Positions 1 through 64,000 of a stretch of DNA of 64,000 nucleotides are shown in pieces. Below the pieces are notes generated by a model, which ran no database searches, was not told where the DNA came from, and saw only the letters and a program-made list of their open reading frames with translations. Numbering within the stretch: position 1 is the stretch's first letter; each line of letters opens with the position of its first letter. Made by a program: the position numbers and the translations under genes. The stretch is taken from NCBI RefSeq assembly GCF_900100765.1, contig NZ_FNFO01000004.1:434001-498000 (forward strand), given 5' to 3'. This stretch comes from Catalinimonas alkaloidigena (GTDB lineage: Bacteria; Bacteroidota; Bacteroidia; Cytophagales; Flexibacteraceae).

Positions 1-10
1 CTTCCCGCCC

Positions 11-778
11 ATGCACGTGCTCCTCATTGAAGACGAGGCCATTGCCGCCGAAAAGCTGGCCCTTCTTATTCACCGCCACGACCCCACCATCACCATTCTG
101 GCGACCCTCGATTCGGTCAAGAGTGCCGTGGTCTGGCTGCGGGCCAATCCGGCTCCCGACCTGATTTTCCTGGACATTCACCTGTCCGACGGCCAAAGTT
201 TCGACATTTTCCAGCAGGTAGAGGTGCACGTACCGATCATCTTCACCACGGCCTATAACGAGTACGCCATCAAGGCCTTCGAGGTCAACAGCATCGACTA
301 CCTGCTGAAGCCGATCAAGCCGGAAGATGTGGCACGGGGACTGGAAAAGTACGAGAGCATCCGGCAGGAATGGCAGCAGCAGTCGCCGTTCCACTACCAG
401 GAGCTGGCCGAACTGATCAACAAACCGACGCAGGCGGCTTACAAACAGCGGTTTCTGGTGAAAGTGGGGACCAAGATGTTCTCGATTCACGTCGACGAGA
501 TTGCCTATTTCTATACCGCCGACAAAACGGTCTACCTCATGACCCGCGACGGACGCCACATCCCCATCGATTATTACCTCGACCAACTGGCGAACCTGCT
601 CGACCCGCAGGTATTCATCAAAGCCAACCGGCAGTACATCCTGCGCCACGACGCCATCGAAAGCATGCACACCTACAGCAGCAGCCGCGTCAAGGTCAAA
701 CTCATTCCGGAAGAGCCGCGCGAAGTGATCATCAGCACCGACAAGGTGCCCCAGTTTAAAGAGTGGCTGGACATGTGA
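11..778 (+). CDS. LytTR-family response regulator
   Basis: This 255-residue protein has an N-terminal receiver domain (about residues 1-115) and a C-terminal LytTR DNA-binding domain (about 150-250). The acidic pair E7/D8, the phospho-acceptor D55 in LDIHL, the TTAY switch segment and the conserved lysine in LLKPIK are all present, so it should be phosphorylatable. By family it would act in the cytoplasm as a transcription factor activated by a LytS/YehU-type histidine kinase. Only ten bases precede it in the window, so its kinase, usually the upstream gene in Bacteroidota, would lie outside. The ATG at 11 gives the canonical receiver start. It is followed 12 bases later by an acetyltransferase on the same strand. 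Its target genes cannot be inferred. Confidence 0.93.
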   Translation: MHVLLIEDEAIAAEKLALLIHRHDPTITILATLDSVKSAVVWLRANPAPDLIFLDIHLSDGQSFDIFQQVEVHVPIIFTTAYNEYAIKAFEVNSIDYLLKPIKPEDVARGLEKYESIRQEWQQQSPFHYQELAELINKPTQAAYKQRFLVKVGTKMFSIHVDEIAYFYTADKTVYLMTRDGRHIPIDYYLDQLANLLDPQVFIKANRQYILRHDAIESMHTYSSSRVKVKLIPEEPREVIISTDKVPQFKEWLDM

Positions 779-790
779 GCCAACACGACG

Positions 791-1333
791 ATGTCACTTC
801 TGCTGCACGGCACCGACATTGCACTGCGCCCCGCTACCCGGCAGGACAGGCACCCTATTTTCGAGTGGCTGGCGCACTCCGACCTGACGCCGCTGATGCT
901 CGGCCCTCCGACCTTTCCTGAGAATCCGGCCCCTACGTGGGTCGAGTTTGTGCACGATTATGCCGCCTCGTACTTCGACGACACCGCGCCTTTGCAGGGG
1001 CGTTGTTTTGTGATCGAACGGAATGGCGAAGCCATCGGGCAAATCAACTACAACGCGATTGACCCGGAACGCCGGGCGACTGAGCTGGACATCTGGCTGG
1101 CACACAGCCGGCACGCCGGAAAAGGATACGGCCCAGATGCGATCCAGACCCTTTGCACTTACCTCGCTGAAACGTTCGGTTGCCGGGATGTCTACCTCGC
1201 ACCTTCGCGTCGCAACGCGGGGGCCGTGCGCGCTTACGCAAAAGCGGGATTTGCGGAAACGCCCGAAGCGCCGCCCTGGTTCGTACCGGACTATCCGGAC
1301 ACCGTTGTGATGGTCAAACGCCTCCTGCCTTAA
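791..1333 (+). CDS. GNAT family N-acetyltransferase
   Basis: This 180-residue protein matches the RimJ/RimL/AAC(6')-like branch of the GNAT fold. It begins with a strand typed as IALRPATRQD. The acetyl-CoA pyrophosphate loop is visible as HAGKGYGPDAI near residues 107-117, and a late NAGAVRAYAKAGF segment is the usual motif B. It would transfer an acyl group from acetyl-CoA to an amine; the acceptor is unknown. The start at 791 lies 12 bases after the LytTR gene and the next gene begins 18 bases downstream, so the first three genes probably form one transcript. An antibiotic-modifying role is possible for this branch but nothing in the sequence argues for it. Confidence 0.85.
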   Translation: MSLLLHGTDIALRPATRQDRHPIFEWLAHSDLTPLMLGPPTFPENPAPTWVEFVHDYAASYFDDTAPLQGRCFVIERNGEAIGQINYNAIDPERRATELDIWLAHSRHAGKGYGPDAIQTLCTYLAETFGCRDVYLAPSRRNAGAVRAYAKAGFAETPEAPPWFVPDYPDTVVMVKRLLP

Positions 1334-1351
1334 CGTTACCGTCCACACGCC

Positions 1352-1822
1352 ATGCCCCACGAACACCCTCTGGTCAGTCAGGATTACCTTTTGGAAAAGT
1401 TTCCCGGCAAAGGCGGCTGGACCTATGCCGCCATTCCGGAGATTGCGCCGGACCCACACGCGCATTTTGGGTGCGTTCACGTCCGGGGCAGCATCGACGC
1501 CTTGCCCATTCCGAACGCGCACCTTATGCCCCTCGGCGACGGGCGGTTGTTTTTACCGGTGCGGCTGGCCATTCGGAAAAAGATCAGGAAGGAAGCAGGC
1601 GACTGGGTACGCATCGTGCTGTTTCTGAACGAAACGCCCCTGGAAATTCCCGAAGAATTGCGACAATGTCTGGAAGATGTACCCGAGGCCTACGAGGCAT
1701 TTCAACGCTGCACCGACCGCGAAAAGAAAGCGTACCTGGACTGGATTTACAGCGCCAAACACGAAGACACGCGCGTAGCGCGCATCGTGCAATTGATCGA
1801 TCAACTGACACCCGCGTGGTAA
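1352..1822 (+). CDS. DUF1905 / YdeI-OmdA family protein
   Basis: This 156-residue cytoplasmic protein has two parts. Residues about 18-85 fit DUF1905: an AIPEI start, a VRGSID segment, and PLGDGRLFLPV followed by RKKIRKEAGDWV. The C-terminal part, with KKAYLDWIYSAKHEDTR and a final ID-rich helix, fits the YdeI/OmpD-associated (OmdA) domain. Family members have been linked to bacteriocin protection, but the biochemical function is not established. It starts 18 bases after the acetyltransferase and looks co-transcribed with it. The family call is fairly secure; the role is not. Confidence 0.82.
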   Translation: MPHEHPLVSQDYLLEKFPGKGGWTYAAIPEIAPDPHAHFGCVHVRGSIDALPIPNAHLMPLGDGRLFLPVRLAIRKKIRKEAGDWVRIVLFLNETPLEIPEELRQCLEDVPEAYEAFQRCTDREKKAYLDWIYSAKHEDTRVARIVQLIDQLTPAW

Positions 1823-1940
1823 CCGCACCAGGGTCCGGCTTCGGTCCACGCTTGTTTAGCTCCGGTTCCCTTTACGCGCGTATGCTTTTTGTTTTGCCGA
1901 CGTGTCTTCTAACTTGCCGGCTTTCCTCTCCGATTCTCTG

Positions 1941-2486
1941 ATGAACACCTACATTGCTATTTTGCGCGGCATCAACGTAAGCGGGTCGCATAAGCTCAAA
2001 ATGGCCGATTTGCAGCAAGCGTTGCAGGAAGCGGGATATCGACAGGTGCAGACGTATATCCAAAGCGGCAATGTGGTGCTCTCTCACGACACCGCCGAAC
2101 CCTCGGCGCTGGCCCAGGAAATTCGGGCACTGATGGCGCGGAAATTTGGCTACGAAGTGCCAGTACTTGTGCTGAGTAGCGCCGACTTGCAAAAAGTTTT
2201 GTCGGAGAATCCGTTTTTACGCGAGCGCCACGAAGACCCCGCTCCTCTGCACGTCACGTTTTTGTCGGAAGCGCCCTCGGCCGCAGCGCTCACCCGGTTG
2301 GAAGGCGTCACCAGCGGCCCGGACGAATACCGCCTGCACGGGAACGTGATCTACTTGTTTTGTCCGAACGGATACGGACGTACCAAGCTGACCAATAATT
2401 TTTTCGAACAGAAGCTCCGGGTAACGGCCACGACCCGCAACTGGAAAACCTGCCTGAAGCTGGCAGAAATGGCCACGGCACCGTAA
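1941..2486 (+). CDS. DUF1697 family protein
   Basis: This 181-residue protein has the DUF1697 signature at its N-terminus: YIAILRGINVSG, then LKMADLQQALQEAGY and TYIQSGNVV. It also carries the late TKLTN..FE.KL..TATTRNW segment typical of the family. The frame is open from 1902, but the ATG at 1941 places the conserved N-terminus directly after the start and gives the usual family length, so I chose it. No signal peptide or membrane segment is visible, so it should be cytoplasmic. The function of the family is unknown. It converges with the histidine kinase gene, with only 11 bases between the two stop codons. Confidence 0.9.
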   Translation: MNTYIAILRGINVSGSHKLKMADLQQALQEAGYRQVQTYIQSGNVVLSHDTAEPSALAQEIRALMARKFGYEVPVLVLSSADLQKVLSENPFLRERHEDPAPLHVTFLSEAPSAAALTRLEGVTSGPDEYRLHGNVIYLFCPNGYGRTKLTNNFFEQKLRVTATTRNWKTCLKLAEMATAP

Positions 2487-2497
2487 AGTGATTCCGC

Positions 2498-4150
2498 TTA
2501 CAACAGTTCCTGAATCACGTTGATCAGGTCCGGCGCTTTGAAGGGTTTGGAGATGTAGTTGTTCATGCCCAACTGCAGGCAACGCTCCCGTTCCCCCACC
2601 ATCGTGTTGGCCGTCATCGCAACAATCGGCACGTCCAGTTTCATCACGTTGCGGATGTAGGTGGTGGTAGAGTACCCATCCATTTCGGGCATTTGCAGGT
2701 CCATCAGCACCACGTCGTAGGCCGAGTTGCCGAGCCGTTCGAGGGCGAGTTTCCCATTGGCGACAACGTCGAGTTGTGCGCCGGCCGACCGAATCACCTT
2801 GCGGGCCAGCAGTTGATTCAACTCCGAGTCTTCTACCAACAAAATGCGGAGGTCAGGCCGCAAACTCTTCACGCCCGCCTCTTTGGCAAACGTAGGCGTG
2901 GTGGAGGTTTTTCGGAACGGAAGCGTTACCGTAAACTCCGTGCCCTTGCCCAGTTCGCTTTCGCACGTAATGGTGCCTTTGAAAATTTCCACCAACATTT
3001 TGGTGATGCTCAGGCCCAGCCCCGTGCCGCCAAACTTGCGGGTGATCTGATCTTCGGCCTGCACGAAGCGTTCAAAAATCTGCTCGACCTTGTCGCTCGA
3101 AATCCCGATGCCGGTGTCTTTCACCCGAAACTCGATCTGGTATTCGTCGCCCTGGCGCGAGGCCACTCCGCAGTACAGGTGCACCTTACCTTCCTTCGTA
3201 AATTTGATGGCGTTGCCCACCAGATTGACCAGAATTTGCGTCAGACGCGTCGGATCGCCAATGACCCACTCCGGCAATTCACTTTCGATAAAGAGTTTGA
3301 GGGACAGATTTTTTTCTTCCGCCTTTTGAGACAAAATCGCTTTGATGTTCTGCGTCAGCGTCTGCAAATTGAGCGGAATGGCCTCCATCACCAGGTTGCC
3401 CGACTCAATTTTAGTAAAGTCCAGAATGTCGTTGATGATGGACAACAGGTTATCGCCCGCCATCGAGATGATCCTGACCAGTTCGGCTTGCTCTTCGTTA
3501 AGCGTCGTATTTTTCAAGATGTCCGAAAAGCCGATCACCGCGTTAAGGGGCGTACGAATTTCGTGGCTCATGTTCGCCAGAAACGTTTCTTTGGCTTGCT
3601 GCGAACGCTCGGCGGTTTCTTTGGCTTGAATCAGGTTCTTCTTTTGCTGATGGAGGGCCGAGACCAGATTCCGGATGTCCTCCATCATGATGTTTTTCGA
3701 CTTGAGGATCTGCGCCATGTCGGTGATGGTGTCATGCAGCGCAAAATCCGTCAGTTGGAGGTGATTGGCGTTAAAGTGGTCGGCGTCGGTCACCCACGGC
3801 GTACCGACAAAGAGGAGTTGAGGCTCTTGCAGGTGACTTAGGGCGATGAGTTGGCCACGAAACGGAAGTTTCCGCTCGGCAATCGTTTCCAGCACCACCA
3901 CCTGCCGCGTGTAATCGACCATCGACTCCATCCGCAGCTCCATGCTGCGTGGCGTTTTTACCACAAAACGTTCCCACAGCAATTTGCCCACCAGATCGGG
4001 CACCAGTTTCTTGATGGAACGGCCGGCATCCACAATGGTCATCTGCGAGTCCACCACGACGAAAAAAGGAAACAACACGTCCAGGTGCTCGTTGGTCAGA
4101 TACGTAAGGTTATTCGATAAAGTACTGGCTTCCATAGGATTAGCTACCAT
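2498..4150 (-). CDS. Hybrid histidine kinase with HNOBA-like sensor domain
   Basis: This is a 550-residue cytoplasmic hybrid kinase without membrane segments. Residues about 20-145 resemble the haem-NO-binding-associated (HNOBA) domain of soluble guanylate cyclases: FPFFVVVD, then [14 protein letters not shown] (113-126) and [11 protein letters not shown] (135-145). A coiled coil (about 145-190) leads to a HisKA box with H196 in [11 protein letters not shown], an HATPase_c domain (N312, [15 protein letters not shown]) and a C-terminal receiver with phospho-acceptor D484 in [17 protein letters not shown] domains usually couple to H-NOX haem sensors, but no H-NOX gene is visible here. The start at 4150 is followed by a second ATG at 4135 which is equally possible. 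The gene is monocistronic between a convergent neighbour and a long spacer. Confidence 0.9.
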
Positions 4151-4638
4151 TCCAAGTAATTAATACATCGCGTTCGGCACTGACGTTCACCGCCCGCCGG
4201 CGAACCTATGCCACTTTTCGGCAAGGTCAGGGCACTTCAGGTCGGTGACGCATCAAAGAACGGCTGGTGAGTTGAAGCGGCTGGCGTGCCCTTGCCCCTT
4301 CCCCCAGCTGGATCAAGCTCGGCTTTGCCTCCAAAACGCGCCGTGTGTGACTGCGCCTGCCACCAGCCTTAGCAAACCGCTCGATCGAAAAAATCAATGT
4401 TTTATCTTCGGATAAAATCGATTCATCTACAATCAAAAGTAAGCATCCACTTCGTACCGAAACGGCTATCGTGGTCCGAAACCTTACACGGCTGTTTTCA
4501 TAACGCGAGGCGAAAATAAACCGTTAACTCCTTGATAACAAAGCCTCTATCCCTTCGATCTTTCCCGGTTGCCTGACGCATCGCCCCGGGTGAGAAAAGC
4601 GCTGGCAGAACGTAGCGAATCTGGTAACTTGCTCTCCC
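4151..4638. other. Spacer between divergent kinase and aminopeptidase genes
   Basis: About 490 bases separate the divergent hybrid kinase and M1 aminopeptidase genes. I see no convincing reading frame or RNA gene. The only clear structure is an AT-rich hairpin at 4400-4417, listed separately. Promoters for both flanking genes must lie here, but no match to the Bacteroidota pattern was strong enough to call. Confidence 0.5.
4400..4417. other. Short hairpin with TTCG loop
   Basis: A perfect 7-bp inverted repeat, TTTTATC and GATAAAA, encloses the stable tetraloop sequence TTCG. It lacks a following T-run in either direction, so it is not a classical terminator. It may be a protein binding site or an RNA structure in the leader of one of the divergent genes. 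Confidence 0.35.
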
Positions 4639-6591
4639 ATGCACCGACTCCTCTTTCTGCTGCTTCTACCGCTGGCCACTTTAGCCCAGCCGACGTCTAC
4701 CCAACGGGAGGCCGCCCAACGGAAAGCCGCTCTGCAAAAAAGCGTGATGACACCCGGCATCGTTTCCGAGACGCATACCGCCCTGATGAATCAGTACGAC
4801 GTGTTGTTTCACCATTTTGACTTGATGCTGCAACGTACCTCTACCTTTGTGAGAGGCCGTGTCCTGACACGGGCCCGTGTGGTTGCCGAGGGGTTCAATC
4901 GGTTTGGATTCGAGTTGCATCCGTCGCTCACGGTCGACTCGGCCCGGGTCAACGGCGTAGTACAACCGGTAAGCCGCAACGAAGCCGAAGGCCTGGTGGT
5001 GCTTGATGCGCCGGTGTCGGCCGGTACTGTGCTGGAAGTAGAGATTTTCTACCAGGGTCTGCCGACGGCCACCGGTCAGGCGGCACTGAGCGAAGGCATC
5101 AACAACGCCGTTTCGCCCGCGTGGGGCAATCGGGTAACCTGGACGCTCAGCGAACCCTACGCCGCTTACGAATGGTGGCCCTGCAAGCAGGTGCTGGGCG
5201 ACAAGGCCGACTCGGTCTGGATCGACATCACGACCGACGTCGCCAACAAAGCGGGCTCGAACGGCAGACTCGCCCGCGTGGTGGAACTCGGCAACGGCCA
5301 GCACCGCTTCGAGTGGCGCACCCGTTATCCCATTGCTTATTACCTGATTTCCGCCACAGTGGCGCAGTTCGTGGAATACAACCTGTACGCCCATCCGGCC
5401 GGAAGTGCCGATTCGGTGCTGATCCAGAATTTCATCTACGATAACCCGGAGACGCTCCCCACATTCCAGGAAGAAATCGACCTGACGGCCGGTTTTCTGG
5501 AGCTGTTTTCCACGCATTTTGGGCTCTATCCGTTTTACCTGGAAAAGTACGGACACTGCATGGCCCCCATCAGCGGCGGGATGGAGCACCAGACCATGAC
5601 GACCCAGGGCTTTTTCACGTTTACGCTGACCGCCCATGAACTGACGCACCAGTGGTTCGGCGATCACGTGACGTGTGCGTCGTGGCAGGACATCTGGCTC
5701 AACGAAGGGTTCGCTTCGTACGGCGAATACCTGGCCCTGGAGCACCTCGGTCCCGACACGGCCCGCAGTTGGATGATTGACGCGCATAATTTCGCCCGGC
5801 CGTCCGGGGGGAGTGTCTTTGTGACCGACACCACCGACGTAAACCGGATTTTTGATTACCGCCTGAGCTACAAGAAAGGCGGGGCCATTGTCCACACGAT
5901 GCGTTCGCTGATCCGGAACGACAGCCTGTTTTTTGCGGGCCTGCGTGCTTACCAGGAGCGTTTCGGGGGCGGCGTTGCGTCTGCCGCCGACCTGCATGCC
6001 ACGATGGAGGAAGTGACCGGCACAGACCTGGACGCTTTTTTTCAGGAGTGGTATCACGGCACGGGCCATCCTACCTACGACGTGCAGTGGAATCAACAGG
6101 GCGCCAACTTGGTGCTTTTCGTCACGCAGGGCACCACGGGCAACGTACCGCTGTTTACAACGCCCCTCGAAATTGAGATCCGGCAAGCCGACGGAAGCGA
6201 TACGCTGGTGCGACTGGAGTTTAGCGCGGGCAGCGAAGTCACCCGAACGTTGAACCTCGGGACCTCGCCCGTTACGGAGGTGGTGGTCGATCCCCACCTG
6301 TGGCTGGTGCAGTCGTCGACCGTGCAGAAAAATGAAGTCCTCACCTCGGCCGACGCTGGTGCCGCTTCCGGCTACAAACTCTACCCCAACCCGAGTCACC
6401 ACGAGTTTCGCCTGGAAATGCCCACCGGTGCGCCGCGCAAAGCCCGCATTTACGACACGCAGGGGCGCGAGTTGAAACGCCTGCGACTTGAGCGGGCATC
6501 TCAACAAATCATTTCCGTCGCCGAGCTGGCAGCCGGACGTTATTTTCTCCGCATCGGCGAGACCGTAACCCTTCCGTTCGTGAAAGAGTAG
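4639..6591 (+). CDS. Secreted M1 family aminopeptidase with T9SS sorting domain
   Basis: This 650-residue protein begins with a signal peptide (hydrophobic RLLFLLLLPLATLAQ). An M1 N-terminal beta domain runs to about residue 245 and the catalytic domain follows. The zinc site is complete: H333-E334-L-T-H337 and E356 in WLNEGF, 19 residues after the second histidine. The exopeptidase loop reads GGMEHQ, where most M1 enzymes have GAMEN. The C-terminal residues about 577-650 start with YKLYPNPS and form a type IX sorting domain, so the enzyme should be exported and anchored at or released from the cell surface. It would remove N-terminal residues from peptides. The ATG at 4639 directly precedes the signal peptide. 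Confidence 0.93.
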   Translation: MHRLLFLLLLPLATLAQPTSTQREAAQRKAALQKSVMTPGIVSETHTALMNQYDVLFHHFDLMLQRTSTFVRGRVLTRARVVAEGFNRFGFELHPSLTVDSARVNGVVQPVSRNEAEGLVVLDAPVSAGTVLEVEIFYQGLPTATGQAALSEGINNAVSPAWGNRVTWTLSEPYAAYEWWPCKQVLGDKADSVWIDITTDVANKAGSNGRLARVVELGNGQHRFEWRTRYPIAYYLISATVAQFVEYNLYAHPAGSADSVLIQNFIYDNPETLPTFQEEIDLTAGFLELFSTHFGLYPFYLEKYGHCMAPISGGMEHQTMTTQGFFTFTLTAHELTHQWFGDHVTCASWQDIWLNEGFASYGEYLALEHLGPDTARSWMIDAHNFARPSGGSVFVTDTTDVNRIFDYRLSYKKGGAIVHTMRSLIRNDSLFFAGLRAYQERFGGGVASAADLHATMEEVTGTDLDAFFQEWYHGTGHPTYDVQWNQQGANLVLFVTQGTTGNVPLFTTPLEIEIRQADGSDTLVRLEFSAGSEVTRTLNLGTSPVTEVVVDPHLWLVQSSTVQKNEVLTSADAGAASGYKLYPNPSHHEFRLEMPTGAPRKARIYDTQGRELKRLRLERASQQIISVAELAAGRYFLRIGETVTLPFVKE

Positions 6592-6750
6592 CGCATTTTA
6601 TTTTTTTGCACGACGTGTCACTCAAACCTGGCGATTGCCCTTGCTTTGGGTGTCATCCGTTTTATAAATTTAGCCGTATAAAATGAGTGACTACCCCCTG
6701 GGTGTATGCTCGCTCAAAAAGCTAGTATCGGTTTGTAAAACGTAAAAGCA

Positions 6751-7512
6751 ATGGAACGGAAACAAGACGATTTTGGCAAATTTTCTGGCGCCACTTCGGA
6801 ATCTTCGTTGGCGCATCGGAAGCACGAACCTCAGCGGCACGACGTTACGGCCCTGATCGAAGCCGTTTTACCACGCCTGCGCTCTTACCTGGTCCGGCGA
6901 CTGAACATGGCACACGCCACCGGGGCGCTGTCCAAAAGTGACTTACCCGCCGAAGAAATTCTCAACGAAGTTTACCTCCAGTTGTTCGAGCGCGTTGAGC
7001 CTACCGTCACGCCCGACGCCCTGACGACCTGGGCCTATCAGGTGGCCGATCACGTATTGGAAGAAGCCCTGCACGAAAAAAGATTTGAGCGAAAGCACCG
7101 CATCCATTTAGACCAGTTGGCGCTGCAGGAACTCGCTTCGCTCGACGAAGTGTATACCGTAGATGCAGAAGGCACGCTTGTAATGGCAGACGAACTTGAC
7201 GAAGCGGCCTCCATTCCCCGGCAATACGACCTGGAAAGGATTCTCAAAGACGAAGCGGCCGACCAAGAAATGGAAAGGGCACTGGCCAGTTACGACCGGT
7301 CCCTCCTCCACAAAGCGATCCGGCGGGAGTTGCTGCAACTGCCTGAGCTGGAGCGCACGGTATTCGACCTCTTTTGGCTGGAAGAGCTGGAACTGAGCCA
7401 GGTAGCGGAGATTCGGCGACTCACCACGGCCGAAACTGAACGCATCCTTGCGAAGGTCACCCAGCAATTAAAAGAGAAACTCGAACGGCGGTTACAGGCT
7501 TCCCGATCCTGA
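6751..7512 (+). CDS. Divergent sigma-70 family RNA polymerase sigma factor
   Basis: This 253-residue protein resembles ECF-like sigma factors but is longer and divergent. Residues about 33-110 fit region 2 (helical, with EEILNEVYLQLFERV). Residues about 185-245 fit region 4: ELLQLPELERTVFDLFWLEELELSQVAEI, followed by a helix starting TTAETERILAK. Between them lies an acidic linker of about 70 residues (VYTVDAEG through AADQEMER) unlike typical ECF factors. No anti-sigma gene is adjacent. The next gene downstream encodes Hsp20, suggesting a stress context, but that gene has its own promoter-like signals. It could instead be a DNA-binding protein derived from a sigma factor that no longer recruits polymerase. 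Confidence 0.65.
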   Translation: MERKQDDFGKFSGATSESSLAHRKHEPQRHDVTALIEAVLPRLRSYLVRRLNMAHATGALSKSDLPAEEILNEVYLQLFERVEPTVTPDALTTWAYQVADHVLEEALHEKRFERKHRIHLDQLALQELASLDEVYTVDAEGTLVMADELDEAASIPRQYDLERILKDEAADQEMERALASYDRSLLHKAIRRELLQLPELERTVFDLFWLEELELSQVAEIRRLTTAETERILAKVTQQLKEKLERRLQASRS

Positions 7513-7573
7513 CACACGGCCGATACGTGCAGGGCACACGGCACGATTTCCACCGAAAAATCGACACTAAAAA

Positions 7574-7608
7574 ACTGTCATTTTTTCACCGTGTCACTGT
7601 CATTTTTT
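7574..7608. repeat. Tandem 13-bp direct repeat upstream of hsp20
   Basis: The sequence ACTGTCATTTTTT occurs at 7574-7586 and again at 7596-7608, a 22-bp period (about two helical turns). The array ends about 36 bases upstream of a sigma-54-like -24 element. This is the expected position for sites bound by a sigma-54 activator, though a simple stress-regulator site is also possible. Confidence 0.55.
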
Positions 7609-7644
7609 AGTCGAATCGTCCACTAAGCTCGGCTGCACTCCACT

Positions 7645-7660
7645 TGGCACACGGATTGAA
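7645..7660 (+). promoter_or_regulatory. Candidate sigma-54 promoter of hsp20
   Basis: TGGCACA at 7645-7651, four spacer bases and TTGAA at 7656-7660 match the sigma-54 consensus TGGCACR-N4-TTGCW except for A in place of the C of the -12 GC. The -24/-12 spacing is exact. Transcription would begin near 7671, giving a leader of about 105 bases before the hsp20 start at 7779. The mismatch lowers confidence. Confidence 0.45.
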
Positions 7661-7778
7661 AATAGCCCGATCGACATCTCTGATGTTTGTTTGATTTGAG
7701 TTACTGGGAAACGGTTGCAGCGACCGGTCGCCGTTTTCCAGCGGTTGTTGAATGGTTTCACACTAAACTTCTGAGAAA

Positions 7779-8216
7779 ATGAACATTGTCAAGAGAAATC
7801 CGATTTGGCCTTCTAACACATTTTTTGATGATTTCCTGACCCGGGATTTGTTTTCCTGGCCCGGCTCCATGCATGAAGGCAACACCGTTCCCCGCGTCAA
7901 CATCCGGGAAACCAACGACGATTTTGAGGTAGAGATGGCCGCACCCGGCATGCGGAAGGAAGACTTCCATGTGGAGTTGAATAACGACATGCTGACGATT
8001 TATGCCGAAGTGGCCCAGGCGCAGGACGAGCACGAAGAAGAGCGCTACACGCGCCGGGAGTTCAGCTACCGTTCGTTCAAACGATCCTTCTACCTGCCGA
8101 ATACCGTTGAGGTGAACAAAATCAAGGCGAAATACCGCGACGGCATTCTCAGTCTGGTTATTCCTAAAAAAGAAGAAGCGAAAACCAAACCCCCGCGGGT
8201 CATCTCGATTTCGTAA
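7779..8216 (+). CDS. Small heat shock protein Hsp20 (alpha-crystallin family)
   Basis: This 145-residue protein has the alpha-crystallin domain at about residues 40-138, with PRVNIRETNDDFEVEMAAPGM at its start and YRDGILSLVIPKK near the end. The C-terminal I-x-I anchor used for oligomer assembly appears as VISIS. It would act as an ATP-independent cytoplasmic holdase that binds unfolding proteins. Its length is normal for bacterial Hsp20. It is preceded by a roughly 265-base spacer that holds a tandem repeat and a sigma-54-like promoter, and is followed by a strong bidirectional terminator, so it is probably monocistronic. Confidence 0.95.
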   Translation: MNIVKRNPIWPSNTFFDDFLTRDLFSWPGSMHEGNTVPRVNIRETNDDFEVEMAAPGMRKEDFHVELNNDMLTIYAEVAQAQDEHEEERYTRREFSYRSFKRSFYLPNTVEVNKIKAKYRDGILSLVIPKKEEAKTKPPRVISIS

Positions 8217-8267
8217 GCGAGCCGCTCGGGAAAATTATTGCCTGAAGTGCTGTATTGGTCATCGTTG

Positions 8268-8306
8268 AAAAGGCGGTCTGTGCGCTAGGCACGGACCGCC
8301 TTTTTT
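8268..8306. terminator. Bidirectional rho-independent terminator between hsp20 and paaZ
   Basis: A 13-bp stem (8271-8283 with 8289-8301, one G-T pair) encloses a 5-base loop. A T-run follows on the plus strand and an A-run precedes it. It lies between the converging hsp20 and paaZ stop codons and can serve both. Confidence 0.9.
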
Positions 8307-8313
8307 AGTGCAA

Positions 8314-10362
8314 TCACTGCGCCCGCTTCTTCACCATCGTCAGAATGGTCGCCAGCGCGACGGTCTCGCCGGTTTCGTCATAGACGTCGACCAGCCAGCG
8401 GACAATACCTTTGCTAACGTCGTCGGCATCGCGTTTTTCCTGATTGATTTTCTCTTTCACCGTCAGCCTGGCCCCGATGGTCATGCCCGGATAGACCGGC
8501 TTGGTGAAGCGACACGTGTCAATGCCGTAATTGAGCAACACCGGCCCTTTCCGCGGATCGACAAACAGGCCGGCCGCTTTGGATAGGATGTAGTAGCCGT
8601 GCGCCACGCGCCCCGTAAATAGGGTCCCCTCCAGCGACGTGACGTCGGTATGGGCGTAAAAATGGTCGCCCGACACGTTGGCAAAATTGGTGATGTCGGC
8701 GTCAGTCACAGTATGGCGATGCGTGGTGTAGGTCTCCCCGATTTCCAGTTCTTCGAAGTGACGTCGAAACGGATGCACTTCTTTCTCGATTTGTCGCGCG
8801 CCGGTCTGGTAGACGTCGGTGATGGCCGTCAGCATGGTAGGCGAGGCCTGCACCGCCACCCGCTGCAGGTAGTGCGCCACGCCCCGCTTGCCCCCCATCT
8901 CTTCGCCGCCCCCGGCCCGACCCGGCCCACCGTGGATCAGCATGGGCAGCGGCGACCCGTGTCCGGTACTTTCTTTTGCCACCTCGCGGTTGATGATCAG
9001 GATGCGGCCGTGGTGCGTGGCAGCGCTGACCACAAACGCCTGAGCGGTCTGCGGATCGGCTGTGGCCAGGGAACACACCAACGACCCTTTGCCCAGTTTC
9101 GTGAGCGCGATGGCTTCGTCGAGAGAGCGGTACGGCATCAGCGTCGTAACCGGGCCGAAGGCTTCCACTTCGTGGGTAGCGGTGTAACGGAACGGCTCAG
9201 GGTTGAGCAACACCATGGGCGGCAAAAAAGCCCCTCGGCTACGGTCGGCCCCCATCACTTCGAACTGTTCCAGATCGCCGTAAACCAGGGGCGTGTGGCG
9301 GGCGAGCTGCTCGACCCGGGCCCGCACTTCCTGGACCTGTGACCGCCCGGCCAGGGCCCCCATGCGCACCCCTTCCGTCTGTGGGTTGCCCAGGGTGATC
9401 TTGGCCAGTTCGCGCCCCAGCGCAATCTGTACGTCTTCCAACAGCGCTTCGGGGACGATGACACGGCGAATGGCGGTGCACTTCTGCCCGCACTTTACCG
9501 TCATCTCGTTGCGCACCTCTTTGATGAACAGGTCAAATTCGGGGGTGCCGGGCACAGCATCTTCACCCAGGACCGCCCCGTTGAGCGAGTCGGCTTCCAG
9601 GTTGAACGGCACCGACTCGTCCAGCACACGCGGGTGCGCCTTCAGCATCTTTCCTGTTTCGGCCGATCCCGTAAAGGTCACCACGTCCTGGTACGTTACG
9701 TGGCCCAGAATACCGCGGGCCGAACCACAGATGAGTTGCAAGGCTCCTTCCGGTAAGATGCCGGACGCGACGATTTCCCGCACCACGGCTTCGGTCAGAA
9801 AAGCGGTCAGGGTGGCCGGTTTCACGATGGCCGGTACGCCCGCCAGCAGATTTACGGCGATTTTCTCCAGCATGCCCCACACCGGAAAATTAAAGGCGTT
9901 GATGTGCAGCGCAACGCCCTCTTTCGGCACCAGGAGGTGATGCCCCATGAACTGCCCACCCCGCGAAAGCGTCACCGGATCGCCTTCTACATCAAAAGGT
10001 TTGTCGGGAAACTGCCGCCGCAGCGAGGCGTTCGAAAACAAGTTGCCGATGCCCCCTTCGATGTCGATCCAACTGTCGGCCCGGGTCGCCCCGCTCCGGT
10101 AACTCAGTTGGTAAAAGGCTTCTTTCTTTTCTGTCAGGTGCAGCGCCAGCGCCTTCAGCATGCGTCCTCGCTCGTGAAACGTCATGGTGCGGAGTGCCGG
10201 GTTGCCTTTCCGGCGGGCGTAGTCCAGCATCTCCCCGAAATCGAGGCCTTCGCTGCTGGCCAGCGCAATGGGCTCACCGGTCACGGCATCGTACAATTCA
10301 TGATGATTTCCCGTGCCGGGTATCCAGCGCCCGAGGGCATAGTTTTCCAATGGTGGGGTCAT
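8314..10362 (-). CDS. paaZ: Bifunctional PaaZ: oxepin-CoA hydrolase / semialdehyde dehydrogenase
   Basis: This 682-residue protein has an aldehyde dehydrogenase domain (about 1-520) fused to a MaoC-type R-specific hydratase domain (about 535-678). The catalytic cysteine is C295 in CGQKCTA, with the supporting glutamate in LEADSLN. The hydratase motif appears as [15 protein letters not shown] and [12 protein letters not shown]. PaaZ cleaves the ring of oxepin-CoA and oxidises the resulting semialdehyde to 3-oxo-5,6-dehydrosuberyl-CoA in the aerobic phenylacetate pathway. Both activities look intact. It is the last gene of the paa operon, 41 bases after paaI, and ends at the shared terminator. 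Confidence 0.96.
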
Positions 10363-10403
10363 GGGTTGGTGGTGGTTTGGTGTTCATACTACAGCGCGGG
10401 GGC

Positions 10404-10835
10404 TTACGTAGCCAGCACCTCCTGGCTGGTTCGGTACACGGTTCCTTTGAACAGCGCCACGCAGGTCCCGTCTTCCCGCGTCATGCGGATCTGATAAACG
10501 CCCACTTTGTACTTCAGGCTTTCTTCGCGGGCTTCCACGTAGAGCACCTCGCCGACCCGCCCGGTTTCCAGAAAGTCGATGGCCGCCTGCAGCACGACAC
10601 TCAACCGGCCGTGGCTGTTGCTGGCAAACGCCAGCGCACTGTCGGCCGCCGAAAACAGGACACCGCCGTGCACCATGCCAAACCCGTTCTGCATTTCGGG
10701 GCGCACCAGAAAATGCAGACGGCAGTAGCCCGGCGCACAGGTTTCGATTTCCAGACCCAGCCACTGGCTGAAGGCGTCGTGTTGCCACATCCGGTCCTTG
10801 ACTGCGTTGGCGGTGGGATCAGGCGTGGGCGACAT
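10404..10835 (-). CDS. paaI: PaaI hotdog-fold acyl-CoA thioesterase
   Basis: This 143-residue protein is a hotdog-fold thioesterase. The family signature NGFGMVHGGVLFSAADSA, with the conserved HGG and the acidic residue of the active-site helix, lies at about residues 50-67. PaaI is thought to release CoA from dead-end hydroxyphenylacetyl-CoA or other aryl-CoA thioesters when the pathway stalls. Its start overlaps the end of paaH by 17 bases, which suggests translational coupling. It is cytoplasmic, with no signal or membrane segment. Confidence 0.92.
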   Translation of the reverse strand: MSPTPDPTANAVKDRMWQHDAFSQWLGLEIETCAPGYCRLHFLVRPEMQNGFGMVHGGVLFSAADSALAFASNSHGRLSVVLQAAIDFLETGRVGEVLYVEAREESLKYKVGVYQIRMTREDGTCVALFKGTVYRTSQEVLAT

Positions 10836-12009
10836 GGGCTAAAAAATGTTGGTGCTCTTGGGCCATCCGGCGCAGCAACGGACTGGCGCGGTAGCGATCT
10901 TCGTGGTAATGGTGGTACAGGGCATCGAGCGTAGCAACCACGTGGGCCGGTCCCCAGGCGTCGGCCCAGGCCAGCAACCCCCGGGGGTAATGAACGCCCT
11001 GCGTCATGGCCAGCTCCAGATCCTCTGCCGTGGCGACCTGCCAGAAGAGCGCATCAGCCGCTTCGTTGATCAGCATGGCGACGATACGGCCCAAGATCTG
11101 TTGCCCCAGTGCCTGGTCGCGCACAGGTTCAGGAGGCGTAGCGTCTGTGGCGTAGTCATAAAACCCCCGCCCTGCCTTACGTCCCCAATACCCTGCCTCA
11201 AACAGACGCTTCTGGGTAAACGACGGCTTGTAGCGCGGATCGTAGAAAAACGCTTCGAAGACCGACGCCGTCACCCGGTAATTCACATCGTGGCCGATGA
11301 AATCCATCAGCGCGAACGGCCCCATCCGGAAGCCACCCAGTTCGGTCATGGCCCAGTCAATGGTCGGCACGTCGGCGATGCCCTCTTCCAGCAGCCGGAG
11401 GGCTTCGCCGTAGAACGGCCGCGCCACCCGGTTGACGATGAACCCCGGGGTGTCTTTCGCCAGCACAGGCACTTTGTTCCACGCCTGCATTAGCGACCGA
11501 ACCTCGTCGGCCAGTCCGGGCTGCGTCTGCACCGCAGGCACTACTTCGACCAGCGGCATGAGGGGCGCAGGGTTGAAGAAGTGGATGCCCAGAAAACGCT
11601 CTGGATGCCGACAGGCCGACGCCAAGGCCGCGATGGAGAGCGACGAGGTGTTGCTGGCCACGATGCACGTGTCGGTCAGGTGCGGCGTCAACGCCTGCAA
11701 CAGCGCCTGTTTTTGCGTCAGGTCCTCTACGATCGCTTCCATCACCAGACCACACGCCGCAAGCTCGGCCAACTCGGAAGTTAGGTGCAACCGGTTTTCC
11801 GCAGCGGTGGCCTCTTCTGCCGTAAGTTTTCCTTTGTCCCGCCACTTCTCGAGACCCGACCGGATTGCCCGGGCGGCGTGCTGCAGGGCCGCGTCGCGTT
11901 GGTCGTGCAGGTAGACCCGATGTCCGGCCGCCAGCGCCACCTGAGCGATTCCCGCACCCATGGCGCCACCGCCCACAAGGCCGACCGCCGTGGTGCGCGT
12001 CAGTGGCAT
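10819..12009 (-). CDS. paaH: 3-hydroxyacyl-CoA dehydrogenase PaaH
   Basis: This protein of about 396 residues has the Rossmann nucleotide loop GLVGGGAMGAGIAQ right after the start. It also has the 3-hydroxyacyl-CoA dehydrogenase signature: SNTSSLSI, LGIHFFNPAPLMPLVEVV with the catalytic histidine, and KDTPGFIVNRVARP. A second C-terminal helical domain is present. In this operon it would oxidise 3-hydroxyadipyl-CoA to 3-oxoadipyl-CoA with NAD. The frame is open from a GTG at 12045, but the ATG at 12009 puts the Rossmann motif at the usual place, so I chose it. It then overlaps the end of paaD by ten bases. It is shorter than the roughly 475-residue PaaH of E. coli because it carries a single shortened C-terminal unit. 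Confidence 0.9.
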   Translation of the reverse strand: MPLTRTTAVGLVGGGAMGAGIAQVALAAGHRVYLHDQRDAALQHAARAIRSGLEKWRDKGKLTAEEATAAENRLHLTSELAELAACGLVMEAIVEDLTQKQALLQALTPHLTDTCIVASNTSSLSIAALASACRHPERFLGIHFFNPAPLMPLVEVVPAVQTQPGLADEVRSLMQAWNKVPVLAKDTPGFIVNRVARPFYGEALRLLEEGIADVPTIDWAMTELGGFRMGPFALMDFIGHDVNYRVTASVFEAFFYDPRYKPSFTQKRLFEAGYWGRKAGRGFYDYATDATPPEPVRDQALGQQILGRIVAMLINEAADALFWQVATAEDLELAMTQGVHYPRGLLAWADAWGPAHVVATLDALYHHYHEDRYRASPLLRRMAQEHQHFLAHVAHA

Positions 12010-12500
12010 TTGAAATAGTCGAAAGGTTCGCGGCAGTCGTCGCACCGGTAGAGCGCCTTACAGGCCGTCGAGCCGAACGGACTGACCAGATGGGTTTGAT
12101 CGGATTGGCAATGCGGGCAGCGCACGACGTAATCTTCGCCAAACAGCGCCAGTACGTGGCCAGTAGCCCGCACGGGGGGAGCGATGCCGTAGTCGCGCAG
12201 TTTCTGCCGCCCTTCGTCCGTCAGCCAATCGGTGGTCCAGGCGGGGCTCAGTTGGGTGCGAATGGTCAGGTTGGCGAAGCCGGCCCCGATGAGTTTGCTC
12301 CTGATGTCCAGGGCGATGGCGCTCATGGCGGGGCAACCCGAGTAAGTCGGTGTGATGGTGACCTCAACGGCGTTGCCTTTGACCTGCACGTCGCGTACGA
12401 TGCCCAGATCCAGGATGCTCAGCACTGGGATTTCCGGATCGTTTACGTCCGCCAGCACGTGCCAGATGTGTTCTTTGGTGGTGGGTTTGTCAGTTACCAT
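12000..12500 (-). CDS. paaD: Phenylacetyl-CoA epoxidase assembly protein PaaD
   Basis: This 166-residue protein combines a MIP18/DUF59-type domain (about 8-100; DVNDPEIPVLSILDLGI, YSGCPAMSAI) with a C-terminal zinc ribbon (CPHC and CDDC pairs at about 129-160). PaaD is needed for maturation of the diiron epoxidase PaaABC(E) and belongs to the iron-sulfur or iron delivery family. The start overlaps the end of paaC by seven bases and the stop overlaps the start of paaH, so it is an internal gene of a tightly packed operon. Confidence 0.94.
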   Translation of the reverse strand: MVTDKPTTKEHIWHVLADVNDPEIPVLSILDLGIVRDVQVKGNAVEVTITPTYSGCPAMSAIALDIRSKLIGAGFANLTIRTQLSPAWTTDWLTDEGRQKLRDYGIAPPVRATGHVLALFGEDYVVRCPHCQSDQTHLVSPFGSTACKALYRCDDCREPFDYFKCH

Positions 12501-13273
12501 GTCAGTCCGGGATAAGTTCGTTGTAGGTATTGTAATTCCGCCAGGATGTAACCCAGGTGCTCTGAGTGGCGTCCTTCTTTGCCGCCCTGTTGCGGCCAGA
12601 CTTCTTGCGGCAACGGCAGCGTGGCCTCCGTCAGCACACGTTCGTGATGGGCTCGCAGGGCGGGGCGCAGCGCCTGCACATCGGGGATACGCCCCTCGTG
12701 GTGCAGTTGCCGTTCCAGGGCGGTGGGGGTAGTCAGTTCATCGGCATAAGGCCAGAGGAGGTCCAGTGCCCGCGCGATGCGGCGGTGGCTTTCGTCGGTA
12801 CCGTCGCCCAGCCGAATCACCCACTCGGAACTCCACCGCAGGTGATAGGCCGCTTCTTTACCCGACTTTTCGGCAATGGCGGCCAGCGTGGGATCGGCGC
12901 AGTGCTGCAACTGTTGCAGGAAGTGGTAATGAAAGGTATCGAACAAAAACTGCCGCACCACCGTCACGGCAAAGTCGCCGTTGGGTTGCTCGACCAACAG
13001 CGGATTTCGGTATTCGGTCGCGGTGCGCAGGTAAGCCAGGTCGTCCTCCGTGCGCCCTTTCCCCTCCAACGCGGCGGCGTACTGAAAATAGTGACGTGCC
13101 TCGCCCAACAAGTCGAGCGCGATGTTGGTCAGGGCGATGTCCTGCTCCAGCGCGGGTCCGTGCCCACACCATTCCGACAACCGATGCGCCAGCATCAGGC
13201 TGGTGTCGGCCAGTTGCAGCACATAGGGCAGCAACCGTGTCTGGGTGGGTGGTATGTCAATCGTCGTAGGCAT
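12494..13273 (-). CDS. paaC: 1,2-phenylacetyl-CoA epoxidase subunit PaaC
   Basis: This 259-residue, largely helical protein is the structural partner of PaaA. The motif LTNIALDLLGEARHYFQYAA and a later KEAAYHLRWSSEWVIRLGDGT segment are typical of PaaC. It forms a heterodimer with PaaA but lacks a full set of diiron ligands. The frame is open much further upstream (to 13693), but the ATG at 13273 gives the normal family length and overlaps the paaB stop as TGATG, so I chose it. PaaA, PaaB, PaaC and PaaE together convert phenylacetyl-CoA to its ring-1,2-epoxide. Confidence 0.95.
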   Translation of the reverse strand: MPTTIDIPPTQTRLLPYVLQLADTSLMLAHRLSEWCGHGPALEQDIALTNIALDLLGEARHYFQYAAALEGKGRTEDDLAYLRTATEYRNPLLVEQPNGDFAVTVVRQFLFDTFHYHFLQQLQHCADPTLAAIAEKSGKEAAYHLRWSSEWVIRLGDGTDESHRRIARALDLLWPYADELTTPTALERQLHHEGRIPDVQALRPALRAHHERVLTEATLPLPQEVWPQQGGKEGRHSEHLGYILAELQYLQRTYPGLTW

Positions 13274-13563
13274 CACATGTGTTTGATGGAGTCGGGCACC
13301 GCGTAAAACGTGGGGTGCCGGTATATTTTGTCGTTTGCCGGATCGAAAAACGCCGCGGCGTCGTCGGGATTTGAGGCGTGGATGTGCTCCGACGCCACGA
13401 CCCAGATACTGATGCCCTCCATCCGCCGGGTGTACACGTCGCGGGCGTTCTGGAGCGCCATGGCCGCATCGGCGGCGTGCAGGCTTCCTACGTGTTTGTG
13501 ATCGAGGCCCTGTTTGCTGCGGATAAATACTTCCCACAGGGGCCAGTCGGCTGGTGTACTCAT
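13273..13563 (-). CDS. paaB: 1,2-phenylacetyl-CoA epoxidase subunit PaaB
   Basis: This 96-residue protein matches PaaB in length and pattern: [24 protein letters not shown] near the start, then [17 protein letters not shown] and a final [11 protein letters not shown]. PaaB bridges PaaAC dimers in the epoxidase complex. Its ATG overlaps the paaA stop as ATGA, and its stop overlaps the paaC start. Confidence 0.96.
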
Positions 13564-14513
13564 ACCATTTGCTCGGTTGGTGTCTGACGTGCTTTACGTT
13601 TGGCGGCATGGGCCAGGGCGGCTTCCCGTACCCAGGCGCCCGCTTCGTGGGCCTGGACGCGCGCATCCAGGCGCTCCCGGTTGCAGGGGCCACGGCCCTG
13701 CACCACGTTCCAGAACTCGTCCCAGTCTACTTCGCCGAAATCGTAATGCCGCGTGGCTTCATTCCACCGCAAGGCTTCGTCCGGAATAGTGAGTCCCAGA
13801 AATTCTGCCTGTGGCACCATCATGTCCACGAACTTCTGCCGCAGCTCGTCGTTCGTGAAACGCTTGATCCGCCACTGCATGGAACGGGCCGTATGCGCCG
13901 ATTCGTCGTCGCGCGGCCCGAACATCATAAGCGTCGGCCACCACCAGCGGTTCAGCGCATCCTGCGCCATTGCCTTTTGTTCGGCCGAGCCGTTGCACAG
14001 CGTCTGCATGATCTCAAACCCTTGCCGCTGGTGAAAACTTTCTTCTTTACAGACCCGCACCATCGCCCGGGCGTAGGGACCGTACGAGGTGCGGCAGAGC
14101 GGCACCTGGTTCAGAATGGCCGCCCCGTCGACCAGCCAGCCGATCGCTCCGATGTCGGCCCAGGAAAGCGTGGGGTAATTAAAAATACTGGAATATTTTG
14201 CTTTTCCCGCATGCAGGTCGGCCAGCAGGTCGTCGCGCGAAGCGCCGAGGGTTTCGGCCGCACTGTAGAGGTAGAGGCCGTGCCCGGCTTCGTCCTGCAC
14301 TTTCGCCAGCAGGATGCTTTTGCGCTTCAGGGTAGGTGCCCGAGTAATCCAGTTGCCTTCGGGCAGCATCCCCACGATCTCGGAATGCGCGTGCTGCGAC
14401 ATCTGCCGGATCAGGGTCTTGCGATAATCCTCAGGCATCCAGTCCTTCGGTTCGATGCGTTGATCGGCATCGATGCGGGCCTGAAACTGATGTTCGGAGG
14501 GGGTGGACGACAT
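13560..14513 (-). CDS. paaA: 1,2-phenylacetyl-CoA epoxidase catalytic subunit PaaA
   Basis: This 317-residue diiron oxygenase subunit carries two E-x2-H motifs: E75-H78 in [11 protein letters not shown] and E158-H161 in [12 protein letters not shown]. The additional carboxylate E45 is in HSEIVGML. It activates O2 to epoxidise the ring of phenylacetyl-CoA, using electrons from PaaE. The frame is open from a GTG at 14567, but the ATG at 14513 gives the expected N-terminus and family length. A gap of 111 bases separates it from paaE, the only sizeable gap within the first five structural genes. Confidence 0.96.
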
Positions 14514-14624
14514 AAGTGATTCGGTTGTTTGAATTGATGGCGACGGCAGGTGGCAGCTCCCGCCCACGTTCAGCGCAATTCCGGCGGCGGTCGGTGTGCT
14601 CCCTACAAAATACCGTTTACTTCG

Positions 14625-15701
14625 TTACTGATCATAATCCAGGACGACTTTTTCGGTCAGTGGCCGGGCCTGGCAGGTCAGCACATAGCCGGCTGCCACT
14701 TCCTCGGCATCGAGTGCGTAGTTCACGTCCATTTCCACCTGGCCGGCCAGCACTTTCGCGCGACAGGTGCTGCACATACCGCCTTTGCAGGAATACGGCA
14801 GGTCGATGCCGCGTGCCAGCGCTGCCTCCAGAATCGTGTCGCCATAGTACGACAGGTCCAGTTGCACCACGCGTCCGTCGAGGTGGCATTCGACCCGGCG
14901 CTTGGCGTCGTCGGGGTGCGGCGTGACGGCCGGGCGCCGGGCAGACGGCGTCGCAGCCCGACTGGTGGTAAACAACTCGAAATGAACGCGCGCCGGAGGG
15001 ATGCCCCGGGCGCTTAGCTCGGCCCGCACGTCGTGAATCATGGCCTCGGGGCCGCAGAGAAACCATTCGTCGACGCAAGTCGGATCGATGAGCGTCGTCA
15101 GCAGCTGTCGCGTTTTTTCCTTGTCGATGCGGCCGTTGAACAGGTCGATCTCGCCCTGCTCCCGACTCAGGATGTGGTAAACCCGGAAACGCGTCAGAAA
15201 CTTATTTTTCAGCCCTTCGATGGCCTCTTTGAAAATGATCGTGTTGCGCCCCCGGTTGCCGTACACCAGCGTTACGTCGCTGTGCGGTTCCGCCTGCAGG
15301 AGGGTTTTCAGAATGGAAAAAACCGGCGTGATGCCACTCCCTGCCGCAAAGGCGACGTAGTGCCGCGCCCGTTCGGGCTGCAGAGGCGTGTAAAATTTAC
15401 CCTGCGGTGGCAGTACGTCCAGCGTCTCCCCGACCTGGAGCGAGTCGACCACCTCACCGGAAAAGCGCCCCTGCGGAACGCGCTTGATCGCCACCTTCCA
15501 CTCGCCGTCGAGCGGGCTGCTGCACAGCGAATAAGAGCGGCGCAGTTCTTCGCCCTGTACCTGCCGCCGGAACGTCAGGTACTGCCCCTGCGTAAAGCGA
15601 AAGCGATCGCGCCACGCGGGCGGCACGTCCAGCGTGAGCGACAGACAATCGGGCGTCTCGCGCGCGATGTGCTTGATGGTCAGCGGATAAAATCGGCTCA
15701 T
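14625..15701 (-). CDS. paaE: Phenylacetyl-CoA epoxidase reductase PaaE
   Basis: This 358-residue protein has the three expected domains: an FAD-binding barrel with RSYSLCSSP (about 55-65), an NAD(P)-binding domain with AAGSGITPV and the late CGPEAMI segment, and a C-terminal plant-type 2Fe-2S ferredoxin with SCKGGMCSTCRAK plus a fourth cysteine in VLTCQA. It passes electrons from NADPH to PaaA. I chose the ATG at 15701, which overlaps the tetR stop in ATGA, rather than an upstream in-frame start. It is the first structural gene behind the regulator. Confidence 0.95.
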   Translation of the reverse strand: MSRFYPLTIKHIARETPDCLSLTLDVPPAWRDRFRFTQGQYLTFRRQVQGEELRRSYSLCSSPLDGEWKVAIKRVPQGRFSGEVVDSLQVGETLDVLPPQGKFYTPLQPERARHYVAFAAGSGITPVFSILKTLLQAEPHSDVTLVYGNRGRNTIIFKEAIEGLKNKFLTRFRVYHILSREQGEIDLFNGRIDKEKTRQLLTTLIDPTCVDEWFLCGPEAMIHDVRAELSARGIPPARVHFELFTTSRAATPSARRPAVTPHPDDAKRRVECHLDGRVVQLDLSYYGDTILEAALARGIDLPYSCKGGMCSTCRAKVLAGQVEMDVNYALDAEEVAAGYVLTCQARPLTEKVVLDYDQ

Positions 15702-16285
15702 TTTTCCAGTCCTTTCATCAAAAGGGTGACGATGTCGTCTTCCAGGGCTTCGGGCGAGATGTCCCGCTCCGGCCGGTACCACAACTCTACCCAGCGCACC
15801 GCCGACAGCAGCGTAAACAGCGCCACCGATACGTGCAGCGGCTGCAATTCGCCCTGCGCCATGCCCTCTTCAATCAGGGCGGCCAACCGCCGTTCGTACA
15901 AGCGACGCGCCTCCAGAAACGTCGCTCGTTTCTCGCCGGTGAGGTATTTCCAATCGTGGTTGGCGACCGCGACGGCATCGCCCTGTTCAATCACCAGGCG
16001 CACGTGCAGCCGCAGCAAAGCCCTGATTTTTTCCACGTAGGTCCCCGGCTGCTGTTCAATTTCCGTCAGATGTGCGATGTACTGATCGGCTACCTGAAAG
16101 CAGATCTGCTCCAGAATCTCGTCTTTGGAGCGAATGTGGTTGTACATGCTGGCCGCTTCCATACCGACTTGCTCGGCCAGATCGCGCATCGACGTGCCGC
16201 CAAATCCTTTTTCTTTGAAAAGGCGCGCGGCTTCGTCGAGGATGTGCTGCCGCCGATTTTTTTTCACCACGGAAAGATCGCTCAT
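15698..16285 (-). CDS. TetR family regulator of the paa operon (PaaR-like)
   Basis: This 195-residue protein has an N-terminal TetR helix-turn-helix (about residues 10-58: ILDEAARLFKEKGFGGTSMRDLAEQVGM, then SMYNHIRSKDEIL) and a helical ligand-binding domain. It is the first gene of the operon and overlaps paaE by four bases. By analogy with PaaR of other bacteria it probably represses paa genes until phenylacetyl-CoA binds; this is inference from position. A perfect 7+7 palindrome covers the -33 box of its own promoter (16312-16351), which fits autoregulation. KstR2- or FadR-like ligands (other acyl-CoAs) are alternatives. Confidence 0.88.
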   Translation of the reverse strand: MSDLSVVKKNRRQHILDEAARLFKEKGFGGTSMRDLAEQVGMEAASMYNHIRSKDEILEQICFQVADQYIAHLTEIEQQPGTYVEKIRALLRLHVRLVIEQGDAVAVANHDWKYLTGEKRATFLEARRLYERRLAALIEEGMAQGELQPLHVSVALFTLLSAVRWVELWYRPERDISPEALEDDIVTLLMKGLEK

Positions 16286-16311
16286 GCCGGAAAGGTTTCG
16301 TGAGGGCTGAA

Positions 16312-16343
16312 GTAATATAGCTGTTTCTCTTTAAACTAACAAA
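16312..16343 (-). promoter_or_regulatory. Bacteroidota-type promoter of the tetR-paa operon
   Basis: On the minus strand TTTG (16343-16340) and TATATTAC (16319-16312) are 20 bases apart. This matches the Bacteroidota -33 TTTG and -7 TAnnTTTG arrangement. Transcription would start close to 16305, about 20 bases before the tetR ATG at 16285. Confidence 0.6.
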
Positions 16344-16351
16344 CGTTAGTT
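16334..16351. promoter_or_regulatory. Palindromic TetR-type operator
   Basis: AACTAAC-AAAC-GTTAGTT is a perfect inverted repeat with 7-bp arms and a 4-base centre, the size typical of TetR-family sites. It covers the -33 element of the tetR-paa promoter and lies about 75 bases before the divergent gene at 16426, so one bound repressor could affect both directions. Confidence 0.7.
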
Positions 16352-16425
16352 AGTGCTTGAATCAAACTGTTGGACGAGTGCCCCACAATCCTGATCTTAC
16401 ATACAAAACTCCTTGTGCTGAGACG

Positions 16426-16977
16426 ATGACGGAATCTGACCTACGTGCTGCCCAACGACGCCACGTCTTCTACAACCAGGCGGTCAACGTGACCTGGGCA
16501 CTGCTGGGCTTCGCGCCGCTCTGCGGATTCTGGCTCCAGGCCTGGCATCCCGGCTGGTTCACACTGCTGGCCATCGTCAGTGCGCTGGGGTGGTGGCTTC
16601 CCGCTTCAGTCTGGCAATGGGGACAGACGCCCGAAGCGTACCACCGCCTCGGCCTGCGAACGGTCAAGCGCTTCACGCAGGACGGGGATTTGATCCATCG
16701 GGCACTCCGCCGGAAGTTTCCCCAGTACCGCCCGGCCGATCCTGCACGGCTGATCCGCCGCACCCTGACGACCGGACGCGTCAACGAAACGTTTCATCAA
16801 CTCTGCTTCCTCTTTTTTCTGCTGAGCAGCGGCTACGCCCTCGGGCGGGGTAGCGTGGGCTGGGCCGCGTGGATCACCGTCGCGAACGTCGTGTTCAACC
16901 TCTACCCCATCTTTTTACAGCAGTACAACCGCCTCCGGCTCCACCGATTGCGTGCCCGGTATCCGGCCGCTTTCTGA
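16426..16977 (+). CDS. CrtO-like (glycosyl-diaponeurosporenoate acyltransferase-like) membrane protein
   Basis: This 183-residue protein has four hydrophobic segments (about residues 22-40, 43-65, 122-142 and 145-165). The C-terminal part, ETFHQLCFLFFLLSSGYAL then FNLYPIFLQQYNRLRL, resembles the acyltransferase family named after staphylococcal CrtO, with the conserved E-x2-H and the YP-x2-LQ-x-YN motif. If the assignment holds it would acylate a glycosylated carotenoid or another lipid at the membrane. The start was set at the ATG at 16426 because the upstream in-frame region (from 16357) is hydrophilic and overlaps the regulatory region. It is divergent from tetR. The substrate is unknown and no carotenoid genes are nearby. 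Confidence 0.55.
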   Translation: MTESDLRAAQRRHVFYNQAVNVTWALLGFAPLCGFWLQAWHPGWFTLLAIVSALGWWLPASVWQWGQTPEAYHRLGLRTVKRFTQDGDLIHRALRRKFPQYRPADPARLIRRTLTTGRVNETFHQLCFLFFLLSSGYALGRGSVGWAAWITVANVVFNLYPIFLQQYNRLRLHRLRARYPAAF

Positions 16978-17221
16978 CGCGGCGGTGCGCGCGTAACATT
17001 TCGGGTACGGAGCGTGGCGGACGCACGCATTTTATCCCTGTATGATGTTTTTGGTCTGATTTGGTTTTTCTGTCCGATAGCAATAGCTTTCGGCAAAGAG
17101 AGCCGTATCTTTACCCTTCCGATTTATCTACAAGCCACCGATCTACTATACCGAAGGTGTATCCGAAGTCGTTCTCTAACCAGCACCTCTGATCACACTT
17201 TTTCCTTCAAACGATTTCACC

Positions 17222-17659
17222 ATGTCACAAACGGTCATTGGTCTGTTCGACCATGAATTTAGCGCCCAACAGGCTGTGAAGGAGCTGCTGCGGGTGGGCT
17301 TTCTGCGCGACAACATTGACCTGACGCGCCACGCCACGGCTGGCAGCGCCAAGGAAGAGGCCGACGCCCGAACCGATACGGTCCTGGACAGTCTGATGCG
17401 TTTTTTTAGCGCACTGCTCGACGACGAAGAGGAAGTGAGTCGCCACGCCCGCGCCGTACGCCACGTCAGCTCGTTGGTGGTGGTCCACACAAAATCGTCG
17501 GACGAATCGCGACGCGCCTCCGAAATTCTGGACCTGTTCGGCGCGGTCGACGTGAACGAACGCGCCGTGCTGGAGAAAAAAATTCTGGCCAAAGGGCCGC
17601 GCATCCGCAGCCTGATCATCAAACGGGGCGTTGGCGACGACGTGCGGCTGTCGGAATAG
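17222..17659 (+). CDS. Small general-stress-protein-like (YflT-type) protein
   Basis: This 145-residue cytoplasmic protein begins TVIGLFDHEFSAQQAVKELLRVGF, the pattern of the general stress protein 17M/YflT-like domain, in which a ferredoxin-like strand is followed by a helix containing AQ-AV-EL. The middle is acidic (DDEEEVSRHARAV) and a second strand (SSLVVVHTKSSDESRRASEIL) repeats the same fold. Family members are stress induced but their biochemical role is not known. It stands alone, about 240 bases after the previous gene. Confidence 0.6.
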   Translation: MSQTVIGLFDHEFSAQQAVKELLRVGFLRDNIDLTRHATAGSAKEEADARTDTVLDSLMRFFSALLDDEEEVSRHARAVRHVSSLVVVHTKSSDESRRASEILDLFGAVDVNERAVLEKKILAKGPRIRSLIIKRGVGDDVRLSE

Positions 17660-17716
17660 CGTTCCGGCTCTCCGCAGCAACGGGTACCTTTGCCGCTACA
17701 CCGCTGACTTTAAGGT

Positions 17717-18583
17717 ATGCTGGCTCTTAAACTGAAGATTTTCACCTGGCTGGTAACGCTGCAGACGTTCTTCTGCGGATGCCATGCCGACCGACGCCAC
17801 GGCGACTTCGCGCGCAACCGCGGCACCTACGTCCACACCCGCATCGGCCGCCTGGCCCCGGAAATTCCGGAGAGTTCGGGACTGGCGGTGTGGAACGACT
17901 CGCTGCTGCTCACCCACAACGACAGTGGCAACGGACCCGATTTGTTTGTGATCAGCCACACGGGCGCGCTGCAAGACCGTTTTGCGCTCGAGGTGCCGAA
18001 CAAGGACTGGGAAGAACTGACCCGTGACACCCGGGGGCGGACCTACGTCGGCGATACGGGCAACAACCGGAATCAACGTCAGGATCTGGCCATTCATGTG
18101 CTGGACGAAGCCACGCGCACGCTACAGGGCAGCATCCGGTTCCGCTACCCTGATCAGACGGCCTTCCCGCCCCCCGGCGATTCGCTTAACTTCGATTGCG
18201 AAGCGTTTTTTGCCTGGCAGGACAGCCTCTACCTGTTTTCCAAAAACCGCGGCAAAGGGCCGGTGAAGCTTTACCGCCTGCCCCAGACGCCCGGTGAGTA
18301 CGTGGCCGAGCTGGTGGACACGCACCCCATCAAAGGCTTGATTACGGCCGCCGACGTCAGTCCCGACGGACAACGGTTTGCGTTGCTTTCGTACGGGATG
18401 ATCTACCTTTTCGACATTGCACACGGAACGATCAATTTCGACCAGCCGCGCCAGTGCCTGCGCTTCCCGAACGCGGGCCAGTCGGAGTCGCTGGTGTTTC
18501 TGACCCCGACCGATTTCCTGGTAGGCAACGAACAGGGGCGGCTGTTTCACTGGTGCCGGAAAGACGCCGCCGACCGGCCGTAA
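17717..18583 (+). CDS. Exported propeller-like protein of unknown function
   Basis: This 288-residue protein starts with a hydrophobic export signal containing two close cysteines (FFCGC), so it could be a lipoprotein, although the lipobox is poor. The body has the pattern IPESSGLAVW, LLTHNDSGNGPDLFVI, NKDWEELTRD and TYVGDTGNNRNQR. This recurs in a common Bacteroidota family of predicted beta-propeller exported proteins. No catalytic motif could be identified. It begins 57 bases after the stress-like gene and may be co-transcribed with it. Confidence 0.7.
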   Translation: MLALKLKIFTWLVTLQTFFCGCHADRRHGDFARNRGTYVHTRIGRLAPEIPESSGLAVWNDSLLLTHNDSGNGPDLFVISHTGALQDRFALEVPNKDWEELTRDTRGRTYVGDTGNNRNQRQDLAIHVLDEATRTLQGSIRFRYPDQTAFPPPGDSLNFDCEAFFAWQDSLYLFSKNRGKGPVKLYRLPQTPGEYVAELVDTHPIKGLITAADVSPDGQRFALLSYGMIYLFDIAHGTINFDQPRQCLRFPNAGQSESLVFLTPTDFLVGNEQGRLFHWCRKDAADRP

Positions 18584-18755
18584 TCGGTAATGCGCCGCCC
18601 AACCGGGTGCATCCGGGAGAGATTCTTCCGGAATTTATACGACATCAGCCCCAAAATCCTAACTTCTGCCCAACCGGGGTAACGTCCTTTGCGTGCCATC
18701 TCCGAACTTTCTCTTTTGTAATTTATTCTTCCGACGTTCGCTAAGTACCGTACCG

Positions 18756-22214
<3,459 letters not shown>

Positions 22215-22631
22215 TGCTGCAGCCCTTGCGGTCGCGTCGCCCAGGGCTGGCGTTGACACAGGTCAGGTTGGTCTAATTTTTCACTTCATACGGGATAGGC
22301 ACACCCATTTAACTCTCTGACAATCAAGCTAAAACAGGAGATCTATTCCTGAAAGCTTCAATTTGGTCTAAATAAATCCAAGTTTCTGCCGGAAACCGAT
22401 TCGGCACAGGAACGTTCGACTCCATCTTCCGTAAATTTACGAGAAGACATGCGCTTGGTCTTCCGTGGGCTGGTTTATGCCCATCCGGTTACACAACACC
22501 TTCCCCTTTTCAAGCCAGGTATTGTGCCCCCGGTCACCGCTGCCAGCAACCGTCTATTTTCCTGTCCATGATGTGGTGTATGGCGCGCGATCAAGCCGCT
22601 GCACCGCGCGCTTTTTTATCAAACCTCTCCT
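22215..22631. other. Long spacer ending in a terminator-like hairpin
   Basis: These roughly 415 bases between the sensor kinase and the kelch/malectin gene hold no convincing reading frame. They contain a 12-bp palindrome CGTAAATTTACG (22430-22441), a GAAGAC/GTCTTC inverted repeat (22443-22463) and, at the end, a GC-only hairpin with six T bases (22583-22617). An untranslated leader or a small RNA would fit this layout. Confidence 0.5.
22583..22617 (+). terminator. Terminator-like hairpin 14 bases before the kelch/malectin gene
   Basis: GCGCGCG (22583-22589) pairs perfectly with CGCGCGC (22605-22611) around a 15-base loop, followed by TTTTTT (22612-22617). This is a rho-independent terminator pattern. 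The downstream ATG is at 22632, leaving no room for a promoter after it, so it may act as an attenuator in the leader. Confidence 0.6.
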
Positions 22632-25600
22632 ATGATGCACCTTTTTACCGCTGCTCTTTCCTTCTTCTCTACTCTATTTCTCCGTTTCGCTGCCGGGCTG
22701 CTGCTCGGCGTCCTGCTGCTGACGGGCGCGATGGCGCAATCGGCGGGAACGTGGTATCCGGTCGATGTGAACGGCGTCAATCCTGAAAAGCGCCATGAAT
22801 CGTCGTTCGTGGAGGTAAACGGTAAATTCTACCTGATTGGCGGACGCGGCACCCGCACCGTGCAGGTCTACGATCCGCAGACCCAACAGTGGAGCAACGC
22901 CCAAACCTCAACCAACAACATTCACCACTTTCAGGCGGTGGCGTATCAGGGGAAGATCTACATTTTCAACGCGCTGCAGGGCAACGGCCCCGACGAAGAT
23001 CCGGTGACGAACGTACTGATGTACGACCCGGTCGCTGACCAGATGACGACTGGCGCGGCCGTCCCGACCCACCGGCAGCGAGGCGGCGGTGGCGTGGTGC
23101 TCTATCAGGGGAAATTCTACCTCGTGGCGGGGAATCGCAACGGCCACCGGGCCTTTCTCGACGACGGCGTGACCCCTGCCAATGTAGCCTGGTTCGACAG
23201 TTACGACCCGGCTACGAACCAGTGGGCTACTCTGCCCGATGCACCGCACGCACGCGACCACTTCCACGCGGCCGTAATTGGCGACAAGCTCTACGTGGCC
23301 GGCGGGCGGCGCTCACGCGACGGCACGTCCGACGGCATCTGGAAGGACACCGAAGCGGCCGTTGACGTCTACGACTTTGCACAAAACCGCTGGCTGAACA
23401 CCGGAGAAAGCCCGCAGAATCTGCCCACGCAACGCGCCGGAGCCGCCGTCGTGGTGATCGGTTCGGAACTGCTGGTGATCGGCGGCGAAATCGACAACGC
23501 GCCGAGCAACCTGGCGCTCAAAACCACCGAAGCCCTCAATCCGCTGAACGGCACCTGGCGTGCGCTGGCCAACCTGAACCTGGGCCGCCACGCCTCGCAG
23601 GCGATTCTGTATAACGGCGACGTTTACCTTCCGGCCGGTTCCAAAACGAAGGGCGGCACCGAAATCACCTACGCCGAGACGTTCATGGAAGTGTTGTCGT
23701 TCGATGGTCCGCCAAACGCCCCGACGACTTACCCTACCTGGACGACGGTGAGCAACGCCCCCATTCCCCGTTCGGAGGCGCAGGTGGTGGAATACAACGG
23801 CGAACTTTACTTTTTCAACGGGTTCGCACCCAACATCAAGATTGAAAATTCGTGTGCGAAGTACGATCCGGTGCAGAATGCATGGACGGCGCTGGCCCCG
23901 ATGCCCAACCAACCGAACGGCAAGCCCTGGGCGGTTACGCACAACGGCATTGCGCTGGTGAGCGATACGGTCTGGATCGTCGGCGGACGGGTAGGCGACA
24001 ACCCCGGCCCGGTGACGAACCGCGTCTGGTGGTATAAAATCTCCACCAACAGTTGGCACGAAGGTCCGGCCCTTCCCCTCCCGGCGGGCGGCGGCGGCCT
24101 GGGACGCCTCGGGCGGAAGCTGCATTACGTAGGAGGATTCGACGGCAACGCGTCCTGTGATGTGGATCATCACCTGGTATACGACCTCGATCAGCCAGCG
24201 GCGGGGTGGCAGTTGCAACCAGCGTCGCCCATGCCTGACGCGCGTAACCACTTTGGTACCGTGGTCATGAACGGCAAGCTGTATACCCTCGGCGGTCAAC
24301 ACGGTCACGACGGTTGCGGGGGCGGGGCCGATGTCGCGACCGTGCACGTCTACGATCCCGTCACCGACCAATGGTCACAACTCGCCAACCTGCTGCAAAA
24401 TCAATCGCACATCGAGCCCAGTTCGTTCGCCCTCGACGGAAAGCTGTACGTGGTGGGTGGAGAAATTACCGGCAACAAAGTCTACGAATACACGCCTCAG
24501 TCGAACCAGTGGAAGCAGTTGGCCGACCTCAACTTACCGGAACCGCTGCTGGCACCCGGTGCCCGCATTTTCGGCTCGACGCTGGTGGTGGCCGTCGGCG
24601 GAGCGCCTTCTACGTCGTATCCCACCGCCAAAACCCGAAAGAAAACGCTGTCGCGCACTCCGTACCGCGCACTTTCGTTCCAGCCGGGGGCGGTGTCGCT
24701 CCAACTGGCGGCCAATGCTACCCAACAGGTGGAGGTACTGCTGGCCAACTCGGCCGAAACCGTTCCCTACCAACTCAACACTACGGGACTACCCAACTGG
24801 TTGCAGGTGAATAAAACGCAAGGCACCGCCCGCGAATCGTTCGAAGAACTGACGCTGACGCTGAACAGCGCCGGCCTGCCCGATGGTACCTACGCTTACA
24901 CCCTGACCGCCAACGCTGCGGGCTATGCCAGCGCCGCGCTGTCGGTGCAACTGACCATAGGCACGAGCACGCCGCCCCCTACCGGCGATTTTGTGCTGCG
25001 CCTGAACGCGGGCGGACCGACTGTGAATTTTTCGGGAGAAACGTATACGACCGACGCCGGAACCGGCTACTACACCAGCGACCATACGTACAGCAACACC
25101 GGCCTGAACCTGCCGGCACTGTACCAGACAGAGCGCGGCTCCACGGCCGATCAGGGCACCTTGAGTTACGCCATTCCGGTGCCCAACGGCCAGTATACCG
25201 TGCGCACGCATCACGCCGAGCTGTATTTCGGGCATAACGGTCCGGCGGCGCAGGCGGGTCAGCGCGTATTCGACATCAGCCTGGAGGGTACCCTGGTCGA
25301 CAACGACCTGGATTTGTTTACGGTGAGCGGCGGCGCACCCGTAGTCCGCACCTTCTCAAACGTGAGCGTAGCGGACGGGGTCCTGAACCTGACGATGCAA
25401 GCCTCGGCCAACCGCCCGACGCTGGCGGGTCTGGAAATCGTCGGGGTCACCGAAACCACCCCGCCCCCAACACCCCTGAGTACGTACCGCATCAACGCGG
25501 GCGGGCCGACGCAGACGGTGAACGGCATCACCTGGACGGGTTGTCAGACCGGTAACTGCCAGAACTGGGTGACGGGCGGCTTTGTGCACACCGATTTCGG

Positions 25601-27116
25601 TAGTGCGATCAGTGGCGTTAATTCACCGTTGAATCAAAACCTCTACCAAACCGAATGGACCGGTGGCCAGACCAATGGTGTACCGGCCGGACAGGTCGCG
25701 TTCGGCTACCACCTGCCCGTCGTAAACGGCACGTACCAGGTGCGGCTTTACTTTGCAGAGTTGAATAAAAACGGCGTGGGCAAGCGCGTTTTCGATGTAA
25801 ACCTGGAAGGTGGAGCGAAAGAGTTCGTCAACTTCGACATCTTTCAGGCTGCCGGGGGCGAGAACGTTGCGCTGATGCGCCAGTTTTCGGTAACCGTGAG
25901 CGATGGCGTTCTGGACATTGATTTTATCCGCCAGATAGAAAACGCCAAAGTGAGTGCCATTGAAGTGGTGCCCGCCGGCACGACGCCCGACGAGACGCAA
26001 ACGTTCTGGCTGGAAGCCGAATGTGGGCAAGTGGGCAGCAACTGGCAGGTGCTGAGTGACGGCAATACCTCGCAAGGGTACTATGCGGCGATCAAATCCG
26101 GCCTGAACAGCATGGCCAACGCCCCCGCCGACGTAGCGGCCAACCGCATCCGCTTTCAGGTACAGGCCGCCACCGCGGGCACCTTTCATCTGTTTGCGCG
26201 CCTGAAAGCCCCCAACGGCAACGACGACTCGTTCTGGGTGCGGGTGAACGGCGGCAGTTGGATGCAATGGTGGCAGGGACTGCAAACCGGTAATGCGTTC
26301 GCCTGGAAAGAAGTGATGAACAGTCCGTTTGCGTTGCAGGCCGGCTTCAACACCATCGACGTGGCTTACCGGGAAGACGGTACCCTCCTCGACAAACTGT
26401 ACCTGACCACGGGCACGACGCTACCGACAGGCCTGGGCGATGCCGCTTCCAACTGCGGCACAGAACCGACCGCTCCGATCACCCTCACGCTGGTCAATGC
26501 CCTGACCGATCAGGATCTAGGCACGCTTACCAACGGCATGACCCTCAACCTGGCCCAGATCGGTACCAATCAGCTCAGCGTTCGCGCCACGCCCCAGCCT
26601 GCGCAAGTGGGCAGTGTACTCTTTTCGCTGACGGGTCCGTTGACTCACCAGCAAACCGAAAACGTGATTCCGTATGCGTTGTTCGGCGACAACGAAGGCG
26701 ACCTAGATCCCGGAACCTTCGCGCCCGGCACCTACCAGTTGCAGGCGACTTCCTACGCGCAGGCCAAAGGCAGCGGCAACGTCCTGGCCATGCAATCGAT
26801 TCAGTTTCAGGTAATCAACAGCAGCGCTTCCCTTCAACCCACATCGCCAAACGTAATGCCGGCCCTCGTACTGTATCCCAATCCTACGTCCGGTGAAGTA
26901 ACCCTCATGCTGGAAACATCCGTCGCACAGGCACCCGCACCCGTGCGCATCCGGGTCGTCGATGTGCTCGGCAAGGTGTGGTACACCTCAGAACATAAGG
27001 CCGAAGGAAGCACCTTTTCGCACCGCCTGACGACACATCCGTGGCCCGCAGGCGTGTACCTGATTCAGGTTTCGCAGGGCGAACACCATCGTCTTCAGAA
27101 GCTTATCAAAGAATAG
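22632..27116 (+). CDS. Very large secreted kelch/malectin protein with T9SS sorting domain
   Basis: This 1494-residue exported protein begins with a long signal peptide ending MAQS. Residues about 40-350 and 370-680 form two kelch-type propellers, with repeated YLIGG, YVAGG, YVGG and YTLGG strands. A linker precedes two malectin-like domains, about 788-935 (RLNAGGPTVNF) and 950-1112 (YRINAGGPTQTV), each with a YQTE strand. About 1124-1265 resembles a CBM6/CBM35-like module (FWLEAECG, FHLFARLKAPNGNDDSFWVRVNGG). An Ig-like region follows, then a type IX sorting domain from about 1411 (LVLYPNPTSGEV). It probably binds surface or environmental carbohydrates; no catalytic domain is recognisable. 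Two adjacent ATGs (22632, 22635) can serve as start. Confidence 0.9.
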   Translation: MMHLFTAALSFFSTLFLRFAAGLLLGVLLLTGAMAQSAGTWYPVDVNGVNPEKRHESSFVEVNGKFYLIGGRGTRTVQVYDPQTQQWSNAQTSTNNIHHFQAVAYQGKIYIFNALQGNGPDEDPVTNVLMYDPVADQMTTGAAVPTHRQRGGGGVVLYQGKFYLVAGNRNGHRAFLDDGVTPANVAWFDSYDPATNQWATLPDAPHARDHFHAAVIGDKLYVAGGRRSRDGTSDGIWKDTEAAVDVYDFAQNRWLNTGESPQNLPTQRAGAAVVVIGSELLVIGGEIDNAPSNLALKTTEALNPLNGTWRALANLNLGRHASQAILYNGDVYLPAGSKTKGGTEITYAETFMEVLSFDGPPNAPTTYPTWTTVSNAPIPRSEAQVVEYNGELYFFNGFAPNIKIENSCAKYDPVQNAWTALAPMPNQPNGKPWAVTHNGIALVSDTVWIVGGRVGDNPGPVTNRVWWYKISTNSWHEGPALPLPAGGGGLGRLGRKLHYVGGFDGNASCDVDHHLVYDLDQPAAGWQLQPASPMPDARNHFGTVVMNGKLYTLGGQHGHDGCGGGADVATVHVYDPVTDQWSQLANLLQNQSHIEPSSFALDGKLYVVGGEITGNKVYEYTPQSNQWKQLADLNLPEPLLAPGARIFGSTLVVAVGGAPSTSYPTAKTRKKTLSRTPYRALSFQPGAVSLQLAANATQQVEVLLANSAETVPYQLNTTGLPNWLQVNKTQGTARESFEELTLTLNSAGLPDGTYAYTLTANAAGYASAALSVQLTIGTSTPPPTGDFVLRLNAGGPTVNFSGETYTTDAGTGYYTSDHTYSNTGLNLPALYQTERGSTADQGTLSYAIPVPNGQYTVRTHHAELYFGHNGPAAQAGQRVFDISLEGTLVDNDLDLFTVSGGAPVVRTFSNVSVADGVLNLTMQASANRPTLAGLEIVGVTETTPPPTPLSTYRINAGGPTQTVNGITWTGCQTGNCQNWVTGGFVHTDFGSAISGVNSPLNQNLYQTEWTGGQTNGVPAGQVAFGYHLPVVNGTYQVRLYFAELNKNGVGKRVFDVNLEGGAKEFVNFDIFQAAGGENVALMRQFSVTVSDGVLDIDFIRQIENAKVSAIEVVPAGTTPDETQTFWLEAECGQVGSNWQVLSDGNTSQGYYAAIKSGLNSMANAPADVAANRIRFQVQAATAGTFHLFARLKAPNGNDDSFWVRVNGGSWMQWWQGLQTGNAFAWKEVMNSPFALQAGFNTIDVAYREDGTLLDKLYLTTGTTLPTGLGDAASNCGTEPTAPITLTLVNALTDQDLGTLTNGMTLNLAQIGTNQLSVRATPQPAQVGSVLFSLTGPLTHQQTENVIPYALFGDNEGDLDPGTFAPGTYQLQATSYAQAKGSGNVLAMQSIQFQVINSSASLQPTSPNVMPALVLYPNPTSGEVTLMLETSVAQAPAPVRIRVVDVLGKVWYTSEHKAEGSTFSHRLTTHPWPAGVYLIQVSQGEHHRLQKLIKE

Positions 27117-27132
27117 ACGTTACGCTCAAACC

Positions 27133-27170
27133 ACAACGCCCTTCGCTATCCAGGTAGCGAAGGGCGTTGT
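27133..27170. terminator. Strong bidirectional hairpin between convergent genes
   Basis: A perfect 16-bp stem (27133-27148 with 27155-27170) encloses a 6-base loop. It lies between the stop codons of the kelch/malectin gene and the converging SDR gene. The T-run is weak on both sides, but position and strength indicate a shared terminator. Confidence 0.75.
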
Positions 27171-27190
27171 CTATTCCGCATGCGCAGGGG

Positions 27191-27793
27191 CTATACGACC
27201 CGGATGATCTGTCCGGTCAGGATGCCCTCTACACTTTTGACGTAGGCGCTTGCCACCTGCGCCATCGGCACCGGTACGTGACCGGGAAAGTACTCTCCGA
27301 GGGCTTCGGCCGAGGCTTCGACCAAGCCGGGACTGACCACGTTGATGCGCAGTTGCGACTTCACCAATTCGCCCGCGGCCCCGAGCACAAAACCGTTCAC
27401 CGCACTGTTGATGGTGGTTAACACCGCGCCGTTCGCAATGGGATCTTCGGCCAGGATGCCCGACGTGAGCGTGATGCTCCCGCCCGGATTCAGGTACGTT
27501 TGCCCCACCAGGGCGAGGTTGATCTGCCCCATCATCTTGCTGCGGATGCCCTTGTAAAAATGCGCTTCAGTCAGTTGTTGTACCGGGGCCATCGCCGCGC
27601 CACCAGCCGTTACGACCAGGGCGTCGAGCGTCCCGACTTGCTCAAACACCTGTTGAATGGAAGCCAGATCGGTGATATCGACCTGCACATCGCCGCTTTT
27701 CGAACCGGCGGTGATGACCTCATGCTTTTTCCGGAGGGCTTCCACCACGACTTTCCCGAGGGTGCCCGTTCCGCCGACCACTAGTATTTTCAT
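27191..27793 (-). CDS. Short SDR-like protein lacking the catalytic YxxxK
   Basis: This 200-residue protein has a Rossmann fold start (ILVVGGTGTLGKVV), an acidic DITD strand and the late RINVVSPG strand of short-chain dehydrogenases. At the place of the Tyr-x3-Lys pair the sequence reads INSAVNGFVLGAA, so neither catalytic residue is present. It belongs to a known atypical short SDR subgroup of about 200 residues whose activity is unclear. It may bind a nucleotide without classic dehydrogenase chemistry. It is followed upstream in the transcript by the phzF-like gene, 51 bases apart. Confidence 0.8.
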   Translation of the reverse strand: MKILVVGGTGTLGKVVVEALRKKHEVITAGSKSGDVQVDITDLASIQQVFEQVGTLDALVVTAGGAAMAPVQQLTEAHFYKGIRSKMMGQINLALVGQTYLNPGGSITLTSGILAEDPIANGAVLTTINSAVNGFVLGAAGELVKSQLRINVVSPGLVEASAEALGEYFPGHVPVPMAQVASAYVKSVEGILTGQIIRVV

Positions 27794-27844
27794 CGTTCGT
27801 GTTCAGGTTAATGATTGGTTTCTGATTGAATTTAGGGAGCGCAA

Positions 27845-28744
27845 TCAATCGATAAAGAAGATGCCTTTGCTCATCATCACGGCCTGCCCGCCGATCCATA
27901 CGGACGTCACGCTTCCCGCCTTTTTTTCGGCCCGGCTCTCCAGTAGGCTTGGCCGCCCCATCTCCACGCCCTGCGCAATGGTGTAGGCAAACTGTCCGCT
28001 TTCTTCCGTGCGGAGGTGCGTCAACAGCGCCGTTAGTGCGCAATTCGCGCTTCCCGTAGCGGGATCTTCGGGTACCCCATCCAGAGGCGCGAACATCCGC
28101 GCGCGTAGATCGAAGGCATCGTTGCTCCGACAATAGACATGGATGTCCGGCTCAATGCCCTGCGCCTTGATGTCCAGCAACCGGTCGAAGTGCGGACGAC
28201 TGCGTTGCAGCGCCGCCAGGTCCCTGACTTCCACCAGCACAAAAGGCAGCCCTACGGAGGCAACCTGCGGCGGATGGTTTGCTACGACCAGCTCCTCGGG
28301 CGAAAGCGACAACGCTGCCGCAACGGTTTCGACCGAAAGCGTTTTTCCGAGCGAGAACGGTTCCGGGGCTTTGAGTTCGCACGCAAAACGTCCGTTGTCG
28401 AGCCTTGTGACGGTGATGTCGACCAACCCCGCTTTTTCCTCAAACGTGATTTGCGTGGAGGTCGGGATGTCGCCCAACTCACCCACAGAAGCCAGCACAA
28501 AGGCGGTGCCTACGTTGGGATGCCCCGCAAAAGGGATTTCGCGCGTCGGGGTAAAAATGCGCACCTTCCGCGTATGCCCCCGTTCGGCCGGCAGCACGAA
28601 CGTGCTTTCGGAGAAATTGAACTCACGCGCCATCTGCTGCATCTGCTCGCTCGTCAGGCCACTTGCTTCCGGCACCACGGCCAGCGGGTTCCCACCAAAA
28701 GCCGTATCGCTGAAAACATCACACAGATAATAGGTATATTCCAT
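27845..28744 (-). CDS. PhzF family isomerase/epimerase
   Basis: This 299-residue protein matches the PhzF family, which has two diaminopimelate-epimerase-like halves. The N-terminal DVFSDTAFGGNPLAVV, the catalytic glutamate E46 in FNFSESTFV and the IPFAGHPNVGTAFVL segment are conserved, as is the second-half DPATGSANCAL motif. PhzF itself isomerises dihydrohydroxyanthranilate in phenazine synthesis, but most homologues, including this one without phenazine genes nearby, have unknown substrates. It sits between two SDR genes on the same strand, 23 bases from the upstream one. Confidence 0.93.
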   Translation of the reverse strand: MEYTYYLCDVFSDTAFGGNPLAVVPEASGLTSEQMQQMAREFNFSESTFVLPAERGHTRKVRIFTPTREIPFAGHPNVGTAFVLASVGELGDIPTSTQITFEEKAGLVDITVTRLDNGRFACELKAPEPFSLGKTLSVETVAAALSLSPEELVVANHPPQVASVGLPFVLVEVRDLAALQRSRPHFDRLLDIKAQGIEPDIHVYCRSNDAFDLRARMFAPLDGVPEDPATGSANCALTALLTHLRTEESGQFAYTIAQGVEMGRPSLLESRAEKKAGSVTSVWIGGQAVMMSKGIFFID

Positions 28745-28767
28745 CGGCTTCTGCCCCGGCAGGCGGC

Positions 28768-29562
28768 TTAAATGATGCTTTTGACCAAACCGCCATCGGC
28801 CCGCAGGGCGGCTCCGTTGGTGGCCGAAGAAAGCGGGCTGGCCACGTAAGCCACCAGATTAGCCACCTCGTCCACGTGCGCAAAACGCCGGATCAGCGAC
28901 GTAGGGCGGGCAGTGTTGAAAAACTCTTCTTCTACCTCGGCTTTCGACTTTTGCTGCTGCTGCGACAGCTGGTTGAGAAATTCGGTGACGCCTTCGCTCT
29001 TGGTCGGGCCAGGCAGTACGGTATTGACCGTCACGCGGGTGCCCTTGGTTAGTTCGGCCAGGCCACGCGAAACGGCCAGTTGCGCCGTTTTGGTCATGCC
29101 ATAATGGATCATCTCTTCCGGAATGTGAATGGCCGACTCGCTCGAAATGAAGATGATCCGTCCCCAGTTCTGGGCCAGCATTTTCGGAAAATAGTGCCGG
29201 GACAGCCGGATGCCGCTCATGACGTTCATCTCGAAAAAGCGCAGCCAGTCTTCGTCAGGAATTTCGGCAAACGGCTTCGGCTCGAAAATCCCAACGTTGT
29301 TGACCAGAATGTCGACATCGGGTACCTGCTGCAGGAGTGCCTGTACCTGTGCGGTCTGGCTGAAATCGACCGGCACCCCCGAAAGCGTAGCCGCGGCGTG
29401 GTCTTGTTGGATGGCAGCAATGGCCTGATCGATTCGTTCCTGTGTACGGCCCGTGATGATGACGGAAGCACCTTCGGCGGCCAGTAGTTTGGCAATCGCG
29501 TATCCGATGCCGGCGGTTGAGCCGGTGACCAAAGCCGTTTTGCCTTGCAATTGTAAATTCAT
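28768..29562 (-). CDS. SDR family oxidoreductase
   Basis: This 264-residue classical short-chain dehydrogenase has TGSTAGIG at residues 14-21, NNVG at 88-91, the catalytic serine in FISSES (about 141) and Y154-x3-K158 in HYGMTK. The full active site is therefore present, and it should reduce or oxidise a small carbonyl or alcohol substrate with NAD(P). The frame is open up to 29730, but the ATG at 29562 starts exactly where SDR proteins start. It lies 47 bases after the doxX-like gene and 23 bases before phzF, so these genes probably form an operon. Confidence 0.93.
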   Translation of the reverse strand: MNLQLQGKTALVTGSTAGIGYAIAKLLAAEGASVIITGRTQERIDQAIAAIQQDHAAATLSGVPVDFSQTAQVQALLQQVPDVDILVNNVGIFEPKPFAEIPDEDWLRFFEMNVMSGIRLSRHYFPKMLAQNWGRIIFISSESAIHIPEEMIHYGMTKTAQLAVSRGLAELTKGTRVTVNTVLPGPTKSEGVTEFLNQLSQQQQKSKAEVEEEFFNTARPTSLIRRFAHVDEVANLVAYVASPLSSATNGAALRADGGLVKSII

Positions 29563-29609
29563 AAAAGGGAGTTCTAAAATTTTGAATGATGTGTTGTACG
29601 CCCCGACGC

Positions 29610-30023
29610 TCAGGCCGCCCGGGTTGTCCGCGAACGCAGGTGATCCAGGGAATAGCGGTTGTAGGCCTCGTAGCCCACCAGCACCGCGAAGTAAGCGGCA
29701 TAGAAAAGCTGGATTGCTACGTTCTGCCACTGTTCGATCAGCGCCGAGCCGGTAATCAGCATCAGCATGACCAGGTTACCCGCAATCGCTGCCGGTCGGG
29801 TAAAGAGCCCCACCAACAACAACAGCCCGATGAGCAGTTCAACGAACGGCAACGCGTAGCTAAAGGGCATTACCAGCGTGGTCGGCAATAGAGAGCCTTC
29901 GAACTGCCCCACCATCCACTGGCTGAAGCCCGCCAGTTTGGGCATCCGCACCACCCCGTGGAACAACATACTCAGGGCTAAGGGAAGGCGGACAAGCAGG
30001 TAAACGAGCGCGGAATGCTGCAT
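29610..30023 (-). CDS. DoxX family membrane protein
   Basis: This 137-residue protein has four hydrophobic helices and the DoxX pattern: LVRLPLALSMLFHGVVRMPKL at the start, then LPFVELLIGLLLLVGLFTR and a third segment with GNLVMLMLITGSAL. It is an inner-membrane protein. DoxX-like proteins have been tied to thiosulfate:quinone oxidoreduction and redox stress, but most have no known function. It is the first gene of the doxX-SDR-phzF-SDR group. Confidence 0.85.
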   Translation of the reverse strand: MQHSALVYLLVRLPLALSMLFHGVVRMPKLAGFSQWMVGQFEGSLLPTTLVMPFSYALPFVELLIGLLLLVGLFTRPAAIAGNLVMLMLITGSALIEQWQNVAIQLFYAAYFAVLVGYEAYNRYSLDHLRSRTTRAA

Positions 30024-30183
30024 GACGTCGGAGTTTCAGGCAAAAGTAGAGCACCCTGCGGACTGCCGCCTTGTAAACTTCGAAGGATTCCTGGTAAAAC
30101 CTAAGGCGGCCTTTGTCTATCATGTGAAAAGCCGTCGGCATAAAAATCAACCTCTCTTTCCGGCTCCAGCACGAAAGCAATGG

Positions 30184-30801
30184 CTAAAAACCTTCCAGTA
30201 TTTTCTCCGGTACAGGCCTCAAACAGCGGTTGTACTGCCTGATGATCGTCTCCATGTCGCGATAACGCAGTTCTTCGTTCTGCACGGCCGCCTGCACGTC
30301 CGGGCAAGCCGCCAAACGCTTACCCCACCGTTCCTTGAACTTCCTGCCTTTCACGTACTCAAACGCTTCTTCTTCACTCCAACGTACGTAAAAATCGGAG
30401 GAAGCGCGTGACGTTCCAGCACTACCGGGACCTACGGTCATGTATTGCCAGTACTTGTACTCGCAAAGCAGCACGGGACCATCGATGACCACTTCCAAAA
30501 ATCGTTTCCCATCGCTGACAAAACGTCGGCTTCCCAACTGATAGCCTTTTAGTTCACGAGGTTGATGGGTATGCTTCACGCCCGCTTTGTCCACCATATT
30601 CACCTGACTGTAGGCAAAGAGCTTGTTCAATGACGGTACTTTGAGCATTCCTCCCCGCTTAGTGCCGTCAGGTAAAATGACGTATCCGTGCACGTAATTG
30701 GATTTGTCCTGGTACTTTTCGTACTGCTCACCTTGCGCCCGTAGCACATGAGACAGCCAAAGTAGGGCTACAGTAAAAACGGTAAGTCTCAAGGCATTCA
30801 T
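30184..30801 (-). CDS. Exported protein of unknown function
   Basis: This protein of about 205 residues has a signal peptide (MNALRLTVFTVALLWLSHVLRAQG). The mature part contains YVILPDGTKRGGMLKVPSLNKLFAY, which resembles exported Bacteroidota proteins that describe a surface or barrel-bound domain, but no named family could be assigned. An upstream ATG at 30831 overlaps the stop of the preceding T9SS gene as TAATG, so translational coupling from that start is possible; I prefer 30801 because it directly precedes the signal peptide. Its composition is more AT-rich than most of the window. Confidence 0.6.
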   Translation of the reverse strand: MNALRLTVFTVALLWLSHVLRAQGEQYEKYQDKSNYVHGYVILPDGTKRGGMLKVPSLNKLFAYSQVNMVDKAGVKHTHQPRELKGYQLGSRRFVSDGKRFLEVVIDGPVLLCEYKYWQYMTVGPGSAGTSRASSDFYVRWSEEEAFEYVKGRKFKERWGKRLAACPDVQAAVQNEELRYRDMETIIRQYNRCLRPVPEKILEGF

Positions 30802-30830
30802 CAAAATCTGTAATTCGTTGTCGTTTACCA

Positions 30831-33533
30831 TTACTGTTTGCTGATGCGCTGCACGGTACGATGGCCGCCGCGGGTGATTTCCACCAGATACAGTCCCGCC
30901 GGTAAGGTCTGCACGTCCAGCGTCAGCTCCCGGTCGGAGGTCGGCGACACCTGCAAGACTTCCTGTCCCATGACGGTCAAGACCCGCACCCGCTCCAGGG
31001 GCGTTTCGCTGCGCACCGTGACCAGCCCGGTCGTCGGGTTGGGGAACAACCGCACGGACGCATCCGGGAGTGCTTCGTGTAGGGCCGTGGGTTTGGGCAG
31101 CGTCGTCACCAACGTGTTGAAGGTTGTGTTGGTCACAATCGCCGGATTCCGGTCGAAGTAGATGTGCGCCGTGTTGCGCACGACGGTTTCCTCAGGGACG
31201 CCCGCCTGCGCTTTGATGCGGTACCGCACGTAGCCATGGCTTTCCGGTTCGTTCGTGGTGCTGTCGGGCAGATTAATGTCCTCAAAAAGGAAAGACACAT
31301 TACGCCCCTGCCGGGTGACGTGCAGGGCATGGCTGGCCGAAAGTGACTCAAACGTGGTCAGGTCCAGCCGGGCATCGAGCGTATCGCGAATCTCGACGGT
31401 AAGCGCTTCGGCATTCCCGGTATTCTGGAAACGCACGAGGTACTCCAGCCACTCGCCTTTGAGTGTATAATGCTCCTCTAAAATGCCGGCTGGTTCTACC
31501 TGCTTGTCGTTCGGGTCGTAGCTGCACAGAATCACCTGCTCCAGTGTATCCGCAGTGGCAAACGCAAGTTCTTCGCCGTTTTGGATGGTCGCGTGGACAA
31601 ACGAATACAACGTATCGCCCATCTGCTCAAATCCAGGTACCTCAAATGTCAATCGAATTTGTTTTGATTGCTTAGGCAGCAGATCAGTGTACGCCCAAGT
31701 CAGTGTATCCTCTCTTATCTCAGGAATCAGCGACGAAGAAATGAACGTCAGGCTCGTATCAGCAATCAATCGGACCATCCCACTAGCGGGAAGAGTTCCT
31801 CGGTTTTGGAACGTGAGCCAATAGGTCACCTCAAAGCCGCAACGGCTGGGTGCCGCCGCCGCCAGCTTCGTGCTCAGTCCGTACCGAGCTTCCTGGGGTT
31901 GCAATCCGAATGTATAAAACGAGTCTTTTTGTTGCGGAACCGATACCGAATATGATACGGGGGTTGAAGTCAGTTTCCAGTCAGGGGCACTTGGTACCGT
32001 CAGGGTATAGTCACCGGAATCAACATGGGCGATAAAGATGCCTTCATTGTTGGTATAAGCAATCAGGCTATCCGGCATGATCACGATCGCTTGATTGGGT
32101 AATCCTGGCTCGCCTTCATCCAAATGACCATTCCCATTCTGGTCGATGTAAGCCAAGCCCGTCACCACCGGAGTCGACAACCGCCACAACTCCTGTCCGT
32201 GCAACCCATCGTTGGCCATAAAGAAACCCATCGATTTTGCAGGAAACACCTCCTGGGGGGCACCGTTCTCTTCGAATCGATGAACCAACTGCATTCCTTC
32301 CAGAGTCCCATTGGTGCGCCACAATTCGCTTCCCTTTGCGGAAGTCAGGTAAAGAGCACCATCATACTCAAAAGATAATTCGAAGGGAGCGCCCTCAAAA
32401 GGATTTAATTCCAAGCGGGTACCTTCCAGCGTACCATCGGTCGACCATAGTTTATAGCCTTCACCGGTAATGTTGCCCCCAAAGTAGAGACGCCCATTCC
32501 ATTCTTTCATTTCAGAGCAGGCACCCTCCCACAAAAGCATCAAGCCACCTGCATTGTGGTCGGTGACCCAAAGTCCTTCAGATTGCTCATTCTGTGCATT
32601 GATCAAAAGTTTATCCTCAAAGCTTACTAATTGTGTTACCTCAGTATTCTGCCCTAGCGCTTCATTCAAATTCAATACAGATTGAACTCTATCAACAAGA
32701 GTCCAATAACTTTGAATTTTCCATAGCTGAGCTGGATGATGATAATTTTCGTCGTCGAAATAGTCATGAGTGGCCAAAAACAATTTCATAGAAAATTGTC
32801 CCTCCTCGGCGACGGTGTAAACGGTGCTTTCTTTAGATTCAAAACCTGTAGAGCCGATGTACAGATCTTTTATTGCACTACTTTCCAAGTCATTAGAACT
32901 CCATATCTCCTTGCCGAGATTTGTTTCTTCTTTGTCAGCCAGAAAATACACATTTTCAGCATCCATTGCCATTATCTCCATAGAACCAGCCACAAAGCCT
33001 TCTTTTGCCAACAAAGTATTTGCGAGAGTTCCATCGCTATACCAAAGCTGCGTCTCATTCCACCCACCTACGGTAAAGAAAAGTGTATCGACTGCATGAG
33101 GCGTATCTTTTGAATTAATGAGCTGTTGTGGATAACTGCTTTCCGGACCTGGCACGAGGTCTTTGAATAGATACGTCCCTTCTTCTGTCCCATCACTTCG
33201 CCAGAGTTCGATGCCGTTTTCGATGTCAGCACCTGCAAAAAACAGGAGGTCGTTCGAAACGGTCATGTCCGTCCAAAAGGCCAGTGAATCCCAATACGCT
33301 GTTTCGGCAGGAAAGCTTTTCAGAATTTTAGTACCCGCTTCTGTTCCATCGCTGACCCATAAACTCATTTGATCCGTTCCTGCAAAAAAGTACAGCTTGT
33401 CCTGATAAACGGTCGGGTGTTTGATGGTGGTACTCAAAGGGCCGTTTGTGATATCCTTCACCATCACCGGCACCTGGGCCAGCGTGACATGGGTAATCAG
33501 CCCCCATAGGAGAAAATGAATGAGCTTTCGCAT
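30831..33533 (-). CDS. T9SS-secreted ELWxSDGT-repeat protein
   Basis: This 900-residue protein has a signal peptide after the ATG at 33533. Residues about 20-500 are repeats of the type LW-x-SDGT-x-GT (for example ELWRSDGTEEGT and QLWYSDGT), which probably form a propeller-like surface. An SdrD-B-like segment (AYIDQNGNGHLDEGEPGLP) and a conserved DPNDK-containing domain (DUF7619 type, about 690-820) follow, then a type IX sorting domain (VRLFPNPTTGL) in the last 75 residues. The N-terminal half is clearly AT-rich while the C-terminal part has the G+C content of the genome, which suggests a mosaic gene. The function is unknown; surface adhesion is plausible. Confidence 0.85.
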   Translation of the reverse strand: MRKLIHFLLWGLITHVTLAQVPVMVKDITNGPLSTTIKHPTVYQDKLYFFAGTDQMSLWVSDGTEAGTKILKSFPAETAYWDSLAFWTDMTVSNDLLFFAGADIENGIELWRSDGTEEGTYLFKDLVPGPESSYPQQLINSKDTPHAVDTLFFTVGGWNETQLWYSDGTLANTLLAKEGFVAGSMEIMAMDAENVYFLADKEETNLGKEIWSSNDLESSAIKDLYIGSTGFESKESTVYTVAEEGQFSMKLFLATHDYFDDENYHHPAQLWKIQSYWTLVDRVQSVLNLNEALGQNTEVTQLVSFEDKLLINAQNEQSEGLWVTDHNAGGLMLLWEGACSEMKEWNGRLYFGGNITGEGYKLWSTDGTLEGTRLELNPFEGAPFELSFEYDGALYLTSAKGSELWRTNGTLEGMQLVHRFEENGAPQEVFPAKSMGFFMANDGLHGQELWRLSTPVVTGLAYIDQNGNGHLDEGEPGLPNQAIVIMPDSLIAYTNNEGIFIAHVDSGDYTLTVPSAPDWKLTSTPVSYSVSVPQQKDSFYTFGLQPQEARYGLSTKLAAAAPSRCGFEVTYWLTFQNRGTLPASGMVRLIADTSLTFISSSLIPEIREDTLTWAYTDLLPKQSKQIRLTFEVPGFEQMGDTLYSFVHATIQNGEELAFATADTLEQVILCSYDPNDKQVEPAGILEEHYTLKGEWLEYLVRFQNTGNAEALTVEIRDTLDARLDLTTFESLSASHALHVTRQGRNVSFLFEDINLPDSTTNEPESHGYVRYRIKAQAGVPEETVVRNTAHIYFDRNPAIVTNTTFNTLVTTLPKPTALHEALPDASVRLFPNPTTGLVTVRSETPLERVRVLTVMGQEVLQVSPTSDRELTLDVQTLPAGLYLVEITRGGHRTVQRISKQ

Positions 33534-33897
33534 GATTAATTGAGTAGAGATGAATGATGCGTCAAATGTAGAGGCAGCAGGCGGGAAAAAAGACAGTGAA
33601 TCGCCGGGAAACCCCACGTCACGGTATTCTTCCCTAACAAGACGAAAAAAGGATTTTTGAAGAAGAAAACATCTCCTCTGGAGACTGAACCCCTTCCGGA
33701 AACCAACTCAGGCGGTCGTCACGAAGTCAGGCGGCGCACTCATTTCCGGTTCCACCTCACATTGCGGAGGCTTTCTTACTCGCACCTGGGCTTGAAGATC
33801 GGTCGCGTCGTCCTTCCCTTTTCTCCCCTCCCCTTCCCCGGTAGTCAGTATATTGCTACACCTGAATCCCTCTTAACCGGCATCACCGATTTTTTCC
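33534..33897. other. Divergent promoter region of the T9SS and GH67 genes
   Basis: These roughly 360 bases lie between two genes transcribed away from each other. No convincing gene, RNA or strong inverted repeat was seen. Promoters for both directions must be here, but no -33/-7 pair was clear. Confidence 0.4.
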
Positions 33898-36054
33898 ATG
33901 ATGAAGTACCGCTTTTCGCTGTTTGTCTTTTGTTGTCTACTCGTTTCTCTGCCGTCCTTTGCCGAGGATGGGTACCGCCTCTGGCTGCGCTACGATCCCA
34001 TCGCTGATCAGGCCGTTCGCACGCGTTACCAGGCTGCGCTGAAAAATGTGCTGATGGAAGGCGATTCGCCGACGCTGGTGGCCGCGCGTGAAGAACTGAT
34101 GGAGGGCCTGCGGGGATTGCTGGACACGAACGTACCGTTCAATCCGGCGGTGCAGGACGGCACCTTACTGGTCGGCACGCTTCAGACGCTGGCTCCCGTT
34201 GGTGAGTTGAATCTGGAAAAACCACTCCGGCAAGTAGGTGACGAAGGGTACCTGATTTTTACGACGAAACTGAAACGCCGGAACGTGACGGTGGTGGCGG
34301 CCAACACGGACGTGGGGGTGCTGTACGGCTGTTTCCATCTGCTGCGGCTGCTCCAGACCCATCAGCCGTTGCAGAACCTGAACCTTCAGGAAACCCCCAA
34401 ACTTGACTTGCGGGTGCTGAACCACTGGGACAACCTGGACCGAAGTGTGGAGCGGGGCTACGCGGGCGCATCGCTATGGAAGTGGCACCTCCTGCCCGAT
34501 TACCTTGATCCGCGCTACCGAGAGTACGCCCGGGCCAACGCCTCGGTGGGCATCAACGGGACGGTGCTCAACAACGTAAATGCCAATGCGCTGATCCTGA
34601 CCGAGGAGTTTCTGCCTCGCGTGGCGGCGCTGGCGAACGTATTCCGGCCGTATGGGATCAAGGTGTATTTGTCGGCCCGCTTCAGTGCGCCGATTGAGAT
34701 CGGGGGTCTAAAAACGGCCGATCCGCTCGATCCGCAGGTGCAGCAATGGTGGAAAAAGAAAGTCGACGAGATCTACGGCTACATTCCCGACTTCGGCGGC
34801 TTTCTGGTGAAAGCCAATTCTGAAGGGCAGCCGGGACCGCAAAATTACAACCGGTCACACGCCGAAGGAGCGAACCTCCTGGCCGATGCGCTGGCTCCGC
34901 ACGGGGGCGTAGTGATGTGGCGCGCGTTTGTCTACAGCAACGAGGAGCCGGAAGACCGCGCCAAACAGGCCTACAACGAATTTGTGCCCCTCGACGGGAA
35001 ATTCCGCGACAACGTGCTGGTGCAGGTAAAAAACGGTGCGATCGACTTTCAGCCGCGGGAGCCATTTCATCCGCTGTTCGGGGCCATGCCCAACACGCCC
35101 CTGATGATGGAGTTTCAGATCACGCAGGAATACACCGGTCAGTCGACAAACCTGTTCTACCAGATGCCACTCTACAAAGAAACCCTCGACGCTGACACCT
35201 ACGCGAAAGGCAAAGGCTCAACGGTGGCTAAAGTAGTGGATGGGACCCTGGAAGGCCACCGACTGACGGGCGTGGCGGGGGTGAGCAACATCGGTGACGA
35301 CCGCAACTGGACGGGCCATCCGTTCGCGCAGAGCAACTGGTACGGCTACGGCCGCCTGGCCTGGGATCACGCACTGACCTCTGAACAGATCGCCGACGAG
35401 TGGCTGCGAATGACATTCTCGAACGACGAAGCATTCGTCAAACCGGTTTCAGACATGATGATCGCTTCGCGCGAAATCGTGGTCGACTACATGACGCCGC
35501 TGGGCCTGCACCACCTGATGGGCTGGAGCCACCACTACGGCCCCGGTCCGTGGGTGACCGACAAGCCGCGCGCCGACTGGACCGCCACCTACTACCACCA
35601 GGCCGACTCGAACGGCATCGGCTTCGACCGGACGAAAACGGGAAGCGATGCGCTGGCGCAGTATTTTCCCCCGGTACAGGAACAGTGGGGCGATCCGAAA
35701 ACCTGCCCGGAAGAGTTTCTGCTCTGGTTTCACCACCTGCCGTGGGACTATACCACAAAATCGGGGCGGTCGCTGTGGGACGAGTTGTGCCATCGCTACT
35801 ACGCCGGTGCCGATTCGGTGGCGTGGATGCAGGACGTCTGGCAACAACAGAAGAGTAAGGTCGATGCGGACCGGTTTCAGCACGTCGCCACCCTCCTCGA
35901 CATTCAGAAGAAAGAGGCCATTTGGTGGCGCAACGCCTGTGTGCTGTACTTCCAGCAGTTCAGCCGCCGCCCGATTCCAGACGGACTGGAAAAGCCCGAC
36001 CGCCCGCTGAGTTACTACGAAAGCTTAGAGTTTCATGCCCGACCAGGGAACTGA
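33898..36054 (+). CDS. GH67 alpha-glucuronidase, exported
   Basis: This 718-residue enzyme has a signal peptide (FSLFVFCCLLVSLPSFA) and matches glycoside hydrolase family 67 over its full length. The general acid E309 is in VKANSEGQPGP, and the base pair D383 and E411 is spaced by 28 residues exactly as in characterised GH67 enzymes. Aromatic substrate-binding stretches such as NHWDNLDRSVERGYAG and GWSHHYGPGPW are conserved. It removes 4-O-methyl-glucuronic acid from the ends of xylo-oligosaccharides, most likely in the periplasm. A GH35 enzyme lies 1.1 kb downstream on the same strand, so hemicellulose breakdown is the likely context. Confidence 0.95.
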   Translation: MMKYRFSLFVFCCLLVSLPSFAEDGYRLWLRYDPIADQAVRTRYQAALKNVLMEGDSPTLVAAREELMEGLRGLLDTNVPFNPAVQDGTLLVGTLQTLAPVGELNLEKPLRQVGDEGYLIFTTKLKRRNVTVVAANTDVGVLYGCFHLLRLLQTHQPLQNLNLQETPKLDLRVLNHWDNLDRSVERGYAGASLWKWHLLPDYLDPRYREYARANASVGINGTVLNNVNANALILTEEFLPRVAALANVFRPYGIKVYLSARFSAPIEIGGLKTADPLDPQVQQWWKKKVDEIYGYIPDFGGFLVKANSEGQPGPQNYNRSHAEGANLLADALAPHGGVVMWRAFVYSNEEPEDRAKQAYNEFVPLDGKFRDNVLVQVKNGAIDFQPREPFHPLFGAMPNTPLMMEFQITQEYTGQSTNLFYQMPLYKETLDADTYAKGKGSTVAKVVDGTLEGHRLTGVAGVSNIGDDRNWTGHPFAQSNWYGYGRLAWDHALTSEQIADEWLRMTFSNDEAFVKPVSDMMIASREIVVDYMTPLGLHHLMGWSHHYGPGPWVTDKPRADWTATYYHQADSNGIGFDRTKTGSDALAQYFPPVQEQWGDPKTCPEEFLLWFHHLPWDYTTKSGRSLWDELCHRYYAGADSVAWMQDVWQQQKSKVDADRFQHVATLLDIQKKEAIWWRNACVLYFQQFSRRPIPDGLEKPDRPLSYYESLEFHARPGN

Positions 36055-36128
36055 GATTGTGTCTTTGTCAAGGTCTTTGCATTATATTTTAACATAACAC
36101 AAAGGTTTTATAGCACAGATAAATTGAA

Positions 36129-37082
36129 ATGATATATTGGTTAGCTTCAATTTTTTTGTTAGTGGGATTAGCTACTTCTTGTCAGCAACGTACGACTGAA
36201 AGTTTGGAAGGCTATTGGGAGAGCTACGGCTTGGACACCACTCAAAACGCCTATTTCCCATTTGAACTTCACTTCAAGCGCGATACCCTCAATATGATAG
36301 CTCCTTCTTACTTCATGCATCAAGCCAAGTATGTCGCAGAAGATGATCACCTGCTACTCACTTTAGCAGACAACAGTAAAACCAATATTTCCTTTACGCT
36401 CGAAGCGGATAGTGTGCTCTACTTTGAGGGAAGGAAGTTTCAAAAAATAGCGCCTGAAATATTCACATCCGTCCCCCGCTATCATCTGATCGGGTACAAA
36501 ACCAATCACTTGTTACCTAATGATCACCAAGCAAGCTCGATTCATCTGATAAAGTATCACGGCAAGACGAAGGCGGTTCTGAACGATGTGGTGGCCGATC
36601 TTGCCTCGATTGCTCCTTTTCTATCATGCAACGATTGCCACTCCCTTCCCCCTGTTCATCTTTACCTCGGTGATCATCTTGAATTTCGGGATTTATTAAA
36701 CGCATACAAATGGATTGCTGCCGTTGGAGGTAGGCAAGTAACGCTGATTACAGCCCATAAAGGCCTCGATGAGTTTTATAAGGCAAAAGATTATATAAAC
36801 ATTGCCGACTCGCTCATGATCAAACTATTTGAGGCAGAGGGCATGCCACCGTTTCCTCCTCATCCGAAAAGCACTCATGTATCAAGAACTGTCCTTACGA
36901 TCAAGGACACCACCGATTTTGAAAAGCTAACTTCTGTAGAGGATTCTTCCTATTACTTAATTCAGGTGGATGATCGGATCGCAATCATAGACTACTTGAA
37001 ATTGATCGAGCGAATGCAAGACAACCCCTACCTTGACAGAAAGATTGTACGGAGAAAGCTACTGACAAAACCAGCTAATTAA
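36129..37082 (+). CDS. AT-rich lipoprotein of unknown function
   Basis: This 317-residue protein has a lipoprotein signal with lipobox LATSC, so the mature cysteine is near residue 18. Residues about 40-110 contain strand-rich sequence with FPFELHFKRDTLNMI and may form a lipocalin-like sheet. The C-terminal part (VHLYLGDHLEFRDLLNAYKWIAAVGGRQVTLIT) faintly resembles the ExbD/TolR periplasmic fold, which is only a suggestion. The DNA is markedly AT-rich compared with the flanking GH67 and GH35 genes, and the 74-base leader is too. It may have been acquired separately. I do not recognise a family. Confidence 0.7.
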   Translation: MIYWLASIFLLVGLATSCQQRTTESLEGYWESYGLDTTQNAYFPFELHFKRDTLNMIAPSYFMHQAKYVAEDDHLLLTLADNSKTNISFTLEADSVLYFEGRKFQKIAPEIFTSVPRYHLIGYKTNHLLPNDHQASSIHLIKYHGKTKAVLNDVVADLASIAPFLSCNDCHSLPPVHLYLGDHLEFRDLLNAYKWIAAVGGRQVTLITAHKGLDEFYKAKDYINIADSLMIKLFEAEGMPPFPPHPKSTHVSRTVLTIKDTTDFEKLTSVEDSSYYLIQVDDRIAIIDYLKLIERMQDNPYLDRKIVRRKLLTKPAN

Positions 37083-37148
37083 TTCTGTAAAAAGACATTT
37101 CTTATCACTGTAGCCGCTCATGCCTACGCTCTGAAACATAGCTCTCTC

Positions 37149-38762
37149 ATGAAATACGTTCAGCTCTTTTTTATCTTCCTGGTGACGGCCATTACCCTCC
37201 GCGCCCAAACCATTCCTTATCTGCAACGACAGGGCACGGCGACGCAATTGATCGTGGAGGGAAAGCCCTTTCTGATGCGGGGCGGGGAACTGGGCAATTC
37301 GAGTGCGTCGAGTCTGGCGTACATGGAACCGATCTGGCCGAAACTGGAGGCGATGCACCTCAATACGGTACTGGCCCCGGTCTACTGGGATTTGATCGAA
37401 CCGGAGGAGGGAAAGTTTGATTTTTCGCTGGTCGATGGTCTGTTAAAAGACGCGCGGGCGCACGACATGAAGCTAGTGCTGCTGTGGTTCGGCACCTGGA
37501 AAAACAGCATGTCGTGTTACGCGCCGCTGTGGGTGAAGCGCGACCTCAAACGGTTTCCCCGCGCTAAAAGCGCCGAGGGGGTGAGCCAGGAGATCCTGAC
37601 GCCCTTCGATGACCGCAACCGAGACGCCGACGTCCGCGCGTTTCAACAACTGATGCGGCACCTGAAAGAACAGGACGGACAGGACCACACCGTCGTGATG
37701 GTGCAGGTCGAAAACGAAATTGGGATGCTGCCCAGCGCCCGCGACCACTGTGCCGCCGCCACGAAAGCCTACCGCCAACCCGTCCCGGCGGAGCTGATGC
37801 GGTACCTGACGCAACACAAAAAAGAGTTGATTCCGGAACTGCAACAGCACTGGCAGGCGAACGGCGGCAAAACGTCGGGCACGTGGGAAGAGGTGTTCGG
37901 AAAAAGTCTGGCGACTGATGAACTGTTCATGGCGTGGCACTACGCCCGCTACGTGGAGGCCGTCACCGCCGCTGGCAAAGCCGAGTACCCGCTGCCGATG
38001 TATTTGAACGCAGCCCTGCCTCGTGAAGGCAAACAACCCGGTGAGTACCCGAGTGCCGGTCCCCTGCCTCACCTGCTGGACGTCTGGCGAGCCGGAACGC
38101 CCTCCATCGATTTCCTCTCTCCCGATTTCTACAACCCGCGCTTCCAGTACTGGAACGACCTCTACACCCGCTCGGGCAATCCGCTGTTTATTCCAGAAAT
38201 CCGGTTCGAGACGGGCGACGAAGCCAAGGCGTTTTACGCCGTCGGGCACTACGACGCGCTCGGATTTTCGCCGTTTTCCATCGAATCGACAGACCATCCG
38301 GCCGAAGAACCGCTGGGAAAAAGTTACGACGTGCTGGATCAACTTGCACCGCAGATTCTAGCAAAACAGGGCAGTGACCAATTGGACGGCGTGTTGCTGG
38401 ACAAGGATGCGCTGGAACAGCAGATCACGATGGGCGGCTATGTATTTACCGTGAAACACGACTTCACGCTGGGTTGGTCGCCAGGCGCGCAGGAAGAACA
38501 GTGGCCGCTGGCCGGCGGGCTGATTCTGCAAACCGGCCCGGACGATTTCATCGTGGCGGGTACGGGACTAGTCGTCACGTTTGCCCCGGTGAAGGGCAAC
38601 GACCTGATCGGCATCGGGCGGATCGACGAGGGGGAATACATTGACGGGAAATGGACGCCCGGCCGCAACCTGAACGGCGACCAGAGCCACCAAGGACGTC
38701 ACCTGCGCATCCCCGTCGGTGACTTCGGCATCCAGCATCTCACCCTGTATCGCTATCGGTAG
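37149..38762 (+). CDS. GH35 beta-galactosidase with DUF5597 domain
   Basis: This 537-residue exported enzyme starts with a signal peptide ending LRAQ. The TIM barrel (about 25-380) carries the acid/base E190 in QVENEIG and the nucleophile E350 in LFIPEIRF, the GH35 pair. The C-terminal region (about 390-535) corresponds to the DUF5597 sandwich found with many bacterial GH35 enzymes. It would release beta-linked galactose, or arabinose-type residues, from side chains of xyloglucan or xylan. It follows the AT-rich lipoprotein by 66 bases and lies in the same direction as the GH67 gene, suggesting joint expression. Confidence 0.93.
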   Translation: MKYVQLFFIFLVTAITLRAQTIPYLQRQGTATQLIVEGKPFLMRGGELGNSSASSLAYMEPIWPKLEAMHLNTVLAPVYWDLIEPEEGKFDFSLVDGLLKDARAHDMKLVLLWFGTWKNSMSCYAPLWVKRDLKRFPRAKSAEGVSQEILTPFDDRNRDADVRAFQQLMRHLKEQDGQDHTVVMVQVENEIGMLPSARDHCAAATKAYRQPVPAELMRYLTQHKKELIPELQQHWQANGGKTSGTWEEVFGKSLATDELFMAWHYARYVEAVTAAGKAEYPLPMYLNAALPREGKQPGEYPSAGPLPHLLDVWRAGTPSIDFLSPDFYNPRFQYWNDLYTRSGNPLFIPEIRFETGDEAKAFYAVGHYDALGFSPFSIESTDHPAEEPLGKSYDVLDQLAPQILAKQGSDQLDGVLLDKDALEQQITMGGYVFTVKHDFTLGWSPGAQEEQWPLAGGLILQTGPDDFIVAGTGLVVTFAPVKGNDLIGIGRIDEGEYIDGKWTPGRNLNGDQSHQGRHLRIPVGDFGIQHLTLYRYR

Positions 38763-38772
38763 AGTTGAATCT

Positions 38773-38811
38773 CGCGGAGTTCCGCAGAGGGGTGCGCGGA
38801 TTCTCGCAGAG
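38773..38811. repeat. Phased CGCRGAG repeats
   Basis: Four copies of a CGC(G/A)GA(G/T) unit begin at 38773, 38783, 38795 and 38805, with spacing of 10-12 bases (about one helical turn). They lie in the 90-base gap between the converging GH35 and PQQ-dehydrogenase genes. Similar short-period intergenic arrays occur in other Bacteroidota genomes by my recollection; their role is unknown. Confidence 0.45.
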
Positions 38812-38852
38812 CTGGCAGCCGCCAGAAGTCGAGTCGGTCCTTTGCTTCGCTA

Positions 38853-40733
38853 CTATTCCGGCAAGGCGAAGGCGACGTAGGCATCGCCGGAAGGTGTCTG
38901 CGGATTGCCACCCCCACCCGCCGCAATCACGACGTACTGCCGACCGTTCACTTCGTAGGTCGCCGGTGCGGCGTAGCCCCCAGCCGGTAGTTTTGCCTCC
39001 CACAACACCTTTCCGGTTTGCTTGTCGAACGCCCGGAACCGCTCGTCCATCGTGCTGCCGATAAAGACGAGTCCTCCGGCCGTGACCAGACTGCCGCCGA
39101 GGTTCAGCGTACCGGTCGGCGGAACCCCTCGCTGTGTCAAGGTTTCGAACTCACCCAGCGGCACTTTCCAGACAATCTTTCCGCTCTTGAGGTCAATCGC
39201 GTTCAGTGTTCCCCAGGGCGGTTTCACGGCCGGATACCCTTCAGGGTCCAGAAAACGGTTGTGACCGGTAAAGCGGTAGTCCAGCGTCGCGTCGGGACGT
39301 TCTTCCGGTACCAGTTGCAACAGGTACGGCACTTCATTGGCGTTGACGTACAGCCAGCCCGTTTCGGGATCGTACGCACCACCGCTCCAGTTACTTCCGC
39401 CCACCAGCCCCGGAAACACCACAGTCGCCTGCGTATCGGCCGGAAGGAACAGGTGTCCATACCGTAACTTCTCCAGCCTCTTTGCTACCGCCGCATGCGC
39501 CTCCGGCGAAAGGTCGGTTACGAGTGAATCGGCAAAGCCCTGCCGTACAAACGGCTCGGGATGGGTCGGGTACGGTTGGGTAGCCGACGCCCATTCGCCG
39601 GGCATCCGCGACGGCGGGACGGGCCGTTCTTCCACTTGCCAGAGAGGTTGGCCCGTCGCCCGATCCAAGACGAACACGAAACCCTGCTTGGTCAGTTGCG
39701 CCACCGCTGCGATGGGGTTCCCGTCTTTCTCCACGTCGATCAGCATGGGCGGGCACGGCAAATCGCGGTCCCAGAGGTCGTGATGCACCACCTGGTAATG
39801 CCACACGTACGAACCGTCGCTCGCGTTCAGCGCCAGTACCGAATTTCCGTAGAGGTTGTTGCCCCGCCGATCGGCCCCGTAGAAATCGGCGGCCGGCGAT
39901 CCGGTGGCTAAGTACACAATGCCGGTTTCCGGATCGAGCGTGAGTCCGCTCCAGGCGTTGACGCCCCCTACCTGTTGCCAGGCGTCAGGCGGCCACGTTT
40001 CGTAGCCCGGCTCGCCCGGCTGCGGAATGGTATGAAACGTCCAGGCGATTGTGCCCGTCCGCACGTCGTAGGCCCGCACGTGGCCCGGCACCCGGTCGAT
40101 GGAATGGTCGTTTACACTCGGCCCCAGGATGTATAAATTTTGGTACACGCCCCCCGGCGACGAGGCCCAGACGTCAACATGTGCCGTGTCGCGATCCAGT
40201 CCTTCGCGCAGATCGACCTTCCCTCCTTTCCCGAACGATTCCACGAGTTGGCCGGTCGCCGCATCAAGGGCGAACAGCGTTGGCCCCGCCGTAAACAGAA
40301 TGCGCCGCTCGTCGCCCTCCTGCCAGTACGTCACCCCCCGGTTGGCCCCTTTGATGCTCGCCCACTCCGGGTCGTCTTTTCCGCCGAACGGATCGAACCG
40401 CCATCGTTCCTGCCCGGTGGCGGCATCCAGCGCTACCACTTTCAGGCGGGGTGATGTAGCGTACAGCACACCCTCCACCACAATGGGGTTACACTCGATC
40501 GTCGAGCGGTTTTTCTCACGCGCATCGCCGGTACGGTAGGTCCAGGCCACCTCCAGCTGCGCCACATTGTCCTGGTTGAGTTGCGTCAGTGCCGAGTAGC
40601 GCGTAGCGCCCTGATCGCCCCCGGCCACCTGCCAGGTACGGTACGGATCGGGCAGTCGTTCGGTCCGCAGTTGCGGAGGCTGGCACGCCGCCAACAGAAA
40701 CAAAAGGCTTCCGCCAAGCAAAAGTTTATGCAT
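38853..40733 (-). CDS. PQQ-dependent dehydrogenase lipoprotein
   Basis: This protein of about 626 residues is an eight-bladed quinoprotein propeller of the membrane-type glucose/alcohol dehydrogenase family. Tryptophan-docking motifs recur (for example VVALDAATGQERWRF and NAIDLKSGKIVWKVPL), and SNWSGGAYDPETGWLYVN is typical of the family. A lipobox LLAAC places the lipid anchor at C17, so it acts on the periplasmic side. The substrate is unknown; sugars or alcohols oxidised to acids with electrons to the respiratory chain are the family norm. Upstream in-frame starts at 40739 and 40751 exist; 40733 gives the most compact signal. Confidence 0.9.
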   Translation of the reverse strand: MHKLLLGGSLLFLLAACQPPQLRTERLPDPYRTWQVAGGDQGATRYSALTQLNQDNVAQLEVAWTYRTGDAREKNRSTIECNPIVVEGVLYATSPRLKVVALDAATGQERWRFDPFGGKDDPEWASIKGANRGVTYWQEGDERRILFTAGPTLFALDAATGQLVESFGKGGKVDLREGLDRDTAHVDVWASSPGGVYQNLYILGPSVNDHSIDRVPGHVRAYDVRTGTIAWTFHTIPQPGEPGYETWPPDAWQQVGGVNAWSGLTLDPETGIVYLATGSPAADFYGADRRGNNLYGNSVLALNASDGSYVWHYQVVHHDLWDRDLPCPPMLIDVEKDGNPIAAVAQLTKQGFVFVLDRATGQPLWQVEERPVPPSRMPGEWASATQPYPTHPEPFVRQGFADSLVTDLSPEAHAAVAKRLEKLRYGHLFLPADTQATVVFPGLVGGSNWSGGAYDPETGWLYVNANEVPYLLQLVPEERPDATLDYRFTGHNRFLDPEGYPAVKPPWGTLNAIDLKSGKIVWKVPLGEFETLTQRGVPPTGTLNLGGSLVTAGGLVFIGSTMDERFRAFDKQTGKVLWEAKLPAGGYAAPATYEVNGRQYVVIAAGGGGNPQTPSGDAYVAFALPE

Positions 40734-40764
40734 AGACATGAACCCGCACATCAGCGCGGGCCGG

Positions 40765-41562
40765 TTAGTCGTGGTTTGCCGCTAGTGTGGTCCGCAATGC
40801 CCGCAGGTACGCCACTGCGTGTCGGAGGCGACTTCCGTACCAGGAAAACAGTTCGCCGTCGACCAGGTGCACAGAAGCGGCAGGACACAGGGTTTGGAAT
40901 TCCACACGGTGCTTTTCCCCAAAAGGATACGGCTCGGACGAAAGAAAGATATGGTCGGGTCGGGCAGCGGTTAACTCGTCCGGCGTGATCTCCGGATAGC
41001 GCGGCAGGTCGCCGAAAGCATTGGCCCAGCCCGCCCACGTCAGCACCTCGTGGATGAACGTACCCTGCCCCGCGACCATCATCGGTGCTTTCCAGATCAG
41101 GTACGCCACGCGGGAACGGACGCCAGCGGAGGGCGACAAGGTTGCAAAGTCGCGCGCGATTTCGTCGGCCAACGCCGTGGCTCGCCCAGGTTGCGCCACC
41201 AGATCGCCCACGGCGCGGATCATGCGCAGCGCGTCGTCGAGCGAGGCAATGTCGCTCATCCAGACGGGGTAACGGGCCGCCAGTTGCTCGATGCCCTCGC
41301 GTTCGTTTTCCTCTTTGTTGCCGATGATCAGGTCGGGTTGCAGGGACGCGATGGTGTCGAAGCGGTACTGTTTCGTGCCGCCGACGACCGGAATGGCCGT
41401 GACGTGGTCGGCCGGATGAACACAAAATTTGGTACGCCCCACCACCGGCGCCCCCAGATCGAGTAAAAGTTCGGTCTGCGAGGGCACTAACGAAACGATG
41501 CGTTGCGGCCTTTGCGGCACGGCAACGCATCGTCCCATCTGATCGACCACCGGGCGGATCAT
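40765..41562 (-). CDS. ABC-type metal-receptor fold protein without signal peptide
   Basis: This 265-residue protein has the helical-backbone metal receptor (BtuF/FhuD-like) fold: RPQRIVSLVPSQTELLLDLGA near the start, then GTKQYRFDTIASLQPDLIIGNKEEN and the late ARPDHIFLSSEPYPF segment. Such proteins normally are periplasmic and bind cobalamin or siderophores, yet no signal peptide or lipobox is present, so it should stay in the cytoplasm. No transporter subunit is nearby. It starts 7 bases after the stop of the M42 peptidase and probably shares its transcript. A cytoplasmic ligand-binding or enzymatic role is possible. Confidence 0.85.
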   Translation of the reverse strand: MIRPVVDQMGRCVAVPQRPQRIVSLVPSQTELLLDLGAPVVGRTKFCVHPADHVTAIPVVGGTKQYRFDTIASLQPDLIIGNKEENEREGIEQLAARYPVWMSDIASLDDALRMIRAVGDLVAQPGRATALADEIARDFATLSPSAGVRSRVAYLIWKAPMMVAGQGTFIHEVLTWAGWANAFGDLPRYPEITPDELTAARPDHIFLSSEPYPFGEKHRVEFQTLCPAASVHLVDGELFSWYGSRLRHAVAYLRALRTTLAANHD

Positions 41563-41569
41563 GGTATTT

Positions 41570-42643
41570 TTACTGGATATAGCGAAAATCGTGGCCGTTT
41601 TCGAGGGCCAGCAGCGTTTCGTACATCAGCCGGATGACGTTTTCCACGTCGTCTTTGTGGACGGTTTCCACGGTAGTATGCATGTATTTCAGCGGCAGGG
41701 AAATCAGCGCCGACGCCACCCCTTCGGCCGAGTAGGCAAAGGCATCGGTATCCGTACCGGTGAAGCGGGTAGCCGCCGCCCGCTGGAACGGCAGTTCTTT
41801 GTCTTCCGCCACCTGAATAATCAGGTCCAGCAGGTTGTTCTGCACGGCGGGCCCGTAGGTCAGCACCGGACCGCTGCCGCATTTCTGGTCCCCTTGCTCC
41901 ACTTTGTTGTACAGCGGCGACTGCGTATCGTGACACACGTCCGTGACAATGGCCACATTGGGCTTGATGCGCCGAGAAATCATTTCGGCACCCCGCAGGC
42001 CAATTTCTTCCTGTACGGCATTGACCACGTAAACACCAAAATCCAGCTTCACGTTGTTTTCTTTCAGGCGACGGGCCACTTCGGCGATCATAAACCCACC
42101 GATGCGGTTGTCGAGCGCGCGCCCCACGTAGTAGCGGTTGTTCAGTTCCATAAACTCGTCCTCGAACGTCACCACACAGCCCACGTGAATGCCCATCGAG
42201 AGCACCTCATCTTTGTTGCTGGCGCCGCAGTCAAGGCACAGATTTTTCTGGTCGGGTTTCGGGTCCGATTTCTCGTCCTTCCGTACGTGGATGGCCGGCC
42301 AGCCGAACACCGCCTTCACGATGCCCTTTTTCGTGTGGATGTTCACCCGCTTGGAAGGCGCAATGGCGTAGTCGGAGCCGCCGTTCCGCCGGATGTAGAT
42401 GTAACCCTGATCGTTGATGTAATGCACAAACCACGAAATTTCGTCGGCGTGCGCCTCGATCACCACTTTGTAGTCTGCTTCGGGATTGATAATCCCCACC
42501 ACCGAGCCGTAGACATCGGTCTGGTAAGTGTCGATGTACGGTTTGATGTAATCGAGCCACAGTTGCTGGCCCGAGGTTTCGAAGCCCGTCGGTGAGGCGT
42601 TGTTGAGGTATTTGACTAGAAACTCTTTGCTCTTATCGTCCAT
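41570..42643 (-). CDS. M42 family metallopeptidase (glutamyl aminopeptidase-like)
   Basis: This 357-residue cytoplasmic peptidase has the M42 active site: H65 and D67 in EAHADE, D178 in GRALDNRIGG, the catalytic E212/E213 in QEEIGLRGA, then TDVCHDT and a late HTTVETV histidine. M42 enzymes form dodecamers that trim short peptides from the N-terminus. The frame is open to 42694, but the ATG at 42643 matches the family's usual beginning MDDKSKEFL. It is followed by the metal-receptor fold gene. Confidence 0.95.
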   Translation of the reverse strand: MDDKSKEFLVKYLNNASPTGFETSGQQLWLDYIKPYIDTYQTDVYGSVVGIINPEADYKVVIEAHADEISWFVHYINDQGYIYIRRNGGSDYAIAPSKRVNIHTKKGIVKAVFGWPAIHVRKDEKSDPKPDQKNLCLDCGASNKDEVLSMGIHVGCVVTFEDEFMELNNRYYVGRALDNRIGGFMIAEVARRLKENNVKLDFGVYVVNAVQEEIGLRGAEMISRRIKPNVAIVTDVCHDTQSPLYNKVEQGDQKCGSGPVLTYGPAVQNNLLDLIIQVAEDKELPFQRAAATRFTGTDTDAFAYSAEGVASALISLPLKYMHTTVETVHKDDVENVIRLMYETLLALENGHDFRYIQ

Positions 42644-42785
42644 AATGTGTTCAAATTGCGTTGCGGGCAAAGATAGCAAAGGGCCGACAAGCACAGGTGC
42701 AGAAAAGACTTAACACCCTCATCCTGAATTTCTCCCTGGGGATCTTCTCTTCTTTTTTGCTTCTTGCATAAAATCCATAACTCGT

Positions 42786-43190
42786 ATGATCACGGTCCCT
42801 ACCCGCGGCGGCATGCAGCCTTTTTCCCCTGACCTGCTGGACCAATGGTTTTACAAAGCAGGATTCCACAAAGTCGCGTTTACAAAACCTTTTATCCGGC
42901 TGAGCACTTGCGCATACGACAAAATCATTGTCTACAAATTGACCCAAAACCCACTGTTCACTACGTATTATAAGGAAGCTTCGGCTGGAGGGCTCATCGT
43001 GTTCGAAGTATCCGTTCAAGAGGGCTTTTTACGGTACCAAGGCTATTGCCCCCTCTGGCTCTTCGGGATCTGGACATTGGAATTACCATTTCAATCGCGT
43101 GTCAATTGTCTGATGAAGTACCGACAGGATGGATTCGAAGCCGAGGAACGATTACGAGGGTTTCTGAAAAGGTTTGGGGATAGTTCCTGA
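42786..43190 (+). CDS. Orphan protein of unknown function
   Basis: This frame of 134 codons starts at the ATG at 42786 and stops five bases before the convergent S1/P1 nuclease stop. The translation is not repetitive and has plausible residue use (YKAGFHKVAFTKPFIRLSTCAYDKIIVYKL), with no signal peptide or membrane helix. It is more AT-rich than its neighbours. I recognise no family. It could be a genuine lineage-specific protein or a remnant. Confidence 0.5.
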   Translation: MITVPTRGGMQPFSPDLLDQWFYKAGFHKVAFTKPFIRLSTCAYDKIIVYKLTQNPLFTTYYKEASAGGLIVFEVSVQEGFLRYQGYCPLWLFGIWTLELPFQSRVNCLMKYRQDGFEAEERLRGFLKRFGDSS

Positions 43191-43196
43191 TTCTTA

Positions 43197-44141
43197 TCAC
43201 ACCAGCTGCCGGAGCACTTCGGCCAGGCGCCACCCGGCCAGCACCATTCGCCCGGCCGCCAGCTTGCGGGCCAAGTTCGGATAGTCAGGTGGCAGAACAG
43301 CGCCGTGGTCCCGGTCAACGCCAGCAGGCAGCGTGCCGTGTCGATACGCCCACAGGGCCAGGTCGTAGCTTTCCGGATAAATGGTTGCGTCGAGGGTGTC
43401 GAGCGCTACCGGAGGCAGCCATTTTCCGCGCTGGTAGAGGCGGCGGGCGGCCTGCGCCACATCGTGCGGCTGCTCCGACTGCAGCACCAGCCCATCCCAA
43501 AAGTAGTGGAGGTTGATGGTGGTATCGGCTTCGGTCGGGCGGATAAAAAACAGATTACCGCCCCGGTCGCCCTCCGGAAACTGGTCGGAGAAAAACGCCG
43601 CCGTGTGCAACGGCTGGTGCAGGTCACCCACGAGGTGAAACAACCACGCCAGGGCAATGGCGCGGGCTTCGGCCGTGGTGTCGGCGCGGAAGATGCCCAG
43701 GTTGCGCTGGTAAGCGTACAGAATATTTTCAGGCGGCTGCGCTTCGGCGATGGGGACCGGCGTCTGGCGGGTGGCCGACAGCGGCGGATTGACGTAGTGC
43801 CATGTGGGGTGGTAATGGGGCGTATTGCGCGTTTCGTCGGCCCACTTGGCGGCGGCCATAAATATGAACTGTTGCTGCACCTCGGCCGAAGGGTCCGCCA
43901 GCTGACGGCTTTCTTCTTCCCACGCGGCATACTGCGGATGGGCCTTCAGCAGCGCAAGCACCTGCGGAATAACGTCCGGATGGCCCTGGGCGAGGTAGCG
44001 ATACGCCAGCGCACCGGAAACCATGTGCCCGGCCCGCGTCCAGGCGTGGACCGGAGCCACCACCAGCCCGAGCCACAGGCAGCACATCCATCCGTTTCGA
44101 ACCAACAGGGCAAGGAGCAGCTTCAATGCGTACATCAACAC
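43197..44141 (-). CDS. S1/P1 nuclease, exported
   Basis: This 314-residue protein has a signal peptide ending VHA, after which W34 becomes the new N-terminus, a zinc ligand in S1/P1 nucleases. Other metal-site motifs are visible: TRAGH, AAAKWADE, HYHPTWHYVN and HLVGDLHQPLHTA, then GNLFF with a downstream H-x3-W. It would cleave single-stranded DNA or RNA, or remove 3' phosphates, in the periplasm or outside the cell, probably for nutrient gain. It is divergent from the hybrid regulator at 44441. Confidence 0.92.
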   Translation of the reverse strand: MLMYALKLLLALLVRNGWMCCLWLGLVVAPVHAWTRAGHMVSGALAYRYLAQGHPDVIPQVLALLKAHPQYAAWEEESRQLADPSAEVQQQFIFMAAAKWADETRNTPHYHPTWHYVNPPLSATRQTPVPIAEAQPPENILYAYQRNLGIFRADTTAEARAIALAWLFHLVGDLHQPLHTAAFFSDQFPEGDRGGNLFFIRPTEADTTINLHYFWDGLVLQSEQPHDVAQAARRLYQRGKWLPPVALDTLDATIYPESYDLALWAYRHGTLPAGVDRDHGAVLPPDYPNLARKLAAGRMVLAGWRLAEVLRQLV

Positions 44142-44440
44142 AACAACCGTGAGTATTCTTTCCGATCTCCGGAAGCACGAAACTACAGAAACCCCGCGCC
44201 ATCCCGCTTATTTCGCTATTGTTTTCTATGACATTTCCCACGTAATTTTGGCAAATTGCGACATTTTACTGCTGACCCGTACTACCATCAGGGCAGCGGT
44301 AGCTGGAACAACCCGACTCGTTTGCAACGGAGGAACATGAGCAAGCGGGACTCATCAGATGCTGTGACAACCTATAGCCCCCACGCGAAACGCCGCGTGC
44401 CCACCCTTGTTCGTTTCCATTTCTGTTGATTAGTGCATTT
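44142..44440. other. Spacer between S1/P1 nuclease and hybrid regulator genes
   Basis: These roughly 300 bases separate divergent genes and must hold promoters for both. I saw a weak GC-rich inverted repeat, CACGCG and CGCGTG, in the last 65 bases, but no gene or clear -33/-7 pair. Confidence 0.35.
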
Positions 44441-47400
44441 ATGAAGCATACTCTACTCTTCTTTCTGATGTTAGGCACATTAGCCCAGGCCGGCTACGCT
44501 CAGAAGCGAGTGGAGTTTACGCATTTCACTACCCGCGACGGGCTGTCGAAAAGCTACGTCAAGACCATTTTGCAGGATCACGAAGGATTTCTGTGGCTGG
44601 GCACCCCCGACGGCCTCAACCGCTACGACGGCTATGGCTTCCACGTATACCGGGAAGACAGTCACCAGCCGCATTCGCTTTCGGGCAACGAAATCAGTAC
44701 TCTGCTGGAGGACCAGCATCAGCAACTCTGGATCGGCACCAACGGCGGCGGCCTGAACCGCTACTTGCCCGACCAAGATGCGTTCGTGGCATATCGTCTG
44801 GAAAACAGCGGTTTACAGAGCAACCAGATTACGGCCCTGGCCGAAGCGGCCGACGGTACGCTGTGGATCGGTACCAGCCGGGGTCTGCACCACTACGATG
44901 CGCACCGCGACCTGATCGTGCACGACCTGACGGACGCCGAAGGGCGCCCGGTGCTACCGGCGGTTACCGCCCTCGCCGCCGACCCGCGCGGGCACCTCTG
45001 GGTGGGCACCCCTGAAGGACTACGGGTCGTGCAGCAGAACCGACTGATCGCCCCGGGACCGACACCCCTGGCGCAACAGGCCGTAGCCGCTCTGATGGTC
45101 GACGCGACCCACCTCCTCTGGGTGGGATCGGCCGCGCAGGGAATCTACGTAGTGGCGCCTGAGGCGGCCACCGCCACGCCCACAATCGTGCACCAGTTCC
45201 GCCACCAGCCGCAAGACCCCGCCAGCCTGGGCAGCGACATCATCCTGACGCTTTTCCAGGACCGCCAGCAGCGCATCTGGATTGGGACCGACCTGGGGGG
45301 ACTGAACTACTACGATGCGGCCCACCAGCGGTTTGTGCGGTACCAGCACGACAACCGATTGGCCAGCAGCCTTAGCAGCAACAACGTCCTGTCGATTGAA
45401 GAGGACCACGCCGGCAACTTATGGATCGGGACCAATTTCGGAGGGCTGAACCTGATGGAGCAGAACCCTACCTTCGAACACTACAAAAGCAATCCCTACC
45501 ATTACGCCAGCAGTCCGGTCCTTTCGATCTACGTCGATCAGCAACAGAAACTCTGGATCGGGACCGACGGCAACGGCCTCACCTGCCAGACACCGGAAGG
45601 TGGTTTTCAGGAATACCTCTACACCGAAAACCGGCGCAACAGCCTGGGCGGCAACACCATCCAACGCATTTTTGAAGACGCACAGGGCAACCTGTGGCTG
45701 GGCACGTACAACAACGGCATCAGCGTGATGCACCGCGACGGTACGTTTTCGCACTACCAGAGCCACGACCAGCATGGCCTGAGTCACCACGACGTACGGA
45801 CTTTTCTGGTCGATCACAAAGGCCACTTCTGGGTAGGCACCAACGGCGGCGGCCTGAACCTCTACCAACCCGAACGGGACCGCTTTCAGGCCTTCCGGGC
45901 GGCCCCTGGTACCCCTTACGGCCTCACCAGCGACTCGATCGTCAGCCTCTACGAAGACAGCCGCGGCATGGTCTGGGTCGGGACGGTGCACGGCGGCGTG
46001 TGCTTCTTCGATCCCGGTCAGGTCAGCAGCGAGGGCATCAACTTCTACCGCATCCAACTGCCCGTCAACGACCGACACAAATTGTACGGCAACTCCGTGC
46101 TCAGCATTACGGAAGACAGCTACGGCAACATGTGGTTCGGCAACTACGTCTCCGGTATTTCCTACATGAACTACCAGACGCGCCAGTTGCGACAATACGA
46201 TAAAAACGATGGGTTGCCCGGCAACGTGATCAACGGCTTGCTGCCCGGCCACGAGGGCACCGTCTGGATCAGCACCAGTCAGGGGCTGGCTCGCTATCAG
46301 CCCGAACAAGATACGTTTGAAGTGTTCGACGAGCGCGATGGTCTTCAGGGCAACGAGTTTTTGCACGGAGCGGCGTTTCAGGCCCCCGACGGCAAGTTGT
46401 ATTTCGGCGGCATCAACGGCGTCAATGCCTTCTACGCCGACAGCATTCATCCCAATACGTACCCACCTACCGTACACATCACCGGCATTTCCAGCTTCAA
46501 CGAGCCGGTTGCCTATACGCCGGACGCCTCGCCACGGCGTTCGATCGTGTTGCGCCCCCAGCAGTCCACCTTCACGTTCGATTTTGTCGCGCTGAGCTAC
46601 CCCCGGGCCGAAAACAACCGGTACGCCGTAAAGCTGGAAGGTTTCGAAGAAGAGTGGCGTCCCCTCGGCACCCACCGATCGGCCACCTACACCAACATTC
46701 CGCCCGGCACGTACACGTTCCGCGTGAAGGGCTCCAACTGCGACGGCATCTGGAACGAACGCGGCGCGGCGGTGACGGTACACCTGCTGGCCCCGTGGTG
46801 GAAAACCGGCTGGGCCTACGCCTTGTACCTGGTCGTTTTGGGGTGTATCCTCTTCTTTGCCATCACCCTGACGGTGAAACGCGCGAAGCTGAACGAACGG
46901 CTCAAGCTGATCGAACGGGAGAAGGCGTACGAACACCAGATCCACCAGGCCAAACTCGATTTCTTCACCAACGTTTCGCACGAATTTCGCACTCCGCTGA
47001 CGCTCATCCTCAGTCCGCTGGAAAAGATGCTGTCTCAGGGCGACACCGCCTCGCAGCGCCAGCACGAACTGATGTACCGCAATGCCCGGTCGCTCCTGCG
47101 GCTGGTTGACGAAATTCTCGATTTCCGGAAGGCAACCGAGGGTAACCTGCAACTACGCGTCAGCGAAGTCGAACTGGTCACGTATGTTCAATCGATCACG
47201 ACCTTGTTTCAGGACCTGAGTCAGCACAAGCGGCTTCGCTTTGCATTCGACACCGACCTGGATCAGCTCACCGCCTGGGTCGATACCGACAAGCTCGAGC
47301 GCGTGATCTACAACCTGTTGTCCAACGCATTCAAGTTTACGCCGGAAGGCGGTCAGGTGGCCTTGCGCCTGCGCGAACTGTCGCCGGAAGTGTGCGAGAT

Positions 47401-48541
47401 TGCGGTCAGCGACACTGGGCCGGGCATTCCCATGGCCGAACAGGAAAAGATTTTTCAGCGGTTTTACCAGGCCGAATCGCCAAGTCACATCCTCCCCTCG
47501 GGCACGGGCATCGGGCTGGCGCTGGTCAAAGAGCTGGTCAGTCTGCACCACGGCACCGTGACGGTCGACAGCGCTCCCGGTCAGGGCACTACGTTCCGGC
47601 TGGTGCTGCCCATTTCGCAACAGCGGTATGCCCCGCACGAGGTGGTGCACACCGCTCAGACCCCAGGATTGTCCGAACCGCTGGCCAGCACGGTGCTTCC
47701 GAGCGCCGCACCAGAACCCGCACAAACGCACGACACGACACCCGACCGCGCCTCCCTACCACAAGTCCTGGTGGTGGACGACAACGCTGACCTGCGTGCG
47801 TTGCTGCGCGAGAACCTTACGACCGCGTACCGGGTGCTGGAAGCGACAAACGGCCAGGAAGCCATCGGCTTGGCACGCGAAGCGCAGCCCGACCTGATCG
47901 TAACCGACGTAATGATGCCCGTGATGGACGGGTATGCGCTGTGCGCCGCCTTGAAGAAAGACATCCACACCAGCCACATTCCTGTGATCGTCCTGACGGC
48001 GCGGAACTCGCTGGAACAACAGATCCGGGGCCTTGAAACCGGGGCCGATGCGTACATCAGCAAACCTTTCAGCCTGGAATTGCTGGAAACCCGCGTCCGC
48101 AAGCTGATCGAAACTCGTCGGCAGTTGATCGAGCGGTTCTCGCAGGGCGAAGTGCTCGCGCCCGAAGCCCTCAGCATCACGTCGGTCGACCAACGCTTTC
48201 TGGAACAGGTCAAGGCCGTGCTGGAACGCCACATCGACGACGTGGAATTTCGGTTGGAGGTGTTTTGCAAAGAGGTGGGCATGAGCCACACGCAACTCTA
48301 CAACAAGATCAAAGCCCTGACCGGCTTCTCGCCCAACGAACTGATCCGCGACTTCCGCCTCAAGCGGGCGGTGCAATTGCTGCGCGAGTCGGACCTGACG
48401 ATCAACGAAGTAGCCGTGGCGGTCGGGTTTAACGACGCCAAGTACTTCAGTCGCAGCTTCCGAAAGCAGTTTGACCAAACCCCTTCGGAATACATCCAGG
48501 CCCACCGCCAGCGTACCCGCTCGAACGGATCCACGCTGTAA
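44441..48541 (+). CDS. Hybrid two-component system regulator (propeller sensor, kinase, receiver, AraC output)
   Basis: This 1366-residue protein combines all parts of a two-component system in one chain. A signal peptide precedes two sensor propellers built of LWIGT-type repeats (about 20-690), a Y_Y_Y domain (about 695-775) and one transmembrane helix (about 785-810). The kinase has H847 in FFTNVSHEFRTPLTL and an ATPase domain ending SGTGIGLALVKELV. A receiver with D1156 in VTDVMMPVMDGY and an AraC-type DNA-binding domain (about 1255-1360) follow. Such regulators sense oligosaccharides and switch on adjacent susCD loci. The susCD pair and a direct-repeat array lie directly downstream, which fits. 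ATG 44441 precedes the signal peptide. Confidence 0.95.
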   Translation: MKHTLLFFLMLGTLAQAGYAQKRVEFTHFTTRDGLSKSYVKTILQDHEGFLWLGTPDGLNRYDGYGFHVYREDSHQPHSLSGNEISTLLEDQHQQLWIGTNGGGLNRYLPDQDAFVAYRLENSGLQSNQITALAEAADGTLWIGTSRGLHHYDAHRDLIVHDLTDAEGRPVLPAVTALAADPRGHLWVGTPEGLRVVQQNRLIAPGPTPLAQQAVAALMVDATHLLWVGSAAQGIYVVAPEAATATPTIVHQFRHQPQDPASLGSDIILTLFQDRQQRIWIGTDLGGLNYYDAAHQRFVRYQHDNRLASSLSSNNVLSIEEDHAGNLWIGTNFGGLNLMEQNPTFEHYKSNPYHYASSPVLSIYVDQQQKLWIGTDGNGLTCQTPEGGFQEYLYTENRRNSLGGNTIQRIFEDAQGNLWLGTYNNGISVMHRDGTFSHYQSHDQHGLSHHDVRTFLVDHKGHFWVGTNGGGLNLYQPERDRFQAFRAAPGTPYGLTSDSIVSLYEDSRGMVWVGTVHGGVCFFDPGQVSSEGINFYRIQLPVNDRHKLYGNSVLSITEDSYGNMWFGNYVSGISYMNYQTRQLRQYDKNDGLPGNVINGLLPGHEGTVWISTSQGLARYQPEQDTFEVFDERDGLQGNEFLHGAAFQAPDGKLYFGGINGVNAFYADSIHPNTYPPTVHITGISSFNEPVAYTPDASPRRSIVLRPQQSTFTFDFVALSYPRAENNRYAVKLEGFEEEWRPLGTHRSATYTNIPPGTYTFRVKGSNCDGIWNERGAAVTVHLLAPWWKTGWAYALYLVVLGCILFFAITLTVKRAKLNERLKLIEREKAYEHQIHQAKLDFFTNVSHEFRTPLTLILSPLEKMLSQGDTASQRQHELMYRNARSLLRLVDEILDFRKATEGNLQLRVSEVELVTYVQSITTLFQDLSQHKRLRFAFDTDLDQLTAWVDTDKLERVIYNLLSNAFKFTPEGGQVALRLRELSPEVCEIAVSDTGPGIPMAEQEKIFQRFYQAESPSHILPSGTGIGLALVKELVSLHHGTVTVDSAPGQGTTFRLVLPISQQRYAPHEVVHTAQTPGLSEPLASTVLPSAAPEPAQTHDTTPDRASLPQVLVVDDNADLRALLRENLTTAYRVLEATNGQEAIGLAREAQPDLIVTDVMMPVMDGYALCAALKKDIHTSHIPVIVLTARNSLEQQIRGLETGADAYISKPFSLELLETRVRKLIETRRQLIERFSQGEVLAPEALSITSVDQRFLEQVKAVLERHIDDVEFRLEVFCKEVGMSHTQLYNKIKALTGFSPNELIRDFRLKRAVQLLRESDLTINEVAVAVGFNDAKYFSRSFRKQFDQTPSEYIQAHRQRTRSNGSTL

Positions 48542-48578
48542 TCCTTTTTCAAAAGGTTATAGCAAATGCTTTGTCGCG

Positions 48579-48615
48579 CAGCGTTAAGTAGCCGCAGGCT
48601 ATAGGGCTTGCGCTG
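48579..48615 (+). other. Nested hairpin after the hybrid regulator gene
   Basis: Three stacked inverted repeats share one centre: CAGCG/CGCTG (48579-48583 with 48611-48615), AAG/CTT (48586-48588 with 48607-48609) and AGCC/GGCT (48590-48593 with 48597-48600). No T-run follows, so it may be an RNA structure, a factor-dependent terminator or a dispersed repeat. Confidence 0.3.
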
Positions 48616-48753
48616 TCTGGTTTTGTCAAGTTAACTTTCACACGTTCCGGTTGCCCGTTCCTGATCGCGGTACAGGCGAATGTTACGCACATTGCCGTCC
48701 GCACCGCTCATTTTTTAGAAAATCCGCCGGAGACGCTTCAATGACCCGTTTGT

Positions 48754-48833
48754 GGAAGATTTATCCCCCTCTTCGGAAGATTTATCCACCCCGTTCCGGC
48801 GAATTGTACACCCCTTCCGAAGATCTATCAACC
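48754..48833. repeat. Four direct repeats spaced about 21-22 bp upstream of susC
   Basis: GGAAGATTTATCC occurs exactly at 48754-48766 and 48775-48787. A weak copy follows near 48798, and a close variant, CGAAGATCTATCAACC, lies at 48818-48833. The spacing of two helical turns puts all units on one face of the DNA. They sit between the hybrid regulator and susC, the expected place of the AraC-domain binding site. Similarity of TTATCC to part of the DnaA box is probably coincidental. Confidence 0.55.
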
Positions 48834-48903
48834 TGAGTTGCCGATGGCCTGACGTACTTGCCCTCACCCGAGAGGTACCACCTGGCCTAATCATCCACCG
48901 ACC

Positions 48904-49017
48904 GTGAGACCAACCAAACTGCTCCAGAAATTAAAAGCGAAGCGGATCTCTTTCATGGAGATCTTCCTGTATCTGCTGTTTTTCATCGGTGTGGTGGTCA
49001 TCATCCTCTGGATGTAA
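48904..49017 (+). CDS. 37-residue single-TM micro-protein upstream of susC
   Basis: A frame of 37 codons runs from the GTG at 48904 to a TAA at 49015-49017. It is too short for usual gene calling. The N-terminus is rich in lysine and arginine (RPTKLLQKLKAKRISF), followed by one strongly hydrophobic helix (MEIFLYLLFFIGVVVIILWM) that reaches the end. This is the layout of a small inner-membrane protein with its N-terminus in the cytoplasm. An ATG at 48955 would leave only the helix. It lies between the repeat array and susC, 74 bases before the susC start, and would be in the susCD leader. Whether it is translated is untested. Confidence 0.5.
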   Translation: MRPTKLLQKLKAKRISFMEIFLYLLFFIGVVVIILWM

Positions 49018-49091
49018 TCGGGTTTCTCCCAACGGCTTTTCGAAGCACAGCAATATCTATCTCAGTCACTCAAATCATCCAATTGTTCATT

Positions 49092-52000
49092 ATGAAAAAC
49101 ATCTATGCATTGAGGAGGGGCGCATTACTCGCCATGCTCCTTTGTCTGCTGAGCAGCGTCAGCTGGGCCCAGCAGCGCGTCAGCGGGACGGTTACTTCGG
49201 CCGGCGGTGAAACCCTGCCGGGCGTCAACGTCCTGATTCAGGGTTCGGCGGTCGGAACCATTACCGACGTGGAAGGCAAATACGTATTGGACGTGCCGAA
49301 TCCCGACAATACCGTTCTGGTTTTCTCGTCGGTTGGCTTCATCAGCCAGGAAGTGCCGCTGAACGGACGTACCGTTCTTGATCTGGAACTGGAAGATGAC
49401 GTCCAGGCCCTTCAGGAAGTGATTGTAACGGCACTCGGAATCAAGCGGGAAGAAAAAGCGCTGGGTTATGCGGTGAGCACCGTCGACGCGCAGGAAATCA
49501 CCCGCTCCGGGAACACCAACTTCGCGTCAGCCCTGTACGGTAAAGCGCCCGGGGTGAAGATCACGACGGCTCCCGGTGGCGCGACCAGTGCGGTAAACGT
49601 GCAGATTCGCGGCATCAACTCCCTGAACTATAACTCGCAGCCGTTGTACGTAGTAGACGGGATCATCATCCGCAACACGAACGAGAAACCGGGGGGCATC
49701 AACAACGGTGGCTACTGGGACGATCAGAAGATCCGCGGCAACGGGATTCTGGACATCAACCCGCAGGACATCGAAAGCCTCACCGTCCTGAAAGGTGCCA
49801 GTGCCACGGCCCTGTACGGATCAGAGGCGGCCAGCGGTGTGATCGTCATCACAACCAAAAAAGGTACAAAAGGCAAAGGACTGGGCGTCGACCTGAACTA
49901 CTACTACAACGTGGAGCAGGTAGCGTTCACGCCTAAGTATCAGAACGTGTACGGCCCCGGCTATCCGCGTGACATCAACGCGCAGGTAGGTGCCGATGCC
50001 GAAGGCTGGATTCCGGTCGATGCCGACGGCGACGGAGTGGCCGAATCGAAGCGCCCGAACTACCGCGCTTACGGCCAATTCGGCCCGAAAATGGACGGCC
50101 AGCCGGTGACCTGGTGGGACGGCACGATCCGCCCTTACTCGGCACAGCCCGACAACTTCAAGGATTTCTACCAACTGGGGTACAACTCGACCTTGAACGC
50201 AGCCGTGTCGAACAGCAACGAATTTGCCAGCTACCGTCTGTCGTATACACGCATGGACTACGAAGGCATTGCGCGCGGCAGCAAGCTGCAACGGAATACC
50301 TTTAACCTGAACAGCAGTTTCAAGCTGAACGATAAGGTGAGCGTCGACATCGTGGCGAACTACTTCAACAGCTACGTACACAACCGCCCCGAGCAGCTCA
50401 ACCGCATCACGGCCAACTACGGTGGGTTCTTCAGCCGGGCCGACGACATGTCGGTGTACCTGGACAAGTACAAGACGTCGCAGGGCTACAAATATGTGCC
50501 TTACAACCTGACCGAGCGGAATCCGGACGAAGCGCTGCTGTACAACATCCGCGCTAACGACGTGCTCGATTACCTGTGGCGGAACCTGCGCAACAGCGAA
50601 GACGAGTACCAGGATCGCCTCCTGACCAGCGCCACGCTGAACTACGACATCGTGAAGAACTTCCGGTTCCGGGGCCGTGTAGGAAATGACCTGACCAGCC
50701 GGGAGATTGAGAACAAACAGTACAACGAATACCCGTTGACCTTCAACGGAACAAACAGCACGGGCTACTATGGCGTATCGACAGGCCGTTACTCGATTCT
50801 TTACGGTGACTTCCTGTTTACTTACACCCAACCGTTGGGCGAAGAGTCTGACCTGTCGGTAAGCGCCGGGATGCAGGGCCGTGACGAACGGTATCGTGAC
50901 CAATCGAACAACACCGAAGGGGGGCTGATTGAAGAAAACTGGTTCAGCCTGACCAACTCTGTCAACACCCTCCGTACCTCCGCCAGCCGCAGCTTGCAGA
51001 CCAAGTATGCGTACATTGGCCTGGCGAACCTGAACATCAAGAACGTCTGGTTCCTGGAAGGAACCGCGCGTCAGGAATACTCTTCGACGCTGCCTCCCGG
51101 AAGCAACCGTTACCTCTACGGTTCGTTGAACTCTAGCTTTGTGTTCTCTGATGCGTTCCGTCTGCCTGCGTACCTGAGCTACGGCAAAGTGCGTGCTTCG
51201 TACGGCGTGGTGGGTAACGCGCCGCCGATTTATGAAGCGAACGTTACCTATACGCAAACGCCACTGCAAACCGGAAACGGTTCTGTACCCGCACTGGCGT
51301 CGCAAGCACGGTATGGCAACAATGCCATCCAGCCGGAAAACAAATACGAAATGGAATTTGGTGCCGAAACCCGCTGGTTGAACGACCGCTTCGGCCTGGA
51401 CATTACGTATTACAACAGCCGCATCGTCGATCAGATCCTCCAGCTTTCGCTGCCGACCAGCACGGGAGCCAGCTCGATCCTTGTCAACGTTGGCGAATTG
51501 CGTTCCAACGGCCTGGAAATCGGCCTGAACGCCACGCCGATTCGCGGACCGCTTACCTGGAACCTGCGCCTCAACTACGCCAAAAACGTCACCAAGGTAC
51601 ATTCGCTGATGGAAGGCGTGGATCGCCTGAACTACTACAATGCTGACGGCGGTGCCGTACAAGTGGTAGCCGAGAAAGGCAGGCCTTTGGGTGACATCCT
51701 GGTGCACCCGCGCCAAACCGACGAGAATGGCAACTTCGTAATCGGTGACAATGGTCTGTACATCATCAACAGCAACGAATACGAGAAAGCCGGGAACATC
51801 CTGCCCAAAGCGGTTGGTGGTATGCTGAACACCTTCACCTACGGTCCCTTCTCGCTCGACCTGACCATCGACTATCGTTTTGGCGGTCAACTGGTGTCGC
51901 CTCCGCTGTTGTATGCCACAGGCGCCGGGATGTTTGAAAGCACGCTGGAGTTCCGTGATGAAGAGAACGGCGGCCTGCCTTACTACATCAACAGCGACAA

Positions 52001-52439
52001 CGTAAAAGTGCAACTGCCCAGCCACGACGCCGCAGCCCCCGATGGCAGCACCGTATTCCACGACGGCATGATCCTGGAAGGAGTAGACCAGGAAGGCAAT
52101 CCGAACACGACTATTGTTGATGCGCCTTCTTACTACTTCAACACGTTCACCTGGGGTTCCAGCGGTTGGTACGGCGGCGGTGCTGTCTACGACAACAGCT
52201 ACATCAAGCTTCGTGAGGCAACCTTAAGCTACCAGATCCCTACGAACCTGGCCAGCAAACTCAAGCTCCAGAACGTACGGGTGGCGCTCATCGGCCGTAA
52301 CCTGTTCTACATCTGGCGTACGCTGAAGAACCTCGATCCGGAAGCGGCCATCGGTAGCCGTTGGGATCGTCAGGGCATCGACGAAGGCTCGGGTGCAGCC
52401 AACCGCAGCTACGGTATCTCGCTTCACGCCAACTTTTAA
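49092..52439 (+). CDS. SusC/RagA family TonB-linked outer membrane protein
   Basis: This 1115-residue protein has a signal peptide ending SWAQQ, an N-terminal carboxypeptidase-regulatory-like domain (about 28-105: VSGTVTSAGGETLPGVNVLI), a TonB plug domain with PGVKI and VQIRGINSLNYNSQPLYVVDGI (about 120-225), and a long 22-strand barrel ending in ISLHANF. It should import oligosaccharides or other nutrients across the outer membrane together with the SusD partner that starts 26 bases later. The substrate cannot be named. The ATG at 49092 precedes the signal peptide. Expression is probably controlled by the adjacent hybrid regulator. Confidence 0.95.
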   Translation: MKNIYALRRGALLAMLLCLLSSVSWAQQRVSGTVTSAGGETLPGVNVLIQGSAVGTITDVEGKYVLDVPNPDNTVLVFSSVGFISQEVPLNGRTVLDLELEDDVQALQEVIVTALGIKREEKALGYAVSTVDAQEITRSGNTNFASALYGKAPGVKITTAPGGATSAVNVQIRGINSLNYNSQPLYVVDGIIIRNTNEKPGGINNGGYWDDQKIRGNGILDINPQDIESLTVLKGASATALYGSEAASGVIVITTKKGTKGKGLGVDLNYYYNVEQVAFTPKYQNVYGPGYPRDINAQVGADAEGWIPVDADGDGVAESKRPNYRAYGQFGPKMDGQPVTWWDGTIRPYSAQPDNFKDFYQLGYNSTLNAAVSNSNEFASYRLSYTRMDYEGIARGSKLQRNTFNLNSSFKLNDKVSVDIVANYFNSYVHNRPEQLNRITANYGGFFSRADDMSVYLDKYKTSQGYKYVPYNLTERNPDEALLYNIRANDVLDYLWRNLRNSEDEYQDRLLTSATLNYDIVKNFRFRGRVGNDLTSREIENKQYNEYPLTFNGTNSTGYYGVSTGRYSILYGDFLFTYTQPLGEESDLSVSAGMQGRDERYRDQSNNTEGGLIEENWFSLTNSVNTLRTSASRSLQTKYAYIGLANLNIKNVWFLEGTARQEYSSTLPPGSNRYLYGSLNSSFVFSDAFRLPAYLSYGKVRASYGVVGNAPPIYEANVTYTQTPLQTGNGSVPALASQARYGNNAIQPENKYEMEFGAETRWLNDRFGLDITYYNSRIVDQILQLSLPTSTGASSILVNVGELRSNGLEIGLNATPIRGPLTWNLRLNYAKNVTKVHSLMEGVDRLNYYNADGGAVQVVAEKGRPLGDILVHPRQTDENGNFVIGDNGLYIINSNEYEKAGNILPKAVGGMLNTFTYGPFSLDLTIDYRFGGQLVSPPLLYATGAGMFESTLEFRDEENGGLPYYINSDNVKVQLPSHDAAAPDGSTVFHDGMILEGVDQEGNPNTTIVDAPSYYFNTFTWGSSGWYGGGAVYDNSYIKLREATLSYQIPTNLASKLKLQNVRVALIGRNLFYIWRTLKNLDPEAAIGSRWDRQGIDEGSGAANRSYGISLHANF

Positions 52440-52465
52440 TCTACTCACCGTCTAATTTGAACAAG

Positions 52466-54007
52466 ATGAAAAAGATTTCTTATCTCCTCGCAGGTTGCCT
52501 GACGGTGGCGCTCGGCCTGAGCAGCTGTCAGGACGAACTGGAAGAAAAGTACTATAACCCGGAACAGACGACTGTTCCGGCCATTGAAAAGTTTTTCACC
52601 GCGATGCAGAACAACAACCGCGTGCGCTCCGAGTACTGGAACGTCCGGACGTTTCTGGTGATGCATCCGGCCCTGTACACGCAGACCGTAGGGTTTACCA
52701 ACGACACCAAGCGGTATCAGCAGCAGATTGACTACACGCAGGGACGCTGGAACGACTACTACACGGGTGTAGTGGCACAGTACCGCGAAATTCAGAAAGA
52801 GTACAATACCCTGACCGAAGACCAGAAGGCGACGAAGGAGGTGTTTGTGCAGGCAGCCAAGGTGGTTTACCTGGACCAGACGTCACGCATCGTGGACCTG
52901 TGGGGAGCCATTCCGTTTCAACAAGCGGGTATGCTGAACCTGGAAAACGAAGTGGTTCTGCCCTCTTACGACGATGCCAATTCGATCTATAGCTCCATCC
53001 TGACGGGTCTGGAGGAAGCATCGACCTATTTTGCCAGTGCTTCGCTCGACCCAGTGACGACGGCCACGTTCCAGAAGCAAGACCTCGAACTGCGAGGTAG
53101 CCTGGAAGGTTGGCAGCGGTATGCCAACTCCCTGCGCTTGCGGTTGTTGATGCGTCTTTCGAACGTTGATGCCGGCACTGCACAGACGCAGGTAATGGCG
53201 ATGCTGAACGATCCGGCGACGTATCCGTTGGTCGACGAGGCTGCGAACAACGTATTGCTGGCGCCGCTCACTACGTACAACGACAACCTGAACAACGCGT
53301 TGATCGAACTGAGCCGCCACGTAGCGCCGGAGTACATGCTGGAAGAAGTAATGAAACCGGTTAATGATCCGCGCATCGAGGTGATGTTCGATCCGGGGGC
53401 CAACGGCTACGAAGCCATGCCGGTCGACATGGCTGCCAGCGAACAGGAACAGGGCATTTCGCAAGGACTGTTCGCCGTTTTCGACACGGCCACGTTCCGC
53501 CAGAACCGCGCTCTGCCCGGCATCGTGATGACCTCTTCGGAAGTACAGTTCCTGAAAGCCGAGGCGTATTTGCGCTGGGGAAGCGCTACCGACGCCGAAG
53601 CTGCCTACACGGCCGGTCTGGAGCAGTCGATCGCGTTTTATTATTACCTCAACAGCCTGAGCACGTTCAAAGACGCGCTGGCAGCCCCTTCTGCTGAGGA
53701 AGTGACGGCATTTGTAACCAATCCGTTGGTGGCGCTGACGGGTACCACCGAAGAAAAACTGGCGAAAGTCTGGACACAAAAGTGGCTCCATTTCGGCTTC
53801 CTGCAGTCAGTGCAGGCCTGGGCAGAGATGCGGCGCACCGATTACCCGAACCTGACCTTCGTGCCGGACAACAGCACGCCTGGTTTTGAAATGCCACCGG
53901 CACGCCTGACGTATCCGAACGTAGAGAAGCAGTACAACACCGAAAATTACAATGCCGTGTCGGCCAGCGATACGCCCAATCACAAACTCTTCTGGGACGT
54001 AAACTAG
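52466..54007 (+). CDS. SusD/RagB family outer membrane lipoprotein
   Basis: This 513-residue lipoprotein has the lipobox LSSC (mature cysteine near residue 20). The SusD-like helical core is recognisable by DLWGAIPFQQAG, a mid-protein LRLRLLMRLSNVDA helix and the late FLKAEAYLRWG repeat; it resembles the SusD-like_2 branch. It forms the surface lid that captures ligands for the SusC pore. The frame is open upstream inside susC, but the ATG at 52466 precedes the lipoprotein signal. It is 26 bases after susC and is followed by a terminator, so the transcript ends here without a glycosidase gene. Confidence 0.94.
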   Translation: MKKISYLLAGCLTVALGLSSCQDELEEKYYNPEQTTVPAIEKFFTAMQNNNRVRSEYWNVRTFLVMHPALYTQTVGFTNDTKRYQQQIDYTQGRWNDYYTGVVAQYREIQKEYNTLTEDQKATKEVFVQAAKVVYLDQTSRIVDLWGAIPFQQAGMLNLENEVVLPSYDDANSIYSSILTGLEEASTYFASASLDPVTTATFQKQDLELRGSLEGWQRYANSLRLRLLMRLSNVDAGTAQTQVMAMLNDPATYPLVDEAANNVLLAPLTTYNDNLNNALIELSRHVAPEYMLEEVMKPVNDPRIEVMFDPGANGYEAMPVDMAASEQEQGISQGLFAVFDTATFRQNRALPGIVMTSSEVQFLKAEAYLRWGSATDAEAAYTAGLEQSIAFYYYLNSLSTFKDALAAPSAEEVTAFVTNPLVALTGTTEEKLAKVWTQKWLHFGFLQSVQAWAEMRRTDYPNLTFVPDNSTPGFEMPPARLTYPNVEKQYNTENYNAVSASDTPNHKLFWDVN

Positions 54008-54052
54008 GGTTGTTCTAATCAAAAGCAGTTAGAGTAAGAGAGATAGATTTCG

Positions 54053-54083
54053 AAAAGCCCGATCTTTTAGGTCGGGCTTTTTG
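54053..54083 (+). terminator. Rho-independent terminator after susD
   Basis: AAAAGCCCGA (54053-54062) pairs with TCGGGCTTTT (54072-54081) around a 9-base loop and ends in a T-run. It closes the susCD transcript. The same stem sequence recurs in the terminator at 54795-54824. Confidence 0.9.
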
Positions 54084-54102
54084 TGTTTTAAACCGCTTAT
54101 CG

Positions 54103-54408
54103 TCAGGCATAACCCTCACTACTTCGGGCATCAAACATGGCTTTTGTAAGTATATAAGACGATTTATGTACTTCCCGGACGGCCTTCTGACTAGAAAGTA
54201 GCTGAGGCTCACACTTTAATAACAACATAAAACCTAAACTACCTCGCCACTTTTCCGTCTTTGGGTGTAGTAAACGGTATCCAAAGCGCTTCTTCTCTTC
54301 TTTCCACACCACGAGCGCCCTACTCCTGTCACCAGAATCTTCCTCAACGACCAGTCCAACTTGAAAATATCCAATAAATCCTCCTATTTCCCATTTCTGT
54401 TTACGTTT
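54103..54408 (-). pseudogene. AT-rich reading frame without a standard start
   Basis: A minus-strand frame of about 100 codons is open from the stop at 54409-54411 to its end at 54103. It begins [20 protein letters not shown] and later reads VVWKEEKKRFGYRLLHPKTEKW. The residue use looks protein-like, but the first GTG lies well inside, and no ATG is in frame. It may be a gene fragment or a decayed gene left between susD and the DUF805 gene. The region is AT-rich compared with the rest. I do not recognise a family. Confidence 0.3.
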
Positions 54409-54428
54409 TCACCAAAACAACTGGAAAT

Positions 54429-54770
54429 ATGTTTAAAGCTCCGTTTTCGTTCGAGGGCCGCATCCGACGTACCGAGTACGGCCTCACGTACCTGGCTTGT
54501 GTAGCGGGGATAATGGTGTGCGGTGCCCTGACATCGCTGGCAGAAGAAGCAGTTATGGTTGCGATGCTGGCCTTACTGCTCTACGTAGGCCTCTTGTGGC
54601 TGTTCTTTGCACAAGGTGCCAAGCGTTGCCACGACCTGGGCAACAGCGGTTGGTATCAGCTCATTCCGTTTTACGGACTCTGGCTGATTTTTGCGAAAGG
54701 CGAAGAATTCGACAACGAGTACGGTTCTGATCCGAAAGAGGTCGCTTCGCTGCCGCAATCGAGTTTCTAA
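54429..54770 (+). CDS. DUF805 family membrane protein
   Basis: This 113-residue protein has the DUF805 pattern: [17 protein letters not shown] at the start, two or three hydrophobic helices (about 18-38 and 42-62) and the conserved [25 protein letters not shown] near residues 64-88. It is an inner-membrane protein of unknown function. It ends just before a perfect terminator hairpin shared with the converging cupredoxin gene. Confidence 0.92.
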
Positions 54771-54794
54771 TTTTTGTATCGTAACCATAAACAG

Positions 54795-54824
54795 AAAAGC
54801 CCGACCTGAGAAGGTCGGGCTTTT
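54795..54824. terminator. Bidirectional terminator with GAGA loop
   Basis: AAAAGCCCGACCT (54795-54807) and AGGTCGGGCTTTT (54812-54824) form a perfect 13-bp stem with a GNRA-type GAGA loop. It is flanked by A and T runs and lies between converging genes (DUF805 and the propeller-cupredoxin). Confidence 0.92.
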
Positions 54825-54869
54825 GCGTTGAATGAGGAAAGCAGTTCGCGAGGCTGCGGCGCGCTTTAG

Positions 54870-57035
54870 TTACTTGACGACTTTCAGCGTTCCCTGCATG
54901 ATGTAGAAGTGACCCGGCACGGTACACACGTACGTGTACTCGCCAGGCGTTTCGGGAGCCACCAGGTAAAGGGTTTGCGACGCACCCGGACCTTGCAACT
55001 CGGTGAAGTAAAGCACCTTTTCGTTATCGGGCACGTAGTTCATCCCCTGCCCTTTCAGTCCCAACGCCATGGCCGCTTCGCCGACGGGAACGGCCTGCCC
55101 CGGCGCTACAATCACCAGGTTGTGCGGCATGTCATCGTTGTTGCTGAAGGTCAGTTCCACTTTGCTACCGGCTTTCACCGTCAGTTCCGTGACGTCGTAT
55201 TTCAGGCCGGGTTTGGTTCCCACTTTGATCGACTGATCGGCTTTGCCCCATCCGGCTGGCTTTTTGACCGGATTTTTAGCGGCGCGCGTCATCGGTGCTC
55301 CGGAGCGCGTGTTTTTCGCTTCGGGTGCGGGAGTCGCCTTGGCCTTCTTTTTCATATTGGCCTCTTTCATCATGGCATGGTCGGCATGAGCCGCGGCCGT
55401 TTTCGCCCGCTCGGGCAGCGTCAGTTTGGCACCTTCGGGGATGTTGTTCAGCGTGTAGTACGCGGTGTTGTGCAACAGCGGCAAGTTACCGTTGGAGCGC
55501 ACGCCTTCGGCTTTGATCTCATGAACGTACTTCTCCCGCAGGCCATCGACTACCAACCGGGCTTTCAGCCCATCGGCCGATACGACTACGCCCTGAATCG
55601 GATTGATCGAGTCGTTGATGACGGGGCTGCCGTATACCGGGTGGTACTTGTAAATGAAGCCGGTGATCTGGTACGAAGCCGGATCTTCGGCGGTGGCTTT
55701 GTCGACCGGTTGGGTGAACTCGATCTCAAACCCATCGGGCATGGCACGTACGGCCTTCATCTCGAACGGCGTTTTGCCGGTCCAGATCAGTCGTTGCAAC
55801 GCATAAGGCTCCGGCCCTTTCGAACCCCAGCCCCGGTTGGTTTGTCCGACGAACATGGAGCCGTCGTTGCCCCAGGCGATGCGCAACACACCCGACTGGA
55901 AGTTATCGCGGAACTGAAACGCCGCCCCCTGGTACTCGCCTTTCACTTTCTCCAGAAATACCCGGTCGATTTTGCTCTGCCCCTGATCACCGATGAACAG
56001 CTGACCTTCGAACGGACCGAACTGCCCGCCGGTGGTATCCACTTTCAATTCCGACGTTGAAATTCCCAGGATGGAGTGCGGCAGCCATACGGCCGGTAGC
56101 TTGATTTCCGGGATTTTCCGGGCCGTTTCGAACAGCGTCGTTTTGTCGTTCGGATCGTTTTCCGGTTTGATGGGATTCTGCCCTTCGGGCGTAAGACGCG
56201 GGTCTACCACGGCATACAGCTCTTCGGTCGTCAGGTCGAGCGGCGAGTTAGGTTCCGAAGTCCAACGCAACCCAGCGGGGTGGCCGACAAAGTCGCCCTT
56301 CTCGATGTGCGACACAAAACCCGAGCCCTGCCAGTCGCCCTGGTTGTCGGTGTAGAAGAACTCACCGTCCACCACACCCAAGCCACAGGGCGAGCGCATG
56401 CCCGTTGCAAACGGTTCCATTTTTCCGTCGGGGGTGATGCGCAGGGCCCAGCCACGCCACGGCACCCGGCTTTCGCCACGCCACCATTCCACGTCGCCGA
56501 AGGCCACGTTGCCCGTCACGATCATGCTGCCGTCGGGCATCACCACCGGTCCGTACGAGTACTCGTGGTAGTGCCCCGAAAGCGGCCACGCGTACACTGT
56601 TTCGTATTCGTCGGCCTTGCCGTCGCCGTCCGTATCGCGCAGGCGCGTCAGTTCACCGCGTTGCGACATGTAGAGGTCACCGTTCACGTAGGCCAGCCCG
56701 AGAATTTCGTGCAGGCCGCTTGCGAATTTGCGGTAGCGGGGCGCACTCTGTGTAGAGTACGGGTTTTCAATGATCCAGACGTCGCCCCGCCGTGTAGAGA
56801 CGGCCAGTTCGCCCGTCGGCAGTGCCACTACGCCACCGCCCTCCAGCTCAATGCCTTCGGGAATGGGAATGGTCACCATTTGGTAATAATCGTCTTCGGT
56901 AGGAGGAGCGGCGTCGGTCGACGCCTGCGCCCACACCGCCGCGGGGGCCAGCAGGGCCACCAGTGATGCACCCAGGCAACGGCGCAGCCAGGCTGAGGGC
57001 GCTTGTAAAAATTTATGAGAAAACATGTTGTTCAA
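54870..57035 (-). CDS. Exported propeller protein with C-terminal cupredoxin domain
   Basis: This 721-residue protein has a signal peptide ending VWAQ. Residues about 45-470 form a six-bladed propeller of the glucose/sorbosone dehydrogenase-like type (ALPTGELAVSTRRGDVWII, DTDGDGKADEYETVYAWPLSGHYHEY). A beta-sandwich and a lysine/alanine-rich linker follow. The last 120 residues are a plastocyanin/azurin-like domain with a type 1 copper site: a histidine in DMPHNLV, then C704-x4-H709-x3-M713 in YVCTVPGHFYIM. It could pass electrons from a substrate oxidised at the propeller to copper. It lies directly after the DUF1080 gene, 9 bases apart, so the two form an operon. Confidence 0.85.
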   Translation of the reverse strand: MNNMFSHKFLQAPSAWLRRCLGASLVALLAPAAVWAQASTDAAPPTEDDYYQMVTIPIPEGIELEGGGVVALPTGELAVSTRRGDVWIIENPYSTQSAPRYRKFASGLHEILGLAYVNGDLYMSQRGELTRLRDTDGDGKADEYETVYAWPLSGHYHEYSYGPVVMPDGSMIVTGNVAFGDVEWWRGESRVPWRGWALRITPDGKMEPFATGMRSPCGLGVVDGEFFYTDNQGDWQGSGFVSHIEKGDFVGHPAGLRWTSEPNSPLDLTTEELYAVVDPRLTPEGQNPIKPENDPNDKTTLFETARKIPEIKLPAVWLPHSILGISTSELKVDTTGGQFGPFEGQLFIGDQGQSKIDRVFLEKVKGEYQGAAFQFRDNFQSGVLRIAWGNDGSMFVGQTNRGWGSKGPEPYALQRLIWTGKTPFEMKAVRAMPDGFEIEFTQPVDKATAEDPASYQITGFIYKYHPVYGSPVINDSINPIQGVVVSADGLKARLVVDGLREKYVHEIKAEGVRSNGNLPLLHNTAYYTLNNIPEGAKLTLPERAKTAAAHADHAMMKEANMKKKAKATPAPEAKNTRSGAPMTRAAKNPVKKPAGWGKADQSIKVGTKPGLKYDVTELTVKAGSKVELTFSNNDDMPHNLVIVAPGQAVPVGEAAMALGLKGQGMNYVPDNEKVLYFTELQGPGASQTLYLVAPETPGEYTYVCTVPGHFYIMQGTLKVVK

Positions 57036-57044
57036 GATTCGGGA

Positions 57045-58928
57045 TTACCAGATGATTTCGTAACGCAGAGCCTGTCCGGCACGCATTTGGGCCATGGGGA
57101 CCACCAGTTCGTTGCCGTTGCGCACGGTAGGCGTCGGCCCTTCCAGCAGCTTTACTTTGTACTGCTGATCGTTGATGGTATAGGCACCATCGCGCTGCTT
57201 GGCGATGCCCGTCCCGTTGGCCACGCGGAAATAGAGGCCGGTCGAGGCCGGATTTTCCAGCCGGATTTCCCGCACCAGTTTCTTGCCCCCTTCGGCCGGC
57301 ACAATGCGGTCCTGAACGTTCAGGCCGTGGATGGTATAGCGGAAAGTGGGGTAGCCTTGTGCGTCGAGTTTGTAACCGCGCATGCGGTAGGTGCCCTCCG
57401 GCTCGGTGGTAGGCCACTCGGCATTGGTGGTAGTCAGCACGGCCAGCGCGGGTGCGTCGTTCAGCGGCAGTATGCTGCCCATAGGATCGGCACTGCCATC
57501 GCCCCGGCTGTTCCACATGGGCGTAGCGTCCAGAAACTCGCCGCGCCACACCTGCACCAACGCGCCGTTGTCGGCATCGAACGTATAGTGTACGCCCGAC
57601 GGATCACCGACCGAAATGGCGTGCGGAATCCGGCGTTCGGGCGTAGTGGCATCCTGCTTGAAGTCGATGAAGCTGCGGAATACTTTCGGCTCGCCCTGCA
57701 CCGGCAGGAGGATCGGGCTGGTGGGGTCGTTCAGCGGCATCGACCCGGAGGCGTGCAACGGCTGACGACGCATGCCGGGTCCTGACACCATCAGGCCGAG
57801 TTGCTGCCCCTGCCACGAAAAATCTTTCAGGGTCAGGATTTCAAACTGCTGCGCCCCGGCCTGCAACTGCACCGGCGTGCCGTCTGGTATCCGCTTGTTG
57901 CCGATCATCATCTGGTTGCGGGTCCCGGTGTTCAGCTCAAAAATGTACTGGCCGGCCGCCGGGATTTGCATCGTGCCTGTAATCTGGTAGGCGTACTCGT
58001 TCGCGCCGCTGGCCCCTCGCCACGTCAGCTCGTTCAAGGTACCTTCCTGCGAAGCCGCTTTGCTGGATAGCTCTTCCGGTTTCTGAAACGCGCCTTCGTA
58101 CAGGCGATACTTCAGGTTCGAAAGTGCGATTTTATCCTGGGTAAAAGCTTTATACGCCAGGTTGCGAAACGCAACGGCACCGTGATCGCCCTGAATGAAC
58201 AGCGGGCCGGTGGCTGCCTCTTCCGGGAACGCCGGGCCGCGGGTGGGGCCGGTCAGTTCTACGTTTTCGTGCAGCACGGTGCCGTTCAGGCTCAGGCTCA
58301 AGATGCGTGCGTTGGCCACTTTTTTGCCCCCTTCGAAGCGCGGTGCCTGAAACGAAATTTCGAGGTGTTGCCAGAGACCGGGCGCGCGGCTCACGTTGAT
58401 GCCGGGCGCGTGGCCTTCGTAGCCGTGCTGTGTGGCTTCGTCCCAGCGTGCGTAGATGGCGCCGTTGTCCTGGTACGTCATGTTAGGCTTACCCCAGCTG
58501 TCCAACAGCTGAATTTCGTAACGTCCCATGAGGTAAACGCCCGAATTCGAGCCTTCGGCCATCATGTAGTCGAGCGACAGGTCCACATCGCCAAACTCCT
58601 GCTTGGTCATGATGTTGGCTTTGGCCTTGTCGGTAGGTTGGTTCACCAGAATGCCCGTGCCGCTGGTCGTGGTAAACTGACCGGCTTTTTTCGGGTGCGT
58701 GGTGACCGAGCCGACCACCGTCCAGTTACCGGCGGTGGACTGAAACGCAGAGAGGTCCGTCAGGGGAATGGCGGTGTATCCGGCCTGCGGAGTTTGTGCC
58801 TGTAGCCCCAGAAAACTGCATAGGGAGAGGGCTAACAGAGCCAAACGCCAGGTGGGTGGGGGGACCGTGAGCGGTCTTCGTCCCTGAAACCTGGCGTTCA
58901 GCGAAAGACGTACTTTCATAAAGAACAT
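57045..58928 (-). CDS. DUF1080 (3-keto-glycoside hydrolase-like) and PA14-like exported protein
   Basis: This protein of about 627 residues is exported (hydrophobic signal ending LGLQAQ). Residues about 50-240 fit DUF1080, a concanavalin-like fold: FGDVDLSLDYMMAEGSNSGV, YEIQLLDSWG and LWQHLEISFQAP. Members of this family hydrolyse 3-keto-disaccharides or bind sugars. About 250-400 resembles a PA14-like sandwich, followed by a unique C-terminal part with YTFDADNGALVQVWRGEF. The gene is directly upstream of the propeller-cupredoxin gene, an association that suggests oxidative sugar breakdown. The frame is open to 59066; the ATG at 58928 (or 58919) gives the signal peptide. Confidence 0.82.
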   Translation of the reverse strand: MFFMKVRLSLNARFQGRRPLTVPPPTWRLALLALSLCSFLGLQAQTPQAGYTAIPLTDLSAFQSTAGNWTVVGSVTTHPKKAGQFTTTSGTGILVNQPTDKAKANIMTKQEFGDVDLSLDYMMAEGSNSGVYLMGRYEIQLLDSWGKPNMTYQDNGAIYARWDEATQHGYEGHAPGINVSRAPGLWQHLEISFQAPRFEGGKKVANARILSLSLNGTVLHENVELTGPTRGPAFPEEAATGPLFIQGDHGAVAFRNLAYKAFTQDKIALSNLKYRLYEGAFQKPEELSSKAASQEGTLNELTWRGASGANEYAYQITGTMQIPAAGQYIFELNTGTRNQMMIGNKRIPDGTPVQLQAGAQQFEILTLKDFSWQGQQLGLMVSGPGMRRQPLHASGSMPLNDPTSPILLPVQGEPKVFRSFIDFKQDATTPERRIPHAISVGDPSGVHYTFDADNGALVQVWRGEFLDATPMWNSRGDGSADPMGSILPLNDAPALAVLTTTNAEWPTTEPEGTYRMRGYKLDAQGYPTFRYTIHGLNVQDRIVPAEGGKKLVREIRLENPASTGLYFRVANGTGIAKQRDGAYTINDQQYKVKLLEGPTPTVRNGNELVVPMAQMRAGQALRYEIIW

Positions 58929-59066
58929 GATAAGTTTGGAAGATAGGTAAAAACAAGGCCGAAAAATAAGGACAATTGCCCTGCCAGACAACGTGCAAAC
59001 GTTTGTTTTCTTCCAAAAAATGCCTCCCTCCTTTTCTCTACAGCACAGACGTAGCCGTTCGCGCAC

Positions 59067-60584
59067 TCAGAAGGATTGCGGGGTCTGCGGCTCCATATTC
59101 TCGAAATCTTCCAAGATGTAAATGTAAAATTCCTTGCGCAGCGCGTTTCCGGTGTAAAGCAGCACGTGCTTGATGTGACGCGTCAGGCCGAACGCCTGCT
59201 CGGTTTCGGGAGCAAGCGGCACGTTGCTGATGTAGATTCCGCGGTAGCCCTGGTAGGCAAACTGTTCCAGCCCCGGCCACAGGTCAAACTGGTTCATGCG
59301 GCGGCCGCCGGAATTGATGCAATAGGTCTGCGGATGCCCCGGCAGGTAAAAAGCCAGCTCGGACGCGATCTGGTAACTGTCGCTGAACACAAAATGAGGC
59401 ACTTCGCCCAGTTGCTGCCGCTCGGCTTCGACCGTTTCGGCCAGTTCGCGCCAGCCCATCATCTCGCCCAGCGGTTCGGCCGTCGGGTCAACCCAGCGTA
59501 CCAGGGTAGTGCGCGTGACGGGGATGAAAACCAGCATCAGCACGCCTACCGACAGCATCACCGCCCGGCACGTTTGCCGCAGCCGCCCCAGCGTCGTTGC
59601 CAGATAGGCCAGCAGGATAGGCAACGTTGCGTAAGCAAAAACCGGCCAGTTGGGATAGGCCTCACGCCAGACCGACATGCCCCCGAAAAACAAGAACACG
59701 CCCGCCGGAAAGCTCCACAAAAACGCCACCTCCGGTTTCAGCGAACGGCGCGCCAGACGTTTCAGGCCGAGGTAGAACGTGGGCAGCAAAAACACCGAGA
59801 CCAAAGCCGCCTGCCCCCCCGTGTAGGAAACAAACCGCACCAGCCCTTTCCAGACGGTGGGCGTTGCTGCATCGGCCCCGGCCAGGTGCGTCACGTGCCG
59901 CGCCGCCACAAACTGATGCTGCGCCATCCAGACCAGCACCGGGACCATACACACCACCGTAATGCCAACGGCCAGCCAGAAGCCTTTTTGTCCCAACCGC
60001 TCCCGCCGGTACACCCACAGCCAGATCAGCGCGATGGGAAAAAACAGCACCATCACGTACTTGGCCAGAAAACCCAGCCCCGCACCGAGGCCCACCAGGC
60101 ACCAATCGCGCAGGCGGTTGTGCTGCACAGCACGCCAGAAATAGTAGAGTGTAAACAGCCAACAGAGGGCCAGCGGACTGTCGGTCAGAAACAGCGTGGA
60201 AACAAAATGGTAGAACGGAAAGGCATAGACCAGGAAAGAGGCCAGTACGGCCGTCAGTTCATCCTTGAACAACTCATACGTCAGGCGGTAGACCAGCACC
60301 ACGAGGCCCAGCCCAACCAGCACGGCGTTGAGCCGAATGGCAAATACCGTATCGCCAAAAACCTGGGTCGTCAGGAAGTTGAGGTAGGCAATCAGCGGCG
60401 GCTTGGAATAGTACGACCAAGCCAAGTGTTTGGACCAGAGCCAGTACTGGGCTTCTTCGACGTACAGGTCGATCGGTTCCAGCACCAGCACGTAAAGTTT
60501 GAAGAGCGCCAGCACGACGTGAAAAAGCAAGACATAACGCCAGGCGACGGAGGCCCGTAGGCCCAGATGAGTAGAAGTTTGCAT
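59067..60584 (-). CDS. GT39/ArnT-like integral membrane glycosyltransferase
   Basis: This 505-residue protein has about 11 hydrophobic helices and the ArnT/PMT-like N-terminal motif LYVEEAQYWLWSKHLAWSYYSKPPLIAYL (acidic catalytic pair in the first external loop). It also has PFYHFVSTLFLTDSPLALCW and a GLGFLAKYVMVL segment. It would transfer a sugar from a polyprenyl phosphate donor to an acceptor on the periplasmic side, such as lipid A or a protein. The frame extends upstream to 60941 but the ATG at 60584 precedes the first helix. It is divergent from the ABC transporter gene. Confidence 0.9.
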   Translation of the reverse strand: MQTSTHLGLRASVAWRYVLLFHVVLALFKLYVLVLEPIDLYVEEAQYWLWSKHLAWSYYSKPPLIAYLNFLTTQVFGDTVFAIRLNAVLVGLGLVVLVYRLTYELFKDELTAVLASFLVYAFPFYHFVSTLFLTDSPLALCWLFTLYYFWRAVQHNRLRDWCLVGLGAGLGFLAKYVMVLFFPIALIWLWVYRRERLGQKGFWLAVGITVVCMVPVLVWMAQHQFVAARHVTHLAGADAATPTVWKGLVRFVSYTGGQAALVSVFLLPTFYLGLKRLARRSLKPEVAFLWSFPAGVFLFFGGMSVWREAYPNWPVFAYATLPILLAYLATTLGRLRQTCRAVMLSVGVLMLVFIPVTRTTLVRWVDPTAEPLGEMMGWRELAETVEAERQQLGEVPHFVFSDSYQIASELAFYLPGHPQTYCINSGGRRMNQFDLWPGLEQFAYQGYRGIYISNVPLAPETEQAFGLTRHIKHVLLYTGNALRKEFYIYILEDFENMEPQTPQSF

Positions 60585-60759
60585 GCCGGGAGAGGAGCTA
60601 GTGAGAGAGCAATAGAACACATCCGGTGAAGGTTCTGAAAACGCATACGGACCAATCCCGAAAAAGAGCACCCGAACCGGAAAAAATCCCGCCCAAACGG
60701 TCCGGTCTCGTGCGGACGAAAAAGCCACACATGCCTGCGTTTCACTAACTTCGGCATTC

Positions 60760-62316
60760 ATGCAAACGCTCCTCCACTTTTTCTGGGAAAAGCGCGCCGA
60801 AATCGCCGAACAAACCCTGCAGCACCTCTGGATTACCCTCACTTCGCTGGGCATTGCGCTGGTCGTTGGCCTGAGCCTGGGGATTGTGCTGACGCGGCGA
60901 CCTCGGCTGGCCGGGAGCGTGCTGGGGGCGGTCAACGTCATTCAGACCATTCCGAGCCTGGCATTACTGGGTTTTCTGCTGCCGTTGGTCGGCATCGGCG
61001 TGGTACCGGCCATCATCGCGTTGTTTTTGTACGCATTGCTGCCCATTGTCCGGAACACCTACGCGGGCATTACTGAAGTTGCACCCGATGTACGCGAGGC
61101 CGCGCGGGGGCTGGGCATGACCGACTGGCAGGTGTTGACGCGGGTCGAACTGCCGCTGGCCGTACCCGTTATTTTTGCGGGCATTCGGACGGCGATGGTG
61201 ATCAACATCGGCATTGCCACGCTCTGTGCGTTGATTGCCGCGGGCGGGCTGGGCGAATTTATTTTCCGGGGCATTGCCCTCAACAACGTCAACCTGATTC
61301 TGGCCGGGGCCGTCCCGGCGGCCCTGCTGGCCCTGGCCTTTGACGGACTGCTGGGACTGGTGCAGCGCCACATCCGCCGGCTCGTCAAACCCGTTTTATT
61401 CACGGCAGCGGGCCTTTTTCTAGTCTTTGTTCCCTACCAGGCCCTTACCTCTTACGGCTCCGATCAACTGCGGGCGGGCTTTCCGTCCGAGTTCGTCGAA
61501 CGCGCCGACGGGTACACGGGCCTGCGGCAAGCCTACGGACTGGACCTGGCCGTATCGGAACTGGAAATCGGGCTGATGTACGAAGCGGTACGGAACGGCG
61601 ACGTCGACGTGATCTCGGGTTTTTCGACCGACGGACGCATTGAGGCCTATCACCTGCGCGTGCTGGAAGACGACAAGCAGTACTTCCCGCCCTACTACGC
61701 CGCGCCCCTCGTGCGGAACGCCACGCTGCGCCGCTATCCGGAGCTGAAAGACGCGCTGGCGTGGCTCGACGACCGCATTTCGGAGGCAGAAATGATGCGG
61801 ATGAACTATCAGGTCGACGAAGCCAAGCAAACACCCCAGCAGGTAGCCGCGAATTTCCTGCAACAGAAAGGGCTGAAACTAGTCCCGAAACGCGCAGGAA
61901 ATGCCCAAGTGCAGATCGGCTCGAAAAACTTTACGGAAAGTTTTATTCTGGCCGAACTCCTGGGGCTGGTGATTGAAGCACGTACGGGCCTAACGACCGA
62001 AACCAAGTTGGGGTTTGGCGGGACCAAGCTGGTGTTCGACGCGCTGACGCACGGCGACATCGATCTGTATCCGGAATACACCGGAACGGGTCTCCTGGCG
62101 CTGCTGCAGGCCGACGAAGCCACGATCGACAGCGTGACGTTCGACCGTGAACGGGTCTACCGGTACGTGCAACGCGAAATGCAGACCCGCTACGACGTGC
62201 AATGGCTGCAACCGCTGGGGTTCAATAATACCCACGCCATGATGATGCGCGAATCGCAGGCAGAGGAACTAGGACTACGGACCATTTCGGATTTGGCGAA
62301 CTTCACGCAGAAATAA
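60760..62316 (+). CDS. ABC permease fused to a circularly permuted glycine-betaine-type binding domain
   Basis: This 518-residue protein starts with a permease domain (about 1-215) of the OpuCB/OpuBB type: six helices and the loop EAARGLGMTDWQVLTRVELPLA that docks the ATPase. A further helix (about 218-235) leads to an OpuCC-like binding domain, but its halves are reversed. Residues 240-372 (GFPSEFVERADGYTGL to FLQQKGL) correspond to the C-terminal half of normal OpuCC proteins. Residues 384-515 (VQIGSKNFTESFILAELL to FNNTHAMMMRES and TISDLA) correspond to the N-terminal half. It would import betaine, choline or a related quaternary amine. No ATPase gene is nearby; the left neighbour is divergent and the right one unrelated. 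Confidence 0.88.
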   Translation: MQTLLHFFWEKRAEIAEQTLQHLWITLTSLGIALVVGLSLGIVLTRRPRLAGSVLGAVNVIQTIPSLALLGFLLPLVGIGVVPAIIALFLYALLPIVRNTYAGITEVAPDVREAARGLGMTDWQVLTRVELPLAVPVIFAGIRTAMVINIGIATLCALIAAGGLGEFIFRGIALNNVNLILAGAVPAALLALAFDGLLGLVQRHIRRLVKPVLFTAAGLFLVFVPYQALTSYGSDQLRAGFPSEFVERADGYTGLRQAYGLDLAVSELEIGLMYEAVRNGDVDVISGFSTDGRIEAYHLRVLEDDKQYFPPYYAAPLVRNATLRRYPELKDALAWLDDRISEAEMMRMNYQVDEAKQTPQQVAANFLQQKGLKLVPKRAGNAQVQIGSKNFTESFILAELLGLVIEARTGLTTETKLGFGGTKLVFDALTHGDIDLYPEYTGTGLLALLQADEATIDSVTFDRERVYRYVQREMQTRYDVQWLQPLGFNNTHAMMMRESQAEELGLRTISDLANFTQK

Positions 62317-62396
62317 CCGCGCGATATTGTGAATTTGTCGAAAGATTGCGTTCTTCCGTGCACCTCTTTCACACCTACACTTTTCCACTTTTCGCA

Positions 62397-64000
62397 ATGA
62401 AGCCCATCCGCTACGCTCTTTCTCTGTGTTTCTTTTTGATAGTCAGCACGTTGCAGGCGCAACAGTATAACTACGCCGCCGCCCCCACCAGCGAATTTCA
62501 CGCCCTTGTCCCCGTCGACGACTCGGCCGACGCCTGGATCGCGGGCGGCTACGAAGTCGATCCCGTTTTTGGGGAACGCCCGCTGCTGCACGCGGTGAAT
62601 CGCTTCAACGAAGTGCTCTGGGCCTATCACTGGCCCGACAGTGTGCCCTACAACCAAGTGACCGACCTTGACCGGCTGCCCGATAACCGCGTGGTCGTCA
62701 CCGGCGTAGGGAATGTGGTCTGCGACGTTATGCTACCCCATCAGGTAACGCTAAGTTGGATGACCACGGCTGGAGAACTGCTACAGGAAACCCACTTTCA
62801 ATTTGAATCGCAGGGGGGGTTGCCCCTGCCCCAGACGGTGGTACAGCCCGACGGTTCCGGTTGGGTCGGTTATGCTTCCCAACTAATTCATTTTTCGGCC
62901 ACGGGCGATAGTTTGGGTCGTATCCTGCTCGAAGGTGATACGATTCGGGCCCTGCTGGCCCCTACTGCTACCTCGCTAGCGGTATCGACCGGCGACACGC
63001 TCTGGTTGCTGGATCATGCGGGGAACGTCCTGGCACAACGCGCGCAGCAAAGCCCCCGGACCGCCCTGACCACCACACCCGCGGGCAATCTGCTGGTGGC
63101 CTGGGATGTTCAACTGCAGGAGTGGGACCAGACAACCCTGGAAACCCTCCAGCAGGCGGAGTTCTCGGACCTGCTCGATACCATCACCGCCCTGGTGGCC
63201 AACGATACTTCCTATTACGTTGCCGGCCTCGATGTCGAACACGGTACGATGCAACTTTACCGTACGGATACCAACCTGGTCAGGCCCTCGCCGGACGGAC
63301 TTCGGCAAGACTACTTTGGTATGTACCTCCAAGCCCATCGGCTGTATGTTACCCCACGCGAAGATCTGGGCATCGTGGGCGTTTCGCGGCCCGGCCTGAA
63401 GCCCAATGCCTTCCTGGTCGGCGTTGACGAGGCCACCACCAACGGATTGGCGTTCTTCTTACCCACCATCCCTGTCAATCGCGGAAAGCTGTTGGAAGTT
63501 ACAGTACTCAGCACGCAAGTGCAGGAGAAGGTGCCATACTATGCTTCTTCCACGCTTCAGGTGAAAATCACCAACGATTACAGTCAGCCGGCAATCGACA
63601 GCCTCTGGATCACGGCCACCGCCGGCTTAACGCCCTGGTGCAGCGAAATCTTAGTACATCAGCACTTTACCGGACTGCACATGACGCCCAGCGACACCCT
63701 CTCGTTAACACTCGAACGCGTCGCCCATCCCTTTTCCGGAGACGGCACCCCGCAGCGGTTCTGTGTCTGGATCTCGGGGGTCAACGGCTCATTCGATCCT
63801 GTCGACAGCGATAATTTGATTTGCGCCGATCTGATCGTCACCGATGCACCGGCCCGCCTCACGCAGATGCCCCTGCGCCTCTACCCCAACCCGGCAAAGC
63901 ACAGGCTCCGCATCGATTTCGGAACAATGCTGCGCGCCTCACCGCTTCAGGTCGTCAACGCCCTGGGGCAACAGGTGCATTCCTGCAACGTTACCGGAGA
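62397..64000 (+). CDS. T9SS-secreted protein, truncated by the window end
   Basis: The frame from the ATG at 62397 is open to the last base, giving at least 534 codons. A signal peptide (KPIRYALSLCFFLIVSTLQAQQ) is clear. The body consists of strand-rich repeats such as LLHAVNRFNEVLWAYHWPD and HAGNVLAQRAQQ, suggesting a propeller of a delivery- or narrative-type surface protein. From about residue 495 the LRLYPNPAKHRLRIDF segment begins a type IX sorting domain, which is cut off. The gene begins 80 bases after the ABC fusion. No enzymatic motif was recognised. Confidence 0.85.
   Translation, partial: MKPIRYALSLCFFLIVSTLQAQQYNYAAAPTSEFHALVPVDDSADAWIAGGYEVDPVFGERPLLHAVNRFNEVLWAYHWPDSVPYNQVTDLDRLPDNRVVVTGVGNVVCDVMLPHQVTLSWMTTAGELLQETHFQFESQGGLPLPQTVVQPDGSGWVGYASQLIHFSATGDSLGRILLEGDTIRALLAPTATSLAVSTGDTLWLLDHAGNVLAQRAQQSPRTALTTTPAGNLLVAWDVQLQEWDQTTLETLQQAEFSDLLDTITALVANDTSYYVAGLDVEHGTMQLYRTDTNLVRPSPDGLRQDYFGMYLQAHRLYVTPREDLGIVGVSRPGLKPNAFLVGVDEATTNGLAFFLPTIPVNRGKLLEVTVLSTQVQEKVPYYASSTLQVKITNDYSQPAIDSLWITATAGLTPWCSEILVHQHFTGLHMTPSDTLSLTLERVAHPFSGDGTPQRFCVWISGVNGSFDPVDSDNLICADLIVTDAPARLTQMPLRLYPNPAKHRLRIDFGTMLRASPLQVVNALGQQVHSCNVTG

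Follow-up and report, generated by a model that had tools for sequence, protein, structure and literature searches.

The permease-receptor gene and its parts

The window, a stretch of 64,000 nucleotides from the genome of Catalinimonas alkaloidigena, carries on its plus strand an open reading frame at 60760-62316 that begins with ATG, is intact throughout and encodes 518 amino acids. A permease domain (PF00528 at residues 37-207) is followed on the same chain by a substrate-binding domain (SBD) of family PF04069, which agrees with the permease-binding protein fusion proposed in a first-pass annotation made from the letters of the sequence. When aligned, the permease is 38-58% identical to 15 permease segments from non-permuted relatives. 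The gene can be divided as follows:

60760-62316, plus strand: whole gene, ABC permease with circularly permuted PF04069 SBD (518 aa)
60760-61389, plus strand: permease (transmembrane) domain, residues 1-210 (PF00528 at residues 37-207)
61390-61458, plus strand: last membrane (anchor) helix and short linker, residues 211-233, placed from the full-length model
61459-61887, plus strand: C-terminal half of the SBD, placed first, residues 234-376 (best profile stretch 113-257)
61888-61908, plus strand: new junction of the old C-terminus with the old N-terminus, about residues 377-383 (gap between the profile stretches)
61909-62313, plus strand: N-terminal half of the SBD, placed last, about residues 384-518 (profile 2-119)

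In the full-length structural model the anchor helix ends near residue 230 and the first strand of the SBD begins at 238, with low confidence at 223-225 and 227-233. A match of the protein to PF04612 (T2SSM) was dismissed as chance, its 19.6 bits lying under the cut-off of 27.8. On the minus strand, window positions 54870-60941 hold genes that we named by eye as a PQQ-type dehydrogenase with a cupredoxin tail, a DUF1080-like protein and an ArnT-like glycosyltransferase.

The halves of the binding domain are swapped

PF04069 matches the window protein in two stretches (E 5.2e-60). The best of them places residues 234-369 on profile positions 113-257, and the second, covering profile positions 2-119, lies downstream in the same frame in a six-frame search of the genome. 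The start of the NCBIfam OsmF model (positions 3-133 of 283) likewise matches the end of the protein, residues 382-517. Searches against sequences of solved structures gave the same picture. EgtUC aligned in reversed pieces (chain 137-274 with query 235-372, chain 10-133 with query 386-513), engineered sensors, AfProX and OpuBC/OpuCC also matched half by half in reverse, and the order was reversed in all three PDB alignments shown. E. coli ProX, used as a control, gave a single collinear PF04069 stretch (profile 2-256). The motifs quoted in the first-pass annotation do occur in the order that it gave, with the C-terminal half ahead of the N-terminal half.

We then compared both orders with a normal-order profile built from 62 normal-order SBD rows of the fetched loci. 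The natural window SBD gave two partial matches of 178 and 131 bits, which became one match over profile positions 1-266 with 324 bits once the halves had been swapped in silico, as the first-pass annotation had anticipated. A better fit of a normal-order domain had been named there as the result that would speak against the idea; we found the opposite, with the swapped order outscoring the natural one in 71 of 71 permuted rows (some loci are present in duplicate in both the 62-row and the 71-row set). The SBD resembles the EgtU/OpuC (F-III) class in sequence over both halves and lacks the order typical of that class, N-half before C-half. One Pfam name can mask circular permutations.

Distribution of the permuted architecture

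Within the order to which the host belongs, 114 of 390 genomes match at E <= 1e-20, and in 109 of the 390 a single alignment spans permease, C-half and N-half, both counts including the window's genome. Four genomes (G623, G087, G026 and G570) have split, partial or broken matches in the same permuted order, and one of the 114 (G070) carries the SBD in front of the permease. An interrupted copy of the permuted gene, with several stops, was seen at G570:C29:78838-80359. At 1e-30, the phylum sample yielded matches in 53 of 395 genomes, 22 in one permuted piece and 31 through the permease only; eight of these 31 were read and all eight were SBD-first. Matches were found in 21 of the 395 genomes of the class sample, 20 of them permuted. 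The order, phylum and class samples overlap, and the window's genome is in each. The search of Bacteroidota genomes that had been suggested in the first-pass annotation therefore recovered the same order repeatedly, as one-piece alignments in 22 of 395 genomes at the level of the phylum and 109 of 390 at the level of the order. The permuted architecture is conserved and not an accident of one genome. The full protein was absent from the 10 other searched genomes of the window's family, among which G002 gave a weak match to the permease only, so its presence is patchy.

In the class of genome G221, 24 of 149 genomes match and only G221 does so in one piece; G221 and locus L033 are apparently the same record, a Chlorobiota metagenome bin with a contig of 13.6 kb. 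Other phyla were covered by 47 loci from a scan of named genomes, among which L033 is the sole permuted one, and by eight genomes searched with PF04069. The scan works by exact matches of short peptides, which leaves most relatives unseen; permuted members in other phyla are possible. The other fused loci of the scan are either TM-N-C (Bacillota, Cyanobacteriota) or SBD-first, and many loci have separate permease and substrate-binding protein (SBP) genes.

On a permease-domain tree made with a quick method, 60 permuted rows fall into one group (SH-aLRT 84, not starred), and on the SBD tree 63 permuted rows do so (97, starred). Twelve SBD-first rows form a separate group on both trees (96 and 100). 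The trees were midpoint-rooted for drawing only, and the direction of change cannot be read from them. Repeat loci (L001, L002, L092, L115-L120 and L122) were removed from the trees, and the identical fragments L023 and L121 were retained in the SBD tree and in the 63-row residue counts given below, which thus contain one identical pair.

Two further arrangements were observed along the way. Loci L107-L113, L024, L059, L064, L129 and L130 show a third architecture, N-C-TM, in which a normal-order SBD precedes the permease; it occurs in Bacteroidota and a few other records and forms one group on both trees. L064, titled as a Bordetella parapertussis metagenome-assembled genome, has an SBD-first gene that resembles those of Bacteroidota, and its label may be wrong. 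In L124-L128 (family code f76), from genomes of the phylum, the permease and a normal-order SBP are separate genes close to each other, possibly the state before fusion.

Predicted fold and position of the cut

AlphaFold2 predicted a confident fold for the permuted SBD from 28 alignment rows (mean pLDDT 92.7, pTM 0.88), in line with the structural check proposed at the outset; a mixed alignment (A1), in which segments of the N-half were misplaced, was left out of folding. The best structural match of the model is Bacillus subtilis OpuAC, which is collinear with it (Z 18.3, 241 of 264 residues, 3.9 A, 14% identity). The match to EgtUC is confined to one half (139 residues, Z 9.5). Confidence in the full-length model drops in its membrane part, with pLDDT below 50 at residues 65-79, 162-175, 223-225 and 227-233, and for this reason docking cannot be read from it. 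A comparison of that model with 7ahh was set aside, as 361 residues aligned at an rmsd of 23 A.

The two lobes of EgtUC are described as D1 (233-331 and 445-506) and D2 (341-432) (PMC9732360). The structural match of the SBD model to 7txk starts with window residue 234 (residue 1 of the model) at EgtUC residue 363, and the sequence alignment with EgtUC breaks at the same place, inside D2. The cut therefore lies inside lobe D2: D1 is continuous, D2 is split, and the membrane helix is attached to D2 instead of D1. Mapping the EgtUC lobes onto the window protein gives these approximate segments:

61459-61662, plus strand: putative lobe D2 segment 1, about residues 234-301, bearing the tether (mapped from EgtUC D2, 341-432)
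61699-62205, plus strand: putative lobe D1, continuous, about residues 314-482 (mapped from EgtUC D1, 233-331 and 445-506)
62233-62313, plus strand: putative lobe D2 segment 2, about residues 492-518, with the new C-terminus (mapped from EgtUC)

The hinge crossings should remain two. The first-pass annotation had the membrane helix entering the fold at the former domain junction, which did not hold: the helix enters about 22-27 residues past the start of the lobe, within D2, so that the difference lies in the lobe that bears the tether. The stretch between permease residue 210 and the start of the SBD has a median length of 24 residues in 69 permuted rows (not de-duplicated), compared with 30.5 in 10 normal-order fusions. 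An internal repeat between the halves was dropped as an explanation of the cut site, since profile-profile comparison gave a probability of 3.9% and E 0.011 over 28 columns.

It could be asked whether the reversed order is an artefact of assembly or annotation, or a chance similarity of a normal-order domain. This has virtually no chance of being right, and independent genomes already refute it: the reading frame has no breaks, 109 of the order's 390 genomes give an alignment that is uninterrupted from the permease across the C-half to the N-half, and swapped halves score higher in 71 of 71 rows. A subtler possibility accepts the order and has the SBD halves pair between two subunits, as a domain swap in a homodimer, instead of within one chain. 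The permease is expected to be homodimeric, which would bring two SBDs close together; against this, the single-chain model is confident by both measures (pLDDT 92.7, pTM 0.88) and the C-to-N junction is short, with 0-7 residues between the extrapolated ends in 69 of 69 rows (not de-duplicated), and we regard such a swap between subunits as very unlikely. The exchange of halves within the chain is real and common to many related bacteria.

Comparison with OpuA and OpuAC

The statement in the first-pass annotation that known relatives have the opposite order is correct for EgtU, OpuB, OpuC, AfProX and E. coli ProX; it fails for B. subtilis OpuAC and for Peribacillus OpuA. The latter, a fused protein of 583 aa (L187:3220-4971), has the order TM-C-N in Pfam, as does the window protein. 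Its alignment with OpuAC (2b4l) runs from one end to the other, whereas Lactococcus lactis OpuA (7ahc) matches it in two pieces of reversed order, and through these alignments L. lactis OpuA and B. subtilis-type OpuAC are permutants of each other. B. subtilis OpuAC (2b4l/2b4m) shares the order of the window SBD, as seen from the collinearity of the predicted fold and from sequence alignments, and in Bacillus-type OpuA and the window protein alike the cut is at the same loop, following the same helix (SIEDL in the former, ISDL in the latter). A 2008 report described circular permutation among glycine-betaine-binding proteins, including the entries 2b4l, 1r9l and 1sw1 (PMC2395249), and the same kind of swap is already known in a distant relative of this SBD. 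The sections of a paper on L. lactis OpuAC cited here (PMC2861598) do not mention the permutant relation to B. subtilis OpuAC.

The window SBD therefore has the permuted order and, in prediction, the fold of B. subtilis OpuAC, and lacks OpuAC-class sequence. OpuAC is a separate lipoprotein, unlike the fused SBD of the window (PMC6207618), and is absent from the 39 solved sequences that the window protein matches at E <= 0.01. L. lactis OpuA is, like the window protein, a permease with a C-terminal SBD on an anchor helix, in its case with an 11-residue linker (PMC11065425), but its SBD has the normal order and belongs to a different sequence class.

These relationships bear on the number of permutation events. 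One old event in common with the OpuA/OpuAC lineage, and no separate one in the EgtU/OpuC class, would account for the shared cut after the SIEDL/ISDL helix and for the collinear folds. The sequences argue against it: compared with 13 non-permuted EgtU/OpuC-class relatives the C-half of the window SBD is 42-50% identical and its N-half 33-48%, as against 14% to OpuAC. BLASTP with the permuted Peribacillus OpuA aligned at 27% over the permease and the beginning of the C-half, with nothing meaningful in the N-half, and the normal order of L. lactis OpuA means that the permutation is not general even within OpuA. We consider a single shared event unlikely. Given these identities, the window protein looks like the product of a second permutation event, at the same loop, in the EgtU/OpuC class. 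In the open-access literature, which was the scope of our search, we found no description of permuted EgtU/OpuF-like proteins; a permutation in the EgtU/OpuC class, fused to the permease and common in one part of Bacteroidota, is apparently unreported.

Ligand cage and substrate

The closest fused systems in layout are EgtU of Streptococcus pneumoniae and OpuF of Bacillus, F-III proteins in which, as in the window protein, a permease is followed on one chain by an SBD of the same class (PMC9732360). EgtUC and the fused relatives examined here in Bacillota and Cyanobacteriota run N-half then C-half and their tether meets D1, whereas the window protein runs C-half then N-half with the tether on D2; the transmembrane domain comes first in both, and the TM-N-C order is not that of the window protein.

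The aromatic cage positions F293, Y341, Y419 and Y443 of EgtUC correspond to Y440, H492, F288 and Y312 in the window protein. Across the 63 permuted rows they are, in the same sequence, Y in 63, Y or F in 60, Y or F in 63 and Y in 63. H492 is an exception that has company, since two near relatives, L131 and L132, also deviate at this position (T and A). E244 is kept in 63 of 63 permuted rows and R248 in 59. The quaternary-amine cage of F-III proteins appears to be largely kept, H492 excepted, and the expected substrate would be betaine- or choline-like, probably with an altered fit in the window's copy. The protein probably serves to take up some quaternary ammonium compound, such as glycine betaine, choline or carnitine.

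The same residues speak to whether the protein might instead be an ergothioneine transporter, that is, an EgtU. EgtUC is its best solved sequence match, engineered sensors aside, and at the position of EgtUC I243, 32 of the 63 permuted rows have I and 18 have V. The main ergothioneine residues are nevertheless lacking. EgtUC F293, I243 and G244 are Y440, N390 and F391 in the window protein, and among the 63 rows F293 is Y in 63, G244 is F in 59 and Q in 4, and T274 is G in 63. The named determinants of ergothioneine binding, a Y-to-F switch and G244 (PMC9732360), are thus absent from the window protein and from all 63 rows, and we think an EgtU function quite improbable, the quaternary-amine substrate being preferred.

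A candidate ATPase partner

The ATPase was said in the first-pass annotation not to be adjacent, and a search of the 18 kb surrounding the gene (L115) showed none of the OpuCA type. Among 61 distinct permuted loci, 51 have such an ATPase upstream, on the same strand and inside the flank that was fetched; measured by open-frame ends, the distance is within 150 bases in 49 of them and about 800 in two. The window's gene belongs to the other 10 loci, which have none upstream. The genome has one PF04069 gene at E <= 0.001. The first-pass annotation had suggested looking in the genome for an orphan OpuCA-type ATPase, and a solitary candidate is present at C5:328,070-329,065, with its neighbours on the opposite strand. 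It is 44% identical (268 bits) to the ATPase beside the permuted gene of L033, compared with 137 and 134 bits for the next two ATPases of the genome, and its five nearest tree rows all come from permuted loci. Taken together, the ATPases of permuted loci are not cleanly grouped on this quick tree (4 changes). The best NCBIfam model of the C5 ATPase is proV, below the cut-off (289 vs 327 bits). ATPases of OpuA/OpuAC systems have CBS domains; no CBS domain is among the Pfam matches of the C5 ATPase at E <= 0.001. We infer that it is most likely the partner of the window permease-SBD. With H492 and the detached ATPase, the window's copy could be drifting or altered in specificity.

A D2-tethered receptor

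In our view the protein is, with good probability, a subunit of an ABC importer for quaternary ammonium compounds, with a permuted EgtU/OpuC-class SBD tethered by D2 and with the C5 ATPase as its source of power. This explanation builds on the observed order and its conservation, the predicted fold, the cage residues and the solitary ATPase. The homodimer, the substrate class, the ATPase partnership and the effect on docking are what we infer from them. In the standard cycle of such importers the SBD closes around its ligand and in this closed form docks on the permease dimer, after which ATP drives transfer. The window protein would be the permease-plus-receptor subunit, two copies forming the pore, each with a periplasmic SBD on a short tether. 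The old termini in D1 would have been joined by the short loop at about residues 377-383 and new termini opened in a loop of D2. This would leave the fold as it was, and the ligand cage too at all positions but one, and would change the membrane-held lobe from D1 to D2. Import would be powered by the solitary OpuCA-like ATPase of contig C5 (328,070-329,065). Since the pore should be a two-fold dimer, the D2-tethered SBD would be able to dock in the same pose, but with its lobes the other way round with respect to the subunit that carries it. An altered docking of the SBD on the pore, as suggested at first, is possible.

Whether the change of tether matters is evenly balanced in our judgement. 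The permutation may be neutral, an accident since frozen in place and without consequence for docking or tethering: the fold and the cage are retained, and each of the two trees gathers the permuted rows in a single group, as one accident would yield. Weakly against this, a permutation at the same loop also exists in OpuA/OpuAC. The D2 loop may instead have been opened independently in OpuA/OpuAC and in the EgtU/OpuC-class group because a D2 tether alters which lobe stands over its own pore subunit, a proposal that we hold only tentatively. If it is true, the permuted group amounts to a natural experiment on the control of ABC import by SBD tethering.

Treponema pallidum MglB-2 (Tp0684) offers a parallel, as another naturally circularly permuted, tethered ligand-binding protein of an ABC importer. 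Unlike the window SBD, it binds sugar, belongs to Type I / cluster B, is a lipoprotein with no permease fusion and has a fourth hinge crossing. The authors of the MglB-2 study suggest an advantage in anchoring as a possible cause of the permutation (PMC4990184). Fused SBDs serve as models of how receptors deliver cargo to ABC importers, and a tether on the opposite lobe, with the same fold and pore, permits a direct comparison that would test this anchoring idea.
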